DNA from: Martinezella lusitana
GTDB taxonomy: Bacteria; Pseudomonadota; Alphaproteobacteria; Rhizobiales; Rhizobiaceae
Assembly (NCBI RefSeq): GCF_900094565.1
Contig: NZ_FMAF01000001.1
Location: forward strand, 372,001 to 436,000
Reading direction: 5' to 3'
Length of the DNA: 64,000 nucleotides
The notes below the pieces were generated by a model, which saw nothing but the letters and a program-made list of their open reading frames with translations, ran no database searches and was not told the DNA's origin. Shown piece by piece: positions 1-64,000 of the stretch (position 1 is the first letter of the stretch; the number at the start of each line of letters is the position of its first letter). The position numbers were made by a program, and so were the translations under genes.

Positions 1-3000
1 TGTAGCCAAAGGGATCGAGGGCCGTGCCGCGCAGCCGCTTCATCGGCGCGAGCATGCGAAGAAGCGGCAGAATCCAGGCGCCGAATTCGCGCTTCTTCGG
101 CCGGCCGTTCGGATCCTTGCCGCCGAGGATGGGCGGGGCGAGATTGAGGGCCAGCTTGAAATCGCCCTCCATCTCGTCGCGCAGATGTGCTTCGAAGGCG
201 GGATCGGTCAGAAGCCGCGCCACTTCGTATTCGTCCTTGTAGGCCAAGATCCGGGCATAGGTGACGGCAACGGCAAAAGGCACTTTGTCCGAAAGGCGCT
301 CCCTTGCGGCCAGGGCGTTGGCGCGGGCGACGAAGGCGGCGTAGCGGTCGGCAAGCGCGGTGTCCTGATAGGCTGTCAGATGCGCCTTGCGATGCCTGAT
401 AAGGTCTTCGAGGCTCATTTCCGCCAGCGTCTTGCCGACATTCGGCTCGGCCATCATGTCGTGTACCGATTGCGGATCATGGGCGAGAAGCCTGCCCCAA
501 TGGAAGGCCGCGAGGTTGGCCTTGACGGCGACGCCGTTGAGCTCGATCGCCTTTTCGATCGCTTCGAGCGACAACGGCAACAAGCCGCGCTGCCAGGCAA
601 AGCCCGTCAGCATGATATTGGTCGACATGGCATCGCCGGTGACCTCGGTGGCGACATGGCCGAAATCGAGGAAGACGGACTTATCGCTCACAGTCTTGGC
701 AATCGCATGCTGCACCGAGCCGACCTTGAAATCGAAATCGCGGTTGCGGACGAAATCGGCGACCGGCATCAGGCCCGTATTGACGATGGCCGTGGTGCGC
801 GTCAACGAGCAGAGCGTGATCGCATCCTTGGATGCGCCCACTACCTCATCTGCTGACAACAGTAGGTCGGCGCCGCCATTGACGATGCGCGACGAGGTGA
901 CGTCGGCCTGATTGAGGCCGATGCGCAGATGGCTCATGACGGCGCCGCCTTTTTGCGCGAGGCCGGCCATGTCGAGGATCATCGGCACTTTGCCGTCGAG
1001 ATGGGTGGCCATGCCGAGAATGGCGCCGATGGTTAGAATACCGGTACCGCCGACGCCGGCAATGGCGATGTTCCAGGGCCGTTCGCCGACGATGGGGATC
1101 TCCGGCAAGGGCATTTCGACATCGACGTGTTCCAGAGCCTTCCGCTTGCGGCGCTTGCCGCCATGGACCGTCACGAAGGAAGGGCAGAAGCCTTTGACGC
1201 AGGAGAAATCCTTGTTGCAGCTCGACTGGTTGATCTGGCGCTTGCGGCCGAATTCGGTCTCCAGCGGCTCGACGGAAATGCAGTTGGATTGCACCGAGCA
1301 ATCGCCGCAGCCTTCGCAAACCGCCGGATTGATGAAGACGCGCTTGGCTGGGTCTTCCATCAGGCCACGGCTCCTGCGGCGGCGCTTCTCTGCCGCACAT
1401 ATCTGCACATAGACGATCGCCGAGCAGCCCTGCGTCTCGCGCAGCGTCAGCATTACCTGATCGATATGGTCGCGGTGCAATACCTTGACGCCAGGCGCAA
1501 GCTCGGAGGCCCGATAGACGCCGGGATTGTCGGAGAGCAGGTAGATCGGCGTGACGCCCTCGTCGTGCAGCTGCTTCGTCACCAGCTCCGGCGTCAGATA
1601 GCCGTCTATCTGCTGCCCGCCGGTCATCGCGACGGCATCGTTGTAGAGCAGCTTGTAGGTAACGTTGACCTTGGCGGAAACGGACTGACGGATGGCGAGA
1701 ATGCCGGAGTGGAAATAGGTGCCGTCGCCGAGATTGACGAACATGTGCTTTTCGTCGGTGTAGCGGGCAATCGCCGTCCAGGGCACACCCTCGCCGCCCA
1801 TCTGGGTGAAGGTCTCGGTGTTGCGGTCCATCCAGGTGACCATGTAGTGGCAGCCGATGCCGGCGATGGCGCGGCTGCCCTCGGGGACGCGGGTGGAGGT
1901 GTTGTGCGGACAGCCGGAGCAGAAGAAAGGCGTGCGGTTCACCGGTGCGACATGGCTGCGGCTGATCTGCCCGCGCTCGGCAAGGTAGGCGAGTTTAGCA
2001 GCGATACGGTCGTGCAGCGAAGGGTCGAGATCGAGCTTGACGATGCGCCCGGCGATGGCTCTGGCGACAGCGCCGACGGTCAGTGCCGCCGAGAGGCTGA
2101 GATAGGGTTTGTCGTGTTCGTCGAATTTGCCGACGATGCGCGGGCGGACATCGGCGCGCCAGTTGAAGAGCTGCTGCTTGATCTGGTTTTCGATGATCTC
2201 GCGCCGCTCCTCGACAACGAGCACCTCGTCCAGCCCTTCGGAAAAATGCCGCACGGCCTCCGGCTCCAGCGGCCAGGGCATGCGGACCTTGAGGATGCGC
2301 AGGCCGATCGCGGCCATTTCCCTCGGGCCGATCTCCAGCTCGCGCAGCGCCTGCAGCACATCCTCATAGGCCTTGCCTGAGGAGATGATGCCGAAGCGGG
2401 CATTGGGCACGTCATGGGTGATTTCGTCGACGCGATTGGCGCGGGCAAAGGCGATGGCGGCATAGGCCTTGTAGGTCTGCAGACGATCGTCCTGCACCAG
2501 AGGCGGATCGGGCCAGCGAAGATTGAGGCCGCCGGGCGGCAGCTCGAAATCGGTCGGCAGCACGAATTGCCGCTTTTCGCTCGAGAGATCGACGGCGGCC
2601 GTCGTCTCGACGGTGTCGGCAATGAACTTCATGCCGACCCAGCAGCCGGAATAGCGTGACATGGCGATGCCGAGCAGGCCGTATTCGAGAAATTCGTGAA
2701 TGGAGGAGGGATAGAGGACCGGAATGACAGCCGACATGAAATCATGGTCGGTCTGGTGCGGAATCGTCGAGGATTTGGCCGAGTGGTCGTCGCCGGCGAA
2801 ACACAGGACGCCGCCGTGCTTCGATGTCCCGGCGGCGTTGGCATGTTTCAGCACGTCGCCGGAGCGGTCGACGCCCGGGCCTTTGCCATACCAGATGCCG
2901 AGCACGCCGTCCTTGCGCGCGCCGGGCGACAGCCCGACCTGCTGCGTGCCCCAGACGGCGGTGGCCGCAAGATCTTCGTTGATGCCGGGCTGGAAGGTGA

Positions 3001-3226
3001 CGTCGTGGGCGTCCAGGTAAGTCTTGGCTTTCAGGAGTTGCTGGTCGTAGCCGCCGAGGGGCGAGCCGCGATAGCCTGAAATGAAGGCTGCCGTATTGAG
3101 ACCGGCGGCGTGGTCACGCCGCATCTGGGTCATGGGCAGTCGAACCAGCGTCTGCAGGCCGGTCATGAAAACGCGGCCTTCCTCTGCGGTATATTTGTCG
3201 TCTAGCGATACGCTGGTTGCAAGCAT
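1..3226 (-). CDS. indolepyruvate ferredoxin oxidoreductase, fused alpha/beta form (3' end outside window)
   Basis: Thiamine-diphosphate and iron-sulfur enzyme expected to decarboxylate aryl-pyruvates (indolepyruvate and related 2-oxoacids) to acyl-CoA with ferredoxin as electron acceptor. The visible 1,075 residues run off the left edge. The first half is the IorA-like TPP part, with the family motif FCSGCPHNTSTRVPEG near residue 434. A four-cysteine cluster, C-x2-C-x2-C-x5-C, lies near residue 635. An IorB-like gamma domain starts near residue 705 (IAGVGGTGILTIG). In archaea IorA and IorB are separate; a single chain of about 1,150 residues is the usual proteobacterial form. The start is the ATG at 3224-3226, 6 nt after GGGAGGAGA. 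No separate ferredoxin gene is visible beside it. Confidence 0.93.
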   Translation of the reverse strand, partial: MLATSVSLDDKYTAEEGRVFMTGLQTLVRLPMTQMRRDHAAGLNTAAFISGYRGSPLGGYDQQLLKAKTYLDAHDVTFQPGINEDLAATAVWGTQQVGLSPGARKDGVLGIWYGKGPGVDRSGDVLKHANAAGTSKHGGVLCFAGDDHSAKSSTIPHQTDHDFMSAVIPVLYPSSIHEFLEYGLLGIAMSRYSGCWVGMKFIADTVETTAAVDLSSEKRQFVLPTDFELPPGGLNLRWPDPPLVQDDRLQTYKAYAAIAFARANRVDEITHDVPNARFGIISSGKAYEDVLQALRELEIGPREMAAIGLRILKVRMPWPLEPEAVRHFSEGLDEVLVVEERREIIENQIKQQLFNWRADVRPRIVGKFDEHDKPYLSLSAALTVGAVARAIAGRIVKLDLDPSLHDRIAAKLAYLAERGQISRSHVAPVNRTPFFCSGCPHNTSTRVPEGSRAIAGIGCHYMVTWMDRNTETFTQMGGEGVPWTAIARYTDEKHMFVNLGDGTYFHSGILAIRQSVSAKVNVTYKLLYNDAVAMTGGQQIDGYLTPELVTKQLHDEGVTPIYLLSDNPGVYRASELAPGVKVLHRDHIDQVMLTLRETQGCSAIVYVQICAAEKRRRRSRGLMEDPAKRVFINPAVCEGCGDCSVQSNCISVEPLETEFGRKRQINQSSCNKDFSCVKGFCPSFVTVHGGKRRKRKALEHVDVEMPLPEIPIVGERPWNIAIAGVGGTGILTIGAILGMATHLDGKVPMILDMAGLAQKGGAVMSHLRIGLNQADVTSSRIVNGGADLLLSADEVVGASKDAITLCSLTRTTAIVNTGLMPVADFVRNRDFDFKVGSVQHAIAKTVSDKSVFLDFGHVATEVTGDAMSTNIMLTGFAWQRGLLPLSLEAIEKAIELNGVAVKANLAAFHWGRLLAHDPQSVHDMMAEPNVGKTLAEMSLEDLIRHRKAHLTAYQDTALADRYAAFVARANALAARERLSDKVPFAVAVTYARILAYKDEYEVARLLTDPAFEAHLRDEMEGDFKLALNLAPPILGGKDPNGRPKKREFGAWILPLLRMLAPMKRLRGTALDPFGY

Positions 3227-3664
3227 CTGCTCTCCTCCCGAGATCGCAGTCACCAATTGCGCGTATTTCACCGAATGCCTCCAACCGCACCCGACGAAAC
3301 CACAACCCTAATGTAACATGCACGGGCGCTAATTTCCGAACGAAGGCTGGGCATCGGCAGCATGATTTGCAAAGATTTCGGGCGGCTTGCGGATATTTTC
3401 GTGCTTGCCCCCCAGCGCCCGCCATCCGCCTCGCCCTTCGAGGCTCCAGCACCCGGGCTAACCGCCACTGTTGATCTCAGAGCTCTCTCCAACCCTCATG
3501 GTGAGAGGTGCCTTGCCGGCGAAGCGGCAGGGCCTCGAACCGCGAGGGTTAGTCAGGCGACCCACCGCTCATCAAAAGCTTTGATCTCAGATATCAGCGC
3601 AAGCCTCTTCCGTTTGACAGGACGCACGCATAACGTCCTGCCGACTCAAAAATCGGAGAACGAC
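3227..3664. other. intergenic stretch between divergent genes
   Basis: 438 bases separate the divergently transcribed indolepyruvate oxidoreductase and GST genes. It must hold both promoters. No convincing gene, palindrome or terminator was seen; open frames here lack rhizobial-type codon use and ribosome binding sites. Confidence 0.5.
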
Positions 3665-4324
3665 ATGCTGACGATCTATGGCGTTTATCGCTCGCGCGCA
3701 TCGCGCAACTACTGGATGGCTAGGGAAATCGGCATCGCGTTCAACTCCGTGCCGGTCATCCAGGCTGGGCGCGTCGCCAATCCCCTTGCCGTCGATGCCC
3801 CGATCAACACGATGTCGCCGGAGTTTCTGGCCATCAATCCGATGGGCATGATCCCCTGCATCAAGGACGGTGATCTCGTCATGCATGAATCGCTCGCCAT
3901 CAACCTTTACCTTGCCCGCAAATATGGCGGCCCGCTCGCCGGCAAGACTGTCGAGGAGGAAGGCATGATGTCTATGTGGACCATGTGGGCGGCGACCGAA
4001 GTCGAGCCCTACAGCGTCGCGATCGTCCGCATCTACGACAATGCCCAGGAGAACAGCGAGCCCGGAAAGGCCGGGATCGCAGTTGCCTGCCGCTCGCTGA
4101 AGAAGCCGTTGGATGTGCTGGAAAAGCACCTGCAAAACCAGGACTACCTCGTCGGCAACCGCTTTACCGCCGCCGATCTCAACCTGGCGGAAGTGCTGCG
4201 CTATGCGCAGACGGAGCAGGAACTCTTCGACGCTCGACCGAAGGTAAAAGCCTGGATCGAACGCTGCCAGTCACGCGACGGCTACAAGGCCATGCAGGCA
4301 ACCCGCGGCAAGGAGCCGGTCTGA
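3665..4324 (+). CDS. glutathione S-transferase family protein
   Basis: A 219-residue cytosolic GST. Residues 1-85 form the thioredoxin-like glutathione-binding domain, with the cis-proline segment MGMIPCI and the glutathione-contacting [15 protein letters not shown]. The remainder is the all-helical C-terminal domain containing [12 protein letters not shown], the N-capping box typical of GSTs. The start is the ATG at 3665 after CGGAGAACGAC; an upstream open extension is very unlike GSTs and was rejected. It faces the LysR gene tail to tail with 7 bases between stops. Substrate cannot be told from sequence. Confidence 0.9.
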
Positions 4325-4331
4325 ATCCCCG

Positions 4332-5228
4332 CTATTGGAAGAGGCGCATGCTTTCTTCCATCTCCTCGCGGATCCAGGCCTTGAAGGCGGTGACCTTCTG
4401 CGCCTCGCGCACGCCTTCGGCGGTGATGAAGTAATGGCCGAAACCGGTTCTGGCGCGGATGCCGAAGGGGTCGACGAGGCACTTCTGCTCCAGCGCATAG
4501 GCTGCCAGCGTCTGCCAGGCGAGCATCGTGCCCTGCCCCGCCATGGCAGCATCCAGGCAGAGTGATGCGTCGTTGAAGATATGCCGCTCCTCCATGCAAC
4601 GGCCGGAGAGGCCAGCCTCGCGAAGCCAGACGTCCCATTTGAACATCGCGTGTCCGTCGACGACGGCAGGCACTTTCAATAGGTCGGCGGGCTCGCGAAG
4701 CGTCGCTGCGATCTGCGGCGTGACGACCGGAAAGATCTCCTGCGCCAGCAACAGCTCGGACTTGACGCCCGACCAATGCCCGCTACCGACCCGGATGCCG
4801 ATATCGACATCCGAGGTTGCAGGGTTGACCAGCTGCGTGGTGGCATCGATGCGCAAGCGGATATCCGGATGGCGGCCTGCGAAGCGATCAAGCCGGTACA
4901 CCAACCAACGAGCAGCAAAAACCGGCGCAACTGAAATTGTGAGGATATTGTCGTCCCTGTGCTGCGCAAGGGCGACTGCAGCCGACAGCGCCTGAAAGCC
5001 CTCCCGAAGCCGCGCCAGTATCGAAGCTCCCGTCTCCGTGACCGTCATGCCCTTGGGCGTGCGCTCGAACAGCGGCCGGCCCAGCTGAGCCTCGGACTTG
5101 ATGACCTGTTGGCTGACGGCGCCGATCGTCACGCCGAGCTCATCAGCGGCGGCTTGCAAGGAGCCAAGCCGGCCGACCGCCTCGACGGCGCGAAGACCAT
5201 TCAGATGAACGCTGTTGAGATTCTTCAT
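4332..5228 (-). CDS. LysR-family transcriptional regulator (GcvA-like)
   Basis: A 298-residue LysR-type regulator. Residues about 8-66 are the winged helix-turn-helix (LNGLRAVEAVGRLGSLQAAA then GVTIGAVSQQVIKSEAQLGRPLF). The rest is the periplasmic-binding-protein-like effector domain. The N-terminal pattern, with HLNGLRAVEAVGR and VSQQV, is that of the GcvA subgroup. It is divergent from the 61-residue gene at 5378 and convergent with the upstream GST. Either may be a target, but no operator was identified. Confidence 0.9.
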   Translation of the reverse strand: MKNLNSVHLNGLRAVEAVGRLGSLQAAADELGVTIGAVSQQVIKSEAQLGRPLFERTPKGMTVTETGASILARLREGFQALSAAVALAQHRDDNILTISVAPVFAARWLVYRLDRFAGRHPDIRLRIDATTQLVNPATSDVDIGIRVGSGHWSGVKSELLLAQEIFPVVTPQIAATLREPADLLKVPAVVDGHAMFKWDVWLREAGLSGRCMEERHIFNDASLCLDAAMAGQGTMLAWQTLAAYALEQKCLVDPFGIRARTGFGHYFITAEGVREAQKVTAFKAWIREEMEESMRLFQ

Positions 5229-5377
5229 ATAGATTATCTATATCAGCATCTCGTCATTCTCAATTGCATAAAGCGGTCATAGCCGCGATTATTGCAGCAT
5301 GGAATTGAAAACTGCCGCCGCCCGACTGGCCGATGCCCTCATGGTTGCATCGATGCGGAGATCCAAGGAGGCATGCC

Positions 5378-5563
5378 ATGTCTATATTGAAGCTTTTCTT
5401 CAGTCATTTGCTGGAAGAGGCTCGCGAAGAAGAACGCGATCCCCTGCAACATCCTACACTCGCGGCCATGTCGCTTGAGGAGTTGGCCGACTTGCCGCTG
5501 ATGCCGGAAAATCTGGGGCGGCCGATGGACAAGCGCGCCGTTCGGCCGGAAGAATGCGCGTAA
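5378..5563 (+). CDS. small hypothetical protein, 61 residues
   Basis: A short, acidic, soluble protein starting MSILKLFFSHLLEEAREEERD and rich in Glu, Asp and Pro; no family recognised. The ATG at 5378 is preceded at 7 bases by AAGGAG, the best ribosome binding site in this part of the window, which is the main reason for believing the gene. It is divergent from the LysR gene and lies 27 bases upstream of the MmcQ/YjbR gene, so the two may be cotranscribed. Function unknown. Confidence 0.55.
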   Translation: MSILKLFFSHLLEEAREEERDPLQHPTLAAMSLEELADLPLMPENLGRPMDKRAVRPEECA

Positions 5564-5590
5564 GAGAGACCCTATATCCCCGGCACGAGC

Positions 5591-5953
5591 ATGGCCTCAC
5601 CTTTCGACATCGATAGCATCGCTGCCCGCCTGCAGCTGCTCATCACGCAGGCGCAACTGCCGGGCGTCGAACCTGGTGCGCATTATGGCCTGCCCGCCTT
5701 CAAAGTCGGCGGCAAAGCATTCGTTACGGTCAAGAACAACGAGACCGTCGTGCTGGCTATCCCCATCGACCGCAAGGAGCAATTGATGGAGATGGCGCCG
5801 GAGATTTATTTTCAGACCGATCACTATGTCGGCTGGCCATCCCTGCCCCTGCGCATTACCGCGATCGGCAACGAGGAACTGCAGCAGCGCTTGATCGAGG
5901 CGTGGCAGTACCGCGCGCCGAAGAAGCTTCTGGCGGCATTCCGCCAGATGTGA
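5591..5953 (+). CDS. MmcQ/YjbR family protein
   Basis: A 120-residue single-domain protein of the MmcQ/YjbR (CyaY-like fold, double-wing) family. Recognisable parts are the LPGVE..AHYGLPAFKVGGKAFVT segment, the hydrophobic TVVLAIPID strand and the HYVGWPSLPLRI segment near the C-terminus. Members are often annotated as DNA-binding, but a biochemical role is not established for this type. Its TGA ends exactly where the convergent GST stop begins. Confidence 0.85.
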   Translation: MASPFDIDSIAARLQLLITQAQLPGVEPGAHYGLPAFKVGGKAFVTVKNNETVVLAIPIDRKEQLMEMAPEIYFQTDHYVGWPSLPLRITAIGNEELQQRLIEAWQYRAPKKLLAAFRQM

Positions 5954-6574
5954 TCAGCCCTTCTCGACGGCAAGCGCTCTCTGAACGGCCGGGCGCTCGA
6001 GCATGCGAGCATAATGAGCGCTGACCTTCGCGAAACCGTCGCGATCAACGCCGTCGCCGGGCAACCAGGTTTCCATGGTGAAGAGATAGCCGTCTGCGAC
6101 GGTATATTGCTCGCCCATCACCCAAGGCCCCTTCAGCATCTTGTCTTCGATCAATGCGAAGCTTTCGGCCATGGTCTGCGGCACTTTTGCCTTCATCGTC
6201 TCGATTGCCGCCGCATCGTCGGTCCAGCGATAGCCGCGTCCCTTGTGCGAATGGTTCACATGGACGGTCGAGACAATATAGCTGTTGAAGGCCTGCATCT
6301 CAGCAAATTCAAAGGGATCGTCGAACGGTGCCAGTTTTGCTGCCGGCGCGATCTGAGCGATATAGGTCATGATCGCAATATTTTCGGTGATGACGCCTCT
6401 GTCGGTCACCAGTGCCGGCACCCGTCCCTTGGGGTTGATGGCGAGATATTCCGGCTGGCGCTGATCGCCGTTGGCAAGGATGAGACGCCGGGGCTCATAG
6501 GCAAGACCCGCCTCTTCCAGGGCGATCAAACTGGCGAGCGCGCAGCTGCCCGGTGCAAAATAGAGTGTGAGCAT
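5954..6574 (-). CDS. glutathione S-transferase family protein
   Basis: A 206-residue GST beginning MLTLYFAPGSCALASLIALEEAGL, the N-terminal signature of the beta-class/GstA-like group (SCALAS with the Ser/Cys that contacts glutathione). NPKGRVPALVTDRGVITENIAIMTYIA contains the cis-Pro and glutathione-binding Glu/Asn, and YTVADGYLFTMETWL is the C-terminal domain capping region. The start is the ATG at 6572-6574 behind AAGGAAT; the 14-residue upstream extension was rejected. Probably detoxification; substrate unknown. Confidence 0.9.
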   Translation of the reverse strand: MLTLYFAPGSCALASLIALEEAGLAYEPRRLILANGDQRQPEYLAINPKGRVPALVTDRGVITENIAIMTYIAQIAPAAKLAPFDDPFEFAEMQAFNSYIVSTVHVNHSHKGRGYRWTDDAAAIETMKAKVPQTMAESFALIEDKMLKGPWVMGEQYTVADGYLFTMETWLPGDGVDRDGFAKVSAHYARMLERPAVQRALAVEKG

Positions 6575-6728
6575 GTTCCATTCCTTGGTTGGATTCCAGC
6601 GGAAAGCTAAAGGCAACCTGGCAAATACGGAAGTGGCTGGCGTTGATAGCCGCTACAAAAGGTTTTGATCGATCAAGCCGGCATGCCCATCCGCATGACA
6701 TCGGATCACGAGGATGGGCGGCTAGCGA

Positions 6729-7085
6729 TCAGGCGCAGCCGGGCACGTCTTCCAGCTTGTACCAGACGGGAATGCCGCGCTCGCGGGCGATGCGGACATC
6801 ATTGTCGGCGCCCTTGGACTCGCCCGGCAATCTCAGAACACCCTCGCAAAGCTGAAGCAGGCGACCGGCGGTCGGATGGAAGATCTCCTCATAGAGGTCG
6901 TCGCCGACGCTCCTGCCGCCGGCGGCATGCCAAACCGGCAAGGCCACCCATTCGCCGATAACAGGCAGATGCCCGGCCTTGAACAGGGCATAGGACGGCG
7001 CCTCCAGGCGCTTGAGATTTTCAGCCATTTTAACGGGGTTATCCCCGGTGCCGGAACGATAGGGGCCGGCGATCAGGATCAACAT
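6729..7085 (-). CDS. DUF4406 / nucleoside 2-deoxyribosyltransferase-like protein
   Basis: A 118-residue protein with a Rossmann-like N-terminus MLILIAGPYRSGTGD and the central DDLYEEIFHPTA region. This resembles small DUF4406 proteins related to nucleoside 2-deoxyribosyltransferases, which cleave or exchange the glycosidic bond of deoxynucleosides. The start is the ATG at 7083-7085 preceded by AAGGAGATGTGAC. It is divergent from the DeoR regulator 123 bases away, a class that usually senses phosphosugars or deoxynucleoside metabolites, so the regulator may control it. Enzymatic activity is inferred only. Confidence 0.72.
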   Translation of the reverse strand: MLILIAGPYRSGTGDNPVKMAENLKRLEAPSYALFKAGHLPVIGEWVALPVWHAAGGRSVGDDLYEEIFHPTAGRLLQLCEGVLRLPGESKGADNDVRIARERGIPVWYKLEDVPGCA

Positions 7086-7208
7086 GTCACATCTCCTTTT
7101 CCTCCTGCTTACTGCAGGAATTTGCACGAATATGCGCATATTTTCTTGATTGTCGACTCTATTCTGGTAGATTCATGAAAATTCATGAATTATCGTGCGG
7201 AAATAAAC

Positions 7209-7964
7209 ATGCTCACCGGCCAAAGAAAAGCTCTCATTCTCGATATTCTGCGCCGTGACGGCCAAGTCATCGCCAAGGCGCTGGCCGATGATCTCGGCCT
7301 CTCCGAGGACACGATCCGCAGGGACCTGCGGGAAATGGCTGGGGAAAAACTGCTGAAGCGGGTGCATGGCGGTGCACTGCCGCTCTCGCCCGATCTGCCG
7401 GACTTTTCGGCCCGGCAAAGCGTCTCCTCGGATGAGAAGCGGCGGCTCGGCGCCCATGCGGCTGGCATGGTTCGGCCTGGCCAGACCGTATTCCTCGATG
7501 GCGGCACCACCAACGCCGAGATTGTCCGTCACCTTCCGAAAGATCTGCCCGTCACCATCGTCACCCACAGCCCGACGATTGCCGGCGAGCTGGAACATCA
7601 TTCCGCCGCCGACGTCATTCTGATCGGCGGCAAGCTCTACAAGCATTCGATGGTGGCAACGGGCGCCGTGGCCATGGCGGCAATCGCTTCGATAAGGGCG
7701 GATACGTTCTTTCTCGGCGTCACCGCCATCCATCCCGCTCGCGGATTCTCGACCGGTGACTTCGAGGAGGCCGCCATCAAGCGGCACATCGCGCAATGTT
7801 CGGCGGAAACCTATGTGCTGGCAACGCGCGAGAAGCTGAATGCCGCCTCTCCCTGCCAAATCCTGCCGATGACGAGCGTCTCCGGCTTGATCGTATCGTC
7901 CGATGTCCCTGAGGAAAGCCTGGCTCCCTATCGCGATGCGGAGGTGTCCCTCTTGACGGCCTGA
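7209..7964 (+). CDS. DeoR-family transcriptional regulator
   Basis: A 251-residue repressor. Residues 1-57 are the DeoR winged helix-turn-helix (MLTGQRKALILDILRRDGQV, then LSEDTIRRDLREM and RVHGGALP). The rest is the DeoRC effector domain with FLDGGTTNAEI, which binds a phosphorylated sugar in this family, and GGKLYKHSMVATG. An ATG 8 codons upstream exists, but 7209 matches the usual DeoR N-terminus. Divergence from the DUF4406 gene suggests local and autogenous control. Confidence 0.88.
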   Translation: MLTGQRKALILDILRRDGQVIAKALADDLGLSEDTIRRDLREMAGEKLLKRVHGGALPLSPDLPDFSARQSVSSDEKRRLGAHAAGMVRPGQTVFLDGGTTNAEIVRHLPKDLPVTIVTHSPTIAGELEHHSAADVILIGGKLYKHSMVATGAVAMAAIASIRADTFFLGVTAIHPARGFSTGDFEEAAIKRHIAQCSAETYVLATREKLNAASPCQILPMTSVSGLIVSSDVPEESLAPYRDAEVSLLTA

Positions 7965-8106
7965 TGAAAGTGCCACCATTCAACAGCCGGAAAAAATGCG
8001 GCATTGGAAATTGCTTCGCAATGATCATGATCCGGCCGAAGATTGATCCTATGCCGGCCTGATACCAGTGCATTTCAAGAGCATCCCAAAGAGGTTACGA
8101 TCGCAT

Positions 8107-8583
8107 ATGAATGAGCGCCGGATTCATCAGCTCTTCGAAATCAGCGTCCTGTTGAAGGGCGCGCATGCATTGATCGAATGCATCGGCGGCATCGTCCTTG
8201 GGCTTGTCAGCACCGAGTCGATCCTCCGGCTGGCGAACAGGGTCTCACAGCCCGAACTGCTCAACGATCCGAAAGACTTCGTTGCGACGCATCTGCTTGC
8301 CTGGGCGCAGGGTTTCTCCGTCGGCACCAAGAACTTCTATGCCTATTACCTATTGAGCCACGGGTTGGTGAAGATACTGCTCGTCATCGGTTTGCTCAGA
8401 GGCAAGATGTGGGCCTACCCGGCATCATTGGTGGCTTTGGCGCTTTTCATCGCCTACCAACTCTACCGCTTCACCGAGACGCACGGCATCGGGCTCATCA
8501 TCCTCACCGTCTTCGATTTGGTGGTGATGATCCTGATCTGGCAGGAATACAGGATCGTACGGCAGCACGTGCCGGCCGAATAG
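8107..8583 (+). CDS. DUF2127 domain membrane protein
   Basis: A 158-residue inner-membrane protein with four hydrophobic segments, including IGGIVLGLVS, LVKILLVIGLL, YPASLVALALFIAYQLY and GLIILTVFDLVVMILIW. The motif RRIHQLFEISVLLKGAHALIE near the start and the YYLLSHGLVKILLV segment are characteristic of DUF2127. Function unknown. The start is uncertain: ATG 8107 fits the family; a GTG at 8068 would add 13 residues. Confidence 0.8.
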   Translation: MNERRIHQLFEISVLLKGAHALIECIGGIVLGLVSTESILRLANRVSQPELLNDPKDFVATHLLAWAQGFSVGTKNFYAYYLLSHGLVKILLVIGLLRGKMWAYPASLVALALFIAYQLYRFTETHGIGLIILTVFDLVVMILIWQEYRIVRQHVPAE

Positions 8584-8615
8584 AACGACAATTGAGCGGA
8601 ATCAGCTGGGGAATA

Positions 8616-9623
8616 CTACGCCATCAAAGCCGCCGCCGGCCTGATATCCCCGACATGGATGCCGTTCCAATTCCTGAACGGTCTGTTGGCCATGGCCATA
8701 AGGCCGGCGTGAACTTCGCCATCTTTTTCGAAGAAACGGGAGAGCGCCGTCGTCACCATAACTTCGGCGGCGCGACCATTGCCGTCGTCGCATTTGACTG
8801 AGATGGCGATGCCCTGTTCGGGGATTGCAGCGCAAAAGACGCCTTCGGCGCCGGTCTTGGCAAAGATGCGGCCGGGGGCGATCTGCATCAGCTTCGTGCA
8901 GGCGCGGTCGGTGCCGGCAACGTAAAAAGGCTCGGCCATGCAGGCCTCGAACAGCCGGCGTGACGCCTTGGCGCGCAGCGGCTCCAGGCCGACGCCGGTT
9001 GCCATCTTGGCAAAGCCGTGCGCCAGCCCCTTGAGCGGTACGGCATAGGTCGGGATCGAGCAGCCGTCCGTGCCGCAATTGTCATGTTCGAGAACCGCCC
9101 CGGTGAGGCTTTGCATCGTCTCGCGGATCTGCTGCTGCAGCGGATGGTCGTAGCCGACATAACCTGTCGGATCGATACCCTGATGGCAGCAGGCGCAGAC
9201 GAAGCCCGCATGCTTGCCCGAGCAATTGTTGTGCAGCGCCGTCGGCTTGTCGATGGTGCGCGCCTGATGGATGACGGTCTTCAGATCGGAAGACCAATGC
9301 GCGCCACATTCGAGCGTGCCGACATCACGACCGGCGCGGGCGAGCATGGATGCGGCGAGCGCGACATGCTCATCCTCGCCATTGTGGGAGGAACAGGCAA
9401 GCGCCAGCTCCCTGTTGCCGAAACCGTATGCATCGGCGGCACCGCTTTCGACCAGCGGCAAAGCCTGCATCGCCTTGCAGGCCGAGCGGGGAAACACGCC
9501 CCGTTCGATATCGCCGACCGAAAAGACCAGCTTCCCCTCTCCGTCGACCGCAACGACGGAGCCGCGATGGCGGCTCTCCACCAGGGCACCACGGGTGACT
9601 TCGACGCAGACGGGATTGGACAT
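8616..9623 (-). CDS. L-asparaginase II, Rhizobium etli (ReAV) type
   Basis: Hydrolyses asparagine to aspartate and ammonia. The 335-residue protein belongs to the asparaginase family typified by the R. etli enzyme, unrelated to E. coli AnsA/AnsB. It carries the beta-lactamase-like SxxK motif (RSACKAM, Ser47/Lys50), CSSHNGE near residues 77-83, NNCSGKH and HDNCGTDGC. These supply the catalytic serines and the Cys/Lys/Cys metal site described for ReAV. The start is ATG 9621-9623; an in-frame 55-residue extension has no family resemblance. Divergent from the MFS gene across a 257-base region holding two palindromes. No other Asn-catabolic gene adjoins it. Confidence 0.93.
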   Translation of the reverse strand: MSNPVCVEVTRGALVESRHRGSVVAVDGEGKLVFSVGDIERGVFPRSACKAMQALPLVESGAADAYGFGNRELALACSSHNGEDEHVALAASMLARAGRDVGTLECGAHWSSDLKTVIHQARTIDKPTALHNNCSGKHAGFVCACCHQGIDPTGYVGYDHPLQQQIRETMQSLTGAVLEHDNCGTDGCSIPTYAVPLKGLAHGFAKMATGVGLEPLRAKASRRLFEACMAEPFYVAGTDRACTKLMQIAPGRIFAKTGAEGVFCAAIPEQGIAISVKCDDGNGRAAEVMVTTALSRFFEKDGEVHAGLMAMANRPFRNWNGIHVGDIRPAAALMA

Positions 9624-9785
9624 GACGGAATGCAGCCTCTGATTTGCCGGGATGGCCAGTGATAGCCGCTGCACCCCGGATTGCCAATCTCCGATGACAT
9701 CGACGGCTCTCAAAAAGACCCCAGCCGAGACTGCTCCGAACCCTTGGCTGCGGCGAGAGGTTCCGCCGCCGTCAAATCCAATTTC

Positions 9786-9799
9786 CAAGTTATAACTTG
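9786..9799. promoter_or_regulatory. perfect 14-bp palindrome, candidate operator 1
   Basis: CAAGTTATAACTTG is its own reverse complement. It lies 82 bases before the MFS start and in the gap shared with the divergent asparaginase gene. A second, near-identical palindrome is centred 41 bp downstream, about four helical turns away, as expected for cooperative binding by a dimeric repressor. The cognate regulator is not recognisable nearby. Confidence 0.6.
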
Positions 9800-9821
9800 T
9801 TTTAATTTCGCAGTGATGTAA

Positions 9822-9845
9822 TTTTCCAAATTATAACTTGGAAAA
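9822..9845. promoter_or_regulatory. 24-bp imperfect palindrome, candidate operator 2
   Basis: Arms of TTTTCCAA and TTGGAAAA flank a core ATTATAAC, giving a 24-bp inverted repeat with one mismatched pair. The inner part differs from operator 1 by one base. It ends 35 bases before the MFS start codon, where a bound repressor would cover the promoter or transcript start. Confidence 0.62.
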
Positions 9846-9880
9846 TAATTACCTACTAGGGAAACGCCGAGGATCTTCCG

Positions 9881-11305
9881 ATGTCGAGCATCGAAAACAC
9901 CATGCCGCCCAAACCCGCCTCCCTCTTCACGCTATTCTCGCCAAGGCTCTTGCCTGCGACGCTGATGCTCGGCGGTGGCGTTACGCTCTATGCCGTGGAA
10001 GCCTATATCATGGCCACGGTTGCACCTTCGATCGTTCGGGATATCGGCGGCCTGGAGCTGTTTTCCTGGATGACGACGCTTTTCGTCGCCGCTGGCGTAC
10101 TCGGTTCAATCACCGTCGCAACGAGGCCGAAAGGCATGGGTCTGCGTGCTGTCTATATCGCGGCCGCCATCCTATTCGGCGCCGGCAGCCTGATTTGCGC
10201 CGCCGCGCCGGCAATGCCGGCGCTGTTGGTCGGTCGCGCCGCGCAGGGCTATGGCGCCGGCATGCTGTCCGGTCTCGCCTATGCCTTCATTCGCTTCGTC
10301 TATCCCGAGCCTCTGTGGCGGAAAGCGTCCACGCTCTATGCTGCCATCTGGGGCGTAGCGACAGTGCTCGGACCGACGCTGGGCGGCTTCTTTGCCGCCG
10401 GAGGCGCCTGGCGCGAGGCCTTCATCGTCCTGGTGCCGCTGACCCTGGTCATGGCAGTTTCAGCACGGTGGCTGCTGCCTGACGTCGCCGACGACCGGGC
10501 GGGCGGCAAAACGCCGCTTATCCAAATCGTGCTTCTGCTGACCGCCGTCCTGCTGGTCAGCATCGCCGGCACGAGCGGGCATGGATCCTATAAGATCGTG
10601 TTGATCGCCGTTTCGATCCTGCTCGTCACGGCGATGGTCATGATTGAGCGCAACAGCGACACACGGCTGCTTCCTTTTGGCACCGCCATGATCACCGACC
10701 CGATCTCACGGCTCTATCTGACGATGTTCACGCTCATGCTGGTGCTGACGAGCGATATCTACATCCCCTATTTCCTGCAGACGCTGCATGGCGTGACGCC
10801 CCTGGTCTCGGGCTATCTCGTTGCGCTGGTAGCGCTCGGCTGGACGATCGGGGCTTTCTTCAGCGCCTCGTTTTCGGGCAGGCGGGCGGCCGTCGCCATC
10901 GTAACCGGCTGCATCCTTGAAACGGCCGCCACCGCATCCTTGATCCCATTCATGGCGACCACCGCTTCCTTTGGCGATCTTGTCCAGCTCGCGCCCGCCG
11001 TCGCCGCCATGTTCCTGATGGGCTTCGGCGTCGGCATCGGCTGGGCACATCTCGTCACCAGGATCATCAGTATCGCCAGCCGGGTCGAGCAGGACAAGGC
11101 ATCGGCAGCGATCTCGATGGTTCAGTCGCTCGGCGGCGCATTCGGTGCGGCGCTCGCCGGCGTCATCGTCAACGGCGCGGGACTGACCCATCCGGGCGGT
11201 ATTGCCGGAAGCCTGTCAGCGGCGACCTGGCTCTACGCACTGATGGCACTGCCCGGCCTGATCGCCATCGCCTTGTCCGTGACGATCAAGCCAGCTTCAG
11301 CATGA
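9881..11305 (+). CDS. MFS transporter (DHA2-like drug exporter)
   Basis: A 474-residue inner-membrane protein with 12-14 predicted hydrophobic helices. The early segment [20 protein letters not shown] and the motif-C-like [24 protein letters not shown] place it with the DHA2 (EmrB/QacA) exporters. It probably exports a toxic compound by proton antiport. The start is ATG 9881 behind GAGGATCTTCCG. Two palindromic operator candidates lie directly upstream, so expression is likely inducible. Its last 20 bases overlap the convergent quinone oxidoreductase gene. Confidence 0.88.
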
Positions 11306-12284
11306 TCTTGCCGATATGGTCACTGGTCTCCAGCAACCGGTGCGCCTCGATCACATCGTCAAAGGCATATACCCGATGAATGACGGGGGCGATCGTGCCC
11401 TCGTCCAGCAGCGGCCAGACCTGGGAGACAAGGTCGTCGCGGATGGCCCGCTTTTCCTCCGCCGTGCGCGGGCGCATGGTCGACCCGGTCACCGTCAGGC
11501 GCTTGACCATGATCGGCTGCAGATTGACCTTGTCAGCCACGGCGCCGCCGAGGAAGGCGATGATCGAGAGGCAGCCATCGCGGGCGAGCGAGGCCAGATT
11601 CTTCTCCAGATAGGCAGCGCCGATCATATCGAGGATGATATCGACGCCATGGGTCGTTTCCGCCTTGATGACCTCCGCAAAATCCTCTTGCCTGTAATTG
11701 ATGGCCCGCTTCGCGCCGAGCTTTTCGCACGCCTCGCACTTTTCTTTCGATCCGGCCGTCGTGTAAACAGTTGCGCCGAAAGCGCGGGCAAGCTGGATCG
11801 CCGTCGTGCCGATGCCGCTGGAGCCGCCATGGATCAGCACGCTTTCGCCTTCGGTCAGGCCGGCCATCTGGAAGAGATTGGCCCATACGGTGAAGAAGGT
11901 TTCGGGGACCGCCGCGGCGCGCACTGCATCATAGCCATTGGGAAATCGCAGGGCCTGACCGGCCGGCAGCACGCAATATTCGGCGTAGCCGCCGCCGTTG
12001 GCAAGGCCGCAGACCTTGTTGCCAATGGCGAATTCCTTGACGCCGGGGGCGACGTCGACGACCTCGCCGGCTATTTCGAGGCCGAGTATCGGGCTGGCAT
12101 CCTTGGGCGGCGGATACGTGCCCTGCCGCTGCGCCACATCCGGCCGGTTGACGCCGGTGGCCTCGACACGAACCAGGATCTCGCCTGCTTTCAGAACCGG
12201 CAGAGGCTTCCGGGCGATGGTCATGACCTCCGGTCCGCCGAAAGACGGCAAATCCACGAAACGCATTTCAGACGGCAAGGGCAT
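11286..12284 (-). CDS. NAD(P)H-quinone oxidoreductase, zinc-free medium-chain reductase family
   Basis: A 332-residue member of the quinone oxidoreductase / PIG3 branch of medium-chain dehydrogenases. The GroES-like N-terminal half contains [17 protein letters not shown] and [10 protein letters not shown]. The cofactor domain has [24 protein letters not shown], whose Gly-rich turn and lack of zinc ligands fit an NADPH-dependent quinone or enone reductase. Start MPLPSEMRF at 12284 after GAGAGGAAAA; a second Met six codons on is possible. Overlaps the MFS gene tail to tail. Confidence 0.9.
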
Positions 12285-12362
12285 GGCGCATTTTCCTCTC
12301 CAGTAAAGCAGTGGAGATAGTTTAGCGCAGGGCGCTTGAAAAGGCGCGAATGCGGGAGGGCG

Positions 12363-14168
12363 TCAATTCGTCTCGGCCAGACTGAGGAATGCGACGCCGG
12401 CGGCGCTCTCCTTTGCCTTCGTCTTGATGCCTGCGATGGAGGTACTGACGCGGTTGATATTGTCGATCACCAAACCTTCTGGCAGTTGCAGGATGCCGAT
12501 GGAGCAGCGCATCAGCGGGAACTCGGCCTCGACGCCGCTACGGTCATGACCGCGAATGCGGCCGGCCGCCCGGTCCTCCGCCGAATAGAGATCGAGAACA
12601 TCAGCATGAAAATCGGCAAGCAGCCGGTCCAGGATTTCGCGAAGCTCCTCCATGCTCCAGCCGGCGACGCCGATGAAGAAATCGTCGCCGCCGACATGGC
12701 CGAGGAAATTGCGCTCGGCAAAGAAGTAGCGGCGCATCAGCGCGGCGAACAGCGAGATGGCATGATCGCCCAGATGGAAGCCGTAGGCATCGTTGAACGG
12801 CTTGAAATTGTCGAAGTCGCAATAGCAGAAGTGCCTGACCTCATCGCCGTCGCGACCGGCACCCTGCATGAAATCATGGATCGCCCGGTTACCCGGCAGG
12901 CCGGTCAGCGGATTCTGATCCTGGGCGATCTTGAGCTGCTTTTCGTTGATGACCTTGATCAGCGACGCGGCCGAAACAATACCGGCATAATGCGTGCCCT
13001 CGGTGACGATCAGGCAATCGCTGCTTTCCATATTGGCGAAGATCGCCATCAGCGTATCGGCATCGGAATCGAGGCCGACGATCGGCGCCATCTCGACGAA
13101 ATGCGAGATCGAGCGCTCGTAGACCTTGTTCTTCAGGAGATCGCGCCCGAAGGGCTGATAGATGTATTCCTTGAGCTGGTATTCATGGATGATGCCCCGC
13201 GGCTCGTCATTGGCGTTCACGACCGGGAAATAGGCCCGGCGCGGATTGCGGCGGAAGAGCTCGAAGACGCTGTCCATGCTGTCGCCCTCACGAATGGTCG
13301 GCAGCACTTCGATCTGCTTGCGGATGAGAATTTCGTCCAGGGACTGGCTGTTGCGCATCGTTTTGCCAAGGTCCTGGAGATGCGGGTAGCTCTGTTTCAG
13401 TTCATTGACCAAAACCGTCGGGCGAGCAATGAACCAACCCTGGACGAGATCCACCCCGAATTCGCGGCAGGTCAGGAACTCCGCCTCGGTTTCAATGCCT
13501 TCGGCGATGACCCGGGTGCCGAGGACATGGGCGATATTGACGAGGTTTCTGAGAATGTGGCGCTTGCGGGCGCTGCGATCGATATTGACGATGAGATGCC
13601 GGTCGATCTTCAGGTAATCGACGGGGTAATCGGACAAAAGCTTCATTTCGCCGTGGCCGACGCCGAAATCGTCGATAGCCAGCTTGAAGCCCGCATTGCG
13701 CATCCGTGCAACCAGATCACGGAACTCGGGCACGCTCGTATTGTCGAAGCGCTCGGAAAACTCGAAGCAGACGGAGGAAGGGGCGACACCCGCCTTTCTC
13801 ATGTGCTGCAGCAAGCCATCGACCAGTGCGACGCCCTGCGGGATCAACCGGACATCGAGATTGAGGAAAAGAGTGGCGGCAACGGCATTGGGCAGGGTGG
13901 CGAATTTCGCCAGTGCGCGGCTTGTGACCATCTGCTCCAGCCCGAAAAGCTGGCCGGTGCGCTCGGCTTCGTCGAGTATATCGACCGGGCTGTCGAAACC
14001 GATACGCTCCTGTCCGCGCATCAGGGATTCATAGCCGAAAACAGTGCCGGTGCCGGCCTCCACGATCGGCTGGAACGCATTTTCGATAACGAGTATGGCG
14101 AGAGTGACAATCTGGTCGCTGGCATACCGGCGCAATAGGCCCGGCTCGACTGCGGCAGTCAGGGACAT
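12363..14168 (-). CDS. EAL-CBS-GGDEF cyclic-di-GMP signalling protein
   Basis: A 601-residue cytoplasmic protein in the order EAL (about 25-255), two CBS repeats (about 275-420) and GGDEF (about 430-590). The EAL domain has YESLMRG in place of the canonical E-A-L but keeps LFLNLD, FEFSER, IDDFG, LKIDR and AEGIETE, so metal and catalytic positions look intact. The GGDEF site reads VGGDDFFIG, an accepted variant. It could therefore make or degrade c-di-GMP, with CBS repeats sensing an adenine nucleotide. Start chosen at 14168 with GGAGATGGGC before it; ATGs 2 and 4 codons upstream are alternatives. Confidence 0.9.
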   Translation of the reverse strand: MSLTAAVEPGLLRRYASDQIVTLAILVIENAFQPIVEAGTGTVFGYESLMRGQERIGFDSPVDILDEAERTGQLFGLEQMVTSRALAKFATLPNAVAATLFLNLDVRLIPQGVALVDGLLQHMRKAGVAPSSVCFEFSERFDNTSVPEFRDLVARMRNAGFKLAIDDFGVGHGEMKLLSDYPVDYLKIDRHLIVNIDRSARKRHILRNLVNIAHVLGTRVIAEGIETEAEFLTCREFGVDLVQGWFIARPTVLVNELKQSYPHLQDLGKTMRNSQSLDEILIRKQIEVLPTIREGDSMDSVFELFRRNPRRAYFPVVNANDEPRGIIHEYQLKEYIYQPFGRDLLKNKVYERSISHFVEMAPIVGLDSDADTLMAIFANMESSDCLIVTEGTHYAGIVSAASLIKVINEKQLKIAQDQNPLTGLPGNRAIHDFMQGAGRDGDEVRHFCYCDFDNFKPFNDAYGFHLGDHAISLFAALMRRYFFAERNFLGHVGGDDFFIGVAGWSMEELREILDRLLADFHADVLDLYSAEDRAAGRIRGHDRSGVEAEFPLMRCSIGILQLPEGLVIDNINRVSTSIAGIKTKAKESAAGVAFLSLAETN

Positions 14169-14378
14169 GCCCATCTCCACTTGCGGATTCTTGATCTAAT
14201 TATTTGAGTAAAACTTTGGATTTACCGCGTTTTCAACCCAAGATGCGCCAGAAGACGTCAACGAAACCTTTCCCCTGTGTGAAAGTTTCGTGAATGGTAA
14301 AGGTATATTAACCATCCATTCAGCGGCCACGAGCAAGGGATCCGCGACGATCTTGCGATGTTGCGGGGGCCTTGCGGC

Positions 14379-14630
14379 TCAGTTGTGCCGGCGTCTCTCC
14401 GCCTCGTAGTCGGCGAACATGTCAGCAACGCAACGGCTGCTTTTTACCGCCGTTTGCAGATCTTTGGCTGCTTGGGGCGCATCGCAAATGTCGCCGCGCT
14501 TGCGTGCGGCATCCCACATGCGCAGGGCCTCCCGCACGACTTCACTGCTCGAGGCGTAGGTGCCGGTGTCGACTGCGGCACGAATGCCCGCGGCCTGAAG
14601 CGGAGAGATGGAAACCGTTACCATCGGCAT
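14379..14630 (-). CDS. ParD-family type II antitoxin, apparently solitary
   Basis: An 83-residue protein with the ribbon-helix-helix layout of ParD/CopG antitoxins. It starts MPMVTVSISP, then has GTYASSSEVVREALRMWD, a textbook ParD segment, and a charged C-terminal tail that would wrap the toxin. ATG 14628-14630 follows GGGAGGAATATC. No ParE/RelE reading frame was found in the roughly 210 bases downstream before the EAL-GGDEF gene, nor upstream before the HdeD gene, so the toxin is missing or encoded elsewhere. Confidence 0.78.
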   Translation of the reverse strand: MPMVTVSISPLQAAGIRAAVDTGTYASSSEVVREALRMWDAARKRGDICDAPQAAKDLQTAVKSSRCVADMFADYEAERRRHN

Positions 14631-14856
14631 GATATTCCTCCCTTGACGTTGTTTAAGCGGAATTTTCGCTGGAGACATATTCTGCGGGCTTAAACAGTGC
14701 CTGTGAGACATGTCCTTTGGACATGCATGCTCCAGTTGATGGCACCGTCGTTACATTCGTTCGACGCCGTTCCGCCTTACACGGCAACAGGCAAAGAGTA
14801 GCGCTGCTCACGCTCCTTGTCAAAAAGTAGTAGTTCGTTACTCCTTAGGAAGCGGT

Positions 14857-15405
14857 CTACCGCCTGAGGAAGAGGCCGAAGGCCACCTGCGTCCAGCCCT
14901 GGAAAATCAGATCAAACGCCAGGAAAAGACCGAGAACCCACAGGCTGTTGACCGGCCAGCCAAGCGCGATGGCGATGCCGGCGATGGCGGTTGCAACGCC
15001 GCTGATGACGATCCAGAACCAACCGCTCTCGGGCTTTACCTTGCGGCCGACCCAGACGCGAAATGTGCCGGCGATGAGCAGCGCGATGGCGAGGAACAGG
15101 GTCAAGGCCTCGGAGGCCAGCAAGGGATTGGTAAAGGCAAGGACGCCGGCAAGCGTATAGAGCAGACCGCTGAGCACCCAGAACAGGATATGCTCCCAAC
15201 CCCGTACCTGAAAGGCATGCGCCAGATGCACGATGCCGCCGATCAGCATCAGCATGCCGACATAGTACACCGAGGCTACGGTGGCGATAAACAGATTGCC
15301 GAGAGCTATGCCGCCGCAAATCAGCAGCAAGATGCCGAGGCCAACAAACCAACCCCACTTGTCGCGCATCGCGGATGGGAGAACTTCATTAGGAATATCG
15401 ACCAT
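14857..15405 (-). CDS. HdeD-family membrane protein
   Basis: A 182-residue inner-membrane protein with six hydrophobic helices arranged as three similar pairs, as in HdeD/DUF308. Segments include WGWFVGLGILLLICGGIAL, YYVGMLMLIGGIVHLAHAF, FWVLSGLLYTLAGVLAF and WFWIVISGVATAIAGIAIA. E. coli HdeD supports acid resistance at high cell density; here the role is inferred only from family. Start at 15405, with an AGGAGGAGGT site just upstream. Confidence 0.85.
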   Translation of the reverse strand: MVDIPNEVLPSAMRDKWGWFVGLGILLLICGGIALGNLFIATVASVYYVGMLMLIGGIVHLAHAFQVRGWEHILFWVLSGLLYTLAGVLAFTNPLLASEALTLFLAIALLIAGTFRVWVGRKVKPESGWFWIVISGVATAIAGIAIALGWPVNSLWVLGLFLAFDLIFQGWTQVAFGLFLRR

Positions 15406-15505
15406 GACTGTACCTCCTCCTGTCAGGAAGTATGGCACAGAAATGCAACTCGGAAAGAGGCTGCGGATTTTTTGGTGCGGCCCGGTCCGGCACGAGATTT
15501 TTTTG

Positions 15506-15525
15506 TTGATTGATCAGTCAATCAA
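15506..15525. promoter_or_regulatory. BetI-type operator
   Basis: An inverted repeat TTGATTGA-N4-TCAATCAA, 34 bases before the betI start. It matches the form of choline-responsive BetI operators (back-to-back TTGATTGA/TCAATCAA) in front of bet operons, implying autorepression relieved by choline. Confidence 0.75.
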
Positions 15526-15559
15526 AAATACACTCGCTCCAAGCCTTCAGGAGTGACGC

Positions 15560-16147
15560 ATGCCGAAAGTCGGAATGGAACCGGTGCGCCGCAAGGCGCT
15601 TGTGGATGCGGCGATGCGCGTGATCGGCGATCACGGCTCGCTGACCGTCACCATGTCCGAAATCGCCAAGCAGGCGGGCGTTTCCCCTGCCCTGGCGCAT
15701 CATTATTTCGGCAGCAAGGAACAGTTGCTGATCGAAACCGTCCGCGCTCATCTACAGCGCCTGCGCGACAGCGTCGTGACGGCGCTCAGGGCCGCGAGAA
15801 CACCCCGAGAGAAGCTGTCAGCCGTCATTCGCGTCAGTTTCCAGGCGGACCAGTTCGCACCGGAAACGATCGCCGCATGGCTCGCCTTCTATGCCGAGGC
15901 GCAACGCTCCGAGGAAACTCGCCGCTTTCTCGTTATCTACGCGCGCCGGCTGCATTCGAACCTGGTGGCAAATCTGAAACCTCTGTGCCCGGCCGAGGAC
16001 GCGGAGCGTATCGCCGAAGGTGCCGCTGCCATGATCGACGGGCTTTATATCCGTCAGAGCCTGCGATCCGCTCCGATCAGCACCGAGGCGTCGATCGCGC
16101 TGACCGAGGATTACCTGACGACCTACCTCAACGCGCTGAAAGGCTGA
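15560..16147 (+). CDS. betI: transcriptional repressor BetI
   Basis: A 195-residue TetR-family regulator of choline-to-betaine genes. The helix-turn-helix spans about residues 25-60 (TVTMSEIAKQAGVSPALAHHYFGSKEQLL), and the N-terminus PKVGMEPVRRKALVDAAMRVI is the BetI pattern. It is first in a run with a GST gene, betB and betA, and is preceded by a BetI-like palindrome. In this family choline releases the repressor from DNA. Confidence 0.93.
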   Translation: MPKVGMEPVRRKALVDAAMRVIGDHGSLTVTMSEIAKQAGVSPALAHHYFGSKEQLLIETVRAHLQRLRDSVVTALRAARTPREKLSAVIRVSFQADQFAPETIAAWLAFYAEAQRSEETRRFLVIYARRLHSNLVANLKPLCPAEDAERIAEGAAAMIDGLYIRQSLRSAPISTEASIALTEDYLTTYLNALKG

Positions 16148-16152
16148 AGAGC

Positions 16153-16794
16153 ATGCTGACCGTATGGGGCCGTAAATCGTCATCCAACGTACAGGCGCTG
16201 ATGTGGTGCATCGGCGAGCTCGGCCTTGCCTATGAACGCATCGATGCGGGCTTCAAATATGGCGTCAACGACACCGTTGAATTTCTGGCGATGAATCCGA
16301 ACGGCACCGTTCCGGTGCTGCGCGAGGATGATGGCGAGCCGCTCTGGGAAACAGGCGCCATCATCCGCTATCTCGCCGCGCAACATGGCGATGAGGCCTT
16401 CTGGCCGGATGACGCGCGACGCCGCGCTCAGATCGACAAATGGGCTGAGTGGGCCAAGCTCAACATTACGCTGAACTTCACCGGCCCGGTGTTCTGGCGC
16501 GTGGTGCGCACCGCACCGGCTCTGCAAGACCAACAGGCCATTGCGGCGGCGCTGACTGCGCTCGGCGCGAAACTCGACATCGCCGAGAGGCAGCTCGAGC
16601 GGCATCGCTTCCTTGCAGGAGATGACCTGACGCTGGCCGATATACAATTCGGCCATGTACTCTATCGCTATTTCGACATCGATATCCCGCGCCCCTCCCT
16701 TCCGCGGCTGGAGCGCTATTACGAAAACCTGACCGAACGACCTGCCTTCCGGGAGCATGTCATGGTGTCTTACGAAGAACTGAGGGTTCTATGA
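16153..16794 (+). CDS. glutathione S-transferase within the bet operon
   Basis: A 213-residue GST: N-terminal thioredoxin-like domain with [23 protein letters not shown], cis-Pro in [10 protein letters not shown] and [15 protein letters not shown]-terminal helical domain with [18 protein letters not shown]. It begins 5 bases after the betI stop and overlaps betB by 4 bases (ATGA), so it is embedded in the choline operon. In Sinorhizobium meliloti this position between betI and betB is held by the choline sulfatase gene betC. Its substrate is unknown; a link to choline or an osmolyte is inference from position. Confidence 0.9.
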
Positions 16795-18257
16795 TGCGCG
16801 CACAACCGAAAGCCTCGCATTTCCTCGACGGCGAGTATGTCGAGGATACCGACGGAACCGTCATCGAAAGCATCTACCCCGCGACCGGCGAGGTGATTGC
16901 ACGGCTGCACGCGGCAACACCTGATATCGTCGAGAGGGCCATTGCCAGCGCCAAGCGTGCGCAGCCGGAATGGGCTGCGATGAGCCCGACGGCGCGCGGC
17001 CGCATCCTGAAGCGTGCCGCCGACATCATGCGCGAGCGCAACCGCGAGCTTTCCGAGCTCGAGACACTGGATACGGGCAAGCCGATCCAGGAAACCATCG
17101 TCGCCGACCCCACTTCCGGCGCCGACAGTTTCGAATTCTTCGGCGGCGTCGCGGCAGCCGGCCTCAACGGCTCCTACATCCCGCTCGGCGGCGATTTCGC
17201 CTATACCAAGCGCGTGCCGCTTGGCGTCTGCGTCGGGATTGGCGCCTGGAACTATCCGCAACAGATCGCCTGCTGGAAGGGCGCGCCTGCACTTGTGGCA
17301 GGCAACGCCATGGTGTTCAAGCCTTCGGAGAACACGCCGCTCGGCGCGCTGAAGATCGCCGAGATCCTCATCGAGGCCGGTCTTCCCAAGGGGCTCTACA
17401 ACGTCATCCAGGGCGACCGCGAAACCGGGCCGCTGCTCATCAACCATCCCGACGTCGCCAAGGTTTCGCTGACCGGCTCGGTGCCCACTGGCCGTAAGGT
17501 CGCCGCTGCGGCCGCGGGCAACCTCAAGCATGTCACCATGGAGCTCGGCGGCAAGTCGCCGCTGATCGTCTTCGAGGATGCCGACATCGACAGCGCCATC
17601 GGCGGCGCCATGCTCGGCAATTTCTATTCGACCGGCCAGGTCTGCTCGAATGGCACCCGCGTTTTCGTTAACAGGAAGATCAAGTCCGAATTCCTGAAGC
17701 GGCTGAAGGCTCGCACCGAAGCGATGCTGATCGGCGACCCGATGGACGAGGCGACCCAGATCGGCCCAATGGTCTCCTGGGCGCAGCGCGAGAAGGTGCT
17801 GTCCTATATCGAAAAGGGCAAGGCGGAAGGCGCGACACTGGTGGCCGGCGGCGGCATTCCGAACAATGTCTCCGGCGAAGGCTACTATATTCAGCCGACC
17901 GTCTTTGCTGACGTGACCGACGACATGACCATCGCTCGCGAGGAGATCTTTGGGCCGGTCATGTGCGTTCTCGATTTCGATGACGAGGCTGAGGTCATCG
18001 TCCGCGCCAATGCCACCGAATTCGGCCTCTCCGGCGGCGTCTTCACCGCCGATCTCACCCGCGCCCACCGCGTCGTCGACCAGCTCGAGGCCGGTACGCT
18101 GTGGATCAATGCCTACAATCTCGCGCCGGTGGAAATTCCCTTCGGCGGCTCGAAGCAATCCGGCTTCGGCCGCGAGAATTCGCTCGCAGCACTAGAGCAT
18201 TATTCGGAATTGAAGACCGTTTACGTCGGTATGGGGCCGGTGCAGGCGCCTTATTGA
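16791..18257 (+). CDS. betB: betaine-aldehyde dehydrogenase
   Basis: Oxidises betaine aldehyde to glycine betaine with NAD+, the second step of osmoprotectant synthesis from choline. The 488-residue protein has the aldehyde dehydrogenase layout: [21 protein letters not shown] in the cofactor region, the glutamate motif [11 protein letters not shown] near residue 250 and the active-site cysteine in [12 protein letters not shown] near residue 285. Its start overlaps the GST stop by 4 bases; Met at 16794 is an equally good start. It precedes betA by 162 bases containing a hairpin-rich repeat. Confidence 0.95.
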
Positions 18258-18260
18258 TCT

Positions 18261-18377
18261 ACCTCCCCTTGAGGGGGAGGTCGCCGCATAGCGGCGGGTG
18301 GGGGTGACCAGCCGCTATGCGCATACCAACGATCACCCCTCCCCGACCTTCGGCCGGCCCTCCCCTCGAGGGGAGGG
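18261..18377. repeat. hairpin-bounded intergenic repeat element
   Basis: Three inverted repeats lie in tandem: ACCTCCCC/GGGGAGGT at its left end, GCATAGCGGC/GCCGCTATGC in the middle (18286-18295 with 18311-18320) and CCCTCCCC/GGGGAGGG at its right end (18358-18365 with 18370-18377). A related element with similar ends occurs at 53441-53559. This is the look of dispersed palindromic repeats of Rhizobiales. Sitting inside the bet operon, it could modulate betA mRNA level. Confidence 0.7.
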
Positions 18378-18419
18378 TATAGAACCGCCTCGACTTTCGC
18401 CGCTATCCACCTGGAGCAC

Positions 18420-20075
18420 ATGGTCATGCAAGCAGATTTCGTCATCGTCGGCTCGGGCTCGGCCGGCTCCGCCATGGCCTACCGCCTGTCGGAGGATGGC
18501 AAGCATTCGGTCATCGTCCTTGAATTCGGTGGCAGCGACTTCGGCCCCTTCATCCAGATGCCGGCGGCCCTTGCCTGGCCGATGAGCATGGACCGCTACA
18601 ATTGGGGCTATCTTTCCGAGCCGGAGCCGCAACTTAACAACCGGCGCATCACCGCGCCGCGCGGCAAGGTGATCGGCGGCTCCTCCTCGATCAACGGTAT
18701 GGTCTATGTGCGAGGCCATGCGGAAGATTTCAATCGCTGGGAAGAACTCGGCGCCCAAGGCTGGGCCTATGCCGACGTGCTGCCCTATTTCAAGCGGATG
18801 GAACACTCGCACGGCGGCGAGGAAGGCTGGCGTGGCACCGATGGGCCGCTGCATGTGCGCCGCGGGGACGCCCGCAATCCGCTGTTCCATGCCTTCATCG
18901 AGGCGGGCAAGCAGGCAGGCTTCGAGGCGACCGAAGACTATAATGGCAGCAAGCAGGAAGGCTTCGGCCTGATGGAGCAGACGACCTGGATGGGCAGGCG
19001 CTGGTCTGCGGCGACAGCCTATCTCAAGCCCGCCCTCAAGCGGCCGAATGTCGAGCTCATCCGCTGCTTCGCCCGCAAAATCGTCATCGAAAATGGTCGC
19101 GCCACCGGCGTCGAAGTGGAACGCGGCGGCAAGATCGAAGTCATCAAGGCGAACCGCGAGGTGATCATTTCGGCCTCTTCGTTCAATTCGCCGAAGCTGC
19201 TGATGCTCTCGGGCATCGGACCGGCGCAGCATCTGCGCGATATGGGCATAGAGGTGAAGATCGACCGCCCCGGCGTCGGCGCCAACCTGCAGGACCACAT
19301 GGAATTCTATTTCCAGCAGACCAGCCTGAAGCCGGTTTCGCTCTATTCCTGGCTGCCCTGGTACATGCAGGCGATTGTCGGTGCTCAATGGATGTTCTTC
19401 AAATCGGGCCTCGGCACCTCGAACCAGTTCGAAGCCTGCGCCTTCCTGCGCTCGGCACCCGGCGTCAAGCAGCCCGACATCCAGTATCACTTCCTGCCGG
19501 TCGCCATCAGCTACGACGGCAAGGCGGCGGCCAAGAGCCATGGTTTCCAGGCGCATGTCGGCTACAATTTGTCCAAGTCGCGCGGCGCAGTCACCTTACG
19601 CTCGTCCGATCCGAAGGCCGATCCCGTGATCCGCTTCAACTACATGAGCCATCCGGAGGACTGGGAAAAATTCCGGCATTGCGTGCGCCTTACCCGCGAA
19701 ATCTTCGGGCAGAAAGCCTTCGACGACTATCGCGGGCCGGAAATCCAGCCAGGCCCGGGCGTCCAGACGGACGAACAGATCGACGCCTTCCTGCGTGAGC
19801 ATCTGGAAAGCGCCTATCACCCCTGCGGCACCTGCAGGATGGGCTCGAAGGACGATCCGATGGCAGTGGTCGATCCGGACACCCGCGTTATCGGCGTCGA
19901 CGGGCTGCGTGTCGCCGACAGCTCGATCTTCCCGCACGTCACCTACGGCAATCTGAACGGCCCCTCGATCATGACCGGCGAAAAGGCCGCCGACCATATC
20001 CTCGGCAAGCAGAGGCTGGCGCGCTCGAATCAGGAACCGTGGGTCAATCCGCGCTGGGAGACGAGCGACCGATAA
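18420..20075 (+). CDS. betA: choline dehydrogenase
   Basis: Membrane-associated GMC-family flavoenzyme that oxidises choline to betaine aldehyde. The 551-residue protein begins with the FAD-binding [20 protein letters not shown], has the GMC signature [20 protein letters not shown] near residue 86, and the active-site histidine region [11 protein letters not shown] near residue 466. A second conserved histidine lies in [19 protein letters not shown]. Start at ATG 18420 after TGGAGCAC; ATG two codons on is possible. Last gene of the bet cluster. Confidence 0.95.
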
Positions 20076-20087
20076 GATCGACAGGCA

Positions 20088-20378
20088 TCAGTGATAGTCT
20101 TCCTCGCGCTGAGGCCTGATCGCCAATATCGTCACCGTCTCGCTATCCTCGATTTCAAACAGCGCGACGTAACCGGCAGACCCAAACGGAATGACGAGCT
20201 CGCGGAGAAATGGATTATCCACCGATGCCTTGCGGCAGCTGAACGGAAAGTCCGCTAACATCTTCATCGCACTTTCAATGACCGAAATGGCACGTTTGGC
20301 GGTGTTCTCATCGCGGTCGAGCAGATAGGCATAAAGCCGCTTGATATCGTCACGAGCCGAGCTGGCATAGCGAACTGC
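20088..20378 (-). pseudogene. ParE/RelE-family toxin frame lacking a usable start
   Basis: The minus strand encodes 96 residues of clear ParE/RelE character: AVRYASSARDDIKRLYAYLL, then DENTAKRAISVIESAMKML, FPFSCRK, LRELVIPFGSAGYVALFEI and TVTILAIRPQRE, ending in TGA. The codons just upstream are TTG-AAA-TAA, so an in-frame stop sits immediately before the first toxin codon. There is no ATG, GTG or TTG between that stop and the core fold. Relatives usually have about three more residues, so the stop replaces what should be codon 3 (commonly Trp). The antitoxin stop overlaps the TTG. Most likely an inactivated toxin; initiation at a non-standard codon is the alternative. Confidence 0.68.
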
Positions 20379-20383
20379 TTATT

Positions 20384-20656
20384 TCAATTTGCTTTGCGCG
20401 CTATCTTTGCTGCAAGCATCTCCTTCAATTCGCCAACCACCTCATCGGCGCTATAATAGATCCCTGTACGCTTGGCTTCCTCTCGCGCAGCCAAGCCGCG
20501 CGCGATGAATTCCGCGTGTGCCCGTCCGTGATCGATTTGAGCCCTTAGCGAATTCTCCACAAAAGCCGAGAGCGTGTCCCCCTCTTTCAGCACACTCTCA
20601 GCGGCGGCGCGCAGTTCCGGGTCGACTCTTAACGAAGGAATGGAAGCGGATTTCAT
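20384..20656 (-). CDS. type II antitoxin (YlcI/YnfO-like)
   Basis: A 90-residue antitoxin starting MKSASIPSLRVDPELRAAAESVL, a ribbon-helix-helix-like N-terminus, followed by a charged helical tail (ARGLAAREEAKRTGIYYSADEVVGELKEMLA) suited to toxin binding. ATG 20654-20656 follows AGGTGGGTC; the 18-residue upstream extension was rejected. Its TGA directly abuts the toxin frame downstream. The antitoxin looks intact while the toxin start is broken, an arrangement that could still repress its own promoter or neutralise a related toxin. Confidence 0.78.
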   Translation of the reverse strand: MKSASIPSLRVDPELRAAAESVLKEGDTLSAFVENSLRAQIDHGRAHAEFIARGLAAREEAKRTGIYYSADEVVGELKEMLAAKIARKAN

Positions 20657-20838
20657 GACCCACCTTTGTGCGTTGCAATTGCGATGCAATTGGAACATGT
20701 CAACACTCATGTAAACGTCCGCGGTTAATTGAAGTCTTGTAAGACAGTGTGAGTATCCTCATCCGCCATTTTTAAGCAGACTGTTCAGACTTGAGTCCTA
20801 AATGGACACATCGCTCGATCCACCGGTTAAAAAGCCTC

Positions 20839-22200
20839 ATGCCCCCCATCTATCGTAAGTCCAAGCTGCTCCGCCGTTCCCGCGTCTTCTGGGGTTCATT
20901 TCAGCTCTGGCGGCCGCGATTGGTCTTCTGGACGGGGGCTCTGGCGATCGGCGTGATCAGCGTCGGCTTTGCGAAGCTTGCCGATCTGGCGCAGCGCGCC
21001 TTTACGGGAGTTACCCATTCCGGAGAATGGACTTGGCTGTTGCCGCTCGTGCTGACGCCGCTCGGCTTCGTGCTGTCAGCCTATCTGGCCACGAACTTGT
21101 TTCCCAACGCGCAAGGGAGCGGTATTCCGCAGGCAATCGCCGCGCGGCATCTGCATCACCCCGAGGACCGTACGAAACTGCTGTCGCTACGGCTTGCCTT
21201 CGGCAAGATCGTGCTGACCGTTCTCGGGCTCCTCAGCGGCGCCTCGATCGGCCGCGAAGGACCTACGGTGCAGGTCGGGGCGTCCTTCATGCTGGCCGTT
21301 GCACGGTTCGGCGGCATGGCGCAGGCGAAGGGGTTGATCCTTGCCGGCTCCGCGGCCGGCATCGCCGCAGCCTTCAACACGCCGCTTGCCGGTATCGTCT
21401 TTGCGATCGAGGAGATGAGCCGCACCTATGAATCGCGTGCCAACGGCCTAGTATTGACGGCCGTCATCCTTTCCGGCCTTGCAGCCCTCGGCCTTTCGGG
21501 CAGCTATAATTATTTCGGCACCGCCGATGCCGCGCCGACGATGCTCAGGGATTGGATCGTCATGCTGATCTGCGGCGTCGGTGGCGGCGCTCTCGGCGCC
21601 ACCTTCAGCGGATTTGCGCTCTATGCCGGCATCCGCATCCGCCGCTGGGCGCAGCCTCAGCCGCTCCAGCGCATGCTGATCCTTGCCGGCCTGTGCGGCC
21701 TCGTCGTGGCCGCCATCGGCGTCTTCTCGGGCGGCCAGACCTTCGGCACCGGCTACGACCAAGCCCGCGGCGCTGTGGAGGGACATGCCCTGCCCGCGCT
21801 CTTCTTCGTCGAAAAGCTGCTTGCGAGCTTCCTGTCGATGATCTCAGGCATTCCCGGCGGCATCTTTGCGCCTTCGCTTGCCGTCGGCGCCGGCTTTGGC
21901 AGCACGGTCGGCCAACTCGTCGGTGGCGGTGTCGCACTTGCGGCAATTCTCGGCATGGCCGGCTATTTCGCCGGCGTCGTCCAGGCACCGATGACGGCCT
22001 TCGTCATCATCCTGGAAATGACGGGCGACCATCAGGCAGTGATTCCAATCATGGCGGTCTCGATGATCGGTTATGTGACGTCGCGGCTGCTATCGCGCGA
22101 GCCGCTTTATCACGGCCTGTCGCGCGTCTTCATCGCGGCGGCCATCCGCGCGCGGCGTGCCATGGAGAAGGAAGCGGGCGAGGAAACCGCCGCTCACTAA
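20839..22200 (+). CDS. clcA: CLC-family chloride/proton exchanger
   Basis: A 453-residue membrane protein with the three CLC selectivity signatures: GSGIPQ, GREGPTVQ (the gating glutamate) and GIFAPSLAVGAGFG. The segment GIVFAIEEMSR retains the internal proton-glutamate of bacterial exchangers, so it should be a Cl-/H+ antiporter rather than a channel. No C-terminal CBS domains. The likely start is ATG 20839 (MPPIYRKSK); TTG 20791 would add 16 residues. In E. coli such proteins help acid resistance. Confidence 0.9.
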   Translation: MPPIYRKSKLLRRSRVFWGSFQLWRPRLVFWTGALAIGVISVGFAKLADLAQRAFTGVTHSGEWTWLLPLVLTPLGFVLSAYLATNLFPNAQGSGIPQAIAARHLHHPEDRTKLLSLRLAFGKIVLTVLGLLSGASIGREGPTVQVGASFMLAVARFGGMAQAKGLILAGSAAGIAAAFNTPLAGIVFAIEEMSRTYESRANGLVLTAVILSGLAALGLSGSYNYFGTADAAPTMLRDWIVMLICGVGGGALGATFSGFALYAGIRIRRWAQPQPLQRMLILAGLCGLVVAAIGVFSGGQTFGTGYDQARGAVEGHALPALFFVEKLLASFLSMISGIPGGIFAPSLAVGAGFGSTVGQLVGGGVALAAILGMAGYFAGVVQAPMTAFVIILEMTGDHQAVIPIMAVSMIGYVTSRLLSREPLYHGLSRVFIAAAIRARRAMEKEAGEETAAH

Positions 22201-22203
22201 AGG

Positions 22204-22650
22204 TCAGGCCATCAGCCTCGTGACCGCGGCACCGTCAGGCTGCGCCACCGCATCGGCGATGGTCGTCGAGAAAAGAACCTTGCGGGTTGCATCGGCGACC
22301 CTGGCGAAGACATGCCGGATTTCGCAGGTCTGCTCACCGTCACAATCGTCACAACGACGATAGGCGGTGAGCGACAGACAGGGCAGCGGCGCCAGCGGCC
22401 CGTCGATGACGCGCAGGATCTCGCCGAAGGTGATTTCGTCGGCCGGCTTGCGGAGGAGATAACCTCCCTGCTTGCCGCGCCGGCTGATCACGATGCCCTG
22501 ATGCTTCAGGTCGAGAAGGATCTGCTCCAGAAACTTTTTCGGGATCCTTTGCTGCGCCGCGATATCGGAAATCATCATCGGCGCGCCTGCCTCGGACTGG
22601 GCAAGGGCCGATAGCGCACGCAGCGCATATTTTGCTTTCTGAGTAATCAT
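22204..22650 (-). CDS. Rrf2-family transcriptional regulator
   Basis: A 148-residue Rrf2 regulator. Its N-terminal winged helix is MITQKAKYALRALSALAQSE with RIPKKFLEQILLDLKHQGIV, then SRRGKQGGYLLRKPADEITF, the family wing. Four cysteines follow in LPCLSL....RRCDDCDGEQTC, so binding of an Fe-S cluster, as in IscR or RirA, is plausible; the spacing is not exactly that of either. Divergent from cysH, as CymR-type Rrf2 proteins that govern cysteine synthesis might be. Start ATG 22648-22650; the longer upstream frame was rejected. Confidence 0.88.
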   Translation of the reverse strand: MITQKAKYALRALSALAQSEAGAPMMISDIAAQQRIPKKFLEQILLDLKHQGIVISRRGKQGGYLLRKPADEITFGEILRVIDGPLAPLPCLSLTAYRRCDDCDGEQTCEIRHVFARVADATRKVLFSTTIADAVAQPDGAAVTRLMA

Positions 22651-23140
22651 TTCGAACCGCTTACACACACATGCGATACGTTCGGCCGATCGGTTCAGCC
22701 GGATCGTTTGAGAACTCTGCAGACTTCGTCCACGGCTAATTCCGGAGCGAAGACACCAATGGGGCAACGTCGGGAAAACGCTGGCAACCCAGCCTTGTTT
22801 TCATTCTTTTGTCTCTATGCTCATAGTTTAGCTCAAAATCCGCCAATACGCATCATTTTGGCCATCACTTCCGATTTCCGTTTGACAAGCTATGTGTAAC
22901 TCTACTATTTCTATAGACATTAAAGCAAGCACTTAAAGATGGCTAGCCATTTCAGGTGCTTCCGAGCAGCCGCTTCAGGTGGCAAAACGCCTTGGTTAAC
23001 AGCCGAGGCGGTCGCTTTTCCTTATCGGCGCAGCTTCATGGAGATATTTACTCTCCAGCCGCTTGCTTTCGAAATCTATTTTTCTGTCCGCTGCCCCTGC
23101 GAGCTGCGATACTCCTGAGAATATCAGGACAGGATCCCCC
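22651..23140. other. intergenic region between rrf2 and cysH
   Basis: 490 bases without a credible gene. It is AT-rich from about 22790 to 22930 and carries TTGACA at 22882-22887 with TACTAT at 22903-22908, a possible but short-spaced (15 bp) promoter toward cysH. The long leader to cysH (about 220 bases) shows no recognised riboswitch. Confidence 0.45.
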
Positions 23141-23878
23141 ATGACTGCCATTACCCTTATTGAAGACGCCGCGACGCTGAACAGCCGCTTGGCATCGCTC
23201 GATCTTGCAGGCCGTCTGTCCCTGGTCGCCAGCCTTGGCGGCCGCGCCGTGTTCACGACCTCGCTCGGGATAGAGGACCAGGTCATCACGGCGGAGATCG
23301 GCAACCATCGCCTGCCGATCGAAGTCGCGACGCTGCAGACCGGCCGTCTCTTTCCCGAAACGCTCACCTTGATCGACGAGACGGAAAGCCAGTACGACAT
23401 CCATATCGTCCGTTACGAACCGGAAAAGGCTGATATTGACGCCTATGCCGAAAAGTACGGTCTCAACGGCTTCTACGAGAGCGTCGAAGCCAGGCATGCC
23501 TGTTGTGGCGTGCGCAAGCTGAAGCCGCTTGCGCGTGCACTGTCCGGCGCCACGATCTGGATCACCGGCCTGCGCCGCGGCCAATCCACCAACCGCGCCG
23601 ATACGCCGTTTGCCGAATTCGACCCGGAGCGCAACCTGATCAAGATCAATCCGTTGGCCGATTGGGATATCGATGCTATCCGCGCATACGTCGCGGATAA
23701 CAGCGTCCCGGTAAACCCGCTGCATGCCCGCGGCTATCCGTCGATCGGCTGCGAACCCTGCACCCGTGCCATCAAGCCAGGCGAGCCCGAGCGCGCCGGC
23801 CGCTGGTGGTGGGAGAACGACGAAAAGCGCGAATGCGGCCTGCATGTTCACGAAGAGGCCACGGTCGCCGCTCAATAG
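23141..23878 (+). CDS. cysH: assimilatory adenylyl-sulfate (APS) reductase
   Basis: Reduces adenylyl sulfate to sulfite for cysteine synthesis. The 245-residue protein carries the Cys-Cys pair HACCGVRKLKPL and a C-terminal GCEPCTRAI. That CC...CxxC set binds a [4Fe-4S] cluster and marks APS reductases rather than the cluster-free PAPS reductases. Also seen: TTSLGIEDQVIT and ITGLRRGQS. It does not end in the ECGLH catalytic motif alone but has ECGLHVHEE just before its C-terminus. Start ATG 23141; the preceding frame was rejected. Followed by cysD after 126 bases. Confidence 0.94.
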   Translation: MTAITLIEDAATLNSRLASLDLAGRLSLVASLGGRAVFTTSLGIEDQVITAEIGNHRLPIEVATLQTGRLFPETLTLIDETESQYDIHIVRYEPEKADIDAYAEKYGLNGFYESVEARHACCGVRKLKPLARALSGATIWITGLRRGQSTNRADTPFAEFDPERNLIKINPLADWDIDAIRAYVADNSVPVNPLHARGYPSIGCEPCTRAIKPGEPERAGRWWWENDEKRECGLHVHEEATVAAQ

Positions 23879-24004
23879 CATACCTCGCCGGTTCCCGGCT
23901 CCGATCTGAAGCGCGTTTCATCGCCGCCGATCTACCGGGAACCAACGCAGCCATTCTTTCCGGCCAAATTTCCGGTCGGGACAATTGAAGTTCTGGAGTC
24001 ATAC

Positions 24005-24958
24005 ATGCCCGATAGCCGTCCGGATACGGAACTTTCCAATCCGCAAAGCGTCAAGCCGCCGCTCGATCCGCACCTGAAGGCGCTGGAAAACGAAGCCATC
24101 CATATCTTTCGCGAAGTTGCGGCCGAATTCGAGCGTCCCGTGATGCTCTATTCGGTCGGCAAGGATTCCTCGGTGCTGCTGCATCTGGCGCGCAAGGCCT
24201 TCTATCCCGGCCGCATCCCCTTCCCGCTGCTGCACGTGAACACCGGCTGGAAATTTGCCGAGATGATCACCTTCCGCGACGAGATCGTGAAGAAGTACGA
24301 TCTCGACCTGATCGAGCATATCAACCCGCGCGGCAAGGCGGAGAACATCACGCCCTTCACCCATGGTTCGGCTGGCTACACCGACATCATGAAGACGGAG
24401 GCCTTGCGCCAGGCGCTGGATGCCGGCCAGTTCGATGCCGCCTTCGGTGGCGCCCGCCGCGACGAGGAGGCTTCGCGCGCCAAGGAACGCATCTACTCCT
24501 TCCGCACGCCCGATCATCGCTGGGATCCGCGCAATCAGCGCCCGGAGCTCTGGAACATTTATAACGGCCAGATCCGCAAGGGCGAGAGCGTGCGCGTCTT
24601 CCCGCTCTCCAACTGGACCGAGGTCGACATCTGGCGCTACATCCAGGCCGAGGACATTCCGATCGTGCCGCTCTATTTCGCCGCGAAGCGCCCGATCGTC
24701 GAGCGCGACGGCATGATGATCATGGCGGCCGATCCGCGGCTCGAATTGCTGCCGGATGAAGTCAAGCGCGAGGAACTCATCCGCTTCCGTACGCTCGGCT
24801 GCTTCCCGCTGACCGGTGCGATCCGCTCCACCGCCACGTCCCTTGAAGAAATCATTGCAGAGCTGGAAATCGCCACGGTTTCCGAACGTCAGGGCCGCGC
24901 CATCGACCGCGACCAGTCCGGCTCCATGGAAAAGAAGAAGCGTGAAGGATATTTCTGA
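24005..24958 (+). CDS. cysD: sulfate adenylyltransferase subunit 2
   Basis: Small subunit of ATP sulfurylase, which makes APS from sulfate and ATP. The 317-residue PP-loop protein has [20 protein letters not shown] (ATP pyrophosphate loop), the [13 protein letters not shown] segment and [17 protein letters not shown]. The C-terminal Gly/Lys-rich end [10 protein letters not shown] is typical of CysD. Its stop is one base before the cysN start codon, implying translational coupling, and it lies in a cysH-cysD-cysN order usual for rhizobia. Confidence 0.96.
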
Positions 24959-24959
24959 G

Positions 24960-26453
24960 ATGACCGCAAACGCCAACGCCGCCGTCACCCTGCCCGCTGT
25001 CGGGGCCGCCGCCGAACCGGCCAAGGCCGTCCGCGACTCGCGCCCGCTTCGCTTGCTCACCTGCGGCAGCGTCGACGACGGCAAGTCGACGCTGATCGGC
25101 CGCCTGCTCTGGGATACCAAGGCGGTCAAGGAAGACCAGGCCGCCACGCTGCAGCGCGATTCCACCGGCAAGCAGAACGATCTCGGCTTGCCCGACTTCG
25201 CGCTCCTGCTCGACGGCCTGCAGGCCGAGCGCGAACAGGGCATCACCATCGATGTTGCCTATCGTTATTTCTCGACCGACAAGCGCTCCTTCATCGTTGC
25301 CGACACGCCCGGCCATGAGCAATATACCCGCAACATGGCGACGGGCGCTTCCACCGCCGATCTGGCGGTGCTGCTTGTAGATGCCCGCATGGGCATTCTA
25401 GAGCAGACGCGCCGGCACGCGACGATCGCTTCGCTGCTCGGCATCAAGCAGTTCGTGCTGGCCGTCAACAAGATCGACCTGACGAACTACGACCGCGCCG
25501 GCTTCGAGAAGATCTCGCACGATTTCCGCGAATTCGCCCTTTCGCTCGGCGTCAAGCAGATCACGGCCATTCCAATGTCGGCGCTGAAGGGCGAAAATGT
25601 CGTCTATTCCGGCCAGGCCGCCATGCCCTGGTACAATGGCCCGACGCTCGTCGAGGCGCTGGAATCGGCAACCGTTCGCTCGGCGCAGACGGTCGGCTTC
25701 CGTCTCTCCGTGCAGCGCGTCTCGCGCCCCGGCGAAAGCTTCCGCGGCTATCAGGGCACGGTTGCCGGCGGCTCGGTGAAGCCGGGCGACAGCGTCATGA
25801 TCCTGCCTTCGGGCATGGTCGCCAACGTCTCGAAGATCGTCACCTTCGATCTGGTGCGCAACGCCGCCGTTGCCGGCGATGCGATCACGCTCGTCCTCGA
25901 CCGCCAGGTGGACGTCTCGCGCGGCGACATGATTGTCGCGATCGACAGCCAGCCGCAATCCGGCCTCTCCTTCGATGCGCAGATCGTCGCGCTGCAGCCT
26001 GAGGGCATCGAGCCGGGCAAGCGCTACTGGCTGAAGAGCGGCAGCCGCCGCCAGCGTGTGCAGGTGCAGCCGATCGCTCAGCTCGAACTGAAGACCGGCG
26101 CCTGGGCACCGGCGCAATCGCTGTGGATGAACGCCATCGGCAAGGTTCGCCTTTCCTTCGACGAAGCCGCCGTCTTCGACCCATACGACCAGAACCGTTC
26201 GACCGGCTCCTTCATCCTGATCGATCCCGAGAGCAACAACACGGTCGCCGGCGGCATGATCACCGGCAAGCGCACCGATGTCGGCGGCATCCACAAGGAG
26301 GGCCAGCGCGTTCTCCTGTCTCTGCCGGCCGATCTCGCCGAGCAGATCATGGCGAGCGAACTCTTCGCCAGCCGCCGCGACGAGACGGAAGTCCGCCGCG
26401 TCACCGCGGCGCAGGCCGCGGAAATCTGGTCGAACGCGGCCAGCGATATCTGA
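24960..26453 (+). CDS. cysN: sulfate adenylyltransferase subunit 1 (GTPase)
   Basis: Regulatory GTPase subunit of ATP sulfurylase, which couples GTP hydrolysis to APS formation. In 497 residues it has the P-loop GSVDDGKSTLIGRLL, the switch II ADTPGHEQYTRNMATGAS and the guanine-specific NKIDL. Elongation-factor-like beta-barrel domains follow. It stops without an APS kinase (CysC) domain, so this is not the fused NodQ/CysNC form, and it fits the APS-reductase route, which does not need PAPS. Start ATG 24960, directly after cysD. Confidence 0.95.
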   Translation: MTANANAAVTLPAVGAAAEPAKAVRDSRPLRLLTCGSVDDGKSTLIGRLLWDTKAVKEDQAATLQRDSTGKQNDLGLPDFALLLDGLQAEREQGITIDVAYRYFSTDKRSFIVADTPGHEQYTRNMATGASTADLAVLLVDARMGILEQTRRHATIASLLGIKQFVLAVNKIDLTNYDRAGFEKISHDFREFALSLGVKQITAIPMSALKGENVVYSGQAAMPWYNGPTLVEALESATVRSAQTVGFRLSVQRVSRPGESFRGYQGTVAGGSVKPGDSVMILPSGMVANVSKIVTFDLVRNAAVAGDAITLVLDRQVDVSRGDMIVAIDSQPQSGLSFDAQIVALQPEGIEPGKRYWLKSGSRRQRVQVQPIAQLELKTGAWAPAQSLWMNAIGKVRLSFDEAAVFDPYDQNRSTGSFILIDPESNNTVAGGMITGKRTDVGGIHKEGQRVLLSLPADLAEQIMASELFASRRDETEVRRVTAAQAAEIWSNAASDI

Positions 26454-26635
26454 TCGCAGCTGGGCATTCAGCAGCAGAGAGGCCGACCTCCGTCGGCCTC
26501 TCGCCAATTAATGGAGCAAATGCCACCATCGAACGGCATCTTTCGGCAGCCAAACTCCAAGAGCTTTGGTCCTTTGCCTTGTCCCACATTTTCCAAGCCA
26601 TTTGTGGGGGACCGGATTAATCGCAAGACCCGCTC

Positions 26636-27208
26636 TCAGAGTTGACCCGACACCATCTGCATGAGGAGCGTGATACGGTGAGACCGGAAAGCGGGCCTTA
26701 TCCTGCCGTGGCGCTCAAGCTCCGCCAATCCGTGGAGTGCCGCCCAGAAAGTTTCAGTAGCGGTATCCACATCCTGGGAGAACGGCGCGATCACGGTCGC
26801 CATGGCTCCGAAACCCGCACGGAGCGGTGCCGGCGTGTCGGACCTGGCGAAGCGAAGGCCGGTTGGAAGGATAAACATCGCCTCGTACATCGCAGGCCGG
26901 GCGAAAGCGAAATCGAGATAGGCGGTCGCGACGCCTTCCACTGATTCCTTTGGCGTGGAGGATGGCCGGATCGCGGCACGGAGTATCGTGGCCAATTCGC
27001 CGAAGCCCTCAAGAGCGACCGCTCCGACGATCTCATCGCGATTTCCGAAATGCGAATAGAGAACGGGCTGGCTGTATTCTATCTCGTCGGCGAGACGCCG
27101 GATCGTGACGGCAGGCCAGCCATCACGTTCCGCGATCGTCCTCGCAGCGACGACTATCCGGCGTTCGCGCTCCTCACGTTCCCTGATCTTGCGTTCGCTG
27201 CTGCCCAC
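26636..27208 (-). CDS. TetR-family transcriptional regulator
   Basis: A 190-residue repressor. The helix-turn-helix is in residues about 15-60 (RRIVVAARTIAERDGWPAVT then RRLADEIEYSQPVLYSHFGN). The ligand domain is of the TetR C33 type (PTGLRFARSDTPAPLRAGF, ALHGLAELERHGRIR). It starts at GTG 27208 with GAGGG upstream. Divergent from the DoxX gene across a promoter with repeated TGCTAGAATAT, the probable operator. Confidence 0.87.
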   Translation of the reverse strand: MGSSERKIREREERERRIVVAARTIAERDGWPAVTIRRLADEIEYSQPVLYSHFGNRDEIVGAVALEGFGELATILRAAIRPSSTPKESVEGVATAYLDFAFARPAMYEAMFILPTGLRFARSDTPAPLRAGFGAMATVIAPFSQDVDTATETFWAALHGLAELERHGRIRPAFRSHRITLLMQMVSGQL

Positions 27209-27271
27209 CTCATGCCCTCATCTTCATGCGCGCGAATTTTGTAAGGCCAAGGCTATCAAAAAGAGCAGCGA

Positions 27272-27300
27272 TTGACAAACTAGCGATGCTAGAATATATT
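27272..27300 (+). promoter_or_regulatory. sigma70-type promoter of the DoxX gene
   Basis: TTGACA (27272-27277), 17 bases, then TATATT (27295-27300): consensus spacing and near-consensus boxes, 52 bases before the DoxX start. The -10 region overlaps the first copy of a direct repeat, as expected for a repressor-controlled promoter. Confidence 0.65.
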
Positions 27301-27315
27301 ATATTGCTAGAATAT
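27287..27315. promoter_or_regulatory. direct repeat TGCTAGAATAT, candidate TetR operator
   Basis: TGCTAGAATAT occurs at 27287-27297 and 27305-27315, 18 bp apart, and the second copy runs into CTAGA. Between them ATATTATAT is itself nearly palindromic. It overlaps the promoter and adjoins the TetR gene, so it is the best candidate for that regulator's site. Confidence 0.55.
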
Positions 27316-27351
27316 CTAGAGCGGCATGATTCATCATCGAAGAGAAAATCA

Positions 27352-27714
27352 ATGAATCTTCCAATTCAAACTTTCACGGGCGCAACGGTCCTCGAAAACG
27401 TCCTCGTCTGGCTGGCCGCCGCGGCGTTCCTCGTTGGCGCTATCGTCAACGCGAGCGGTCACCCGAAAATCCGCGCGGGTTTCGTGCAACTTGGATTCCC
27501 ATTCTGGTGGTGTTGGGTAACGTCCGCTCTCGAGCTTGTAACCGCGTTGTTGTTGATCACAGCCGGCACCCGCTACATCGGGGTCGGATTGGGTGCCTGC
27601 ATCATGCTCGCCGCAATCGCGTCCATTGTCCGTATCCGGAACTATCGGGAACTCCCGCCGCCAATGCTGTTCCTACTACTGCTGATACTGGCCGGTCTCA
27701 GCGGCCTCGCCTGA
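27352..27714 (+). CDS. DoxX-family membrane protein
   Basis: A 120-residue inner-membrane protein with four hydrophobic helices (VLVWLAAAAFLVGAIVNASG, FWWCWVTSALELVTALLLI, GVGLGACIMLAAIASIV, PPMLFLLLLILAGLSG). The placement of helices, and the HPKIRAGFVQLGFP segment, are of the DoxX-like (DUF4267/DoxX_2) kind. Start ATG 27352; upstream codons in frame were rejected because a promoter lies within them. Likely paired with the flavodoxin gene 189 bases downstream; role inferred to be in redox or electrophile stress. Confidence 0.82.
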   Translation: MNLPIQTFTGATVLENVLVWLAAAAFLVGAIVNASGHPKIRAGFVQLGFPFWWCWVTSALELVTALLLITAGTRYIGVGLGACIMLAAIASIVRIRNYRELPPPMLFLLLLILAGLSGLA

Positions 27715-27903
27715 GCATCTTGCGGCAAGCAGAGGCGGTACCATGAGAACCAGCGCGTAACCGGCTGGATAACGGTCTCCATCGCCGCGGCATCGGGTGT
27801 CGTCCGAACTCCCGTCATCAATCCATCTCGAAGAAGACGCCAGACGGAGCGAACTCGCTTCCGGACAGCGCAAAGCAACGGCCCGAAGGAGGCCAAAACC
27901 AGC

Positions 27904-28482
27904 ATGTCAAATCGTACAGCAAGCACAGTCGTCGTCTATCATTCCGGCTACGGCCACACCCAGCGGATGGCGGAAGCCGTCGCGGAAGGTGCGGGCGGAG
28001 TGCTTTACGCCATCGATGCAGACGGCAACCTCTCCGATGACGGATGGGCCGCGTTGGATGCCGCCGATGCCATCATCTTCGGATCGCCAACCTACATGGG
28101 TGGCCCGAGCTGGCAGTTTAAGAAGTTCGCGGACACTTCCTCGAAGGCCTGGTTCACCAATAAATGGCAGGACAAAGTTTTCGGGGGCTTCACCAACAGC
28201 GCCAGCCTGAACGGCGACAAACTCAACACGCTTGAATACTTCGTTCTTCTGGCAGGACAGCATGGGGGACTGTGGGTCAGCCTGGGGATAAAGCCAGCGA
28301 ACGTGAAGGCGTCGACGCGAGACGATGCAAACAGGATGGGATCGTATATCGCGCCCATGGCGCAGTCCGATGCCGACGCAGCCCCGAACGAAATGTCGGT
28401 CGGCGATCTGGAGACTGCCCGCACTTACGGCGAGCGCGTGGCACGAGTCGCACAGCGATTCGCGTTGGCTCAGGACGCCTGA
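27904..28482 (+). CDS. flavodoxin family protein (WrbA-like NAD(P)H:quinone reductase)
   Basis: A 192-residue flavoprotein with the FMN phosphate loop VVVYHSGYGHTQRMAEAV, the acceptor segment IIFGSPTYMGGPSWQFKKF typical of WrbA-like quinone reductases, and LLAGQHGGLWVSLGI. It lacks some N-terminal spacing of true WrbA, so the narrower name is not used. Position after TetR and DoxX suggests an inducible system against quinones or electrophiles. Confidence 0.87.
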   Translation: MSNRTASTVVVYHSGYGHTQRMAEAVAEGAGGVLYAIDADGNLSDDGWAALDAADAIIFGSPTYMGGPSWQFKKFADTSSKAWFTNKWQDKVFGGFTNSASLNGDKLNTLEYFVLLAGQHGGLWVSLGIKPANVKASTRDDANRMGSYIAPMAQSDADAAPNEMSVGDLETARTYGERVARVAQRFALAQDA

Positions 28483-28788
28483 GGCCGTGTCCTAACTCCC
28501 GGCATATGAAAGACAGATGAATCTGGCGAGCAGAGCAGTCGTTTTCAACATCACCGACCGACCCGCGACGCAGCGGTGCAATCGCGTCAACAAACACGAC
28601 ATAAACGGAAGTCACTCGCTCTGCTCGCCCGGCGACGCCGCCATAGCTCTGCCTAATCGCCAAGCATGCCGCATGCATCGGCACCTTCGCAAAATCCGCT
28701 GTTGGCGCAAAGTTGCCGCCAGACACCGTTGCTATCTCATTCCGCAATTTTGCATTGCTGTTGAAGATTGGCCCGGATAGGCCTTGAT
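28483..28788. other. intergenic stretch between convergent genes
   Basis: 306 bases between the flavodoxin and a LysR gene read toward each other. No clear gene, hairpin or repeat was recognised. Confidence 0.45.
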
Positions 28789-29712
28789 TCAAGCTTTGAG
28801 AGCAGCGAGCAAGACTTCGCAGCTCTTTGCAAAGAGCCGCTCGCCCACAAAATCGACGAAGACGCGGACCTTGGGCGACAAATGACGGCTCGAGGGCCAG
28901 AGCACATGGAAATGGCCGGGCTCATTGATGAAATCATCGAGAACAGTTCGCAACTTTCCTTCCGCAAGCGGACTGCGCGCGAGGAAATCCGGCATGCATC
29001 CGATGCCAAGGCCGGCGATGGTGGCACCGCGCACGGCTTCCATATTATTGCAGGAAAAAGCCGTTCGCATGCGCAGTTCTGGCTCGCCCTCCGGCAAGGT
29101 CAGGGGCCAATCCTGCAGCTTGCCGCTGTTCGGGAAGCGAAACCGCACCGCCACATGCTCATTGAGCGCGCGCGGGCAATCGGGAACGCCGTGGCGCTCC
29201 AGATAGCTGGGGGCCGCGCAAAGCAGCATCTGAAACGGCCGCAAGGTGCGTGACATCAGACGCGAATCCGGCAGATCGCCACTGCGGATCGCCACATCGA
29301 CCCCCTCCTCGATCATATCGACGATCCGGTCGTTGAAATCGATGTCGAGCTCGACATCGGGATAGCGGGCCACGAATTCGGGCACGACCGGCAGCAGGAA
29401 ATGGTAGCTGACGATGGGAACGCTGACACGCAGCCGCCCACGCGGCACCGCCACCGCCTGCGCGAGCGAGGCCTGCGCGTCGTCGAGATCGTCGAGCACG
29501 CGTCGGCAGCGCTCATGAAAGAGGCGCCCCTCCTCGGTCAAGCGGATGCTGCGAGTGGAGCGCTGCAGCAGCCGAACGCCAAGCTGCCGCTCCAGATTGC
29601 TGACCGCCTTGCCGACCGCTGAGGCCGAAAGGCCAAGCACGCGACCGGCAGCGGCAAAGCTGCCGAGATCTGCCGTCCGGACGAAAGCATTCAAGCCGCT
29701 CAAGCGATCCAT
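28789..29712 (-). CDS. LysR-family transcriptional regulator
   Basis: A 307-residue LysR protein of the DsdA/CrgA-like group. Helix-turn-helix in residues about 1-60 (MDRLSGLNAFVRTADLGSFAA, VLGLSASAVGKAVSNLERQLG), then effector-binding domain. GAGGTGCGC sits just before ATG 29712, which starts MDRLSGL; an upstream ATG five codons earlier lacks such a site. Divergent from the MFS exporter gene 29892 across 179 bases, so that gene is the most likely target. Confidence 0.9.
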   Translation of the reverse strand: MDRLSGLNAFVRTADLGSFAAAGRVLGLSASAVGKAVSNLERQLGVRLLQRSTRSIRLTEEGRLFHERCRRVLDDLDDAQASLAQAVAVPRGRLRVSVPIVSYHFLLPVVPEFVARYPDVELDIDFNDRIVDMIEEGVDVAIRSGDLPDSRLMSRTLRPFQMLLCAAPSYLERHGVPDCPRALNEHVAVRFRFPNSGKLQDWPLTLPEGEPELRMRTAFSCNNMEAVRGATIAGLGIGCMPDFLARSPLAEGKLRTVLDDFINEPGHFHVLWPSSRHLSPKVRVFVDFVGERLFAKSCEVLLAALKA

Positions 29713-29891
29713 GCGCACCTCATTCAAGCGTTTTTTTCCGGTATATATGGAGTTATAGCCTTATTATCATCCGATTACAGCAAAACTATCTTCATCGGGT
29801 CATTTGAAGCCCATGGGCGAAGGCGTTCAAGCCTTCATCGTTCCCAAGCCGCCCGTGGGCTCGCCCTTGCTCAAACCCAACGGAAATCCCG

Positions 29892-31454
29892 ATGACCCTC
29901 AGCAAGACAAAGGTCGCAACTGCGACCGAAAAACTCTTCGTCCTCGTCGCAGTCTGCTGCGCCGCAGCGGCGATGCCCCTGACCTTCACCGGCCCGGCCG
30001 TTGCCTTGCCGGCTATCGGCCGCACGCTCGGCGGCAGCCCGATCGCCCTCAACTGGGTGACCAATGCCTTCATGCTGACCTTCGGCAGTTGCCTGATGGC
30101 GGCCGGCGCGCTTGCCGACAGTTTTGGCCGCCGGCGCATCTTCCTGACCGGGGTCGGTTGCTTCGCGCTGTTTTCGGCCGGACTGGCGTTTGCCGGCAAC
30201 ATCGTCTGGTTCGACATATTGAGAGCCCTGCAGGGCCTCGGCGCCGCCGCCGCTTTTTCGGGCGGCATGGCGTCTCTTGCCCAGGAATTCGATGGCACGG
30301 CACGCATGCGGGCCTTCAGCATCGTCGGCTCGAGCTTCGGCGTCGGTCTGGCTTTCGGGCCGATTGCCTCCGGCCTGATGATCGATGCATTCGGCTGGCC
30401 CTCTATCTTCCTCCTCGTCGTTATACTGGCTCTAATGGCGCTCGGCCTCGGTGCGCGCTTTCTGCGCGAATCCCGCGATCCGGATGCGGCCGGGATCGAC
30501 TGGCCGGGAGCGCTGAGCTTCACGCTTGCCCTCACGTTCTTCACCTATGGCGTGCTGCGCGCGCCGGAGACCGGCTGGAGCGACCCGATTGTCATTATCT
30601 TGCTGGCCGGCGCCGCATTGCTCCTCCTGGCCTTCGGCATCATCGAACGTAGCGTGAAGCGGCCGATGCTGGATCTAACCTTGTTTCGCTATCCGCGTTT
30701 CGTCGGCGTGCAATTGCTGGCGGCAGCGCCGGCCTATGCCTTCGTCGTGCTGCTGATCCTGCTGCCGGTGCGCTTCGTCGGCATCGAAGGCATGAGCGAG
30801 ATTGCCGCCGGCCGAATGATGATCGCCCTTTCGGCGCCGCTTCTCATCCTACCGATCGCCGCCGGCCTTTTGACGCGCTGGTTCAGTGCCGCCGCGATCT
30901 GCGGTGCCGGCCTTGTCATTTCGGCTATGGGTCTCTTCTGGCTCAGCCATTTCGCTGCCGGCTCGGCGTCGTCGGCGCTGATCGGCCCGCTGCTGACGAT
31001 CGGCGCCGGCATCAGCCTGCCCTGGGGCCTGATGGACGGGCTGGCCGTCAGCGTCGTTCCGAAGGAACGCGCCGGCATGGCGACCGGTATCTTCAGCACT
31101 ACCCGCGTCGCCGGCGAAGGTGTCGCCCTTGCCGTCGTCAGCGCTGTTTTGAGCGCCTTCATACAGTCCAATCTCGGCACATCGGCGGGCGAGCACGCGG
31201 CCACCACGGCGCAACGGCTCGTCACAGGCGATCTTTCCGCTGCGGCAGCGAACGCACCTGCGATCGGACAAGCCACACTGATCCACGGTTATAGTGATGC
31301 CTTCAGCGCACTGCTTTGGCTCCTGACCGCGATCACCGCCATCACCGCGATCGTCGTCTTCTCTTCCCTCGGACGAGGATCGTCGAGCGACACCAGCGAA
31401 GCCGCAAACCAGGTGCCCGACGACGACGAGGCTCTGACGGCGTCGGAGGCATAA
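29892..31454 (+). CDS. MFS transporter, DHA2 family (14-helix exporter)
   Basis: A 520-residue inner-membrane antiporter of the EmrB/QacA type with about 14 hydrophobic helices. Typical segments are FTGPAVALPAIGRTLGGSPI with NWVTNAFML (helices 1-2), the motif A-like ADSFGRRRIFL and the motif C-like GSSFGVGLAFGPIASGLMID. The start is ATG 29892. It is controlled in all likelihood by the divergent LysR regulator. Substrate unknown. Confidence 0.9.
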   Translation: MTLSKTKVATATEKLFVLVAVCCAAAAMPLTFTGPAVALPAIGRTLGGSPIALNWVTNAFMLTFGSCLMAAGALADSFGRRRIFLTGVGCFALFSAGLAFAGNIVWFDILRALQGLGAAAAFSGGMASLAQEFDGTARMRAFSIVGSSFGVGLAFGPIASGLMIDAFGWPSIFLLVVILALMALGLGARFLRESRDPDAAGIDWPGALSFTLALTFFTYGVLRAPETGWSDPIVIILLAGAALLLLAFGIIERSVKRPMLDLTLFRYPRFVGVQLLAAAPAYAFVVLLILLPVRFVGIEGMSEIAAGRMMIALSAPLLILPIAAGLLTRWFSAAAICGAGLVISAMGLFWLSHFAAGSASSALIGPLLTIGAGISLPWGLMDGLAVSVVPKERAGMATGIFSTTRVAGEGVALAVVSAVLSAFIQSNLGTSAGEHAATTAQRLVTGDLSAAAANAPAIGQATLIHGYSDAFSALLWLLTAITAITAIVVFSSLGRGSSSDTSEAANQVPDDDEALTASEA

Positions 31455-31632
31455 GCCGCCGAGAGGCATGCCAGCGAGGCAAATCGAAGGCCAAAGAACG
31501 CAGAAATCTTTGCCATAACGCAACAGAATGTTTCGCCGCCACATAAATTGTGCGCGCCGCATCGCATCGATCGCAGCCTTTGGAATGGCAGGAGACTGGA
31601 GTTTAAATGTGCCGCTGCTATATCATATCCCA

Positions 31633-31998
31633 ATGATATCAGACCGGTTTTTTAAGATTATCGCATGGACCTATATCGCGGCGCTCATCGCCGTGACCTT
31701 TGCGCATCTCAATTGGCAAGCCGCGTTTGGCAATCCCTTCGACCTATTTCGTGCCGGCGCGCTTTGCGTGGCCGGCATGCTTGCGCGACTGGCCTACCCG
31801 CAGTCGCCATCCTTCACCTGCCTCTTGATGATCGGCAGCGTGTTGGCACTTTGGCTTTCGCATTTCCTGGCGAGCGGCGACTCCGGTTCATCCCTTGATA
31901 TCATCATCGGCATGATCAGCGGTCTTTGGGGCATTATGATCGGCGCGGCGCTCAGCAAGCTGATATCTCCGGCTTCGAAACGAACCGTGTCGTACTGA
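31633..31998 (+). CDS. small hypothetical membrane protein, possibly VanZ-like
   Basis: A 121-residue protein with four hydrophobic helices: FFKIIAWTYIAALIAVTFAH, LFRAGALCVAGMLA, TCLLMIGSVLALWLSHFLA and IIIGMISGLWGIMIGAA. The helix pattern recalls short VanZ-like rhizobial proteins, but no diagnostic motif was found. The ATG at 31633 was chosen because the sequence before it has no hydrophobic or family character; its ribosome binding site is weak. Confidence 0.5.
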   Translation: MISDRFFKIIAWTYIAALIAVTFAHLNWQAAFGNPFDLFRAGALCVAGMLARLAYPQSPSFTCLLMIGSVLALWLSHFLASGDSGSSLDIIIGMISGLWGIMIGAALSKLISPASKRTVSY

Positions 31999-32434
31999 GC
32001 AAACCGGCGCCTGCCTCCTCACGCCAGCTTGACAGCCGCGCAGGCATGCTTGGCTTTTGCCCTCGCCTGAGCGCATGTCGGCGCGGCCTCTCCAGTCGCC
32101 TCTGCCACTCCGCTGAGCCATTCGAACGACAGCCGAGGCCGTCCTTTTCAGCGATCTATTCTTAAGAATGACTATTGCGTAGCCAATATTATGGCGCACT
32201 TACTATTTGTATTTGCAGATGTTGCTTTCCTGCAACTGGAATTTAAAATTCACGAAAAAGTCATTCCGAGAAAAATATATCATATAACTTTACAGGAATT
32301 CGTCTTTAATAGCGAACAGAAGCGGGTGGGGCCCGTTTCTCCCGAGTCGGGGTTTTTAAACAGGGATAGGGTCAAGGCACGTCGATTTTTCGACGCGACA
32401 GCCTGTGCCCAATCTATATTGGATTGGAGTTTTT
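31999..32434. other. AT-rich regulatory region upstream of the porin
   Basis: 436 bases, AT-rich between 32155 and 32310, with small hairpins (AAGCGGG/CCCGTTT at about 32321-32340 and GTCGA/TCGAC at about 32381-32394). It should hold the promoter and a long 5' leader of the porin mRNA. No reading frame looks real. Confidence 0.45.
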
Positions 32435-33496
32435 ATGAACATCAAGAGCCTTCTTCTCGGCTCCGCTGCTGCTCTGGCAGTAGTTTCTGGCGCTCAGGCA
32501 GCCGACGCTGTCGTCGCCGCTGAGCCGGAACCGCTCGAATACGTCCGCATCTGCGACGCGTACGGCGCTGGTTATTTCTTCATCCCGGGCACGGAAACCT
32601 GCCTGAAGGTCGGCGGTATGGTTCGTACCGAAGGCAAGTGGTACAACGCTTACAACCCGGCTGACCGTTACGGCACGCTGTGGCACACCCGCGCTCAGCT
32701 GAGCGTCGATACCGCATCGGACACCGAATACGGTCCGCTGAAGACCAACACCGTCTATCGTTTCGACTGGCAGGATGGCGGTTCGACAACCACCAAGCTG
32801 CTGTTCGCCAATATCAGCCTCGGTGGCTTCACCATTGGTAAGGCCGACTCGCAGTACAACTCCTACATCGGTTACGCCGGCAACGTCATCAACGACGACG
32901 TTGTTTATGACGGTCCGTACGAACTGAACCAGTTGACCTACAACTACGACGCAGGCAACGGCTTCACGGCTGTGATCTCGGTCGAAGACAGCAACTCCGG
33001 TTCGGGCGCCAAGGGCGTCAACGGCGAAGACAGCTCCGACCACTACGCTCCCGACGTTGTTGCCGGTGCCGGCTACAAGGTTGGCAACTTTGGCTTCAAG
33101 GTTGTTGGCGGCTACGACTCGATCGTCGAAGAAGGCGCCATCAAGGCCCGCGCCGATGCCGACTTCGGCGTCTTCAAGGCCTTCGTCATGGGCGGCTGGA
33201 ACACCGACGGCGACAAGCTGAACAAGTACGCAAGCTCGAACGGCGCTGGCCCGGCCAAGACCATCGGCTGGGGTGACTGGGCTGTTTGGGGCGGCGTCAC
33301 CGTTCCGATCGACGCCAAGCTGCAGGCCAACGCTCAGGTTGCCTACACCGACTCGAAGATCTTCGCTGCGACCGCCAACCTTCGTTGGAACCCGGTCAAG
33401 AACCTTCTGGTTCAGCCGGAAGTTTCCTACACCAACTGGGACTCCATCAATCAGGACCAGTGGGCTGGCGTTCTGCGCTTCCAGCGTAGCTTCTAA
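32435..33496 (+). CDS. outer membrane porin (RopA-like)
   Basis: A 353-residue outer-membrane porin of the alpha-proteobacterial Porin_2 family. A signal peptide ends near residue 22 (MNIKSLLLGSAAALAVVSGA then QAADA). The mature start is EPLEYVRICDAYGAGYFFIPGT and CLKVGGMVRTEGKW. The protein ends in Phe (WAGVLRFQRSF), the outer-membrane assembly signal. Codon use is strongly biased, as in highly expressed genes. It begins 6 bases after GGAG and is followed by a terminator. Confidence 0.93.
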   Translation: MNIKSLLLGSAAALAVVSGAQAADAVVAAEPEPLEYVRICDAYGAGYFFIPGTETCLKVGGMVRTEGKWYNAYNPADRYGTLWHTRAQLSVDTASDTEYGPLKTNTVYRFDWQDGGSTTTKLLFANISLGGFTIGKADSQYNSYIGYAGNVINDDVVYDGPYELNQLTYNYDAGNGFTAVISVEDSNSGSGAKGVNGEDSSDHYAPDVVAGAGYKVGNFGFKVVGGYDSIVEEGAIKARADADFGVFKAFVMGGWNTDGDKLNKYASSNGAGPAKTIGWGDWAVWGGVTVPIDAKLQANAQVAYTDSKIFAATANLRWNPVKNLLVQPEVSYTNWDSINQDQWAGVLRFQRSF

Positions 33497-33526
33497 GACC
33501 TCGTTTTCGAGATCTGATCTGACTTG

Positions 33527-33601
33527 ACCCCTGATCGGATGGGGACTGGTCCGACTTCCAGCGAAGTCGGGCCGGTCCTTCCGAGGCAGGGGTTAAATTT
33601 T
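33527..33601 (+). terminator. terminator of the porin gene
   Basis: A long stem-loop: inner arms 33543-33558 and 33563-33578 pair over 16 bp with two G-U pairs around a 4-base loop, and outer arms ACCCCTG (33527-33533) and CAGGGGT (33587-33593) extend it. TTAAATTTT follows. Strong intrinsic terminator downstream of a highly expressed gene. Confidence 0.78.
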
Positions 33602-33800
33602 GGGGTCCGTGCCTCTCAAACGAACAACAGCGGCATCCGTAGAGAATTGTAAAATATCCCACCCAGACAGACGATCCGCAAATAGGCGCTGAAGACCGGA
33701 TCTGTCAGTAAGATGGAATGGCGGCGCCGCAGCCAATCTCCTTCATTTTGCCCGCATCAACATCATCGACATCAAGCATTTTTTGTCGTAGAGACAACTC

Positions 33801-33875
33801 ATGTCGATCATCTGCGTATACGCCTCGCGATTTTATTCGTACCGCTGCTTTCAGCGGAGGCGGGCCTGTGCGTAG
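33801..33875 (+). CDS. Phe/Tyr-rich leader peptide of the DAHP synthase gene
   Basis: A 24-residue frame from ATG 33801 to TAG 33873-33875. Residues 7-17 read YASRFYSYRCF: three Tyr and two Phe in eleven residues, the two end products that control this enzyme class. The frame ends before a terminator just upstream of the DAHP synthase. Known leader peptides (trpL, pheL) have the same layout. Upstream GAGAC is a weak ribosome binding site. No protein evidence; recognised by composition and position. Confidence 0.75.
   Translation: MSIICVYASRFYSYRCFQRRRACA
33842..33857 (+). promoter_or_regulatory. pause hairpin (1:2) of the attenuator
   Basis: CCGCTG (33842-33847), loop CTTT, CAGCGG (33852-33857): a perfect 6-bp stem at the end of the Phe/Tyr codon run. 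Its right arm AGCGG can alternatively pair with CCGCT at 33909-33913 in the terminator's left arm, forming an antiterminator when the ribosome stalls. Confidence 0.65.
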
Positions 33876-33906
33876 TTAACACTGACGCGACACCAAAGAC
33901 CCGAAC

Positions 33907-33935
33907 AGCCGCTAGTCTACCTGGCGGCTTTTTTT
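33907..33935 (+). terminator. attenuator terminator before the DAHP synthase gene
   Basis: AGCCGCTAG (33907-33915) pairs with CTGGCGGCT (33921-33929) over 9 bp with one G-U around loop TCTAC, directly followed by seven T (33929-33935). It lies 36 bases before the DAHP synthase start, between it and the leader peptide, so it must be read through for expression. Confidence 0.85.
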
Positions 33936-33970
33936 GTCGCCGCGGTATGATCTTACAAGGAACTGATACC

Positions 33971-35032
33971 GTGCTGAATTCCACTGATGATTTGCGCATT
34001 GTCGAGATCACGGCGCTCACGCCGCCCTCTCGCATCATAGATGAGATCCCCCGCGACGAAGCGGTGACGACAACCGTCACCGAGGCGCGCAACGCTGTCC
34101 ATAACATCCTGCGCGATGAAGACGACCGGCTGATCGTGGTCATTGGCCCCTGCTCCATCCACGATCCGGATGCCGCGCGTGAATATGCGGCATGGCTGAA
34201 GGAACAGCGCGACCGTTTCGTCGACGATCTCGAGATCATCATGCGGGTCTATTTCGAGAAGCCGCGGACCACCGTCGGATGGAAGGGTTTGATCAACGAC
34301 CCGCATCTTGACGGCAGCTATCGCATCGAGGAAGGCCTGCGCATCGCACGCAAGCTTCTGGTCGATGTCAACGAAATCGGTCTGCCGGCCGGTTGCGAAT
34401 ATCTCGATACGATCACGCCGCAATATATCTCCGATCTCGTAAGCTGGGGCGCGATCGGTGCGAGGACGACCGAGAGCCAGGTGCATCGGCAATTGGCGTC
34501 CGGTCTCTCCTGCCCTGTCGGTTTCAAGAACGGGACGAATGGCGATGTGCGGATCGCGCTCGACGCCATCGTAGCGGCTTCGCAGCCGCATCATTTCCCG
34601 GCCGTGACCAAGGAAGGTCTGGCGGCGATCGCCTCAACACGCGGCAACGAGGATTGCCACCTCATCCTGCGCGGCGGCAAAGAGCCGAATTACGATGCGA
34701 CCAACGTGCAGGCCGTATCGGAACTGGCATTGAAAGCCGGGCTCGAGCCGCGGATCATCATCGATGCCAGCCATGCCAACAGCAGCAAGAACCCGGAAAA
34801 CCAGCCGGTGGTGGTCAGCGCCGTGGCGGAGCAGATATCGGCCGGCGACCGGCGCATCAAGGGCATGATGATGGAGAGTAACCTCATCGCCGGCCGCCAG
34901 GATCTCGTTCCCGGCAAGCCGCTGGTCTATGGCCAGAGCATCACCGACGGCTGCATTGACTGGCAGACCTCCATCCGCACATTGGAGGATCTGGCGCAAG
35001 CCGCGCAGGCAAGGCGGCGGCTTGCGCGATAA
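33971..35032 (+). CDS. aroG: class I 3-deoxy-7-phosphoheptulonate (DAHP) synthase
   Basis: First enzyme of the shikimate pathway, condensing phosphoenolpyruvate and erythrose 4-phosphate. The 353-residue protein is of the E. coli AroF/AroG/AroH class (DDLRIVEI at its N-terminus, VVIGPCSIHDPDAAREYA, EKPRTTVGWKGLINDPHLDG, GARTTESQ, LRGGKEPNY and ASHANSSKNPENQ with metal ligands). Rhizobia more usually carry class II enzymes. GTG 33971 was chosen because AAGGAA precedes it by 9 bases and it gives the AroG-like N-terminus; ATG 33947 lies next to the terminator with no binding site. Regulated by the leader attenuator. Confidence 0.93.
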   Translation: MLNSTDDLRIVEITALTPPSRIIDEIPRDEAVTTTVTEARNAVHNILRDEDDRLIVVIGPCSIHDPDAAREYAAWLKEQRDRFVDDLEIIMRVYFEKPRTTVGWKGLINDPHLDGSYRIEEGLRIARKLLVDVNEIGLPAGCEYLDTITPQYISDLVSWGAIGARTTESQVHRQLASGLSCPVGFKNGTNGDVRIALDAIVAASQPHHFPAVTKEGLAAIASTRGNEDCHLILRGGKEPNYDATNVQAVSELALKAGLEPRIIIDASHANSSKNPENQPVVVSAVAEQISAGDRRIKGMMMESNLIAGRQDLVPGKPLVYGQSITDGCIDWQTSIRTLEDLAQAAQARRRLAR

Positions 35033-35062
35033 GGCAAGCCCAACCAGAACGGGTGGCTTTGA

Positions 35063-35506
35063 TTAAGCGCGTCGATAGTGCGCGAGGCTGAGATAATGCT
35101 TCCGAGGCCCGCGCACGTGCCACATCTCGGCCCAGGCGTCCGGCCCTCGAAAGAAAAAACGGCCCCGGTAAAGATCGGGGCCGCAATGATGAACGACATG
35201 CTGTGACGCGCCGTCACCGATACGGATGAATTCGGCAAGATCGGGAAAGCGGACGACGAGATCTTCAACCGCATCGTCAAGCCGATACGCGCGGCTGCTT
35301 CTGAGCGTCGCGTGATCGCTGTGCGTGTCGCCATGTTCTTCGAACTGGACAGGCGTCACAAAAGCCTGCCCTTCGAATGTCACCAGCGAATGATTGAGGC
35401 GGTCGATGATCCGGCGCCTCACATCCCATGTGCCGAGATAGGGTTTCAGCCGTCCGCTTGAGCTGTTCCCCGCGTCAGGACGCCGCGCGCTGCGCTGCGT
35501 CGGCAT
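35063..35506 (-). CDS. DUF6314 family protein
   Basis: A 147-residue protein with [14 protein letters not shown], the sequence by which the DUF6314 family is recognised, and [53 protein letters not shown] toward its end (conserved aromatic and His residues of this family, a lipocalin-like pattern). Function unknown. It starts 32 bases inside the 3' end of msrA, so it is translated from the same message. The exact start is not certain. Confidence 0.72.
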
Positions 35507-36002
35507 GCCGGACCGGAAGCTTCCAGCCAGGCCTGACGAAGTGGCAGGTATAGCCGTTCGGATAGCGCTCCAGATAATCCTGGTGTTCCGGTTCCGCTTC
35601 CCAGAAGTCGCTGACCGGCGCTACCTCGGTGACGACTTTGCCCGGCCACAGGCCGGAGGCGTCGACATCGGCGATCGTGTCCAGAGCGACCCGCTTCTGC
35701 TCCTCGCTCGTGTAAAAGATCGCCGAGCGGTAGCTCATGCCGACATCATTGCCCTGGCGATTACGGGTGCTCGGATCGTGGATCTGGAAGAAGAATTCCA
35801 GAAGGTCACGGTAGCTGATCTTCTGCGGATCGAAAACGATCTCGATCGCTTCGGCATGCGAACCATGGTTGCGATAGGTGGCATTGCGGACATCGCCGCC
35901 GCTGTAGCCAACGCGCGTCGAGATGACGCCGTTGTAACGACGGATGAGATCCTGCATGCCCCAGAAACAACCGCCGGCGAGAACTGCACGCTCCGTAGTC
36001 AT
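35475..36002 (-). CDS. msrA: peptide methionine-S-sulfoxide reductase MsrA
   Basis: Repairs the S-epimer of methionine sulfoxide in proteins using thioredoxin. In 175 residues it has the catalytic [13 protein letters not shown] (Cys12), [28 protein letters not shown] and [22 protein letters not shown]-type core; [21 protein letters not shown] follows. It overlaps msrB by 4 bases (ATGA), so the two subfamilies are translationally coupled, and it is followed by the DUF6314 gene. Confidence 0.95.
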
Positions 36003-36448
36003 CTTACATCCTCCACTTGATCGATATAGGCACCATACCCCTCGGCTTCCATGCGGTCACGCGGCACGAAGCGGAGGGAGGCGGAATTGATGCAATAGCG
36101 CAGGCCGCCACGGTCCTGCGGTCCGTCCGGGAAAACATGGCCCAGGTGGCTGTCGCCATGCGCCGAGCGCACTTCGGTGCGCACCATGCCATGCGAGATA
36201 TCGGTCAGCTCGCTGACATTGGCTGGTTCGATCGGCTTGGTGAAGCTCGGCCAGCCGCAACCCGAATCGAATTTGTCGGAAGAGGCAAACAGCGGCTCCC
36301 CCGATACGATGTCGACATAGATGCCCGACTGCTTGTTGTAGAGAAGTTCGCCCGTACCGGGGCGCTCCGTGCCGCTTTGCTGCGTCACGCGATATTGCTC
36401 AGGGGTAAGCTTGGCTATCGATTCTGCTGTCTTGCTATAATTGCCCAT
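35999..36448 (-). CDS. msrB: peptide methionine-R-sulfoxide reductase MsrB
   Basis: Repairs the R-epimer of protein methionine sulfoxide. The 149-residue protein has the [12 protein letters not shown] motif near residue 62 (recycling Cys), [16 protein letters not shown] and the catalytic [13 protein letters not shown] near residue 119. The two CxxC pairs that bind structural zinc in many MsrB are not present, so this is the zinc-free form. ATG 36446-36448 follows AAGGAGAACAAC. First of a 4-base overlap with msrA. Confidence 0.94.
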
Positions 36449-36627
36449 GTTGTTCTCCTTGCCCTTGGCACGCATTTCAAACTTGACCGGGACCAGCGAA
36501 AGGAAGCGGGTTGGCGAATATCAAGCTCGATCAGCGTTATGGGAGTGGTTGCGAGGCGAGATATAGGTATCGCCGGTCCAATTTGCCATATCGATCACGA
36601 GCGCGTGACACTCCACGGTGTCGGCGC

Positions 36628-37125
36628 TCAATCGCCCATTTGGCAAGAGGCGGTGTAGATTGCGGCAAGCGCCTCGATGCCGGCCTGATCATCGCGATCG
36701 AAGCGGCCGGCAACCGGACTATCGAGATCGATGACGCCGAAAACCTTTCCATTGCGGACCAACGGCACCACCAGCTCCGAGCGCGAGGCCGCGTCGCAGG
36801 CGATATGACCGGGAAAAGCATGAACATCTTCCACGAGGATCGACTGTGCCTTCTCGACCGCCGTTCCGCAGACGCCGCGGCCGACGGCTATGCGAACGCA
36901 AGCCGGCTTGCCCTGGAACGGCCCCAGCACAAGCTCGCTACCCGACCGCAGGAAATAGAAGCCGGCCCAATTCACATCGGGCAACATCTGGAAGATCAGC
37001 GCGGATGTATTGGCTGCATTGGCAATCGAATCCGCCTCGCCATCAAGCAAGGCTTGCAGCTGGCCGGCAAGCTCGCGATAGAATTCGGGCTTGCTGTCGT
37101 GCTCAATCGTCTTCTCTGCAAACAT
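36628..37125 (-). CDS. free methionine-R-sulfoxide reductase (GAF domain, MsrC-type)
   Basis: A 165-residue single GAF-domain protein. The three cysteines of free-Met-(R)-sulfoxide reductases are present: PACVRIAVGRGVCGTAVEKAQ and HIACDAASRSELVVPL, with VNWAGFYFL and VFGVIDLDSP of the GAF core. It reduces free Met-R-sulfoxide, complementing MsrA and MsrB encoded just downstream. The gap to msrB is 179 bases, and to the upstream pentapeptide gene 42, so a five-gene unit is plausible. Confidence 0.92.
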   Translation of the reverse strand: MFAEKTIEHDSKPEFYRELAGQLQALLDGEADSIANAANTSALIFQMLPDVNWAGFYFLRSGSELVLGPFQGKPACVRIAVGRGVCGTAVEKAQSILVEDVHAFPGHIACDAASRSELVVPLVRNGKVFGVIDLDSPVAGRFDRDDQAGIEALAAIYTASCQMGD

Positions 37126-37167
37126 CGCACACTGCCTTCTTAAGGATCTCTTCTCTCAGGACCAGCG

Positions 37168-38040
37168 TCAGTCCTTGTCATCCGGATCGTCCGGCGGGCA
37201 TGGCCAGACGGAGGGCGCCTGCAGCCAGGAGGGCAGCTTCGTCGTATTGTCGCCGCAAGCCAGATTGATCTGCGCCTGCTGGAGGCCAGTGGCAGCCGTC
37301 AGATCAAGACCTTCGATGCGGGTCAGGTACATGAAGGCCCCGCCGAAGGAGACCGGCCCCTGCATCACCGCGCCGGCCAGCGTCGCACGGGAGAGATTGG
37401 CAAAGGAGAAATTCACGCCGGACAGGACCGCCTTGTCGAAATCGGCGCGGCCGAGCTCGGCCTTCTGGAAATCCGCATTGGCAAGCTTAGCGCCGCCGAA
37501 TTCTGCCCGTTGCAGCTCGGCATTGGCAAAAGATGCGCCATTGGCAGAGGCGTTGCTGAAGTCGGAGCGATAGGCCTCGATCCTTGAAAAATTCGCCCCG
37601 TCGGCAAGGACTGTCTTCAACCATGCGCGCACCAGCGTCGCCTTTTCAAGATTGGCGGAGGTCAGATTGGCGTCGCTCAGATCCGTGCTGTCGAAGTGAG
37701 CGCCAGCAAGATTGGCGCCGTGCAGATCGCTGCTTGGCAACATGATATTGGTCTTGCTGCATCCGCTCCAGTCGAGGCCGGGCGCTGCGACATTGCCGCA
37801 ATCAGCGGCGCGCGCGGGATCTCCGCCTGAGGCAAGGAGAAATGCGGCACCTAGAGCCAACACACCGACGCCGGTTGCAATCCCCGGCTTTTGTCCGATA
37901 GCATCGCGAGACCGTGCGCGATAGCGCCGCCGCCGCCACGCAAGTCCCTCTCCGGCCAACCCAGCCACCCTTTCAACAAGACTCATCCCGTCACTCCGCT
38001 TCAACGCCCGCAAGCCGTCCGACGGTCGAGTCGGGTACAT
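37168..38040 (-). CDS. pentapeptide-repeat protein with N-terminal membrane anchor
   Basis: A 290-residue protein. A basic N-terminal region precedes a hydrophobic segment at about residues 55-75 (VGVLALGAAFLLASG) ending AARAADC-like, a signal or anchor. From about residue 95 to 240 runs an A(D/N)LxX repeat tract (SSDLHGANLAGAHFDSTDLS and on), a right-handed quadrilateral beta-helix. A C-terminal tail has two Cys. ATG 38038-38040 follows AAAGGAGGCGCGC; an upstream extension was rejected. Function unknown; position suggests a link with the Msr genes. Confidence 0.85.
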   Translation of the reverse strand: MYPTRPSDGLRALKRSDGMSLVERVAGLAGEGLAWRRRRYRARSRDAIGQKPGIATGVGVLALGAAFLLASGGDPARAADCGNVAAPGLDWSGCSKTNIMLPSSDLHGANLAGAHFDSTDLSDANLTSANLEKATLVRAWLKTVLADGANFSRIEAYRSDFSNASANGASFANAELQRAEFGGAKLANADFQKAELGRADFDKAVLSGVNFSFANLSRATLAGAVMQGPVSFGGAFMYLTRIEGLDLTAATGLQQAQINLACGDNTTKLPSWLQAPSVWPCPPDDPDDKD

Positions 38041-38264
38041 GCGCGCCTCCTTTGTATATGGTGCTTTGGGCGACAAAAAGAGCCGGTTTTGCAAAAGCGG
38101 ATCCTCAACGCGGTCTGGGTGTCCGTGGCGCGCGATAACGGTGGGCACAGCCTTGAAGGCAACTCAACAAACCTCCAAGGGTATGGCCAGCTTCGCCGTA
38201 GTACAACGCCGCTCTGATGACTGCTTTGGGTGGATTTTTCGGGAGAAAGATCAGTGTTTTAAGC

Positions 38265-38341
38265 TGGTCGGAGTGGAGTGATTCGAACACTCGACCCCCA
38301 CGTCCCGAACGTGGTGCGCTACCAGACTGCGCTACACTCCG
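38265..38341 (-). tRNA. tRNA-Pro(CGG)
   Basis: A 77-base cloverleaf on the minus strand. Acceptor arms CGGAGTG/CACTCCG, D-loop with GGTAGCGC, anticodon stem CCACG/CGTGG with loop TTCGGGA (anticodon CGG), T-arm with GTTCGAATC, discriminator A, and CCA encoded in the DNA (38265-38267). Confidence 0.97.
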
Positions 38342-38642
38342 TGACCAGCGGCGCTTCTATAGACCAGCCATTTTTGATGCACAAGCACCAATCTCAAAAA
38401 ACCGTTTGATTTTTGACGAAAAGATTACAGGGCCGCTGCCTAGAAAATCGGCAGGAAACAGGCGCTGGAAGGGCCGGCGTGCAAAAGACGCAACAGATTG
38501 ACTAAAATCCCACTTGTACACGCGGATGGGAATTTTCTTTTGCCGGCTTTGGCGCTAAAGCCCTAGGCGGGACAGGTGGAAACGTCGTGGGACAGCGGCC
38601 TTTCCGCGACCGAATGCGTGACAGAAGCTCAAGGACGACACG
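38342..38642. other. intergenic stretch upstream of the lipoprotein gene
   Basis: 301 bases. The first 45 hold the tRNA-Pro promoter (opposite strand). The rest contains no clear gene; the part near 38600 is the lipoprotein leader. Confidence 0.45.
38356..38384 (-). promoter_or_regulatory. promoter of tRNA-Pro
   Basis: On the minus strand TTGTGC (38379-38384), 17 bases, TATAGA (38356-38361), followed 15 bases on by the tRNA 5' end. Spacing and boxes fit a sigma70 housekeeping promoter. Confidence 0.6.
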
Positions 38643-39047
38643 ATGAATATCCGCATGATCACCGCGGCGGGACTGTTGCTGGCTCTAGCCGGTTGCAGCA
38701 CCACGACAGCAACGACAACAGGCCTGCCGCTGATGGCGAGCAACCCCGTTCAGGATCGCTGGGAAGGCCAGTCCGCTGGACGCTTCTTCGCGGCCTACGG
38801 CCCGCCGCTCTCCGACCGCGACGAGAGCGGCAATCGCGTCTATACGTGGCGCGGCGGCTACAAGACGATCACGATCGCGACCAAGGATGGCAAGAAGGGC
38901 GGCAAGCGCTATCTCAGCTGCAAGGCCGATATCGTCACCAATCAGAGCTATGTCATCCGCTCGGTCCACATCCTCGGCGACCAGCCGGGCGTCAGCGGCT
39001 CGTCCTATTGCGCCGAACTTCTGGCTCCGCCGGAAAAGGCGAGCTGA
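38643..39047 (+). CDS. hypothetical lipoprotein, 134 residues
   Basis: Signal sequence MNIRMITAAGLLLALAGC ends in the lipobox LAGC, so the mature protein would be lipidated at Cys18 and placed in the envelope. After it come a low-complexity Ser/Thr stretch, and a domain with RFFAAYGPPLSDRDESG and YTWRGG, ending with two more Cys. Function unknown. Followed by a strong hairpin terminator. The alternative start MITAAG four codons later would still keep the signal. Confidence 0.75.
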   Translation: MNIRMITAAGLLLALAGCSTTTATTTGLPLMASNPVQDRWEGQSAGRFFAAYGPPLSDRDESGNRVYTWRGGYKTITIATKDGKKGGKRYLSCKADIVTNQSYVIRSVHILGDQPGVSGSSYCAELLAPPEKAS

Positions 39048-39079
39048 AACAGGGACTTTATCGGGAAACCAATTCGACG

Positions 39080-39104
39080 GGCGGCTCGAAGGAGCCGCCT
39101 GTTT
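39080..39104 (+). terminator. terminator after the lipoprotein gene
   Basis: GGCGGCTC (39080-39087), loop GAAG, GAGCCGCC (39092-39099), an 8-bp GC-rich perfect stem, followed by TGTTTG. Placed 33 bases after the lipoprotein stop and 15 before the convergent gene's stop, so it may serve both directions. Confidence 0.75.
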
Positions 39105-39118
39105 GACTTGATGCGGCC

Positions 39119-40843
39119 TCAGTCATTTGCCGCGGCGAACTCGGCGCAGCTCTTCGGCGGCACCGCACCCGCAGGCGGCACGAAGGCCTTGTCGATAGCA
39201 TAGAGCTTGGCAAAGGGCGTTTCCGCGGCAAGCCGCACGCCGCTCGGGATCGTGCCGTCAAAACGATCCTCGACATCGGCATTGACCAGCAGAATGAAGT
39301 CGAAGCGCTGCCGCCAATTGACGAGATAGGGCGCAAAGCTGCTGACGGTGCCGATCTCATCGGGGCAATCGAGCAGGCCAACGGAGAGGAGATTGCCTTC
39401 CGGCACAGCGATATCGCTCCAGGGCGGCAGGACGGTCAATGGCTGCTTGCCCTTGGCGGTAAAGACCGTCGGCACGAAGCTATGCGCATAAGGGATAGCA
39501 AGCGTCGGCAAATGCCGGAACGTGTCCTGATTCCACGCAAAGTAACGATGGTCGACGACATGCGGCGCACTCTTTTGCTGCCGCATGACAGGCAGGATCG
39601 CCGCGCCCTCCGGTACCGCGGCAAGCACGGTGCGAACATCTGCGACCTCGGCCTCGCCCTGCCACCAGTTGAAACCGATCCAGGCGGTCCTGCCAAGCGC
39701 AACCGCTGAAAGCATGGTGACGACAAGTAGGGCCTGCCGGCGCGACAGGCGAGGCAAGGGACATACCATCACCATGGCCGCCAGCGCCGTCATGATCGGG
39801 AAGCGCCAGCTGATCCAGCCAGTAGCCAATAGATGGCGCGGCGAGAGGCAGGCGAACAGCAGCAGACCGGTTGCCGTGACCGCAAGCCCCGCATGCAGCT
39901 GCAGCCGGCGTGTCCGCACAGCATTGGTCCAGACGAGGATCAGCGGGATCAGGAACAGCATATCCACCAGGACCGTATAGCTCCAGAACGCCGACATCAG
40001 GTTGGCCAGGATCAGAACCAGGGAATCATTCCAGGACGCGCCGAGATTGCCATTGCCGGCATCGGGCAGCACCGGCTGGTAGAGGAAAAGACAGATCGCC
40101 GGCAAGGCGCAGGCCAGCACCGCCATCGCCAGCCTGCCGCATAAGCGCATGAAATCGCGAAATGACTTCATCGCCGCCATGGTGGGCGAAAACTCGAGCC
40201 CGCAGACGAGCGCCATGTAGAAGCCGAGCGAAAAGATATGCATGGTGGTGAGCAGCAGGCCAGCCAGCAGGCGAAAGACAAACAGCGCGGCCCGGTTTCG
40301 CGATTGCAGGGCATGATCGGCTGTTGCGAAGAACAGCGCCATGCCGAGCCCAATCTGGAAATTGATGAAGCCGCCGATCAGCGTTGCGCACCAGGCGAAA
40401 TAAAGAATGGCGATCTGCCAATAGTAGCCGCCGCCAAACAAGCGCCTGTGCAGAGCGATCGCTCCGAGCGGCGGCAGCGCGATCGCCAGGAAAAGCAGGC
40501 TGCGCGCCAGCAGCGAGACACCGATCAGCGGTCCCAGCCAGTAGGCCATGAGATCGATGCCGACATTGGTGAAGCTCCTGTTCCAATCGATCGCATAGAT
40601 CTGCTGAAACGGCGGTGTATCGATGCCGCCGGCAAGCAGCCACATGCGCGCATAGTGGTTGGGATAGTCGAGGATCGGCGGGAATTTGAAAATGGCGACG
40701 AAGACGGCCACCGCTGCCACGAAGGCAGCGATGACGACATCGGGCCTTTGCCTGACAACGACGGCATCCGCCTCCACAGTGGTCGGCGCCGGAGCCGCGG
40801 CCGTCGCCCCGCCCCATGACGAATCGGCGGATTGATGGGACAT
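39119..40843 (-). CDS. polytopic membrane protein of unknown function
   Basis: A 574-residue protein with about 12 hydrophobic helices between residues 35 and 400 and a soluble C-terminal domain (about 410-574). It starts with a Ser/Ala-rich cytoplasmic segment, then VVIAAFVAAVAVFVAIFKFP and the LDYPNHYARMWLL loop, recalling GT-C glycosyltransferases and related envelope polysaccharide proteins with a first-loop Asp. It starts inside the stop of the GT2 gene (ATGA overlap), suggesting a shared glycan pathway. No specific family identified. Confidence 0.7.
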   Translation of the reverse strand: MSHQSADSSWGGATAAAPAPTTVEADAVVVRQRPDVVIAAFVAAVAVFVAIFKFPPILDYPNHYARMWLLAGGIDTPPFQQIYAIDWNRSFTNVGIDLMAYWLGPLIGVSLLARSLLFLAIALPPLGAIALHRRLFGGGYYWQIAILYFAWCATLIGGFINFQIGLGMALFFATADHALQSRNRAALFVFRLLAGLLLTTMHIFSLGFYMALVCGLEFSPTMAAMKSFRDFMRLCGRLAMAVLACALPAICLFLYQPVLPDAGNGNLGASWNDSLVLILANLMSAFWSYTVLVDMLFLIPLILVWTNAVRTRRLQLHAGLAVTATGLLLFACLSPRHLLATGWISWRFPIMTALAAMVMVCPLPRLSRRQALLVVTMLSAVALGRTAWIGFNWWQGEAEVADVRTVLAAVPEGAAILPVMRQQKSAPHVVDHRYFAWNQDTFRHLPTLAIPYAHSFVPTVFTAKGKQPLTVLPPWSDIAVPEGNLLSVGLLDCPDEIGTVSSFAPYLVNWRQRFDFILLVNADVEDRFDGTIPSGVRLAAETPFAKLYAIDKAFVPPAGAVPPKSCAEFAAAND

Positions 40844-41916
40844 CAGCTGGCTGCCCTGACTTGCGCCGCACCGTTGCCCGCCTCACCCGGTCCACCCAAA
40901 GCTTGCTCCAGCGCACGGCGTTTGGTCGCTGCATCCAGTTCGGAAAAATCGCCGGGGATATCGAGCGATCGATTGCCCTGCACGAGGCTTTCGATCATGA
41001 ACATCGGGCGTCTCTTGTTCTCCTGCACCAGCCGGCCGACATATTCGCCGATGATGCCGATGCAGATAAGCTGGATGGCGCTGAAGGCGGTGATCGCCGC
41101 CATGATGCTCGACCAGCCGACGATCGTCTCGCCCGCAATCCAGCGCGCGAGCGTGTAGAGCAACAGCAAGGCCGCGCAACCGGCGCTCGCAAGGCCGAGC
41201 CACGTGCTGATCCGCAAGGGCACGGTGGAGAAGCTGGTGATGGCGTCGATCGCGAAATTGATCATCTTGCGCAGCGGATATTTGGTCGTGCCGGCGAAAC
41301 GCGCATCGCGCTCATAGGGCAGCGCCACCTGCCGCCCGCCGATCCAGCTCACCATGCCGCGAATGAAGCGATCGCGCTCCGGCATCGACAGCAGGATATC
41401 GACCACCCGGCGGCTCATCAGCCTGAAATCACCGACATCGCGCGGGATCGTAACCGAGGCGAGCCGCGACAGCAGGCGATAAAAGAGCGAGGCGGAGGTG
41501 AGCTTGAACCAGCTCTCCCCCTGCCGGCGCACGCGCTGGCCATAGACGACATCCGCGCCCCGATCCATGATCGGCATCATCATCAGCAACAGTTCCGGAG
41601 GATCCTGGAGATCGGCATCGATGAGCAGCACCCGCTCGCCCCGCGAGGCGGCAAGGCCTGCGGTGGCGGCAAGCTGGTGACCATGATTGCGCATCAGGCG
41701 CACGCCGAGCACCTGCGGCGTCTCCCGCGCAAGCGAGGCGATGATCTCCCAGGTGCAGTCGGTGGAACCATCATCCACCAATATGACCTCGAAGGCTTCA
41801 CCGACCGCACCCCGCGCCGTCGCGACCGTCCGCCGGCAAAACTCCTTCAGCCCCTCCTCCTCATTGTGGCAGGGGGCAACGATGGAGAGCAGCAATTTTG
41901 GGGAGGTCTGGTTCAT
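40843..41916 (-). CDS. GT2-family glycosyltransferase (dolichyl/undecaprenyl-phosphate sugar type)
   Basis: A 357-residue membrane-bound GT2. The N-terminal domain has LLSIVAPCHNEEEGLKEF, VILVDDGSTDCTW (Asp nucleotide contact), LLIDADLQDPPEL (DxD) and GVRLMRNHGHQ. The C-terminal half carries two hydrophobic helices, as in GtrB/ArnC/DPM1-like enzymes that load sugars onto polyprenyl phosphate. It precedes the polytopic membrane protein with an ATGA overlap, a typical partner pair of donor-lipid maker and transferase. Donor sugar unknown. Confidence 0.88.
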   Translation of the reverse strand: MNQTSPKLLLSIVAPCHNEEEGLKEFCRRTVATARGAVGEAFEVILVDDGSTDCTWEIIASLARETPQVLGVRLMRNHGHQLAATAGLAASRGERVLLIDADLQDPPELLLMMMPIMDRGADVVYGQRVRRQGESWFKLTSASLFYRLLSRLASVTIPRDVGDFRLMSRRVVDILLSMPERDRFIRGMVSWIGGRQVALPYERDARFAGTTKYPLRKMINFAIDAITSFSTVPLRISTWLGLASAGCAALLLLYTLARWIAGETIVGWSSIMAAITAFSAIQLICIGIIGEYVGRLVQENKRRPMFMIESLVQGNRSLDIPGDFSELDAATKRRALEQALGGPGEAGNGAAQVRAAS

Positions 41917-42094
41917 GATCGCCTGTATCGAGATGATGGCGATGAGAGTGTCTGAAAATGGTCAAACAATATTTAAGCGCTGGGAATAAAGGGGAGCGGA
42001 TACTGGGATTTCTCGAGCGAATTTTCTTCGTAAGTTAAAGAAAGACTGCCCTTGTGTTCTACAAGACAATAGCCGGAACGGACCCAGAGATATA

Positions 42095-42169
42095 TGGCTG
42101 GGGCGCCAGGATTCGAACCTGGGAATGCCGGTACCAAAAACCGGTGCCTTACCGCTTGGCGACGCCCCA
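42095..42169 (-). tRNA. tRNA-Gln(TTG)
   Basis: A 75-base cloverleaf on the minus strand. Acceptor TGGGGCG pairs with CGCCCCA, anticodon stem ACCGG/CCGGT with loop TTTTGGT (anticodon TTG), T-arm with GGTTCGAATCC, discriminator G, and CCA encoded (42095-42097). No second copy was seen in the window. Confidence 0.97.
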
Positions 42170-42325
42170 ACAGAGGAAGTGGCCGCAACTCAGCCAAATC
42201 GGCGTCTGATTAGCAAAGGTCGCATCCGGCCACAATCACTAAGTTGCGCGTGGATGCATATTTCTGTGCGCTTCTCGGGTCGCTATGATAGGTCTTGCCG
42301 CACTGCAATCCAATCAGGAGATCCG

Positions 42326-42628
42326 ATGAGCCAGTTTCGCGCCCGCCCGCCGGCTGTCCCGACCGTGCTTCTCGACGATGCCGTCGTGCGCATCACCCGC
42401 TGGGATTTCGAGCCGGGCGCCGATACCGGTCATCATGTGCATGGCCTCGGCTATGTCGTGGTGCCGATGACGGATTGCCAGTTTCTTCTGGAAGAGCCGG
42501 GCGGCAATCGGCGCGTCGATATGGCCAAGGGTGCCGCCTACCGGCGCGAGGCCGGCGTCGAGCATAATGTGGTCAATGCCGGCCCCGAGCCGATGTCCTT
42601 TATCGAAATCGAATATAAGCAATCATGA
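42326..42628 (+). CDS. cupin-domain protein
   Basis: A 100-residue single-cupin beta-barrel protein. Metal-binding His/Glu motifs lie in GADTGHHVHGLGYVVVPMTDC, and the second cupin half has AAYRREAGVEHNVVNAGPEPMSFIEIE. Function unknown. The start at ATG 42326 has AGGAGATCCG before it. It overlaps the metallo-hydrolase gene by 4 bases, so the two are coupled. Confidence 0.85.
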   Translation: MSQFRARPPAVPTVLLDDAVVRITRWDFEPGADTGHHVHGLGYVVVPMTDCQFLLEEPGGNRRVDMAKGAAYRREAGVEHNVVNAGPEPMSFIEIEYKQS

Positions 42629-43533
42629 GCACGCCCGACTTCGACCTTGCTTTCGAGCCGGCCTATGGCCGCGCTGTTCCCGTTGCGCCCGGCATCGAGC
42701 GGATGACGGTCAACAATCCCAGCGCCTTCACCTTTCATGGCACCAACAGCTACATCGTCGGCGGCTCGTCCGTGGCGGTCATCGATCCCGGGCCGGAGAA
42801 CGAGGAGCATTTTGCCGGTTTGATGACGGCACTGAAGGGGCGCGAGGTCACGCATATCTTCGTCAGCCACACCCATCGCGATCACTCGCCGCTCGCAAGG
42901 CGGCTGAAAGAGGCGACGGGGGCGCTCACGGTCGGCGAAGGGCCACATCGCGCCGCGCGGCCGCTCTATCAGGGCGAGGTCAATCCTTTCGCCGAAAGCT
43001 CCGATATGGAGTTCCGGCCGGATATCGTGCTTGCTGACGGCGAAAGCGTCTCGGGAGACGGCTGGCAGCTGACCGCGCTGCTGACGCCCGGCCATACGGC
43101 TAATCATGCCTGTTTTGCGCTTGATGGCAGCGGCATCCTCTTTTCGGCCGATCATGTCATGGCCTGGGCGACGTCGATCGTCGCCCCGCCTGACGGTTCG
43201 ATGGCCGATTACATGGCCTCGCTCGAGCGGCTGCTTGTTCGAAAAGATCGCCTGTTTCTGCCCGGCCATGGTGGCCCGGTGAGGGAACCCGCTTCTTTCA
43301 TGCGCGGCTTGAGAACCCATCGCCGCATGCGCGAACGCGCCGTACTGGAGCGCATCAAGGCCGGCGACCGGCTGATCCCCGACATGGTGAAAGCCATCTA
43401 TCGCGATACGGACCCGCGTCTCCACGGCGCGGCGGCGCTTTCGGTGCTGGCGCATCTCGAAGATCTCGTGGAAAAAGGCCGGGTGGAAACCGACGGGCCG
43501 CCGGCGCTCACCGGAGCGTATAGACCCGCCTGA
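42625..43533 (+). CDS. metallo-beta-lactamase-fold hydrolase
   Basis: A 302-residue binuclear metal hydrolase. The core motif HxHxDH is in IFVSHTHRDHSPLARRL; further metal ligands are in TPGHTANHACF and LFSADHVMAW, and PGHGGPVREP. Its C-terminal helical part with RMRERAVLERIKAGDRLIPDMVKAIYRDTD is like LACTB2 and related hydrolases. Substrate unknown. Begins inside the cupin stop (ATGA). Confidence 0.9.
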   Translation: MSTPDFDLAFEPAYGRAVPVAPGIERMTVNNPSAFTFHGTNSYIVGGSSVAVIDPGPENEEHFAGLMTALKGREVTHIFVSHTHRDHSPLARRLKEATGALTVGEGPHRAARPLYQGEVNPFAESSDMEFRPDIVLADGESVSGDGWQLTALLTPGHTANHACFALDGSGILFSADHVMAWATSIVAPPDGSMADYMASLERLLVRKDRLFLPGHGGPVREPASFMRGLRTHRRMRERAVLERIKAGDRLIPDMVKAIYRDTDPRLHGAAALSVLAHLEDLVEKGRVETDGPPALTGAYRPA

Positions 43534-43539
43534 GCCGCG

Positions 43540-44472
43540 TCAGCCTCCGGCGATCCCGAGCAGCTCCGCATCCAGCGCCTTCAGAAAGCCGTCCGCCATA
43601 TCGGCGCTGACGCCGAGATCATCCTGGCCGTAGCGGGAGGAAACGCGGATATCGACGAGCGTCGTCTCGGCCTCCTCGCGAAGACGGATCAGCACATCGC
43701 ATGGGAGACCGAAAATGCGGGTGCGGGTCGCCCCCTGCAGAACAACGTCCGTATTCTGACGGATCAGATCGGCCACGCCATCCCGAAGGGGGCGCGGCTT
43801 CGGCACCGGAACGATATCGGGCACGTCACCGACTGTGCTGTCGTCCTGTGCCGGGCCGGTGTTCTGCGGGCGGGTGCGGTGCCTCGGCTTCGCATTGCCG
43901 TTCGGGTCGGCGACATCGGCGCCATCGGCCTTGACGATGGTGATATGACTGTCCCTCGCAACCTTTCGCACCGCCTCCAATACCCGATCGGTGGCCCCTT
44001 CGTAGCGGCGGCTGATCAGGGCCGGATAGGCTTCAGATTGTGAGTCGCGCTCCTGCTGCGTCACCAGATGGCGTGCCGGCAGCCAGATCTGCCTGGCATC
44101 CGGCGTCGCCAGCCACTCCGGCGGGTCGCTGAGATCGGTCGATATCTCGTAGATCGGGGGCCGGGTCCAATAGCGCTCGGCGCCGTAACCGACGATAGCC
44201 AAGGGCAAGGTGGCATAGATGAGTGCCTTGACGGCTGAGACGCCGCCGATGGCGGCGCTCTGCCAGAGCTGGGCAAGGCCGAGCATCGCAAGCACTACCG
44301 CCAGGGCGGCACAGCCGGCTGAGATCAACAGCAGCAGCACGAAATAAGGCGTTTCCAACGGCCCGAAACGCTGACCGATCAAGGTCACCCCGCAAAGCAC
44401 CAGCGCAAAGGAGGCGATCAAACGCCCGGCGCGGGCGGCATGTGAAACGGGACGGTCGAAGCGAATGGTCAT
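43540..44472 (-). CDS. DUF1499 domain membrane-associated protein
   Basis: A 310-residue protein with three hydrophobic helices near the N-terminus (RLIASFALVLCGVTLI, YFVLLLLISAGCAALAVVLAM and SAVKALIYATLPLAIVGYG). A soluble C-terminal domain carries DUF1499 features (EISTDLSDPPEWL, SRRYEGATDRVLEAVRKVA, TRTRIFGLPCDVLIRLREE, DIRVSSRYGQDDLG). Function unknown. Start taken as ATG 44472; a TTG one codon before it is less likely. Convergent with the MBL gene. Confidence 0.78.
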   Translation of the reverse strand: MTIRFDRPVSHAARAGRLIASFALVLCGVTLIGQRFGPLETPYFVLLLLISAGCAALAVVLAMLGLAQLWQSAAIGGVSAVKALIYATLPLAIVGYGAERYWTRPPIYEISTDLSDPPEWLATPDARQIWLPARHLVTQQERDSQSEAYPALISRRYEGATDRVLEAVRKVARDSHITIVKADGADVADPNGNAKPRHRTRPQNTGPAQDDSTVGDVPDIVPVPKPRPLRDGVADLIRQNTDVVLQGATRTRIFGLPCDVLIRLREEAETTLVDIRVSSRYGQDDLGVSADMADGFLKALDAELLGIAGG

Positions 44473-44705
44473 CAAGGGCTCATCGGCGCGTCGGATCGGA
44501 AGCCGGATGCACCGAATCCCAGAAAGCGATCTATGTTTAGAACAAGAAACAGTGAAAATAAATCGAATGTCATGGCGTCGACGAGCAATGTCCTGTCAGA
44601 GCTGAAGCCAGTAACGGCTAGAACAAAAATGTGAGTGCTTGCTTAAGTTCCAAAAAAAGGCCATTCTTCCAGTGTTTTATCGAGGCTGTGAAAGGACTTG
44701 ATGAG

Positions 44706-45131
44706 ATGGAACCGATGCTTTCCAAAGACATCGCTGCCAAGCCACTGCCGGGAGGGGCCATTGCCGCGGCCGATGCAGTCGAGCCGACCTTGCCGCTCGA
44801 ACTTCTCGAGCTTGAACTTTCGCTCGAAGGTTTTTCCGGTGGCGAGGCCTCCTTCTGCGAGGCCGTGCGAAGCGCAGCTTCGGCCGTGAGCGGCGACTTT
44901 CTGTTCGATCTTCCCGCCGCGGGGCTGATTCCGGATTGCCGCAGGTTGGCTGTCATCAGGATTCCCGAAGGAGACGCGGCGATGCGCACCCTCTTTGCGG
45001 CTCTCGATGAAGACGGCGCGGAAATCCGCCTGCTGCAACCGGATGAGGAAACCGAGCATCTGCTGCGTTTCGCCGATGCCTTCGTCGATCTGCTGCGGCG
45101 GCTGCCGAAAAAGCCGAGAGAAGCTGCCTGA
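44706..45131 (+). CDS. hypothetical protein, 141 residues
   Basis: A protein starting MEPMLSKDIAAKPLPGG, Leu-, Glu- and Ala-rich with no recognised domain. The opposite strand also has a long open frame here, but GC at third codon positions and the ribosome-binding context (AGGACTTGATGAG) favour the plus strand. Function unknown. Confidence 0.5.
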   Translation: MEPMLSKDIAAKPLPGGAIAAADAVEPTLPLELLELELSLEGFSGGEASFCEAVRSAASAVSGDFLFDLPAAGLIPDCRRLAVIRIPEGDAAMRTLFAALDEDGAEIRLLQPDEETEHLLRFADAFVDLLRRLPKKPREAA

Positions 45132-45224
45132 GCATTCCCGCCGGCAACCGATGATAGGCCTTTCGCGCGGCACCGCGCGGCGCTATAATTCGCGTCTGCA
45201 TATTTGCGTTGAGGACATCAGGTC

Positions 45225-45506
45225 ATGCGTATCGTCGCTCCCGTACTCTCCCTTCTCGCCATGACGTTCGTGCTCTCTTCCTGCCAGACGGCGGAGGAGA
45301 TTCGCGCGGCGGACGAAGCCAGATGCGGCAGCTACGGTTTTCGGCGCGGCTCGGAAAATTTCGCCAACTGCCTGATGAATCAGGATCTTAGCCGACGCGC
45401 GGACCAGCGTGCCTTCATGGAAAGCAATGATGATTTCTTCTGGGGACCGACAATCGTGGTCGGCGGACCGGGATATTACCATAACCGCGGCTATTGGCGC
45501 CGCTGA
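45225..45506 (+). CDS. small lipoprotein, 93 residues
   Basis: Signal peptide MRIVAPVLSLLAMTFVLSSC ends in a lipobox (LSSC). The mature part has RCGSYGFRRGSENFANCLMNQ with paired Cys, and a Gly/Tyr-rich tail. This resembles small alpha-proteobacterial envelope lipoproteins of unknown function. GAGGACATCAGGTC precedes ATG 45225. Confidence 0.72.
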   Translation: MRIVAPVLSLLAMTFVLSSCQTAEEIRAADEARCGSYGFRRGSENFANCLMNQDLSRRADQRAFMESNDDFFWGPTIVVGGPGYYHNRGYWRR

Positions 45507-45524
45507 GCGGCGCGGCGTTCCGCC

Positions 45525-45630
45525 ATTAGAGCGTTTTCGCTTTTCTCCGAATCGCGAAAACGATCTATCTTCTTGTTTTTACGCATTCCGGACGGAAAAC
45601 TGCTGCGCACTTTTCCTGGAAATGCTCCAG
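45525..45630. repeat. dispersed-type palindromic intergenic repeat
   Basis: An AT-richer stretch with the pattern TTAGAGCGTTTTC ... GGACGGAAAA-type core ... TTTTCCTGGAAATGCTCCAG, whose ends (TAGAGCGTTT and AAATGCTCCA) are imperfect inverted repeats. Sequence of this kind is a familiar dispersed intergenic element of Rhizobiaceae. It lies just after ppdK's stop and may include its terminator. One copy only seen in this window. Confidence 0.5.
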
Positions 45631-45634
45631 AGAA

Positions 45635-48301
45635 TCAGGCTCGCCCCTTGATCGCCGCCTGTGCTGCCGCAAGCCGCGCAATCGGCACGCGGAAGGGTGA
45701 GCAGGACACATAGTCCAGCCCGATATCCTCGCAGAAATGGATGGAGGCGGGATCGCCGCCATGCTCGCCGCAGATGCCGAGCTTCATGTCGTTGCGTGTG
45801 CGGCGGCCGCGCTCGGCGGCGATGCGGATGAGCTCCCCTACGCCGTCGAAATCGAGCGATATGAACGGATCGTGCTCGATGATGCCCTTGCGCTGATAGG
45901 TCGGGATGAAGGCGGCGGCATCGTCGCGCGACATGCCGAAGGTGGTCTGAGTCAGGTCGTTCGTGCCGAAGGAGAAGAACTCGGCAGCCTCGGCGATGAT
46001 ATGGGCGCGCAGCGCCGCGCGCGGCAGCTCGATCATCGTGCCGACGAGATAATCGATCTTCATCATGGCTTCCGACATGACGGCGCGGGCCACCTCGTCG
46101 ATCCGCGCCTTGACGTAGTCCAGCTCCGAGCGCAGGCCGACGAGCGGCACCATGATCTCGGGCACGACCGGGGCACCCGTCTCGCGCGCCGCCAGAACCG
46201 CCGCCTCGAAGATGGCTCGCGCCTGCATCTCGACGATCTCGGGATAGGAAATCGCCAGCCGGCAACCACGATGGCCGAGCATGGGGTTGAACTCGTGCAA
46301 GGCATCGACGCGCTGGCGCAAAATAGCCGGCTCCATGCCCATGCTTCCGGCAACCTCAGCAATTTCCTCGTCCGTCTTCGGCAGGAACTCGTGCAGCGGC
46401 GGATCGAGCAGGCGGATGGTTACAGGCAGGCCATGCATGATGGTGAACAGGCCAGTGAAATCGAGCCGCTGCATCGGCATCAGCTTGGCAAGGGCGGCGC
46501 GGCGCCCCGCCTCGTCTTCGGCAAGGATCATCTCGCGCATCACATGGATGCGGTCTCCCTCGAAAAACATGTGCTCGGTGCGGCAAAGACCAATGCCTTC
46601 GGCGCCGAATGAGCGCGCCGCACGGGCATCGGCCGGCGTGTCTGCATTGGTGCGCACTGTCATGCGCCGCGACCGGTCGGCCCAGGCCATGATGAGCCCG
46701 AAATCACCGGACAATTCCGGCTGGATCATCGGCACCTCGCCTTTCAGCACCTGGCCGGTGGATCCGTCGATGGTGATGATGTCGCCCTTCTTCAACGTGA
46801 CGCCGATGCCGATCAGCTTTTCATTGCGCATATCGATGCGCATGGTGCCGGCGCCGACGACACACGGAATGCCCATGCCGCGGGCGACCACGGCGGCGTG
46901 GCTGGTCATGCCGCCGCGCGTGGTGAGGATCGCTTCGGCGGCATGCATGCCGTGAATGTCTTCCGGGCTTGTTTCGATCCGCACGAGAATAGCCTTTCGG
47001 CCTTCCTCTTCGGCGATGATCGCCTCCTCGGCCGTGAAGACGATCTCGCCGGTGGCCGCACCAGGAGAGGCGGGCAGACCGGACCCGATGACCTCACGAC
47101 GGACGCGCGGGTCGATGGTCGGATGCAAAAGCTGATCGAGCGTCGTCGGATCGATGCGCGTGACGGCTTCGTCTTCCGTGATCAACCCCTCCCCGACCAT
47201 ATCGACGGCTATCTTCATCGCCGCCTTGGTGGTGCGCTTGCCCGCTCGGGTCTGCAGCATCCAGAGCTTGCCGCGTTCGATGGTGAACTCCAGATCCTGG
47301 ACGTCGCGGTAATGCGTCTCCAGCTGCGCGCAGATGCGGCGGAATTCGGCGAACGCCTCCGGCATCACCTTTTCCATCGACGGCCGGTCGTAGCCGGAAG
47401 CGATGCGGGCGGCTTCGGTGATGCTCTGCGGCGTGCGGATGCCGGCAACAACATCCTCTCCCTGCGCGTTGACGAGGAATTCGCCGTAAAGCTCCTTTTC
47501 CCCGGTCGACGGATTGCGGGTGAAGGCCACCCCGGTCGCGGAGGCATTGCCGAGGTTGCCGAACACCATCGCCTGGATGTTGACGGCCGTGCCCCAGGCC
47601 TCGGGAATATTGTGCAAATGGCGATAGGTGACGGCGCGCGGGTTCATCCAGCTGGAAAAGACGGCGCTGACGGCGCCCCAGAGCTGGACCTCCGGATCCT
47701 GCGGGAAGGCCACACCGAGTTCCTCCTCGATGACGGTCTTGTAGATGGAGACCACGTGCTGCCATTCGACGGCGGAAAGATCAGTATCGAACTCGTGACC
47801 GAAACGGGCCTTCTCATCTTCCAAGATCTCTTCGAAGACCTCGTTGTCGAGTCCCATGACGACATCGGCATACATCTGGATGAAGCGTCGATAGCTGTCC
47901 CAGGCGAAACGCGCGTCGCCGGCATCGTGGCCAAGCGCCTGCACCGTGGCATCGTTGAGACCGAGATTGAGGACGGTATCCATCATGCCGGGCATGGAGG
48001 CGCGACCACCCGAGCGAACGGAGACCAATAGCGGCCGCTCGGTATCGCCGAACTTGCGCCCCGTGATGGTTTCCATCTGCTTCAGGCCCTGCATGACCTG
48101 TGGCTTCAGCTCATCGGAAATATTACGGCCGTTCTTGTAATAGAAAGAGCAGGCCTCGCTGATGATCGTCAGGCCAGGGGGAACCGGCAGGCCGAGGCTG
48201 CACATTTCGGCAAGATTGGCACCCTTGCCGCCGAGCCTCTCAAAGTCTCCGGCGCCTCCCTCGGCTTTGCCGCCGCCGAATGTATAGACCCACTTCGTCA
48301 T
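45635..48301 (-). CDS. ppdK: pyruvate, phosphate dikinase
   Basis: Interconverts pyruvate, ATP and phosphate with phosphoenolpyruvate, AMP and pyrophosphate. The 888-residue protein has the full layout: N-terminal ATP-grasp (MTKWVYTFGGGKAEG, DFERLGGKGANLAEM), the phosphorylated-His domain with TTRGGMTSHAAVVARGMG near residue 460, and the C-terminal PEP/pyruvate barrel ending with the catalytic CGEHGGDP near residue 840. The start is ATG 48299-48301. Monocistronic, with a repeat element at its 3' end. In rhizobia it supports growth on dicarboxylates. Confidence 0.97.
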   Translation of the reverse strand: MTKWVYTFGGGKAEGGAGDFERLGGKGANLAEMCSLGLPVPPGLTIISEACSFYYKNGRNISDELKPQVMQGLKQMETITGRKFGDTERPLLVSVRSGGRASMPGMMDTVLNLGLNDATVQALGHDAGDARFAWDSYRRFIQMYADVVMGLDNEVFEEILEDEKARFGHEFDTDLSAVEWQHVVSIYKTVIEEELGVAFPQDPEVQLWGAVSAVFSSWMNPRAVTYRHLHNIPEAWGTAVNIQAMVFGNLGNASATGVAFTRNPSTGEKELYGEFLVNAQGEDVVAGIRTPQSITEAARIASGYDRPSMEKVMPEAFAEFRRICAQLETHYRDVQDLEFTIERGKLWMLQTRAGKRTTKAAMKIAVDMVGEGLITEDEAVTRIDPTTLDQLLHPTIDPRVRREVIGSGLPASPGAATGEIVFTAEEAIIAEEEGRKAILVRIETSPEDIHGMHAAEAILTTRGGMTSHAAVVARGMGIPCVVGAGTMRIDMRNEKLIGIGVTLKKGDIITIDGSTGQVLKGEVPMIQPELSGDFGLIMAWADRSRRMTVRTNADTPADARAARSFGAEGIGLCRTEHMFFEGDRIHVMREMILAEDEAGRRAALAKLMPMQRLDFTGLFTIMHGLPVTIRLLDPPLHEFLPKTDEEIAEVAGSMGMEPAILRQRVDALHEFNPMLGHRGCRLAISYPEIVEMQARAIFEAAVLAARETGAPVVPEIMVPLVGLRSELDYVKARIDEVARAVMSEAMMKIDYLVGTMIELPRAALRAHIIAEAAEFFSFGTNDLTQTTFGMSRDDAAAFIPTYQRKGIIEHDPFISLDFDGVGELIRIAAERGRRTRNDMKLGICGEHGGDPASIHFCEDIGLDYVSCSPFRVPIARLAAAQAAIKGRA

Positions 48302-48507
48302 TGTCCCCGTCCAACTCCTAGGGTTGAACTTAATTCATTGAGCGGCAAATGAAAATCGACAAATGCGGCAAAATGTTGCGCTGCACAATAAATATGACCC
48401 ACAGGCTCCCGATTTCAATCGATTGATCGAAATCGGAGGCCTTCCGGCCATTCCAAAAGCGAGAGAGAGTGGGCAAGCGGTATTTCGTCGCTGCCGTCGG
48501 CCGGCGT

Positions 48508-49833
48508 TTAAGCCCCCGCCTCCCGCCGCGCCAGAATCTTGTCGATCCGCATCCCATCGAGATCGACGATTTCGAAATGCCAGCCGCCGAAGGTGAAGCT
48601 TTCGCCGACGTCGGGCAGGTGGCCGAACTGGTAAAGAGCAAAGCCCGCGAGCGTATGGAATGTCACGTCTTCCTCGCCCTCGCGCAGACCGAGCCTCGCA
48701 AAGGCGTCATAGACCGGCATCATGCCCTCCATCAGCAATGAGCCGTCGGCGCGCTCGACAACATCGGGCGTCTCGTTATCCATATCGGGCAGATCGCCGG
48801 CGATCGCTTCCAGGAGGTCGGTCTGCGTGACGATGCCCTCCAGGCTGCCATATTCGTCGATGACCATGGCGAGGCGCACGGGTGCGCGCTTGAAGCTTTC
48901 GAGCACCTTGAACACCGCCGTCGCCTCGTGCACGACCAGCGGCTGGCGGATGACGGCCATCGGGTTCAGCGGCTCGCCGTTCAGCAGTTGATCGAGAAGA
49001 TCCTTCTTCAGGATCATGCCGATAGGCTCGTCGATCGATCCGCGGGCGACCAGAAGCTGCTCGAAACGGCTTTCTCGGATGGTTTTCTGCATTTCCTCCG
49101 GCGTATCGTCGGCATCGATCCAATCAACCTCCAGCCGCGGCGTCATGATGTTGGAGACATCGCGATTGCCGATGTTGAAGATGCGTTCGACCAGATCCTG
49201 TTGGGCTGGCTCCAACAAGCCGGCTTCCTGACTTTCGGCGATCAAAAGCTTGATCTCGGCGGGCGAATGCAGCGAGCCCTCGCCAGTCCCAGGCCGCAGC
49301 CCGAAGAGACGCAGGACCAGATTGCCAAGGCCGTTAAGGACGGTGATCGCGGGACGCAGCAGGAAGAGGAAAAGACCGAGCGGCCGCACCACGCCGAGGG
49401 CCGTATCCTCGCTGCGCTGCAACGCCAGGCTCTTCGGAGCGAGTTCGCCGAGCACGATGTGGAGCGCGGTGATGATGACGAAGGAAATGACGACGGCGAT
49501 CGCATGCGAGCTGGCCGCGGCCCATGCTCCGGGAAGGAAATCGAGAAGCGGCTCCAGAAGATGGGCGAGCGCCGGCTCACCGACCCAACCGAGGGCGAGC
49601 GAGGAAATCGTGATGCCGAGCTGCGTGGCCGCCAGATTGGCGTCGAGATTGTCGACCGCCTTCTGCAGCGACTTGGCGTTCATCCGCCCTTCGGCAACCA
49701 GCTCCGTCACGCGACTGCGACGAACGGAAACGAGAGAGAACTCCGCCGCGACGAAAAAACCGTTGGCGGCAACGAGCAGCAGCACGGCGAGTATTCCGAA
49801 GAAATCGAAAATACCGCCACCAGATCCAGACAT
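48508..49833 (-). CDS. CNNM/CorC-like transporter-associated (hemolysin family) protein
   Basis: A 441-residue protein in the order DUF21/CNNM membrane domain (about 1-205, three to four helices, FFVAAEFSLVSVRRSRV), paired CBS domains (about 220-345, with LVARGSIDEPIGMILKKDLLD and VIDEYGSLEGIVTQTDLLE) and CorC_HlyC domain at the end. Relatives transport or regulate Mg2+ or Co2+; the name hemolysin is historical. Start is ATG 49831-49833. Downstream of smc on the same strand with a 134-base gap. Confidence 0.9.
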   Translation of the reverse strand: MSGSGGGIFDFFGILAVLLLVAANGFFVAAEFSLVSVRRSRVTELVAEGRMNAKSLQKAVDNLDANLAATQLGITISSLALGWVGEPALAHLLEPLLDFLPGAWAAASSHAIAVVISFVIITALHIVLGELAPKSLALQRSEDTALGVVRPLGLFLFLLRPAITVLNGLGNLVLRLFGLRPGTGEGSLHSPAEIKLLIAESQEAGLLEPAQQDLVERIFNIGNRDVSNIMTPRLEVDWIDADDTPEEMQKTIRESRFEQLLVARGSIDEPIGMILKKDLLDQLLNGEPLNPMAVIRQPLVVHEATAVFKVLESFKRAPVRLAMVIDEYGSLEGIVTQTDLLEAIAGDLPDMDNETPDVVERADGSLLMEGMMPVYDAFARLGLREGEEDVTFHTLAGFALYQFGHLPDVGESFTFGGWHFEIVDLDGMRIDKILARREAGA

Positions 49834-49967
49834 GCTTCCCTTCCGGGCGGATTAGCGCCACATATTGTTGATCGAAAACAAAGCTATCACGCTTTACGGC
49901 TGCACGGCAGCCGACACCGCAATTTCTTGTCGATATCAGACCAGTTTTCTTGCCCGTGGAAAGGCGC

Positions 49968-52900
49968 TCAGGCGATTTCGCGCAGCCGCTCGGCGGTCTG
50001 CAGGTCGACGGAGACGAGCTGTGACACGCCCTGCTCGGCCATGGTCACGCCAAAGAGGCGATCCATGCGGGCCATGGTGATGGGATTGTGGGTGATCACC
50101 ACGAAACGCGTCTCGGTCGATGCGGCCATCTCGTCCATCAGATTGCAGTAGCGCTCGACATTGTGGTCGTCGAGCGGCGCATCCACTTCGTCCAACACGC
50201 AGATCGGCGCGGGATTGGTGAGGAACACGGCGAAAATCAGCGCCATGGCCGTCAACGCCTGCTCGCCGCCGGACAGCAGCGTCATGGTCTGCGGCTTCTT
50301 GCCCGGCGGGCGGGCGAGAATTTCCAGGCCCGCTTCCAGCGGATCGTCGGATTCGATGAGCTGAAGCTCGGCCGTGCCGCCGCCGAAGAGATGCGTGAAC
50401 AGCCGCTGGAACTGCGCGTTGACGACGTCGAAGGCGACGATCAGACGCTCGCGGCCCTCGCGGTTGAGGCTCTGGATCGCTCCGCGCAGCTTCCTGATGG
50501 CGTCGATGACGTCGTCGCGCTCCTTGATCAGCGCCTGCAGCCGCTCGCTCAGTTCCCGGCTCTCCTCCTCGGCGCGCAGGTTGACGGCGCCCAGGCGCTC
50601 ACGCTCGATCTTCAGCCGTTCCAGCTCGCGCTCGACTTCGCGCAAATCCGGCGTGCTCTGCATCGCCGACAGGCCGGTGAGCCGGAGCGCTTCATGCGGC
50701 TCGACGTTCAGGGCCTGGCGAATGCGCAGCTCGCTCTCCTGTCGGCGCTCGCGGGCGGACGCCAGCCGCTCCTCGACACGGCCGCGCTTTTCGCGGCTTT
50801 CCGCCAGTTCAGACAGTGCTGTAGCCGCGTGCCGATCGGCCTCGCGCTGAACGGTCTCCGCTTCGGCCAGGCGGTCGGCGGCCACGCGGCGCGCCTCCTC
50901 GGCCTTCTGCAATTCGTTCATCAGCGCGCGGCGCTTGTCATCGAATTCATCCGGCGCGAGATCGAGCTCGGCGGCCTCGTCACGCGCTTCCTCTTCGCGG
51001 TCGCGCAGCGTCTGGATATGCTCCTCGGCGCTGGCGGCGCGCTGGCGCCAAGTATCCCGCTCCTGCTGGATCGCCAGGATGCGCCGCTGCCGCGCCTCGT
51101 TTTCCCGGTTCAGGCCCTCATGGCGGGCGCGGGCCTCGGCCAAGATGCCGCGATCGGTCGCGACTTCAGCCTGCTGGGCATTCAACTTCAGATCGATGGC
51201 TGCGAGATCGGGCGCATCTTCCAGCTCGGTGCGGGCATTTTCGTCCTGCATCGCCACGTCTTCCAGCTGCTCCCGCAGTCGGCTGACCGCTTCGACGATC
51301 ACATCCCGGCGGCGGATGAGATCGCCGGACGCGCGCTCGGCCGCGGCTAAGGCTTCACGGGCTTCAGAGAGATGACGGGCGGCAAGCCGGCTGGCGTCGC
51401 GGGCTGTGCCCAGACGCCCCTCTTCCGCCCGGATCGCCTCTGCGGCGGCCGACAGATGCTCTTCAGCCTCGATCAGCAAGTCGCGCGCAAGCTCAGCCTC
51501 GGCTTCCAGTTCGGAAAGGCGATTCTTCTGCGCCAGCCGCAGGGCCGCGGCACTCGGCGCATCGGCTCCGGTCACATGGCCATCCCAGCGGAACACCGCC
51601 CCATCCTTGGTGACCAGCCGCTGCCCTGGCTTCAACGCCGGCATCAGCCGCTCAGCGTCGCCCGCCGCGACGATGCCGATCTGACGCAGGCTCCGCGTCA
51701 ATGCTGCCGGCGCACCGACATGTGAAATCAACGGCACGGCTCCGTCAGGCAGGGCCGGATCGGTCGCGCCGCTGCCGTTGTCGGACCAGTAAATCGGCGC
51801 CTGGGGATCAAGAGGCGATTCCAAATCATCACCGAGCGCCGCCCCGAGCGCAATCTCGAAGCCGCGATCGACGCGCAGATCCTCCGCAACCGGCGAAAAG
51901 GCGCCGGACGTGTCGCCCGCCGCCAGCATCTTGGAAATGGTGCGCGCTTCCGTTTCAAGCGCGTTCAGCGCCGCCCGCGCCTGCTCGACCGGTCCACGCG
52001 ACAGGGCTTCGGTTTCGCGCGCTTTGGAAAGAGCCGTTTCCACGAGCTGGATTGCGGCTTCCGCTTCCGCGACGACGTCCTCGGCCGCCTCGACCATGCT
52101 GCGTTTTTCGTCGGGGTCAGGCAAATCGGCCATCTTCTCGTCGATGGCGGCAAGCTCGCGGTTCGCCTCGTCGGCCTGGCGTTCGAGCCGCATCTTGCGG
52201 TCGGCTAGATCACGGATGGCACGTTCAAGCTGGTTGCGGGCGGCTGCGGCCTCGGCACGCTCGGCCGTCAGTGCGGCGAAGATCCGTTCGCTATCGGCGA
52301 GCTTTGCGGCAGCCTCCTCGAACGCCTCGCGTGTCTCCTCTGCAAGACGGCCGGAATCGGCAAGGGTCTCGGCAAGATCGGCTTCTTCCGCGTCCAGCCT
52401 GGCAAGGATCGTGGCGTTGTCGGCGACAAGGCGCTCCTCGCGGCTGATATCCTCGGCCAGTTGCGCCAGCCGGCGGGTCAGCTCGTCGCGGCGACGCAGG
52501 ATGCGATTAGCATCCTCTTCCAGCTGGTTGCGGGCGAATTGCAGCCGTTGCAGCGCAGCGGCGGCCTTTGCCTCGTCTTCGCGCAGTTCGGGTAGCTTGA
52601 AGCTGGCGATGCCCTGGGCCTTCGCCGCCTCCATCTGGATCTGTGCCTTTTCGGCAACCAACACCGTCGCTTGATTGAGGGCACTGTCGGACTCGGCTTC
52701 GGCCTCCTTCGCCTGCACCCAGCGGATATGCAGCAGCATGGCTTCGCGGGCGCGGATATCGGCTGATAGCATCTTGAAGCGGCTGGCCTGACGCGCCTGA
52801 CGCTTCAGGCTCTCAATCTGGCTTTCGAGCTGCGAGGTCACATCGTCCAGGCGCTCGAGATTGCCCTCGGCCGCACGCAAGCGCAGCTCGGCCTCATGAC

Positions 52901-53429
52901 GGCGCGAATGCAGGCCGGAAATGCCAGCGGCCTCTTCCAACAGCTGCCGCCGTGCCTGGGGCTTGGCCTGGATCAGCTCGCCGATGCGCCCCTGCCCGAC
53001 CATGGATGGCGAACGCGCCCCGGTCGAGGCGTCAGCGAAGAGAAGCTGCACATCCTTGGCGCGGGCCTCCTTGCCGTTGATGCGGTAGACCGAGCCCTGC
53101 TCGCGCTCGATGCGGCGCGTCACCTGGATCTCGTCGCTATCATTGAAGGCGGCCGGCGCCGTGCGGTCGCTATTGTCGAGATAAAGGCCGACTTCGGCGG
53201 TGTTGCGCGCCGGGCGGTTGCCGGATCCGGAGAAGATGACGTCATCCATGCCGGACGCGCGCATGTTCTTGTAGGAATTCTCGCCCATCACCCAGCGCAG
53301 CGCTTCGACCAGATTGGACTTGCCGCAGCCGTTCGGCCCGACGACGCCAGTCAAGCCGCGCTCGATGACGAATTCCCCCGGCTCTACGAAGGATTTGAAA
53401 CCGACCAGTCTAAGCCTGTTGAATTTCAT
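49968..53429 (-). CDS. smc: chromosome segregation protein SMC
   Basis: ATPase of bacterial condensin, organising the chromosome with ScpA and ScpB. The 1,153-residue protein has Walker A (VGPNGCGKSNLVEALRWVMG near residue 32), a long Ala/Glu/Arg coiled coil, a hinge about residues 510-640, a second coiled coil, and the C-terminal head with LLSGGEQALTAMAL near 1056 and Walker B ICVLDEVDAPLDD. Starts at ATG 53427-53429 after GGTGGAGATCAGCCT. Third in a run with DUF721 and dsbA genes, a linkage conserved in alpha-proteobacteria. scpA/scpB are not in this window. Confidence 0.97.
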   Translation of the reverse strand: MKFNRLRLVGFKSFVEPGEFVIERGLTGVVGPNGCGKSNLVEALRWVMGENSYKNMRASGMDDVIFSGSGNRPARNTAEVGLYLDNSDRTAPAAFNDSDEIQVTRRIEREQGSVYRINGKEARAKDVQLLFADASTGARSPSMVGQGRIGELIQAKPQARRQLLEEAAGISGLHSRRHEAELRLRAAEGNLERLDDVTSQLESQIESLKRQARQASRFKMLSADIRAREAMLLHIRWVQAKEAEAESDSALNQATVLVAEKAQIQMEAAKAQGIASFKLPELREDEAKAAAALQRLQFARNQLEEDANRILRRRDELTRRLAQLAEDISREERLVADNATILARLDAEEADLAETLADSGRLAEETREAFEEAAAKLADSERIFAALTAERAEAAAARNQLERAIRDLADRKMRLERQADEANRELAAIDEKMADLPDPDEKRSMVEAAEDVVAEAEAAIQLVETALSKARETEALSRGPVEQARAALNALETEARTISKMLAAGDTSGAFSPVAEDLRVDRGFEIALGAALGDDLESPLDPQAPIYWSDNGSGATDPALPDGAVPLISHVGAPAALTRSLRQIGIVAAGDAERLMPALKPGQRLVTKDGAVFRWDGHVTGADAPSAAALRLAQKNRLSELEAEAELARDLLIEAEEHLSAAAEAIRAEEGRLGTARDASRLAARHLSEAREALAAAERASGDLIRRRDVIVEAVSRLREQLEDVAMQDENARTELEDAPDLAAIDLKLNAQQAEVATDRGILAEARARHEGLNRENEARQRRILAIQQERDTWRQRAASAEEHIQTLRDREEEARDEAAELDLAPDEFDDKRRALMNELQKAEEARRVAADRLAEAETVQREADRHAATALSELAESREKRGRVEERLASARERRQESELRIRQALNVEPHEALRLTGLSAMQSTPDLREVERELERLKIERERLGAVNLRAEEESRELSERLQALIKERDDVIDAIRKLRGAIQSLNREGRERLIVAFDVVNAQFQRLFTHLFGGGTAELQLIESDDPLEAGLEILARPPGKKPQTMTLLSGGEQALTAMALIFAVFLTNPAPICVLDEVDAPLDDHNVERYCNLMDEMAASTETRFVVITHNPITMARMDRLFGVTMAEQGVSQLVSVDLQTAERLREIA

Positions 53430-53440
53430 AGGCTGATCTC

Positions 53441-53559
53441 CACCCTCCCCTTGAGGGGGTGGATCGGACCGAAGGTTCGAGGTGGGGCGATCCTGCGTTC
53501 ACCCCGGAAATCACCGCCACCGGCGCGTTCCTCGCTACCTCCCCCCTGGAGGGGGAGGT
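53441..53559. repeat. hairpin-bounded intergenic repeat element, second copy
   Basis: Bounded at the left by CCACCCTCCCC/GGGGGTGG around TTGA and at the right by ACCTCCCCC/GGGGGAGGT (53537-53545 with 53551-53559). The ends and the ATCTCC..CTCCCCTTGAGGGGG motif match the element at 18261-18377, while the middle is different (GGACCGAAGGTTCGAGGTGG). It fills the dsbA-smc gap, within a few bases of the smc ribosome binding site. Confidence 0.68.
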
Positions 53560-53615
53560 GATAGAAAGCAGGCGTGCGGCCTCGGCCGCCCGCCTGTGCA
53601 TCAAAAAGGCGCGGA

Positions 53616-54344
53616 TCAGAGAAGGCCGTCGATGAGCTTCGACATGGCACCAACAGACATGTCCCCTGCGTAGCGCTTGCCATTGATCAGGAAGGTCGGT
53701 GTCGCATTGACGCCGAAGTCCTTGGCCGCGCGTTCCCTTACTGAATTGACATCATCCAGAAGCTTCTGGTTCGTCAAGCACTTCGTAAAGCTATCCTCAG
53801 TAAAACCGGCGAGTTTCGACATTTGCAGCAGTGCGGAGCGGCCATCGACATCCGGAGACGCCCAGGCGATCTGCTGCTTGAACAGCATTTCGACCATCGG
53901 CATGTACTGTTCCTGCGGGGCGCAGCGGGCCAGCATGAAGGCTGCGGCGGCGCGCGGATCGAACGGGAATTCGCGGATGATGAAGCGAACCTTGCCGGTG
54001 TCGATATACTTCTGCTTGATAGCGTCAAAGGTCGTGACGGCAAAATGCGCGCAGTGCGGGCAGGTCAGCGACATATATTCGACGATCTTGACCGGAGCAT
54101 CTTCCTTGCCGAGTGCGATTTCCGGCAGCGCGCCGGGCTTCAGCACTTCGCTCATGTTGACATCGCCATCCGCCGGGGGAACCGCGTCGTCGCCGGAGCT
54201 GGTGGTCTCCTGTCCGCCCGCGGCCGTCGAGGCATTTGCGGCGGATGCGGTGTCGGCAAAGGCCGAGAACGCCACGGAAAGCGCTGCAACGGCAGAACCG
54301 CCCAGCAGGTGGCGTTTGGTCAAGAACATGTCGGACATCGGCAT
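53616..54344 (-). CDS. DsbA-family thiol:disulfide oxidoreductase
   Basis: A 242-residue periplasmic thioredoxin-fold protein. Signal sequence of about 33 residues (TKRHLLGGSAVAALSVAFSAFADTASA). Then a linker rich in Ala, Ser and Gly, and the DsbA domain with the active-site CPHC in YMSLTCPHCAHFAVTTF. It lies between DUF721 and smc genes. Start at ATG 54342-54344; Met three residues later (MSDMF) is equally likely. Expected to oxidise or isomerise periplasmic disulfides. Confidence 0.88.
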   Translation of the reverse strand: MPMSDMFLTKRHLLGGSAVAALSVAFSAFADTASAANASTAAGGQETTSSGDDAVPPADGDVNMSEVLKPGALPEIALGKEDAPVKIVEYMSLTCPHCAHFAVTTFDAIKQKYIDTGKVRFIIREFPFDPRAAAAFMLARCAPQEQYMPMVEMLFKQQIAWASPDVDGRSALLQMSKLAGFTEDSFTKCLTNQKLLDDVNSVRERAAKDFGVNATPTFLINGKRYAGDMSVGAMSKLIDGLL

Positions 54345-54513
54345 AGAGTCACCCGTCGTTAAAAGAGGTCTTCGAATGTTTCATGCGATATAACGGCTGG
54401 TTGCCGCTAACAAGGCACGGTTGGGCAACTTTCTTCAAAGAATTGTGACCTGGCAAAGACAAACAACTTAAATTTCCTCCACAATTCAGGAAATATGCGG
54501 TTCGCCCGGTCTG

Positions 54514-55008
54514 TTACCGCCGCTTCCAGACCATCGCGGTGCCCAACCTCTGAATAGCCGCCCGCAACTTCTCGTCCTCGATGCCATCCATCATGCCTTC
54601 GAGCTTGCGGGCAGCCTCGCCCTTCAGCGGCGGCGGCGTGCGGGAGCGCTTCGACGCGACCGAGACCGGCTTTTGCACGATGCGGATCTGGCTGATGGCG
54701 TGGAAGCCGAAGAAACCGTTGATGCGCTGGATGAGCTCGCCTTGCGCATGGGTGAGAAAAAGCGCGCGGGCGCCTTCGCAGGCTATGGTGAGTACGCCGG
54801 GCTGGTAGCGGCCGTCATCGCCCGAACCTCCATGCCTTGCCCAAGCGATCTTTTCCGGCCGCGTGCATTCCGCGAAATCCTCCCCGGCGATTTCATCCCA
54901 GGAACCGAGCAGCGCCGTATTGATCCCGGCGCGCTTCGCCAGCACGGGATCGACGATGCCGTTGGTCAGCTCGGAAATCTGCTTCTCGCCTTTTCGGGGA
55001 TAACTCAT
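54514..55008 (-). CDS. DUF721 (DciA-like) domain protein
   Basis: A 164-residue protein starting MSYPRKGEKQISELTNGIVD with the DUF721/DciA-like KH-type domain (LLGSWDEIAGEDFAECTRPEKI and GVLTIACEGARALFLTHAQGELIQRINGFFG). A basic C-terminal tail follows. DciA proteins load the replicative helicase in bacteria lacking DnaC; whether this copy does so is inferred from family. First gene of a minus-strand set leading to dsbA and smc, and divergent from mutY across 98 bases. Confidence 0.85.
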   Translation of the reverse strand: MSYPRKGEKQISELTNGIVDPVLAKRAGINTALLGSWDEIAGEDFAECTRPEKIAWARHGGSGDDGRYQPGVLTIACEGARALFLTHAQGELIQRINGFFGFHAISQIRIVQKPVSVASKRSRTPPPLKGEAARKLEGMMDGIEDEKLRAAIQRLGTAMVWKRR

Positions 55009-55106
55009 CTCAATCGGGTTCCCGCACACGCTTTGTACGTTCTGGACCTTGATCGCCCGACGCAGCTTGGCCAAGTATAGAGCACTTCCCCTCGACGCGG
55101 CAAATC

Positions 55107-56195
55107 ATGACCAAGACTTCGCAATCCCCTTCGGCCGCATCCCTGCTTGCCTGGTACGACCGCCATCATCGAGACCTGCCCTGGCGCGTCTCGCCGCCGA
55201 TGGCCGCGCGCGGCGTCACGCCAGACCCCTATCATATCTGGTTGTCGGAGGTGATGCTGCAGCAGACCACGGTGCCTGCGGTCAAAGCCTATTTCGCCAA
55301 GTTCCTCGAGCGCTGGCCGACAGTCGGCGATCTGTCTGCGGCTCCCACCGACGATGTGATGGCCGCCTGGGCCGGCCTTGGCTATTACGCGCGTGCCCGA
55401 AACCTGAAGAAATGCGCTGAAGCCGTGGCGGCGGACCATGGCGGGCGCTTCCCCGATACCGAGGACGGTCTGCGGGCCCTGCCGGGGATTGGCGACTATA
55501 CGGCGGCGGCCGTCGCGGCCATTGCCTTCAACCGGCAGGCGGCCGTCATGGACGGCAACGTCGAGCGCGTCATTTCCAGGCTCTATGCTATCTCGACGCC
55601 GTTGCCTGCAGGCAAGCCCCTAATGAAGCAGAAAGTGGCATTGCTAACGCCTGCCGACCGCCCCGGCGATTTCGCGCAGGCGATGATGGATCTGGGTGCT
55701 ACGATCTGCACGCCGAAACGACCGGTCTGTTCGCTGTGTCCTTTCAACAATGCATGCGTGGCGCTGGCGTTGCATGATCCTGAGCATTTTCCAGTGAAGG
55801 CGGCAAAGAAAGATAAGCCCGTGCGGCAGGGAGCAGCCTTCGTGGCGGTCAATGGCGAGGGCGAAATCTATCTGCGCCGGCGCATCGCCAGCGGGCTGCT
55901 CGGCGGCATGACCGAGGTTCCGACCACCGGCTGGACGGCACGGATCGATGGCGAGACCGGCACGGACGCCGCCCCCTTCCCGGCCGATTGGCAGGCAGCG
56001 GGGACCGTGACGCACGTCTTCACCCATTTCGAACTGCGGCTGTCGATCTATCGCGCTCAGGTGGCATCGGGCAGCAACCGCAATGACGGATGGTGGGAAC
56101 CGGTTACAAATCTTGAAGCGCAAGCCTTACCAACCGTCATGAAAAAAGCGATCACCCAGGCTATTCCTCGCGCATTCATTAAAGCCAGTGCCTAA
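55107..56195 (+). CDS. mutY: A/G-specific adenine glycosylase
   Basis: Removes adenine mispaired with 8-oxoguanine. The 362-residue protein has the HhH-GPD glycosylase domain with the catalytic glutamate in LSEVMLQQTTVPAV (near residue 48) and the aspartate in VMDGNVERVISR (near 149). An iron-sulfur loop C-x6-C-x2-C-x5-C lies at ICTPKRPVCSLCPFNNAC (near 200-216), followed by a NUDIX-like C-terminal domain (TEVPTTGW, TVTHVFTHFELRLSIY) that recognises 8-oxoguanine. Divergent from DUF721-dsbA-smc. Confidence 0.96.
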   Translation: MTKTSQSPSAASLLAWYDRHHRDLPWRVSPPMAARGVTPDPYHIWLSEVMLQQTTVPAVKAYFAKFLERWPTVGDLSAAPTDDVMAAWAGLGYYARARNLKKCAEAVAADHGGRFPDTEDGLRALPGIGDYTAAAVAAIAFNRQAAVMDGNVERVISRLYAISTPLPAGKPLMKQKVALLTPADRPGDFAQAMMDLGATICTPKRPVCSLCPFNNACVALALHDPEHFPVKAAKKDKPVRQGAAFVAVNGEGEIYLRRRIASGLLGGMTEVPTTGWTARIDGETGTDAAPFPADWQAAGTVTHVFTHFELRLSIYRAQVASGSNRNDGWWEPVTNLEAQALPTVMKKAITQAIPRAFIKASA

Positions 56196-56212
56196 ACATC
56201 AGGAACTCATTC

Positions 56213-56827
56213 ATGACCACGGAAATACGGCATATCGTTTTCGATATCGGCAAGGTTCTTCTTCATTACGACCCCACCCTTCCCTACAGCCGCGTCATCC
56301 CGGACGATGCCGAGCGCGAATGGTTCCTGGCGAACGTCTGCACCCATGAATGGAACATCGAGCAGGATCGCGGCCGTACGTGGGAAGAAGCGGAAGAGCT
56401 GTTGATCGCCGAACATCCGGAGCGGGCGGAACAGATCCGTGCATTCCGCAAGCACTGGAACGAAATGGTGCCCCACGCCTATGACGACAGCGTCGCGATC
56501 TTTGAAGGATTGATCGCTGAGGGACGTGATGTCACCATGCTGACCAACTTCGCCTCCGACACGTTTCGCGAGGCGCAGATGCGCTTTCCGTTCCTCAACA
56601 AACCGCGCGGCGTCACGGTCTCCGGCGATATCGGGCTGATCAAACCGGATGTCGCAATCTACGATGCGCATGCCAGGAGCTTCGGCCTCGACCCCGCGTC
56701 AACGATTTTCATCGACGATTCGCTCGCCAATGTTGAAGGCGCCAAGGCTGCCGGCTGGCACGCGGTCCATTTCACCGGCGCCGAGAAGCTGCGCAGCGAT
56801 CTCGCCGCCCATGGCATAAAGGTTTGA
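56213..56827 (+). CDS. HAD-superfamily phosphatase (YihX-like)
   Basis: A 204-residue HAD hydrolase. Motif I is HIVFDIGKVLLHYDPT near residue 6 (nucleophile Asp, next residue DxG form as in YihX-type phosphatases); motif II is in MLTNFASD, and motifs III/IV near SGDIGLIKPD and TIFIDDSLANVEGAKAAGWH. Sugar-phosphatase activity is plausible but not shown. Begins 17 bases after mutY and ends 4 bases before the NTF2-like gene, so the three could share a message. Confidence 0.88.
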   Translation: MTTEIRHIVFDIGKVLLHYDPTLPYSRVIPDDAEREWFLANVCTHEWNIEQDRGRTWEEAEELLIAEHPERAEQIRAFRKHWNEMVPHAYDDSVAIFEGLIAEGRDVTMLTNFASDTFREAQMRFPFLNKPRGVTVSGDIGLIKPDVAIYDAHARSFGLDPASTIFIDDSLANVEGAKAAGWHAVHFTGAEKLRSDLAAHGIKV

Positions 56828-56831
56828 ACCG

Positions 56832-57197
56832 ATGATCTTCGATCCCGCAGAACGCATCGACCTGTTCCACGACGCCATCAATCGTCTCGATTACGAGGCG
56901 ATCGAGAATTTCTTCGCTGACAATGCCACCTATGTCTCCAACGGTGTCGGCAGCCTCTCCGGCCGCGCCGAAATCATGGAGGCCTTCCGGGGTTATTTCG
57001 ATACATATCCCGACCAGACGGCGTCCAATTCGCTGGTGGAAACGCTGACACCGCTTTCGGGCCGCGCGGTCTGGTCCGTTCGCGCCACCAACAGCAAGAC
57101 AGGCAAGCCGCTGATCCGCGAGGGCGAGGAAACGATCACCTTCGACGAAGACGGTCGCGTCGTACGCGTCGACGTCACGGACTATCAGGACTTCTGA
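56832..57197 (+). CDS. NTF2-like (SnoaL-type) protein
   Basis: A 121-residue NTF2-fold protein. Motif RIDLFHDAINRLDYEAIENFFADNATYVSNGVGSLSGRAEIMEAFRGYFD and the C-terminal TITFDEDGRVVRVDV strand are typical of SnoaL/ketosteroid-isomerase-like small proteins. Function unknown; no catalytic Asp set could be assigned. Four bases after the HAD gene, likely cotranscribed. Confidence 0.85.
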   Translation: MIFDPAERIDLFHDAINRLDYEAIENFFADNATYVSNGVGSLSGRAEIMEAFRGYFDTYPDQTASNSLVETLTPLSGRAVWSVRATNSKTGKPLIREGEETITFDEDGRVVRVDVTDYQDF

Positions 57198-57219
57198 GAC
57201 CGGAAGCTAAAGAGACGCC

Positions 57220-57256
57220 CAGGGCCTTACCGGACGTATCGTGCGGTAAGGCCCTG
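57220..57256 (+). terminator. strong terminator hairpin after the NTF2-like gene
   Basis: CAGGGCCTTACCG (57220-57232) and CGGTAAGGCCCTG (57244-57256) form a perfect 13-bp stem with an 11-base loop, followed by AGCGTTTCG. First of three hairpins in the gap between the convergent NTF2-like and ccrM genes. Confidence 0.78.
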
Positions 57257-57263
57257 AGCGTTT

Positions 57264-57304
57264 CGCCTTCTTCCCTAACTGGAGGTACATGACGGAAGAA
57301 GGCG
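57264..57304. repeat. inverted repeat, second hairpin of the mutY/ccrM gap
   Basis: CGCCTTCTTCC (57264-57274) and GGAAGAAGGCG (57294-57304) are perfect 11-bp inverted repeats around 19 bases that include GGAGGTACATGA, which looks like a ribosome binding site and start codon. No reading frame follows, so a structural RNA signal is more likely. Confidence 0.5.
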
Positions 57305-57336
57305 GTATTCGGATCCGGCCTTAGGCGACGTCCCGG

Positions 57337-57353
57337 AAACCGTGAGGCGGTTT
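57337..57353. terminator. short hairpin near the ccrM stop
   Basis: AAACCG (57337-57342), loop TGAGG, CGGTTT (57348-57353), 33 bases after the ccrM stop in the direction of that gene. On the minus strand a short A/T-flanked hairpin, weak candidate for the ccrM terminator. Confidence 0.4.
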
Positions 57354-57385
57354 ACAACCGGACCTGCCCGCGCTTGCGACTGAGG

Positions 57386-58865
<1,480 letters not shown>

Positions 58866-59765
58866 TCAGCGAGCCACATCACCGTATTGCATTGCGTCGA
58901 GATCGGCGATCAGCGACGGACCGGTCGGATGCCATCCGAGCCGTGCCCGGGTCTGAACACTGGAAGCGGGGAAATCCATGCCGGCAAACGCCGACATCCA
59001 TCCAAAATAATCCGCTGCCTCCTCGCGCGAAATGGACACGGCCGGCACATTCAAGCCGCGGCCAATGGCTTCCGCGATTTCGCGGACTTCAACGCCCTCT
59101 TCGTCAACCGCATTGTAACGTGCTCCCGGTTCCCGCTTTTCCAGCGCGAGCCTGTAGAGACGCGCCACATCGAGCAGGTGCGCAGCAGGCCAGCGATTGC
59201 GTCCTTCGCCGATATAGGCTGCGACGCCCTTTTCGCGAGCGATGGCGATGAACGGCGTGATGAGGCCCTGCTTGCGCGTATCATGAACCTGCGGCAATCG
59301 GACCACCGATACGTTCACTCCCGCATTCAACAGCTCAGCGCCCGTCAGTTCGGAAGCGATACGTGGATTGGGATGGCTGGTGTTGAAGACATCTTCGGTC
59401 CCGGGCTGGCCGGGCTCATGATTTCCCATGCCGGTGCCGGAGGTTATGACCAGCGGCCGATCCGAGCCGGCAAGTGCGGCGCCGAGCGCCCGGATGGCGT
59501 GTCGATCCTTTTCGCAATTTTCCACGAACCTTGAGAAATCGTGGTCGAAGGCTGTGTGGATCACGCCGTCCGCCTTCGCCGCGCCGCTGCGCAAGCTCTC
59601 CGGATCCTCAAGAGTTCCCCTGTGCACTTCGGCGCCTGCAGCCGCCAGCGATTGCGCTCCGGCGTCCGACCGGGTCATGCCGATCACCTGATGGCCAGCG
59701 TTTATAAGTTCCGGAACAAGGGCTGAACCGATAAAGCCGGTCGCACCCGTAAGAAAGATACGCAC
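58866..59765 (-). CDS. NAD(P)-dependent short-chain (extended SDR) epimerase/reductase
   Basis: A 299-residue atypical SDR with the Rossmann motif RIFLTGATGFIGSALVPELI, the VIHTAFDHDF active-site region, and EREKGVAAYIGEGRNRWPAAHLLDVARLYRLALEK toward the end, a conserved segment of this SDR group. GTG 59765 was chosen because AAGGAGACG lies right before it and the Rossmann motif begins at once; an ATG nine codons upstream was rejected. Divergent from an XRE-type regulator. Substrate unknown. Confidence 0.88.
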   Translation of the reverse strand: MRIFLTGATGFIGSALVPELINAGHQVIGMTRSDAGAQSLAAAGAEVHRGTLEDPESLRSGAAKADGVIHTAFDHDFSRFVENCEKDRHAIRALGAALAGSDRPLVITSGTGMGNHEPGQPGTEDVFNTSHPNPRIASELTGAELLNAGVNVSVVRLPQVHDTRKQGLITPFIAIAREKGVAAYIGEGRNRWPAAHLLDVARLYRLALEKREPGARYNAVDEEGVEVREIAEAIGRGLNVPAVSISREEAADYFGWMSAFAGMDFPASSVQTRARLGWHPTGPSLIADLDAMQYGDVAR

Positions 59766-59863
59766 GATGACGTCTCCTTGTTGGTCGAGCACGCACTATC
59801 CGACCATCCTTTATTCTGTTAAAGTAGTGACATCATCATATTATAATTGCTAACAGGATCATC

Positions 59864-60688
59864 ATGCCGATCAATACCGGCAACTCATTGGGAGCCTTCT
59901 TGAAGGATCGCCGCAACCGGCTTGATCCGGCGACTTTCGGCTTTTCGGGGCGCCGACGCACCCCCGGACTGCGCAGGGAAGAGGTAGCCCAACGCGCCAA
60001 CATAAGCCCCACCTGGTACACATGGTTGGAGCAGGGTCGCGGCGGCTCTCCCTCCTCGGACGTATTGAACCGGATCGCCACCGGGCTGATGCTGACCGAA
60101 CCGGAGCGCGAACATCTTTTCATGTTGGGGCTCGGGCGGCCACCCGAGGTTCGTTACAGGACCACCGAAGGCGTCACTCCTCGGCTGCAACGCTTGCTGG
60201 ACTCGCTCGACGCAAGTCCCGCCTTGATCAAGACCGCCACCTGGGATGTCGTCGCGTGGAACCGCGCCGCAGCCGTGGTCCTGACCGACTATGGCACACT
60301 TCCCGTCGAGCAACGCAATATTCTGCGCCTGCTATTCGGCAATCCCGCCATTCGCGCTTCACAGCATGACTGGGAGAACCTGGCCCGTTTTGTGGTGGGA
60401 GCCTTTCGGGCCGATGCGGCCCGCGCCGGTGCGGTGTCGGAAGTCAGCGAGCTTGTCGATGAACTCTGCAAAGTCAGTTCGGAATTCGAAGCGTTGTGGC
60501 TTGAGAATAACGTTCACGTCCAGGGGGAAGGATTAAAGCACCTGCGCCATCCCAAACTTGGCCCTATCGAGCTGGAATATTCCGCCTTTGCCGTCGACGG
60601 CCGACCCGATCTCGGTTTGGTCATCTATACCCCGGCCGACAGATCGGTTGCCGACCGTATCCGCTCACTTGTCATGCAGCAGCTTTGA
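59864..60688 (+). CDS. XRE-family regulator with MmyB-like ligand domain
   Basis: A 274-residue transcription factor. Helix-turn-helix at about residues 10-70 (LGAFLKDRRNRLDPATFGFS, RRTPGLRREEVAQRANISPTWYTWLEQGRG). After it the MmyB-like/DUF2081-type ligand-binding domain (VTPRLQRLLDSLDASPALIKTATWDVVAWNRAAAVVLTDYG and NILRLLFGNPAIR). Such regulators are usually divergent from an oxidoreductase gene they control; here the SDR gene lies 98 bases away. Confidence 0.88.
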   Translation: MPINTGNSLGAFLKDRRNRLDPATFGFSGRRRTPGLRREEVAQRANISPTWYTWLEQGRGGSPSSDVLNRIATGLMLTEPEREHLFMLGLGRPPEVRYRTTEGVTPRLQRLLDSLDASPALIKTATWDVVAWNRAAAVVLTDYGTLPVEQRNILRLLFGNPAIRASQHDWENLARFVVGAFRADAARAGAVSEVSELVDELCKVSSEFEALWLENNVHVQGEGLKHLRHPKLGPIELEYSAFAVDGRPDLGLVIYTPADRSVADRIRSLVMQQL

Positions 60689-60706
60689 CTTTGCCGAGGC
60701 CGACTA

Positions 60707-61072
60707 TCAGGCCCCGGCTCGCTCGGCTGAATCATGAATTTCCCGGCTATCAGCCGGCGCCTCGTCCCGCTCGTTCATGCCGTAGTCGCGGACGACATGG
60801 GCGATACGCAGACGGTAGTCCGCAAAAACAGTTCCTCGACCGGCCTTCTGCGCCGCGCGATGGGCTTCGCGGTTGCGCCACTCCTTGACCGCCGCCTCGT
60901 CGCGCCAGAAGGAAAGCGACAGGATCTTGCCGCTCTGGCTGAGACTCTCGAAGCGCTCGATGGAGATGAAACCTTCGATCGTTTCGAGTTCGGCGCGCAG
61001 CTTTCCGGCTATGTCGAGATAGTGCTGACGCTCATCGGGATGGGGAACGACTTCGAAAATGACTGCGATCAT
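60707..61072 (-). CDS. antibiotic biosynthesis monooxygenase (ABM) domain protein
   Basis: A 121-residue dimeric ferredoxin-like-fold protein beginning MIAVIFEVVPHPDERQHYLD. IEGFISIERFESLSQSGKILSLSFWRDEAAVKEWR is the ABM signature (typically an enzyme for quinone or heme-like substrates, or of unknown role). It has a Lys/Arg-rich HRAAQKAGRG segment, common in this subgroup. Start ATG 61070-61072 after GAGGATATCGCC, overlapping the NIPSNAP gene stop by 4 bases, so the two are coupled. Confidence 0.85.
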   Translation of the reverse strand: MIAVIFEVVPHPDERQHYLDIAGKLRAELETIEGFISIERFESLSQSGKILSLSFWRDEAAVKEWRNREAHRAAQKAGRGTVFADYRLRIAHVVRDYGMNERDEAPADSREIHDSAERAGA

Positions 61073-61398
61073 GGCGATATCCTCGGCGTATGCGGCAGGG
61101 ATATATTTTTCAGGAAAATACGATCCTCCTGCAAGATGAAACGCTCGCGGCGGGAGAAATCGTGATTCGCCTGGGCCTGCGGATCGGCGGCCAGGCTTTT
61201 GCGATAAGCCTCGTAGGCGGCCAGGCTCTCGATATTGTAGACGCCGTAGGCTGTCGTCAATGAGCCCTCGTGCGGGGCGAAATAGCCGATAAGATCGGCG
61301 CCATTGCGCGGGATGATCTGGCCCCAGGCCTTGCCATATTCGGCGAAGGCCTCCTGCTTGAAGGGGTCGATCTGATAGCGGATGAAACAGGTGATCAT
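61069..61398 (-). CDS. NIPSNAP-family protein
   Basis: A 109-residue ferredoxin-like-fold protein starting MITCFIRYQIDPFKQEAFAEYGKAWGQIIPRNG, characteristic of NIPSNAP and related to the ABM fold. LIGYFAPHEGSLTTAYGVYNIESLAAYEAYRKSLAADP follows. Function unknown. ATG 61396-61398 follows AAGGAGAAAGCC. Overlaps the ABM gene by 4 bases and is divergent from an ArsR-like regulator gene 71 bases away. Confidence 0.87.
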   Translation of the reverse strand: MITCFIRYQIDPFKQEAFAEYGKAWGQIIPRNGADLIGYFAPHEGSLTTAYGVYNIESLAAYEAYRKSLAADPQAQANHDFSRRERFILQEDRIFLKNISLPHTPRISP

Positions 61399-61469
61399 GG
61401 CTTTCTCCTTTGCTGATACGGATGTTTTCGCACATTGAAGAACGGAGATGCTTCGGCTACGATCGAAGT

Positions 61470-62168
61470 ATGAAAGAAGGTCCTGACATAGCGCAGATCG
61501 GCTCGTTGATCGGTGATCCGGCGCGAGCAAACATACTGACGGCCTTGATGGGCGGCCGCGCGCTGACGGCAACAGAGTTGGCGGCTGCGGCCGGCGTGAC
61601 GCTGCAGACGGCAAGCGCCCATCTTTCCAAGCTCGAAGCGGGTGGTTTACTGGCGCAGCGCAAGCAGGGCCGGCATCGCTATTTCGCGCTGGCGGATGAT
61701 GGCGTCGGCAAGCTGCTTGAAGGGATCATGGGTTTTGCCGCCAGCCGCGGACACCTGCGCCACCGCCCCGGCCCGAAGGAGCCGGCGCTGCGCAAGGCGC
61801 GCATCTGCTACGATCATCTTGCCGGTGACTATGGCGTGCGCATGCTCGACAGTCTGATAGAAGGTGGTTCGATTTCGGCCATGGGCGAAGGCCTGAGCCT
61901 GACGGCGCAGGGCGAGACCCACCTTGGTTCGATCGGCATAGACATATCCGGATTGCGGTCGAGCCGCCGTCCGCTCTGTCGATCCTGCCTGGACTGGAGT
62001 GAACGCCGCGCCCATCTCGCCGGCAGCCTCGGCAAGGCACTTCTTGCGAATTTCCTCGACAAGGGCTGGGCGCGGCGAACCGAAAACAGTCGCTCGATCT
62101 TCTTTACGCCGGAAGGCGAGCGCCGTTTTCTGGCGCTCTTTCCGATCGAGGCGGGCGAGCCCTCCTAG
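61470..62168 (+). CDS. ArsR-like winged-helix regulator
   Basis: A 232-residue DNA-binding protein. The ArsR-type winged helix is in residues about 8-85 (MKEGPDIAQIGSLIGDPARA, LTATELAAAAGVTLQTASAHLSKLE, GLLAQRKQGRHRYFALADDG). It is followed by a C-terminal effector part with CRSCLDWSERRAHLAGSLG and two close Cys, found in long ArsR regulators. Start at ATG 61470; a longer start at 61410 is less typical of the family. Adjacent and divergent from NIPSNAP/ABM, its likely targets. Confidence 0.87.
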   Translation: MKEGPDIAQIGSLIGDPARANILTALMGGRALTATELAAAAGVTLQTASAHLSKLEAGGLLAQRKQGRHRYFALADDGVGKLLEGIMGFAASRGHLRHRPGPKEPALRKARICYDHLAGDYGVRMLDSLIEGGSISAMGEGLSLTAQGETHLGSIGIDISGLRSSRRPLCRSCLDWSERRAHLAGSLGKALLANFLDKGWARRTENSRSIFFTPEGERRFLALFPIEAGEPS

Positions 62169-62590
62169 GCGTGGCCGATCAGGACGTCGGCGAAATTGCC
62201 GGCTGCAATTCGGCTGCAGAGATCTCCCCATTCGCAACCAAGGCAGGCGTGGCGAATCTCGCCGCTGGCGAAATTCCGCCGCAGTTTTGCAAGCAGGGCG
62301 GCATCGGGCACCAGCATCGCGCCAATTTCGATCTCTTCTCCCAGCAGGGCCACCACGTCCGCAAGAGCGGCGGCGTCCCGCTCGATGACCGACGCCTTAA
62401 AACAGTGCGGCTCCATCTCGTCCAGAAGCGGTGCGCAGATATCGTCAGGCCCGGAGACCAGCTTGATCTCCTCCCCTTTTGTCAGACGCTCGGCAATGCG
62501 GCGATAATTGTCGGTGAAGGCCGGCGTATAGCCTTCACCGACGAAGGTCAGCATGCAGAGCAGATGGTGGGCGCGAAGCCGAACAGTCAA
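62165..62590 (-). CDS. DUF1284 domain protein
   Basis: A 141-residue protein of DUF1284, starting LTVRLRAHHLLCMLTFVGEG (TTG start) with the conserved HHLLC motif. Further Cys in DDICAPLL, EPHCF and ACLGCEWGDLC form a likely Fe-S or metal site. TTG 62590 overlaps the bioY stop (TTGA), implying coupled translation; no alternative start gives the family N-terminus. Overlaps the convergent ArsR-type gene by 4 bases. Function unknown, perhaps linked to biotin by position. Confidence 0.82.
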   Translation of the reverse strand: MTVRLRAHHLLCMLTFVGEGYTPAFTDNYRRIAERLTKGEEIKLVSGPDDICAPLLDEMEPHCFKASVIERDAAALADVVALLGEEIEIGAMLVPDAALLAKLRRNFASGEIRHACLGCEWGDLCSRIAAGNFADVLIGHA

Positions 62591-63177
62591 TTCAGCTTTG
62601 CCTTGCCGCTATAGACCTGGGCGGTCTTCAATACTGCGGCCGCAAGCGCGGATTTCAGCACGGCGCCAAGGATGAACGGAGCGACGCCTAAGAGCCAGCC
62701 CTTTTCAGCGCCGATCAATGCCGCAAGCCATGCGCCACCGATCGCGAGGCACAGGATATTGGCCGAGAGATGGGCGAGGAAACTACGCACGACGCGGTCG
62801 CCGCTCCAGCCGCGCTCGGCAAGCCAGCCGACCAGCGCGCCAATGATCGGGAAAGAGACGAGATAGCCGACCGTAGGCCCCATGAAGGGCGCGATGCCGC
62901 CTGCGCCGCCGGCCAGAACCGGAAAACCGACCATGGCTTCGCCAAGCCACGCCAGAATAGTGATCGCGCCGAGACGCCAGCCGTAGAGCGCGCCGATCAT
63001 GGTGATCGCAAAGGTCTGCATGGTGATCGGCACAGGCACCATCGGCACCGAAATCTGCGACGCGAGCGCCAGCGCCAGCGTTCCGGCGAGAACGAAGGCG
63101 GCCTTGACGACCAGCGACCGTTGAGCAAGGCGCAGCGGGTCAAAGGTGGCTTCTTCGTGATGATGCAACAGGGACAT
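62587..63177 (-). CDS. bioY: biotin transporter BioY
   Basis: A 196-residue membrane protein of the BioY family, the S-component for biotin uptake. About six hydrophobic helices (VLAGTLALALASQISVPMVP, MQTFAITMIGALYGWRLGAI) with the family signature AGGAGGIAPFMGPTVGYLVSFP (second motif GWSGDRVVRSFLAHLSANILCLAIGG). The start is ATG 63175-63177 after AAGGAGAG. A BioR-type box lies just upstream. No BioM/BioN energising genes adjoin. Confidence 0.93.
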   Translation of the reverse strand: MSLLHHHEEATFDPLRLAQRSLVVKAAFVLAGTLALALASQISVPMVPVPITMQTFAITMIGALYGWRLGAITILAWLGEAMVGFPVLAGGAGGIAPFMGPTVGYLVSFPIIGALVGWLAERGWSGDRVVRSFLAHLSANILCLAIGGAWLAALIGAEKGWLLGVAPFILGAVLKSALAAAVLKTAQVYSGKAKLN

Positions 63178-63195
63178 GAGCTCTCCTTCTAGAAA

Positions 63196-63205
63196 TTATA
63201 GATAA
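63196..63205. promoter_or_regulatory. BioR-type box upstream of bioY
   Basis: TTATAGATAA, matching the alpha-proteobacterial BioR consensus (TTATMKATAA), 18 bases before the bioY start. It sits immediately downstream of a possible promoter (TTGCCT-N17-CATAAA on the minus strand), so a bound BioR would block transcription of bioY. Confidence 0.8.
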
Positions 63206-63236
63206 TTTTTAATTCCCATCTATTTTATGTCCGAGT

Positions 63237-63246
63237 TTATAGATCG
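63237..63246. promoter_or_regulatory. degenerate BioR-like box
   Basis: TTATAGATCG, 8 of 10 bases as in the box at 63196, lying between it and the second full box; on the minus strand within the predicted promoter. Could be a weak auxiliary site or chance. Confidence 0.35.
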
Positions 63247-63440
63247 AGGCAAGCGGCGGATGCGTAAATTTATGCTGCTTGGGGCAGGAGTGCCCGGAAA
63301 GCATGGATTTCAAAGGGAAGAAAAATGGTAGTACCGCCTTCAGGTACGGAGCTTTAGACCAAGTCCCGTACCGCAGATCAGATAGAATGAGCCAACTCCT
63401 GCCATCGAAAAATGACTCGCGCGAGTGCTTCCGCCAAAAA

Positions 63441-63450
63441 TTATCTATAA
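63441..63450. promoter_or_regulatory. second BioR-type box, next to the gntR stop
   Basis: TTATCTATAA is the reverse complement of the first box. It lies 13 bases beyond the GntR gene's stop, so it cannot be that gene's own promoter operator. Its flanks also match: 18 bp of AAATTATAGATAATTTTT occur inverted at 63193-63210 and 63436-63453. Confidence 0.7.
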
Positions 63451-63463
63451 TTTTTTCGAGTGC

Positions 63464-64000
63464 TCAACCGACGATCGCGAAGGCCTCGCGCGTCGAGCCT
63501 GAGGGAGTGCGCACGGGAGCGCGACCGATCCATTGGACGTGCTTCTGCAGGATGGCGGCAGCCTCGTCGGCGCGCCCTTGGCGGAGTGCGGCCAGGATGG
63601 CGCGATGATCGTGATCCGTGCGCTTTTCCCAGCCGGATTGCCATGCGGAAAAGAGAAAGCGGGCGCTGGCGGCATGCAGGTCGTCGATGGCGGCCAGCAG
63701 GCGCACCATGCCGCAGGGCGCCAGGATGAGACGATGGAAGCGGCGATTGGCCTCTTCCCAGGCATGGACATCGCCGGCGGCATCGCCTTCCCGCGTCGCC
63801 TCCTCGGCGGCATCCAGAATGGCAGGCGTCAGGTGCTGCGCCGCATGCTTCAAGGCGAGACCCTCGAGTGCCGCGCGCATTTCGGCGACTTCGCGAACCT
63901 CCTTGAGATCGAAGGAGGCGACGCGAACGCCGCGACGCGGCAAGTTGATCGCCAGGCCCTGCGCTTCCAGCCGCCGGAATGCCTCGCGCACCGGCACATG
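63464..64000 (-). CDS. GntR-family (FCD) regulator, likely BioR (5' end outside window)
   Basis: The last 178 residues of a GntR/FadR-type regulator. The N-terminal part is cut by the right edge; VPVREAFRRLEAQGLAINLPRRGVRV is the end of the winged helix, and the FCD ligand domain follows (VAEMRAALEGLALKHAAQHL, ANRRFHRLIL, DHRAILAALRQG, a His-rich metal-binding pattern). In Agrobacterium and Brucella the GntR protein BioR represses biotin genes; the BioR-type boxes between this gene and bioY suggest that identity, but the effector is not shown. Confidence 0.82.
   Translation of the reverse strand, partial: HVPVREAFRRLEAQGLAINLPRRGVRVASFDLKEVREVAEMRAALEGLALKHAAQHLTPAILDAAEEATREGDAAGDVHAWEEANRRFHRLILAPCGMVRLLAAIDDLHAASARFLFSAWQSGWEKRTDHDHRAILAALRQGRADEAAAILQKHVQWIGRAPVRTPSGSTREAFAIVG

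Follow-up and report, generated by a model that had tools for sequence, protein, structure and literature searches.

A probable aromatic amino acid attenuator ahead of a class I DAHP synthase gene in Martinezella lusitana and related proteobacteria

Introduction

In a 64,000-nucleotide stretch of DNA from Martinezella lusitana (contig NZ_FMAF01000001.1, positions 372,001 to 436,000, hereafter the window), a gene encoding a DAHP synthase is preceded by a short open reading frame rich in aromatic codons and by a hairpin ending in a run of T. This raises the question of whether the gene is controlled by a leader on which ribosomes stall, and how far such a leader extends among related bacteria. 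A previous reading made from the letters alone (the sequence-only reading) had proposed a complete Phe/Tyr attenuator at this place. Its parts were read again, compared with those of relatives and weighed against other explanations.

The gene and its surroundings

The gene (33971..35032, plus strand, GTG start) encodes a class I DAHP synthase of the AroFGH type. The enzyme, of 353 amino acids, belongs to TIGR00034 (506.4 bits for a curated cut-off of 173.2) and scores 294.8 bits with PF00793. Among the matches listed, the nearest named DAHP synthase is that of Rhizobium miluonense (92%). The same genome also encodes a type II DAHP synthase, whose upstream stretch, read by eye, revealed no comparable leader, and holds a second PF00793 match elsewhere. 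Two overlapping ORFs of the minus strand (35475-36002 and 35999-36475), which we take to resemble the methionine sulfoxide reductases MsrA and MsrB, face the DAHP synthase gene.

Parts of the element in the window

The leader ORF (MSIICVYASRFYSYRCFQRRRACA) runs on the plus strand over 24 codons, from the ATG at 33801 to the TAG stop at 33873-33875, and direct reading finds Tyr7, Phe11, Tyr12, Tyr14 and Phe17 at the bases where they had been reported. According to the codon tables, the control codons are Phe11 (TTT), Tyr12 (TAT), Ser13 (TCG) and Tyr14 (TAC), at 33831..33842. They lead into a pause hairpin (33842..33857), located to the base by the sequence-only reading and made of arm 1 (CCGCTG, 33842-33847), a CTTT loop and arm 2 (CAGCGG, 33852-33857). 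Between the leader and the gene lies an intrinsic terminator of 9 bp (33907..33935), whose arms AGCCGCTAG (33907-33915) and CTGGCGGCT (33921-33929) enclose the loop TCTAC (33916-33920). The seven T that had been described after it are indeed present (33929-33935), the first of them being inside the stem. The ribosome binding site AAGGA (33957-33961) and the GTG at 33971 follow as had been announced, the latter about 35-36 nt past the end of the T run.

The antiterminator had been described as the pairing of AGCGG (33853-33857) with CCGCT (33909-33913). The coordinates are correct but the description is incomplete: a second helix joins CGGG (33861-33864) to CCCG (33900-33903), giving a 5' side at 33853..33864 and a 3' side at 33900..33913, and the 5 bp alone are not beyond chance in the window. 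CCGCT (33909-33913) is common to the 3' side of the antiterminator and to the terminator.

The verdict from the window alone is mixed, while it becomes clear once relatives are included. The 171-nt stretch folds better than its shuffles (z -3.47; 1 of 200 shuffles as good), and a scan of the whole window for leaders rich in aromatic codons with a terminator behind them, on both strands in overlapping 360-base tiles, matched only the site at 33801. The number of terminator-like sites in 33480-34100 (one, vs 0.5 +/- 0.8) is not above that of shuffles, and the window's own pairing of arms 2 and 3 is not better than that of arm-2 shuffles (z -0.2; 79/200 as good).

A further hairpin (CGCGGTAT...ATACCGTG, 33941..33973, plus strand) has AAGGA in the loop, and the GTG start is part of the stem. 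The genus retains this hairpin, with a few broken or wobble pairs and no clear compensatory change in an alignment of 38 distinct sequences; it was not seen in the other lineages folded. It is possibly a second control, acting on translation.

Conservation of the leader frame and of the control codons

Codons were counted in 47 distinct elements of the genus, picked without any peptide filter. The sequence-only reading had staked itself beforehand on the leader frame being conserved in relatives, and all 47 elements keep an ATG ORF of 24 codons that ends 15-45 nt before the terminator. It had also predicted that aromatic codons would be kept while other positions drift, and this is what the counts give: Phe at position 11 and Tyr at position 12 are found in 47/47 leaders, and position 14 is Tyr in 45 and Phe in the other two. 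Position 13 is more variable (Ser in 34, Trp in 11, Tyr in two). By contrast, Tyr7 (37/47) and Phe17 (5/47) do not hold as conserved control codons, Tyr7 being in addition too far upstream to act. It should be emphasized that codons 10-12 are invariably CGA TTT TAT in the 47 leaders, and conservation at this place is therefore partly one of nucleotides.

The proposed Phe/Tyr specificity fits this genome but is too narrow for the family. Among 85 leaders, Phe occurs in 85, Tyr in 84 and Trp in 43, with all three in 42. Because of these mixed leaders and of the Trp at position 13 in 11 of the 47 genus leaders, the family would be better called an aromatic attenuator. The Phe codons of leaders are mostly TTT (175 TTT, 61 TTC), those of the enzyme genes mostly TTC (64 TTT, 426 TTC); part of this leader preference may come from shared ancestry.

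Conservation of the structure and alternative pairing

In 46 elements, 93.7% of the cells of the terminator are paired (0/500 shuffles), slid versions reaching at most 56.4%. Its covariation score is also above that of shuffles (0.137 vs 0.099; 0/500), while its further pair types are not (174/500). Within the genus, the terminator loop (33916-33920 in the window; TCTAC, CTAC or CAAC) hardly varies, although the spacer before the loop drifts.

For the antiterminator, 81.4% of cells are paired (0/500 shuffles; slid versions at most 54.2%), with 95.2% for the first helix and 64.1% for the second one (CGGG:CCCG). The cells changed on both sides number 32 vs 13.6 in shuffles (0/500). Two other measures are not above shuffles, namely the pairs with a change on both sides (five; 248/500 as high) and the further pair types (12; 356/500 as high), and these two failing measures, of five, are the ones least swayed by relatedness. 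Among the 46 elements, 33 have G-C at pair 72:140 and 11 have A-U; this switch splits one group from the rest and may represent one event. The energy of the antiterminator duplex gives a z below -1.645 in 35/74 elements and not in the other 39, with a mean of -1.8. The comparative alignment advocated by the sequence-only reading thus came out in favour of the codons and of the paired structure, but some covariation measures did not exceed shuffles. For alternative pairing, the support comes from the family; the window taken by itself gives none.

Spacing of the codons and of arm 2

Arm 2 could be located in 83 elements and not in two further ones. In 72 of the 83, the distance from the final aromatic codon of the run to arm 2 is 11, 13 or 14 nt; three of the exceptions are leaders with Phe17. 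The footprint of a ribosome extends about 15 nt from its P site. On this basis, a ribosome waiting at codon 14 would cover the RNA as far as about 33852, so that arm 1 is masked and arm 2, from 33853, is just left free. A ribosome at Tyr7 would leave the pause hairpin free, and one at Phe17 would cover arm 2.

Arm 2 lies in phase 1 of the codons in 34 of 35 leaders of the genus type, but 45 of the 48 others have it in phase 2. The peptides past the aromatic run differ (QRRR vs PLAEE) and the RNA is unchanged. The arm has therefore been kept across a change of frame, as RNA and not as peptide.

Predicted promoter and leaderless start

A predicted -35 box (TCGACA, 33766..33771) and a predicted -10 box (TAGAGA, 33789..33794), separated by a 17-nt spacer, precede the leader on the plus strand. 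They were not picked up by a fixed consensus promoter scan of the window. In 33 distinct loci of the genus, the 45 nt upstream of the leader ATG have some of their most conserved positions at -35 to -30. With +1 taken as seven bases after the -10 box, the transcript would start on the A of the leader AUG (about 33801). The best -10 box starts 11-14 nt before the leader ATG in 29/33 genus loci and 32/48 others (61/81 together), vs 11.8% of base-shuffled copies of the 48 non-genus loci. The Massilia-type loci (L048, L073 and L075) have their best boxes further upstream. A Shine-Dalgarno-like tetramer precedes the leader in only 4/33 genus loci and 10/49 others. Since the conserved boxes put +1 on the A of the AUG, the leader mRNA is probably leaderless.

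Link to the gene within the genus

A covariance model (R1), built from 46 of 74 elements and with the terminator as its sole structure, was used to search 148 genomes of the genus. Every genome gives some match at E 0.01, but strong full-length matches number 115 (78.6-118.3 bits); the others listed score at most 37 bits and most of them are limited to the terminator end of the model. The DAHP synthase gene was found in 119 of these genomes. All 115 strong matches are upstream of it, on the same contig and strand and 27-38 nt before the protein match, and none was found without the gene in the 148 genomes. The gene lacks the element in four of the 119 genomes (G030, G109, G110 and G169). In the same way, leader and terminator are both present in 29 of 30 related loci, the exception (L026) having neither. 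In this genus, the element is strictly tied to this DAHP synthase gene.

Distribution beyond the genus

A strict scan (at least four Phe, Tyr or Trp in eight codons, an ORF of 10-45 codons and a terminator within 90 nt) was applied to the best 80 of a longer list of matches to named DAHP synthases. At least 58 of these 80 loci are positive, whereas the 639 other ORFs of 250 aa or more in the same loci give a single match. The figure of 58 is a floor, because three loci (L044, L070 and L110) fail the scan although the parts are visible by eye, and another one (L084) has only 157 nt upstream. Positive loci include members of Devosia, Caulobacter, Alcaligenaceae, Oxalobacteraceae and Pseudoxanthomonas.

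The sole match of the control, near 5346 of the Mesosutterella multiformis locus (L081), is an aromatic leader with a terminator (MNYRARFYFTFNFFPCPAERVVSCA), which sits after the DAHP synthase gene and before a further long ORF.

In a sample of the phylum (80 upstream regions from 61 genera, the best match per genus plus extra copies), the element is found in 8/61 genera, vs 1/80 regions for a wrong-strand control. Its presence follows enzyme identity, with 11/11 positive at 63% or more, 3/41 at 55-62% and 0/28 below. Four regions missed by the scan (L182, L212, L218 and L220) carry strong aromatic leaders but lack a terminator acceptable to it.

A quick tree of 82 enzymes, from which L058, L069 and L084 were left out and in which L044, L070 and L110 were scored positive by eye, requires 7 changes of the trait vs 16.4 in shuffles (0/500 as low). 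Of the 54 rows gathered on one branch (SH-aLRT 95), 52 have the element. Together, scan and tree indicate that the element characterizes one large group of these DAHP synthases rather than rhizobia.

Two loci of this tree deserve mention. The enzyme from Acidisphaera sp. S103 (L037; 74% identical) lies beside the rhizobial ones, and neither leader nor terminator was found in the 330 nt before its gene. The other locus (L045) comes from a record titled Mycobacterium sp. KBS0706. Because its gene and element fall among alphaproteobacterial ones, the record may be misnamed or the contig may be foreign.

Proposed mechanism and alternative explanations

The sequences themselves show the parts, how these are conserved, how strictly they are linked to the gene, and the alternative pairing. 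The element is very probably a ribosome-mediated transcription attenuator like those of trp and pheA. For the start site, the translation of the leader, the stalling and the direction of the response, we infer the following course. Transcription would begin at the leader AUG or right beside it, and the leader would be entered by a ribosome trailing the RNA polymerase. When Phe- or Tyr-tRNA runs low, this ribosome would stall at codons 11-14 and mask arm 1; arm 2 (AGCGG...CGGG) could then pair with arm 3 (CCCG...CCGCT), which would block the terminator and let the gene be transcribed. If charging is good, the ribosome would reach the stop codon and cover arm 2, the 9-bp terminator would form and transcription would end near 33935.

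Among the other explanations, the one that survives best is that the leader RNA and its peptide act mainly in trans, as a small leaderless mRNA or sRNA, attenuation being secondary. The predicted start of the transcript at the AUG recalls the trans-acting rnTrpL of S. meliloti, as PMC10117765 and PMC7298713 present it, and the terminator loop is almost invariant in the genus alignment. However, a free sRNA needs no link to a gene, whereas all strong copies precede the DAHP synthase gene, and the aromatic codons are spaced to arm 2. A mainly trans-acting leader is thus improbable. There is a somewhat better, though still small, chance that the terminated leaderless RNA (about 135 nt) or the 24-residue peptide acts in trans in addition to attenuation, like rnTrpL/peTrpL in S. 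meliloti. If so, rhizobia would have a second dual-function RNA, one passed on together with the DAHP synthase across proteobacteria.

It is very unlikely that the terminator merely ends upstream transcription, the aromatic ORF being a chance frame and the promoter of the gene lying after the terminator. Such a promoter may exist, although only 35 nt lie between the T run and the GTG, the terminator count in the window does not exceed shuffles, and another ATG frame also crosses the region in 20/47 genus elements. Against this stand the conserved boxes that precede the leader ATG, the fixed 24-codon frame of all genus elements and the single match of the scan control. As for a metabolite riboswitch or a T-box instead of ribosome stalling, which a long conserved leader ahead of a biosynthetic gene could evoke, it is extremely unlikely, as Rfam at gathering score reports only tRNAs (two in the window, one in 15 related loci) and as conservation sits at the codons and arms while the region before the codons drifts.

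Comparison with known attenuators

Like the pheA and trp attenuators of enterics, the putative attenuator described here combines regulatory codons, a pause hairpin, an antiterminator and a terminator before the gene. Unlike them, it precedes the gene of the first shared step (DAHP synthase), has mixed Phe/Tyr codons, with a Trp codon too in many relatives, and is predicted to be leaderless. The closest rhizobial counterpart is trpL/rnTrpL of S. meliloti: PMC10117765 describes a leaderless sORF and an attenuator whose mRNA starts at the leader AUG, as predicted here, and, together with PMC7298713, an action of rnTrpL in trans. It carries Trp codons and precedes trpE, whereas the leader of the window carries Phe/Tyr codons and precedes a DAHP synthase gene.

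An attenuator of a DAHP synthase gene is not new as an idea, since such attenuators have been proposed in print for Corynebacterium and Acholeplasma. A passage of PMC4046766 gives a predicted attenuator for aroF of Corynebacterium glutamicum, with a leader peptide containing Phe-Tyr-Phe; it is also placed before a DAHP synthase gene but is actinobacterial. The uORFC-13-1 motif of Acholeplasma, as outlined in a passage of PMC8632094, consists of an upstream ORF, which contains one or more Phe codons, and of a terminator, both ahead of aroF; it belongs to another phylum and was not reported by the Rfam scans. The same paper notes an earlier hypothesis of attenuation for E. coli aroF. In an excerpt of a Shewanella screen, aroF appears as 'Attenuator sensing tyr-tRNA', on the basis of older E. 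coli work (PMC2659441). Likewise, an excerpt of PMC1173090 places Vibrio aroA-I-alpha-Y > tyrA among putative attenuators taken from a website.

Concerning catalogued RNAs, Phe_leader (RF01859) gave no match in the window, either at gathering score or at E up to 10; its best score, in a relative of the same order (L150), is 24.7 for a cut-off of 55 bits. The Bradyrhizobium sRNA BjrC1505 was rejected as an identity for the leader (13.1 bits for a gathering score of 50; absent from the matches of related loci). No description of the proteobacterial leader family was found in the literature searched; Vitreschak 2004, the C. glutamicum attenuator paper or Lopatovskaya 2010 may contain this or a similar prediction. 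This version of the leader, recurring across many proteobacteria, thus appears to be so far undescribed.

Implications

The family adds a leader that is absent from the Rfam copy used. It also offers a large set of predicted leaderless leader ORFs in which attenuation could be studied without a Shine-Dalgarno site, and natural variants of the aromatic run (RFYSYR, RFYWYR, FWYFSY and FFYFYAF) that could reveal the relative weight of Phe, Tyr and Trp in a mixed leader. In genomes that also carry a type II enzyme, it points to a likely control on the second DAHP synthase. If the proposed mechanism is true, entry into the shikimate pathway would respond to the charging of tRNAs with more than one of the aromatic amino acids.
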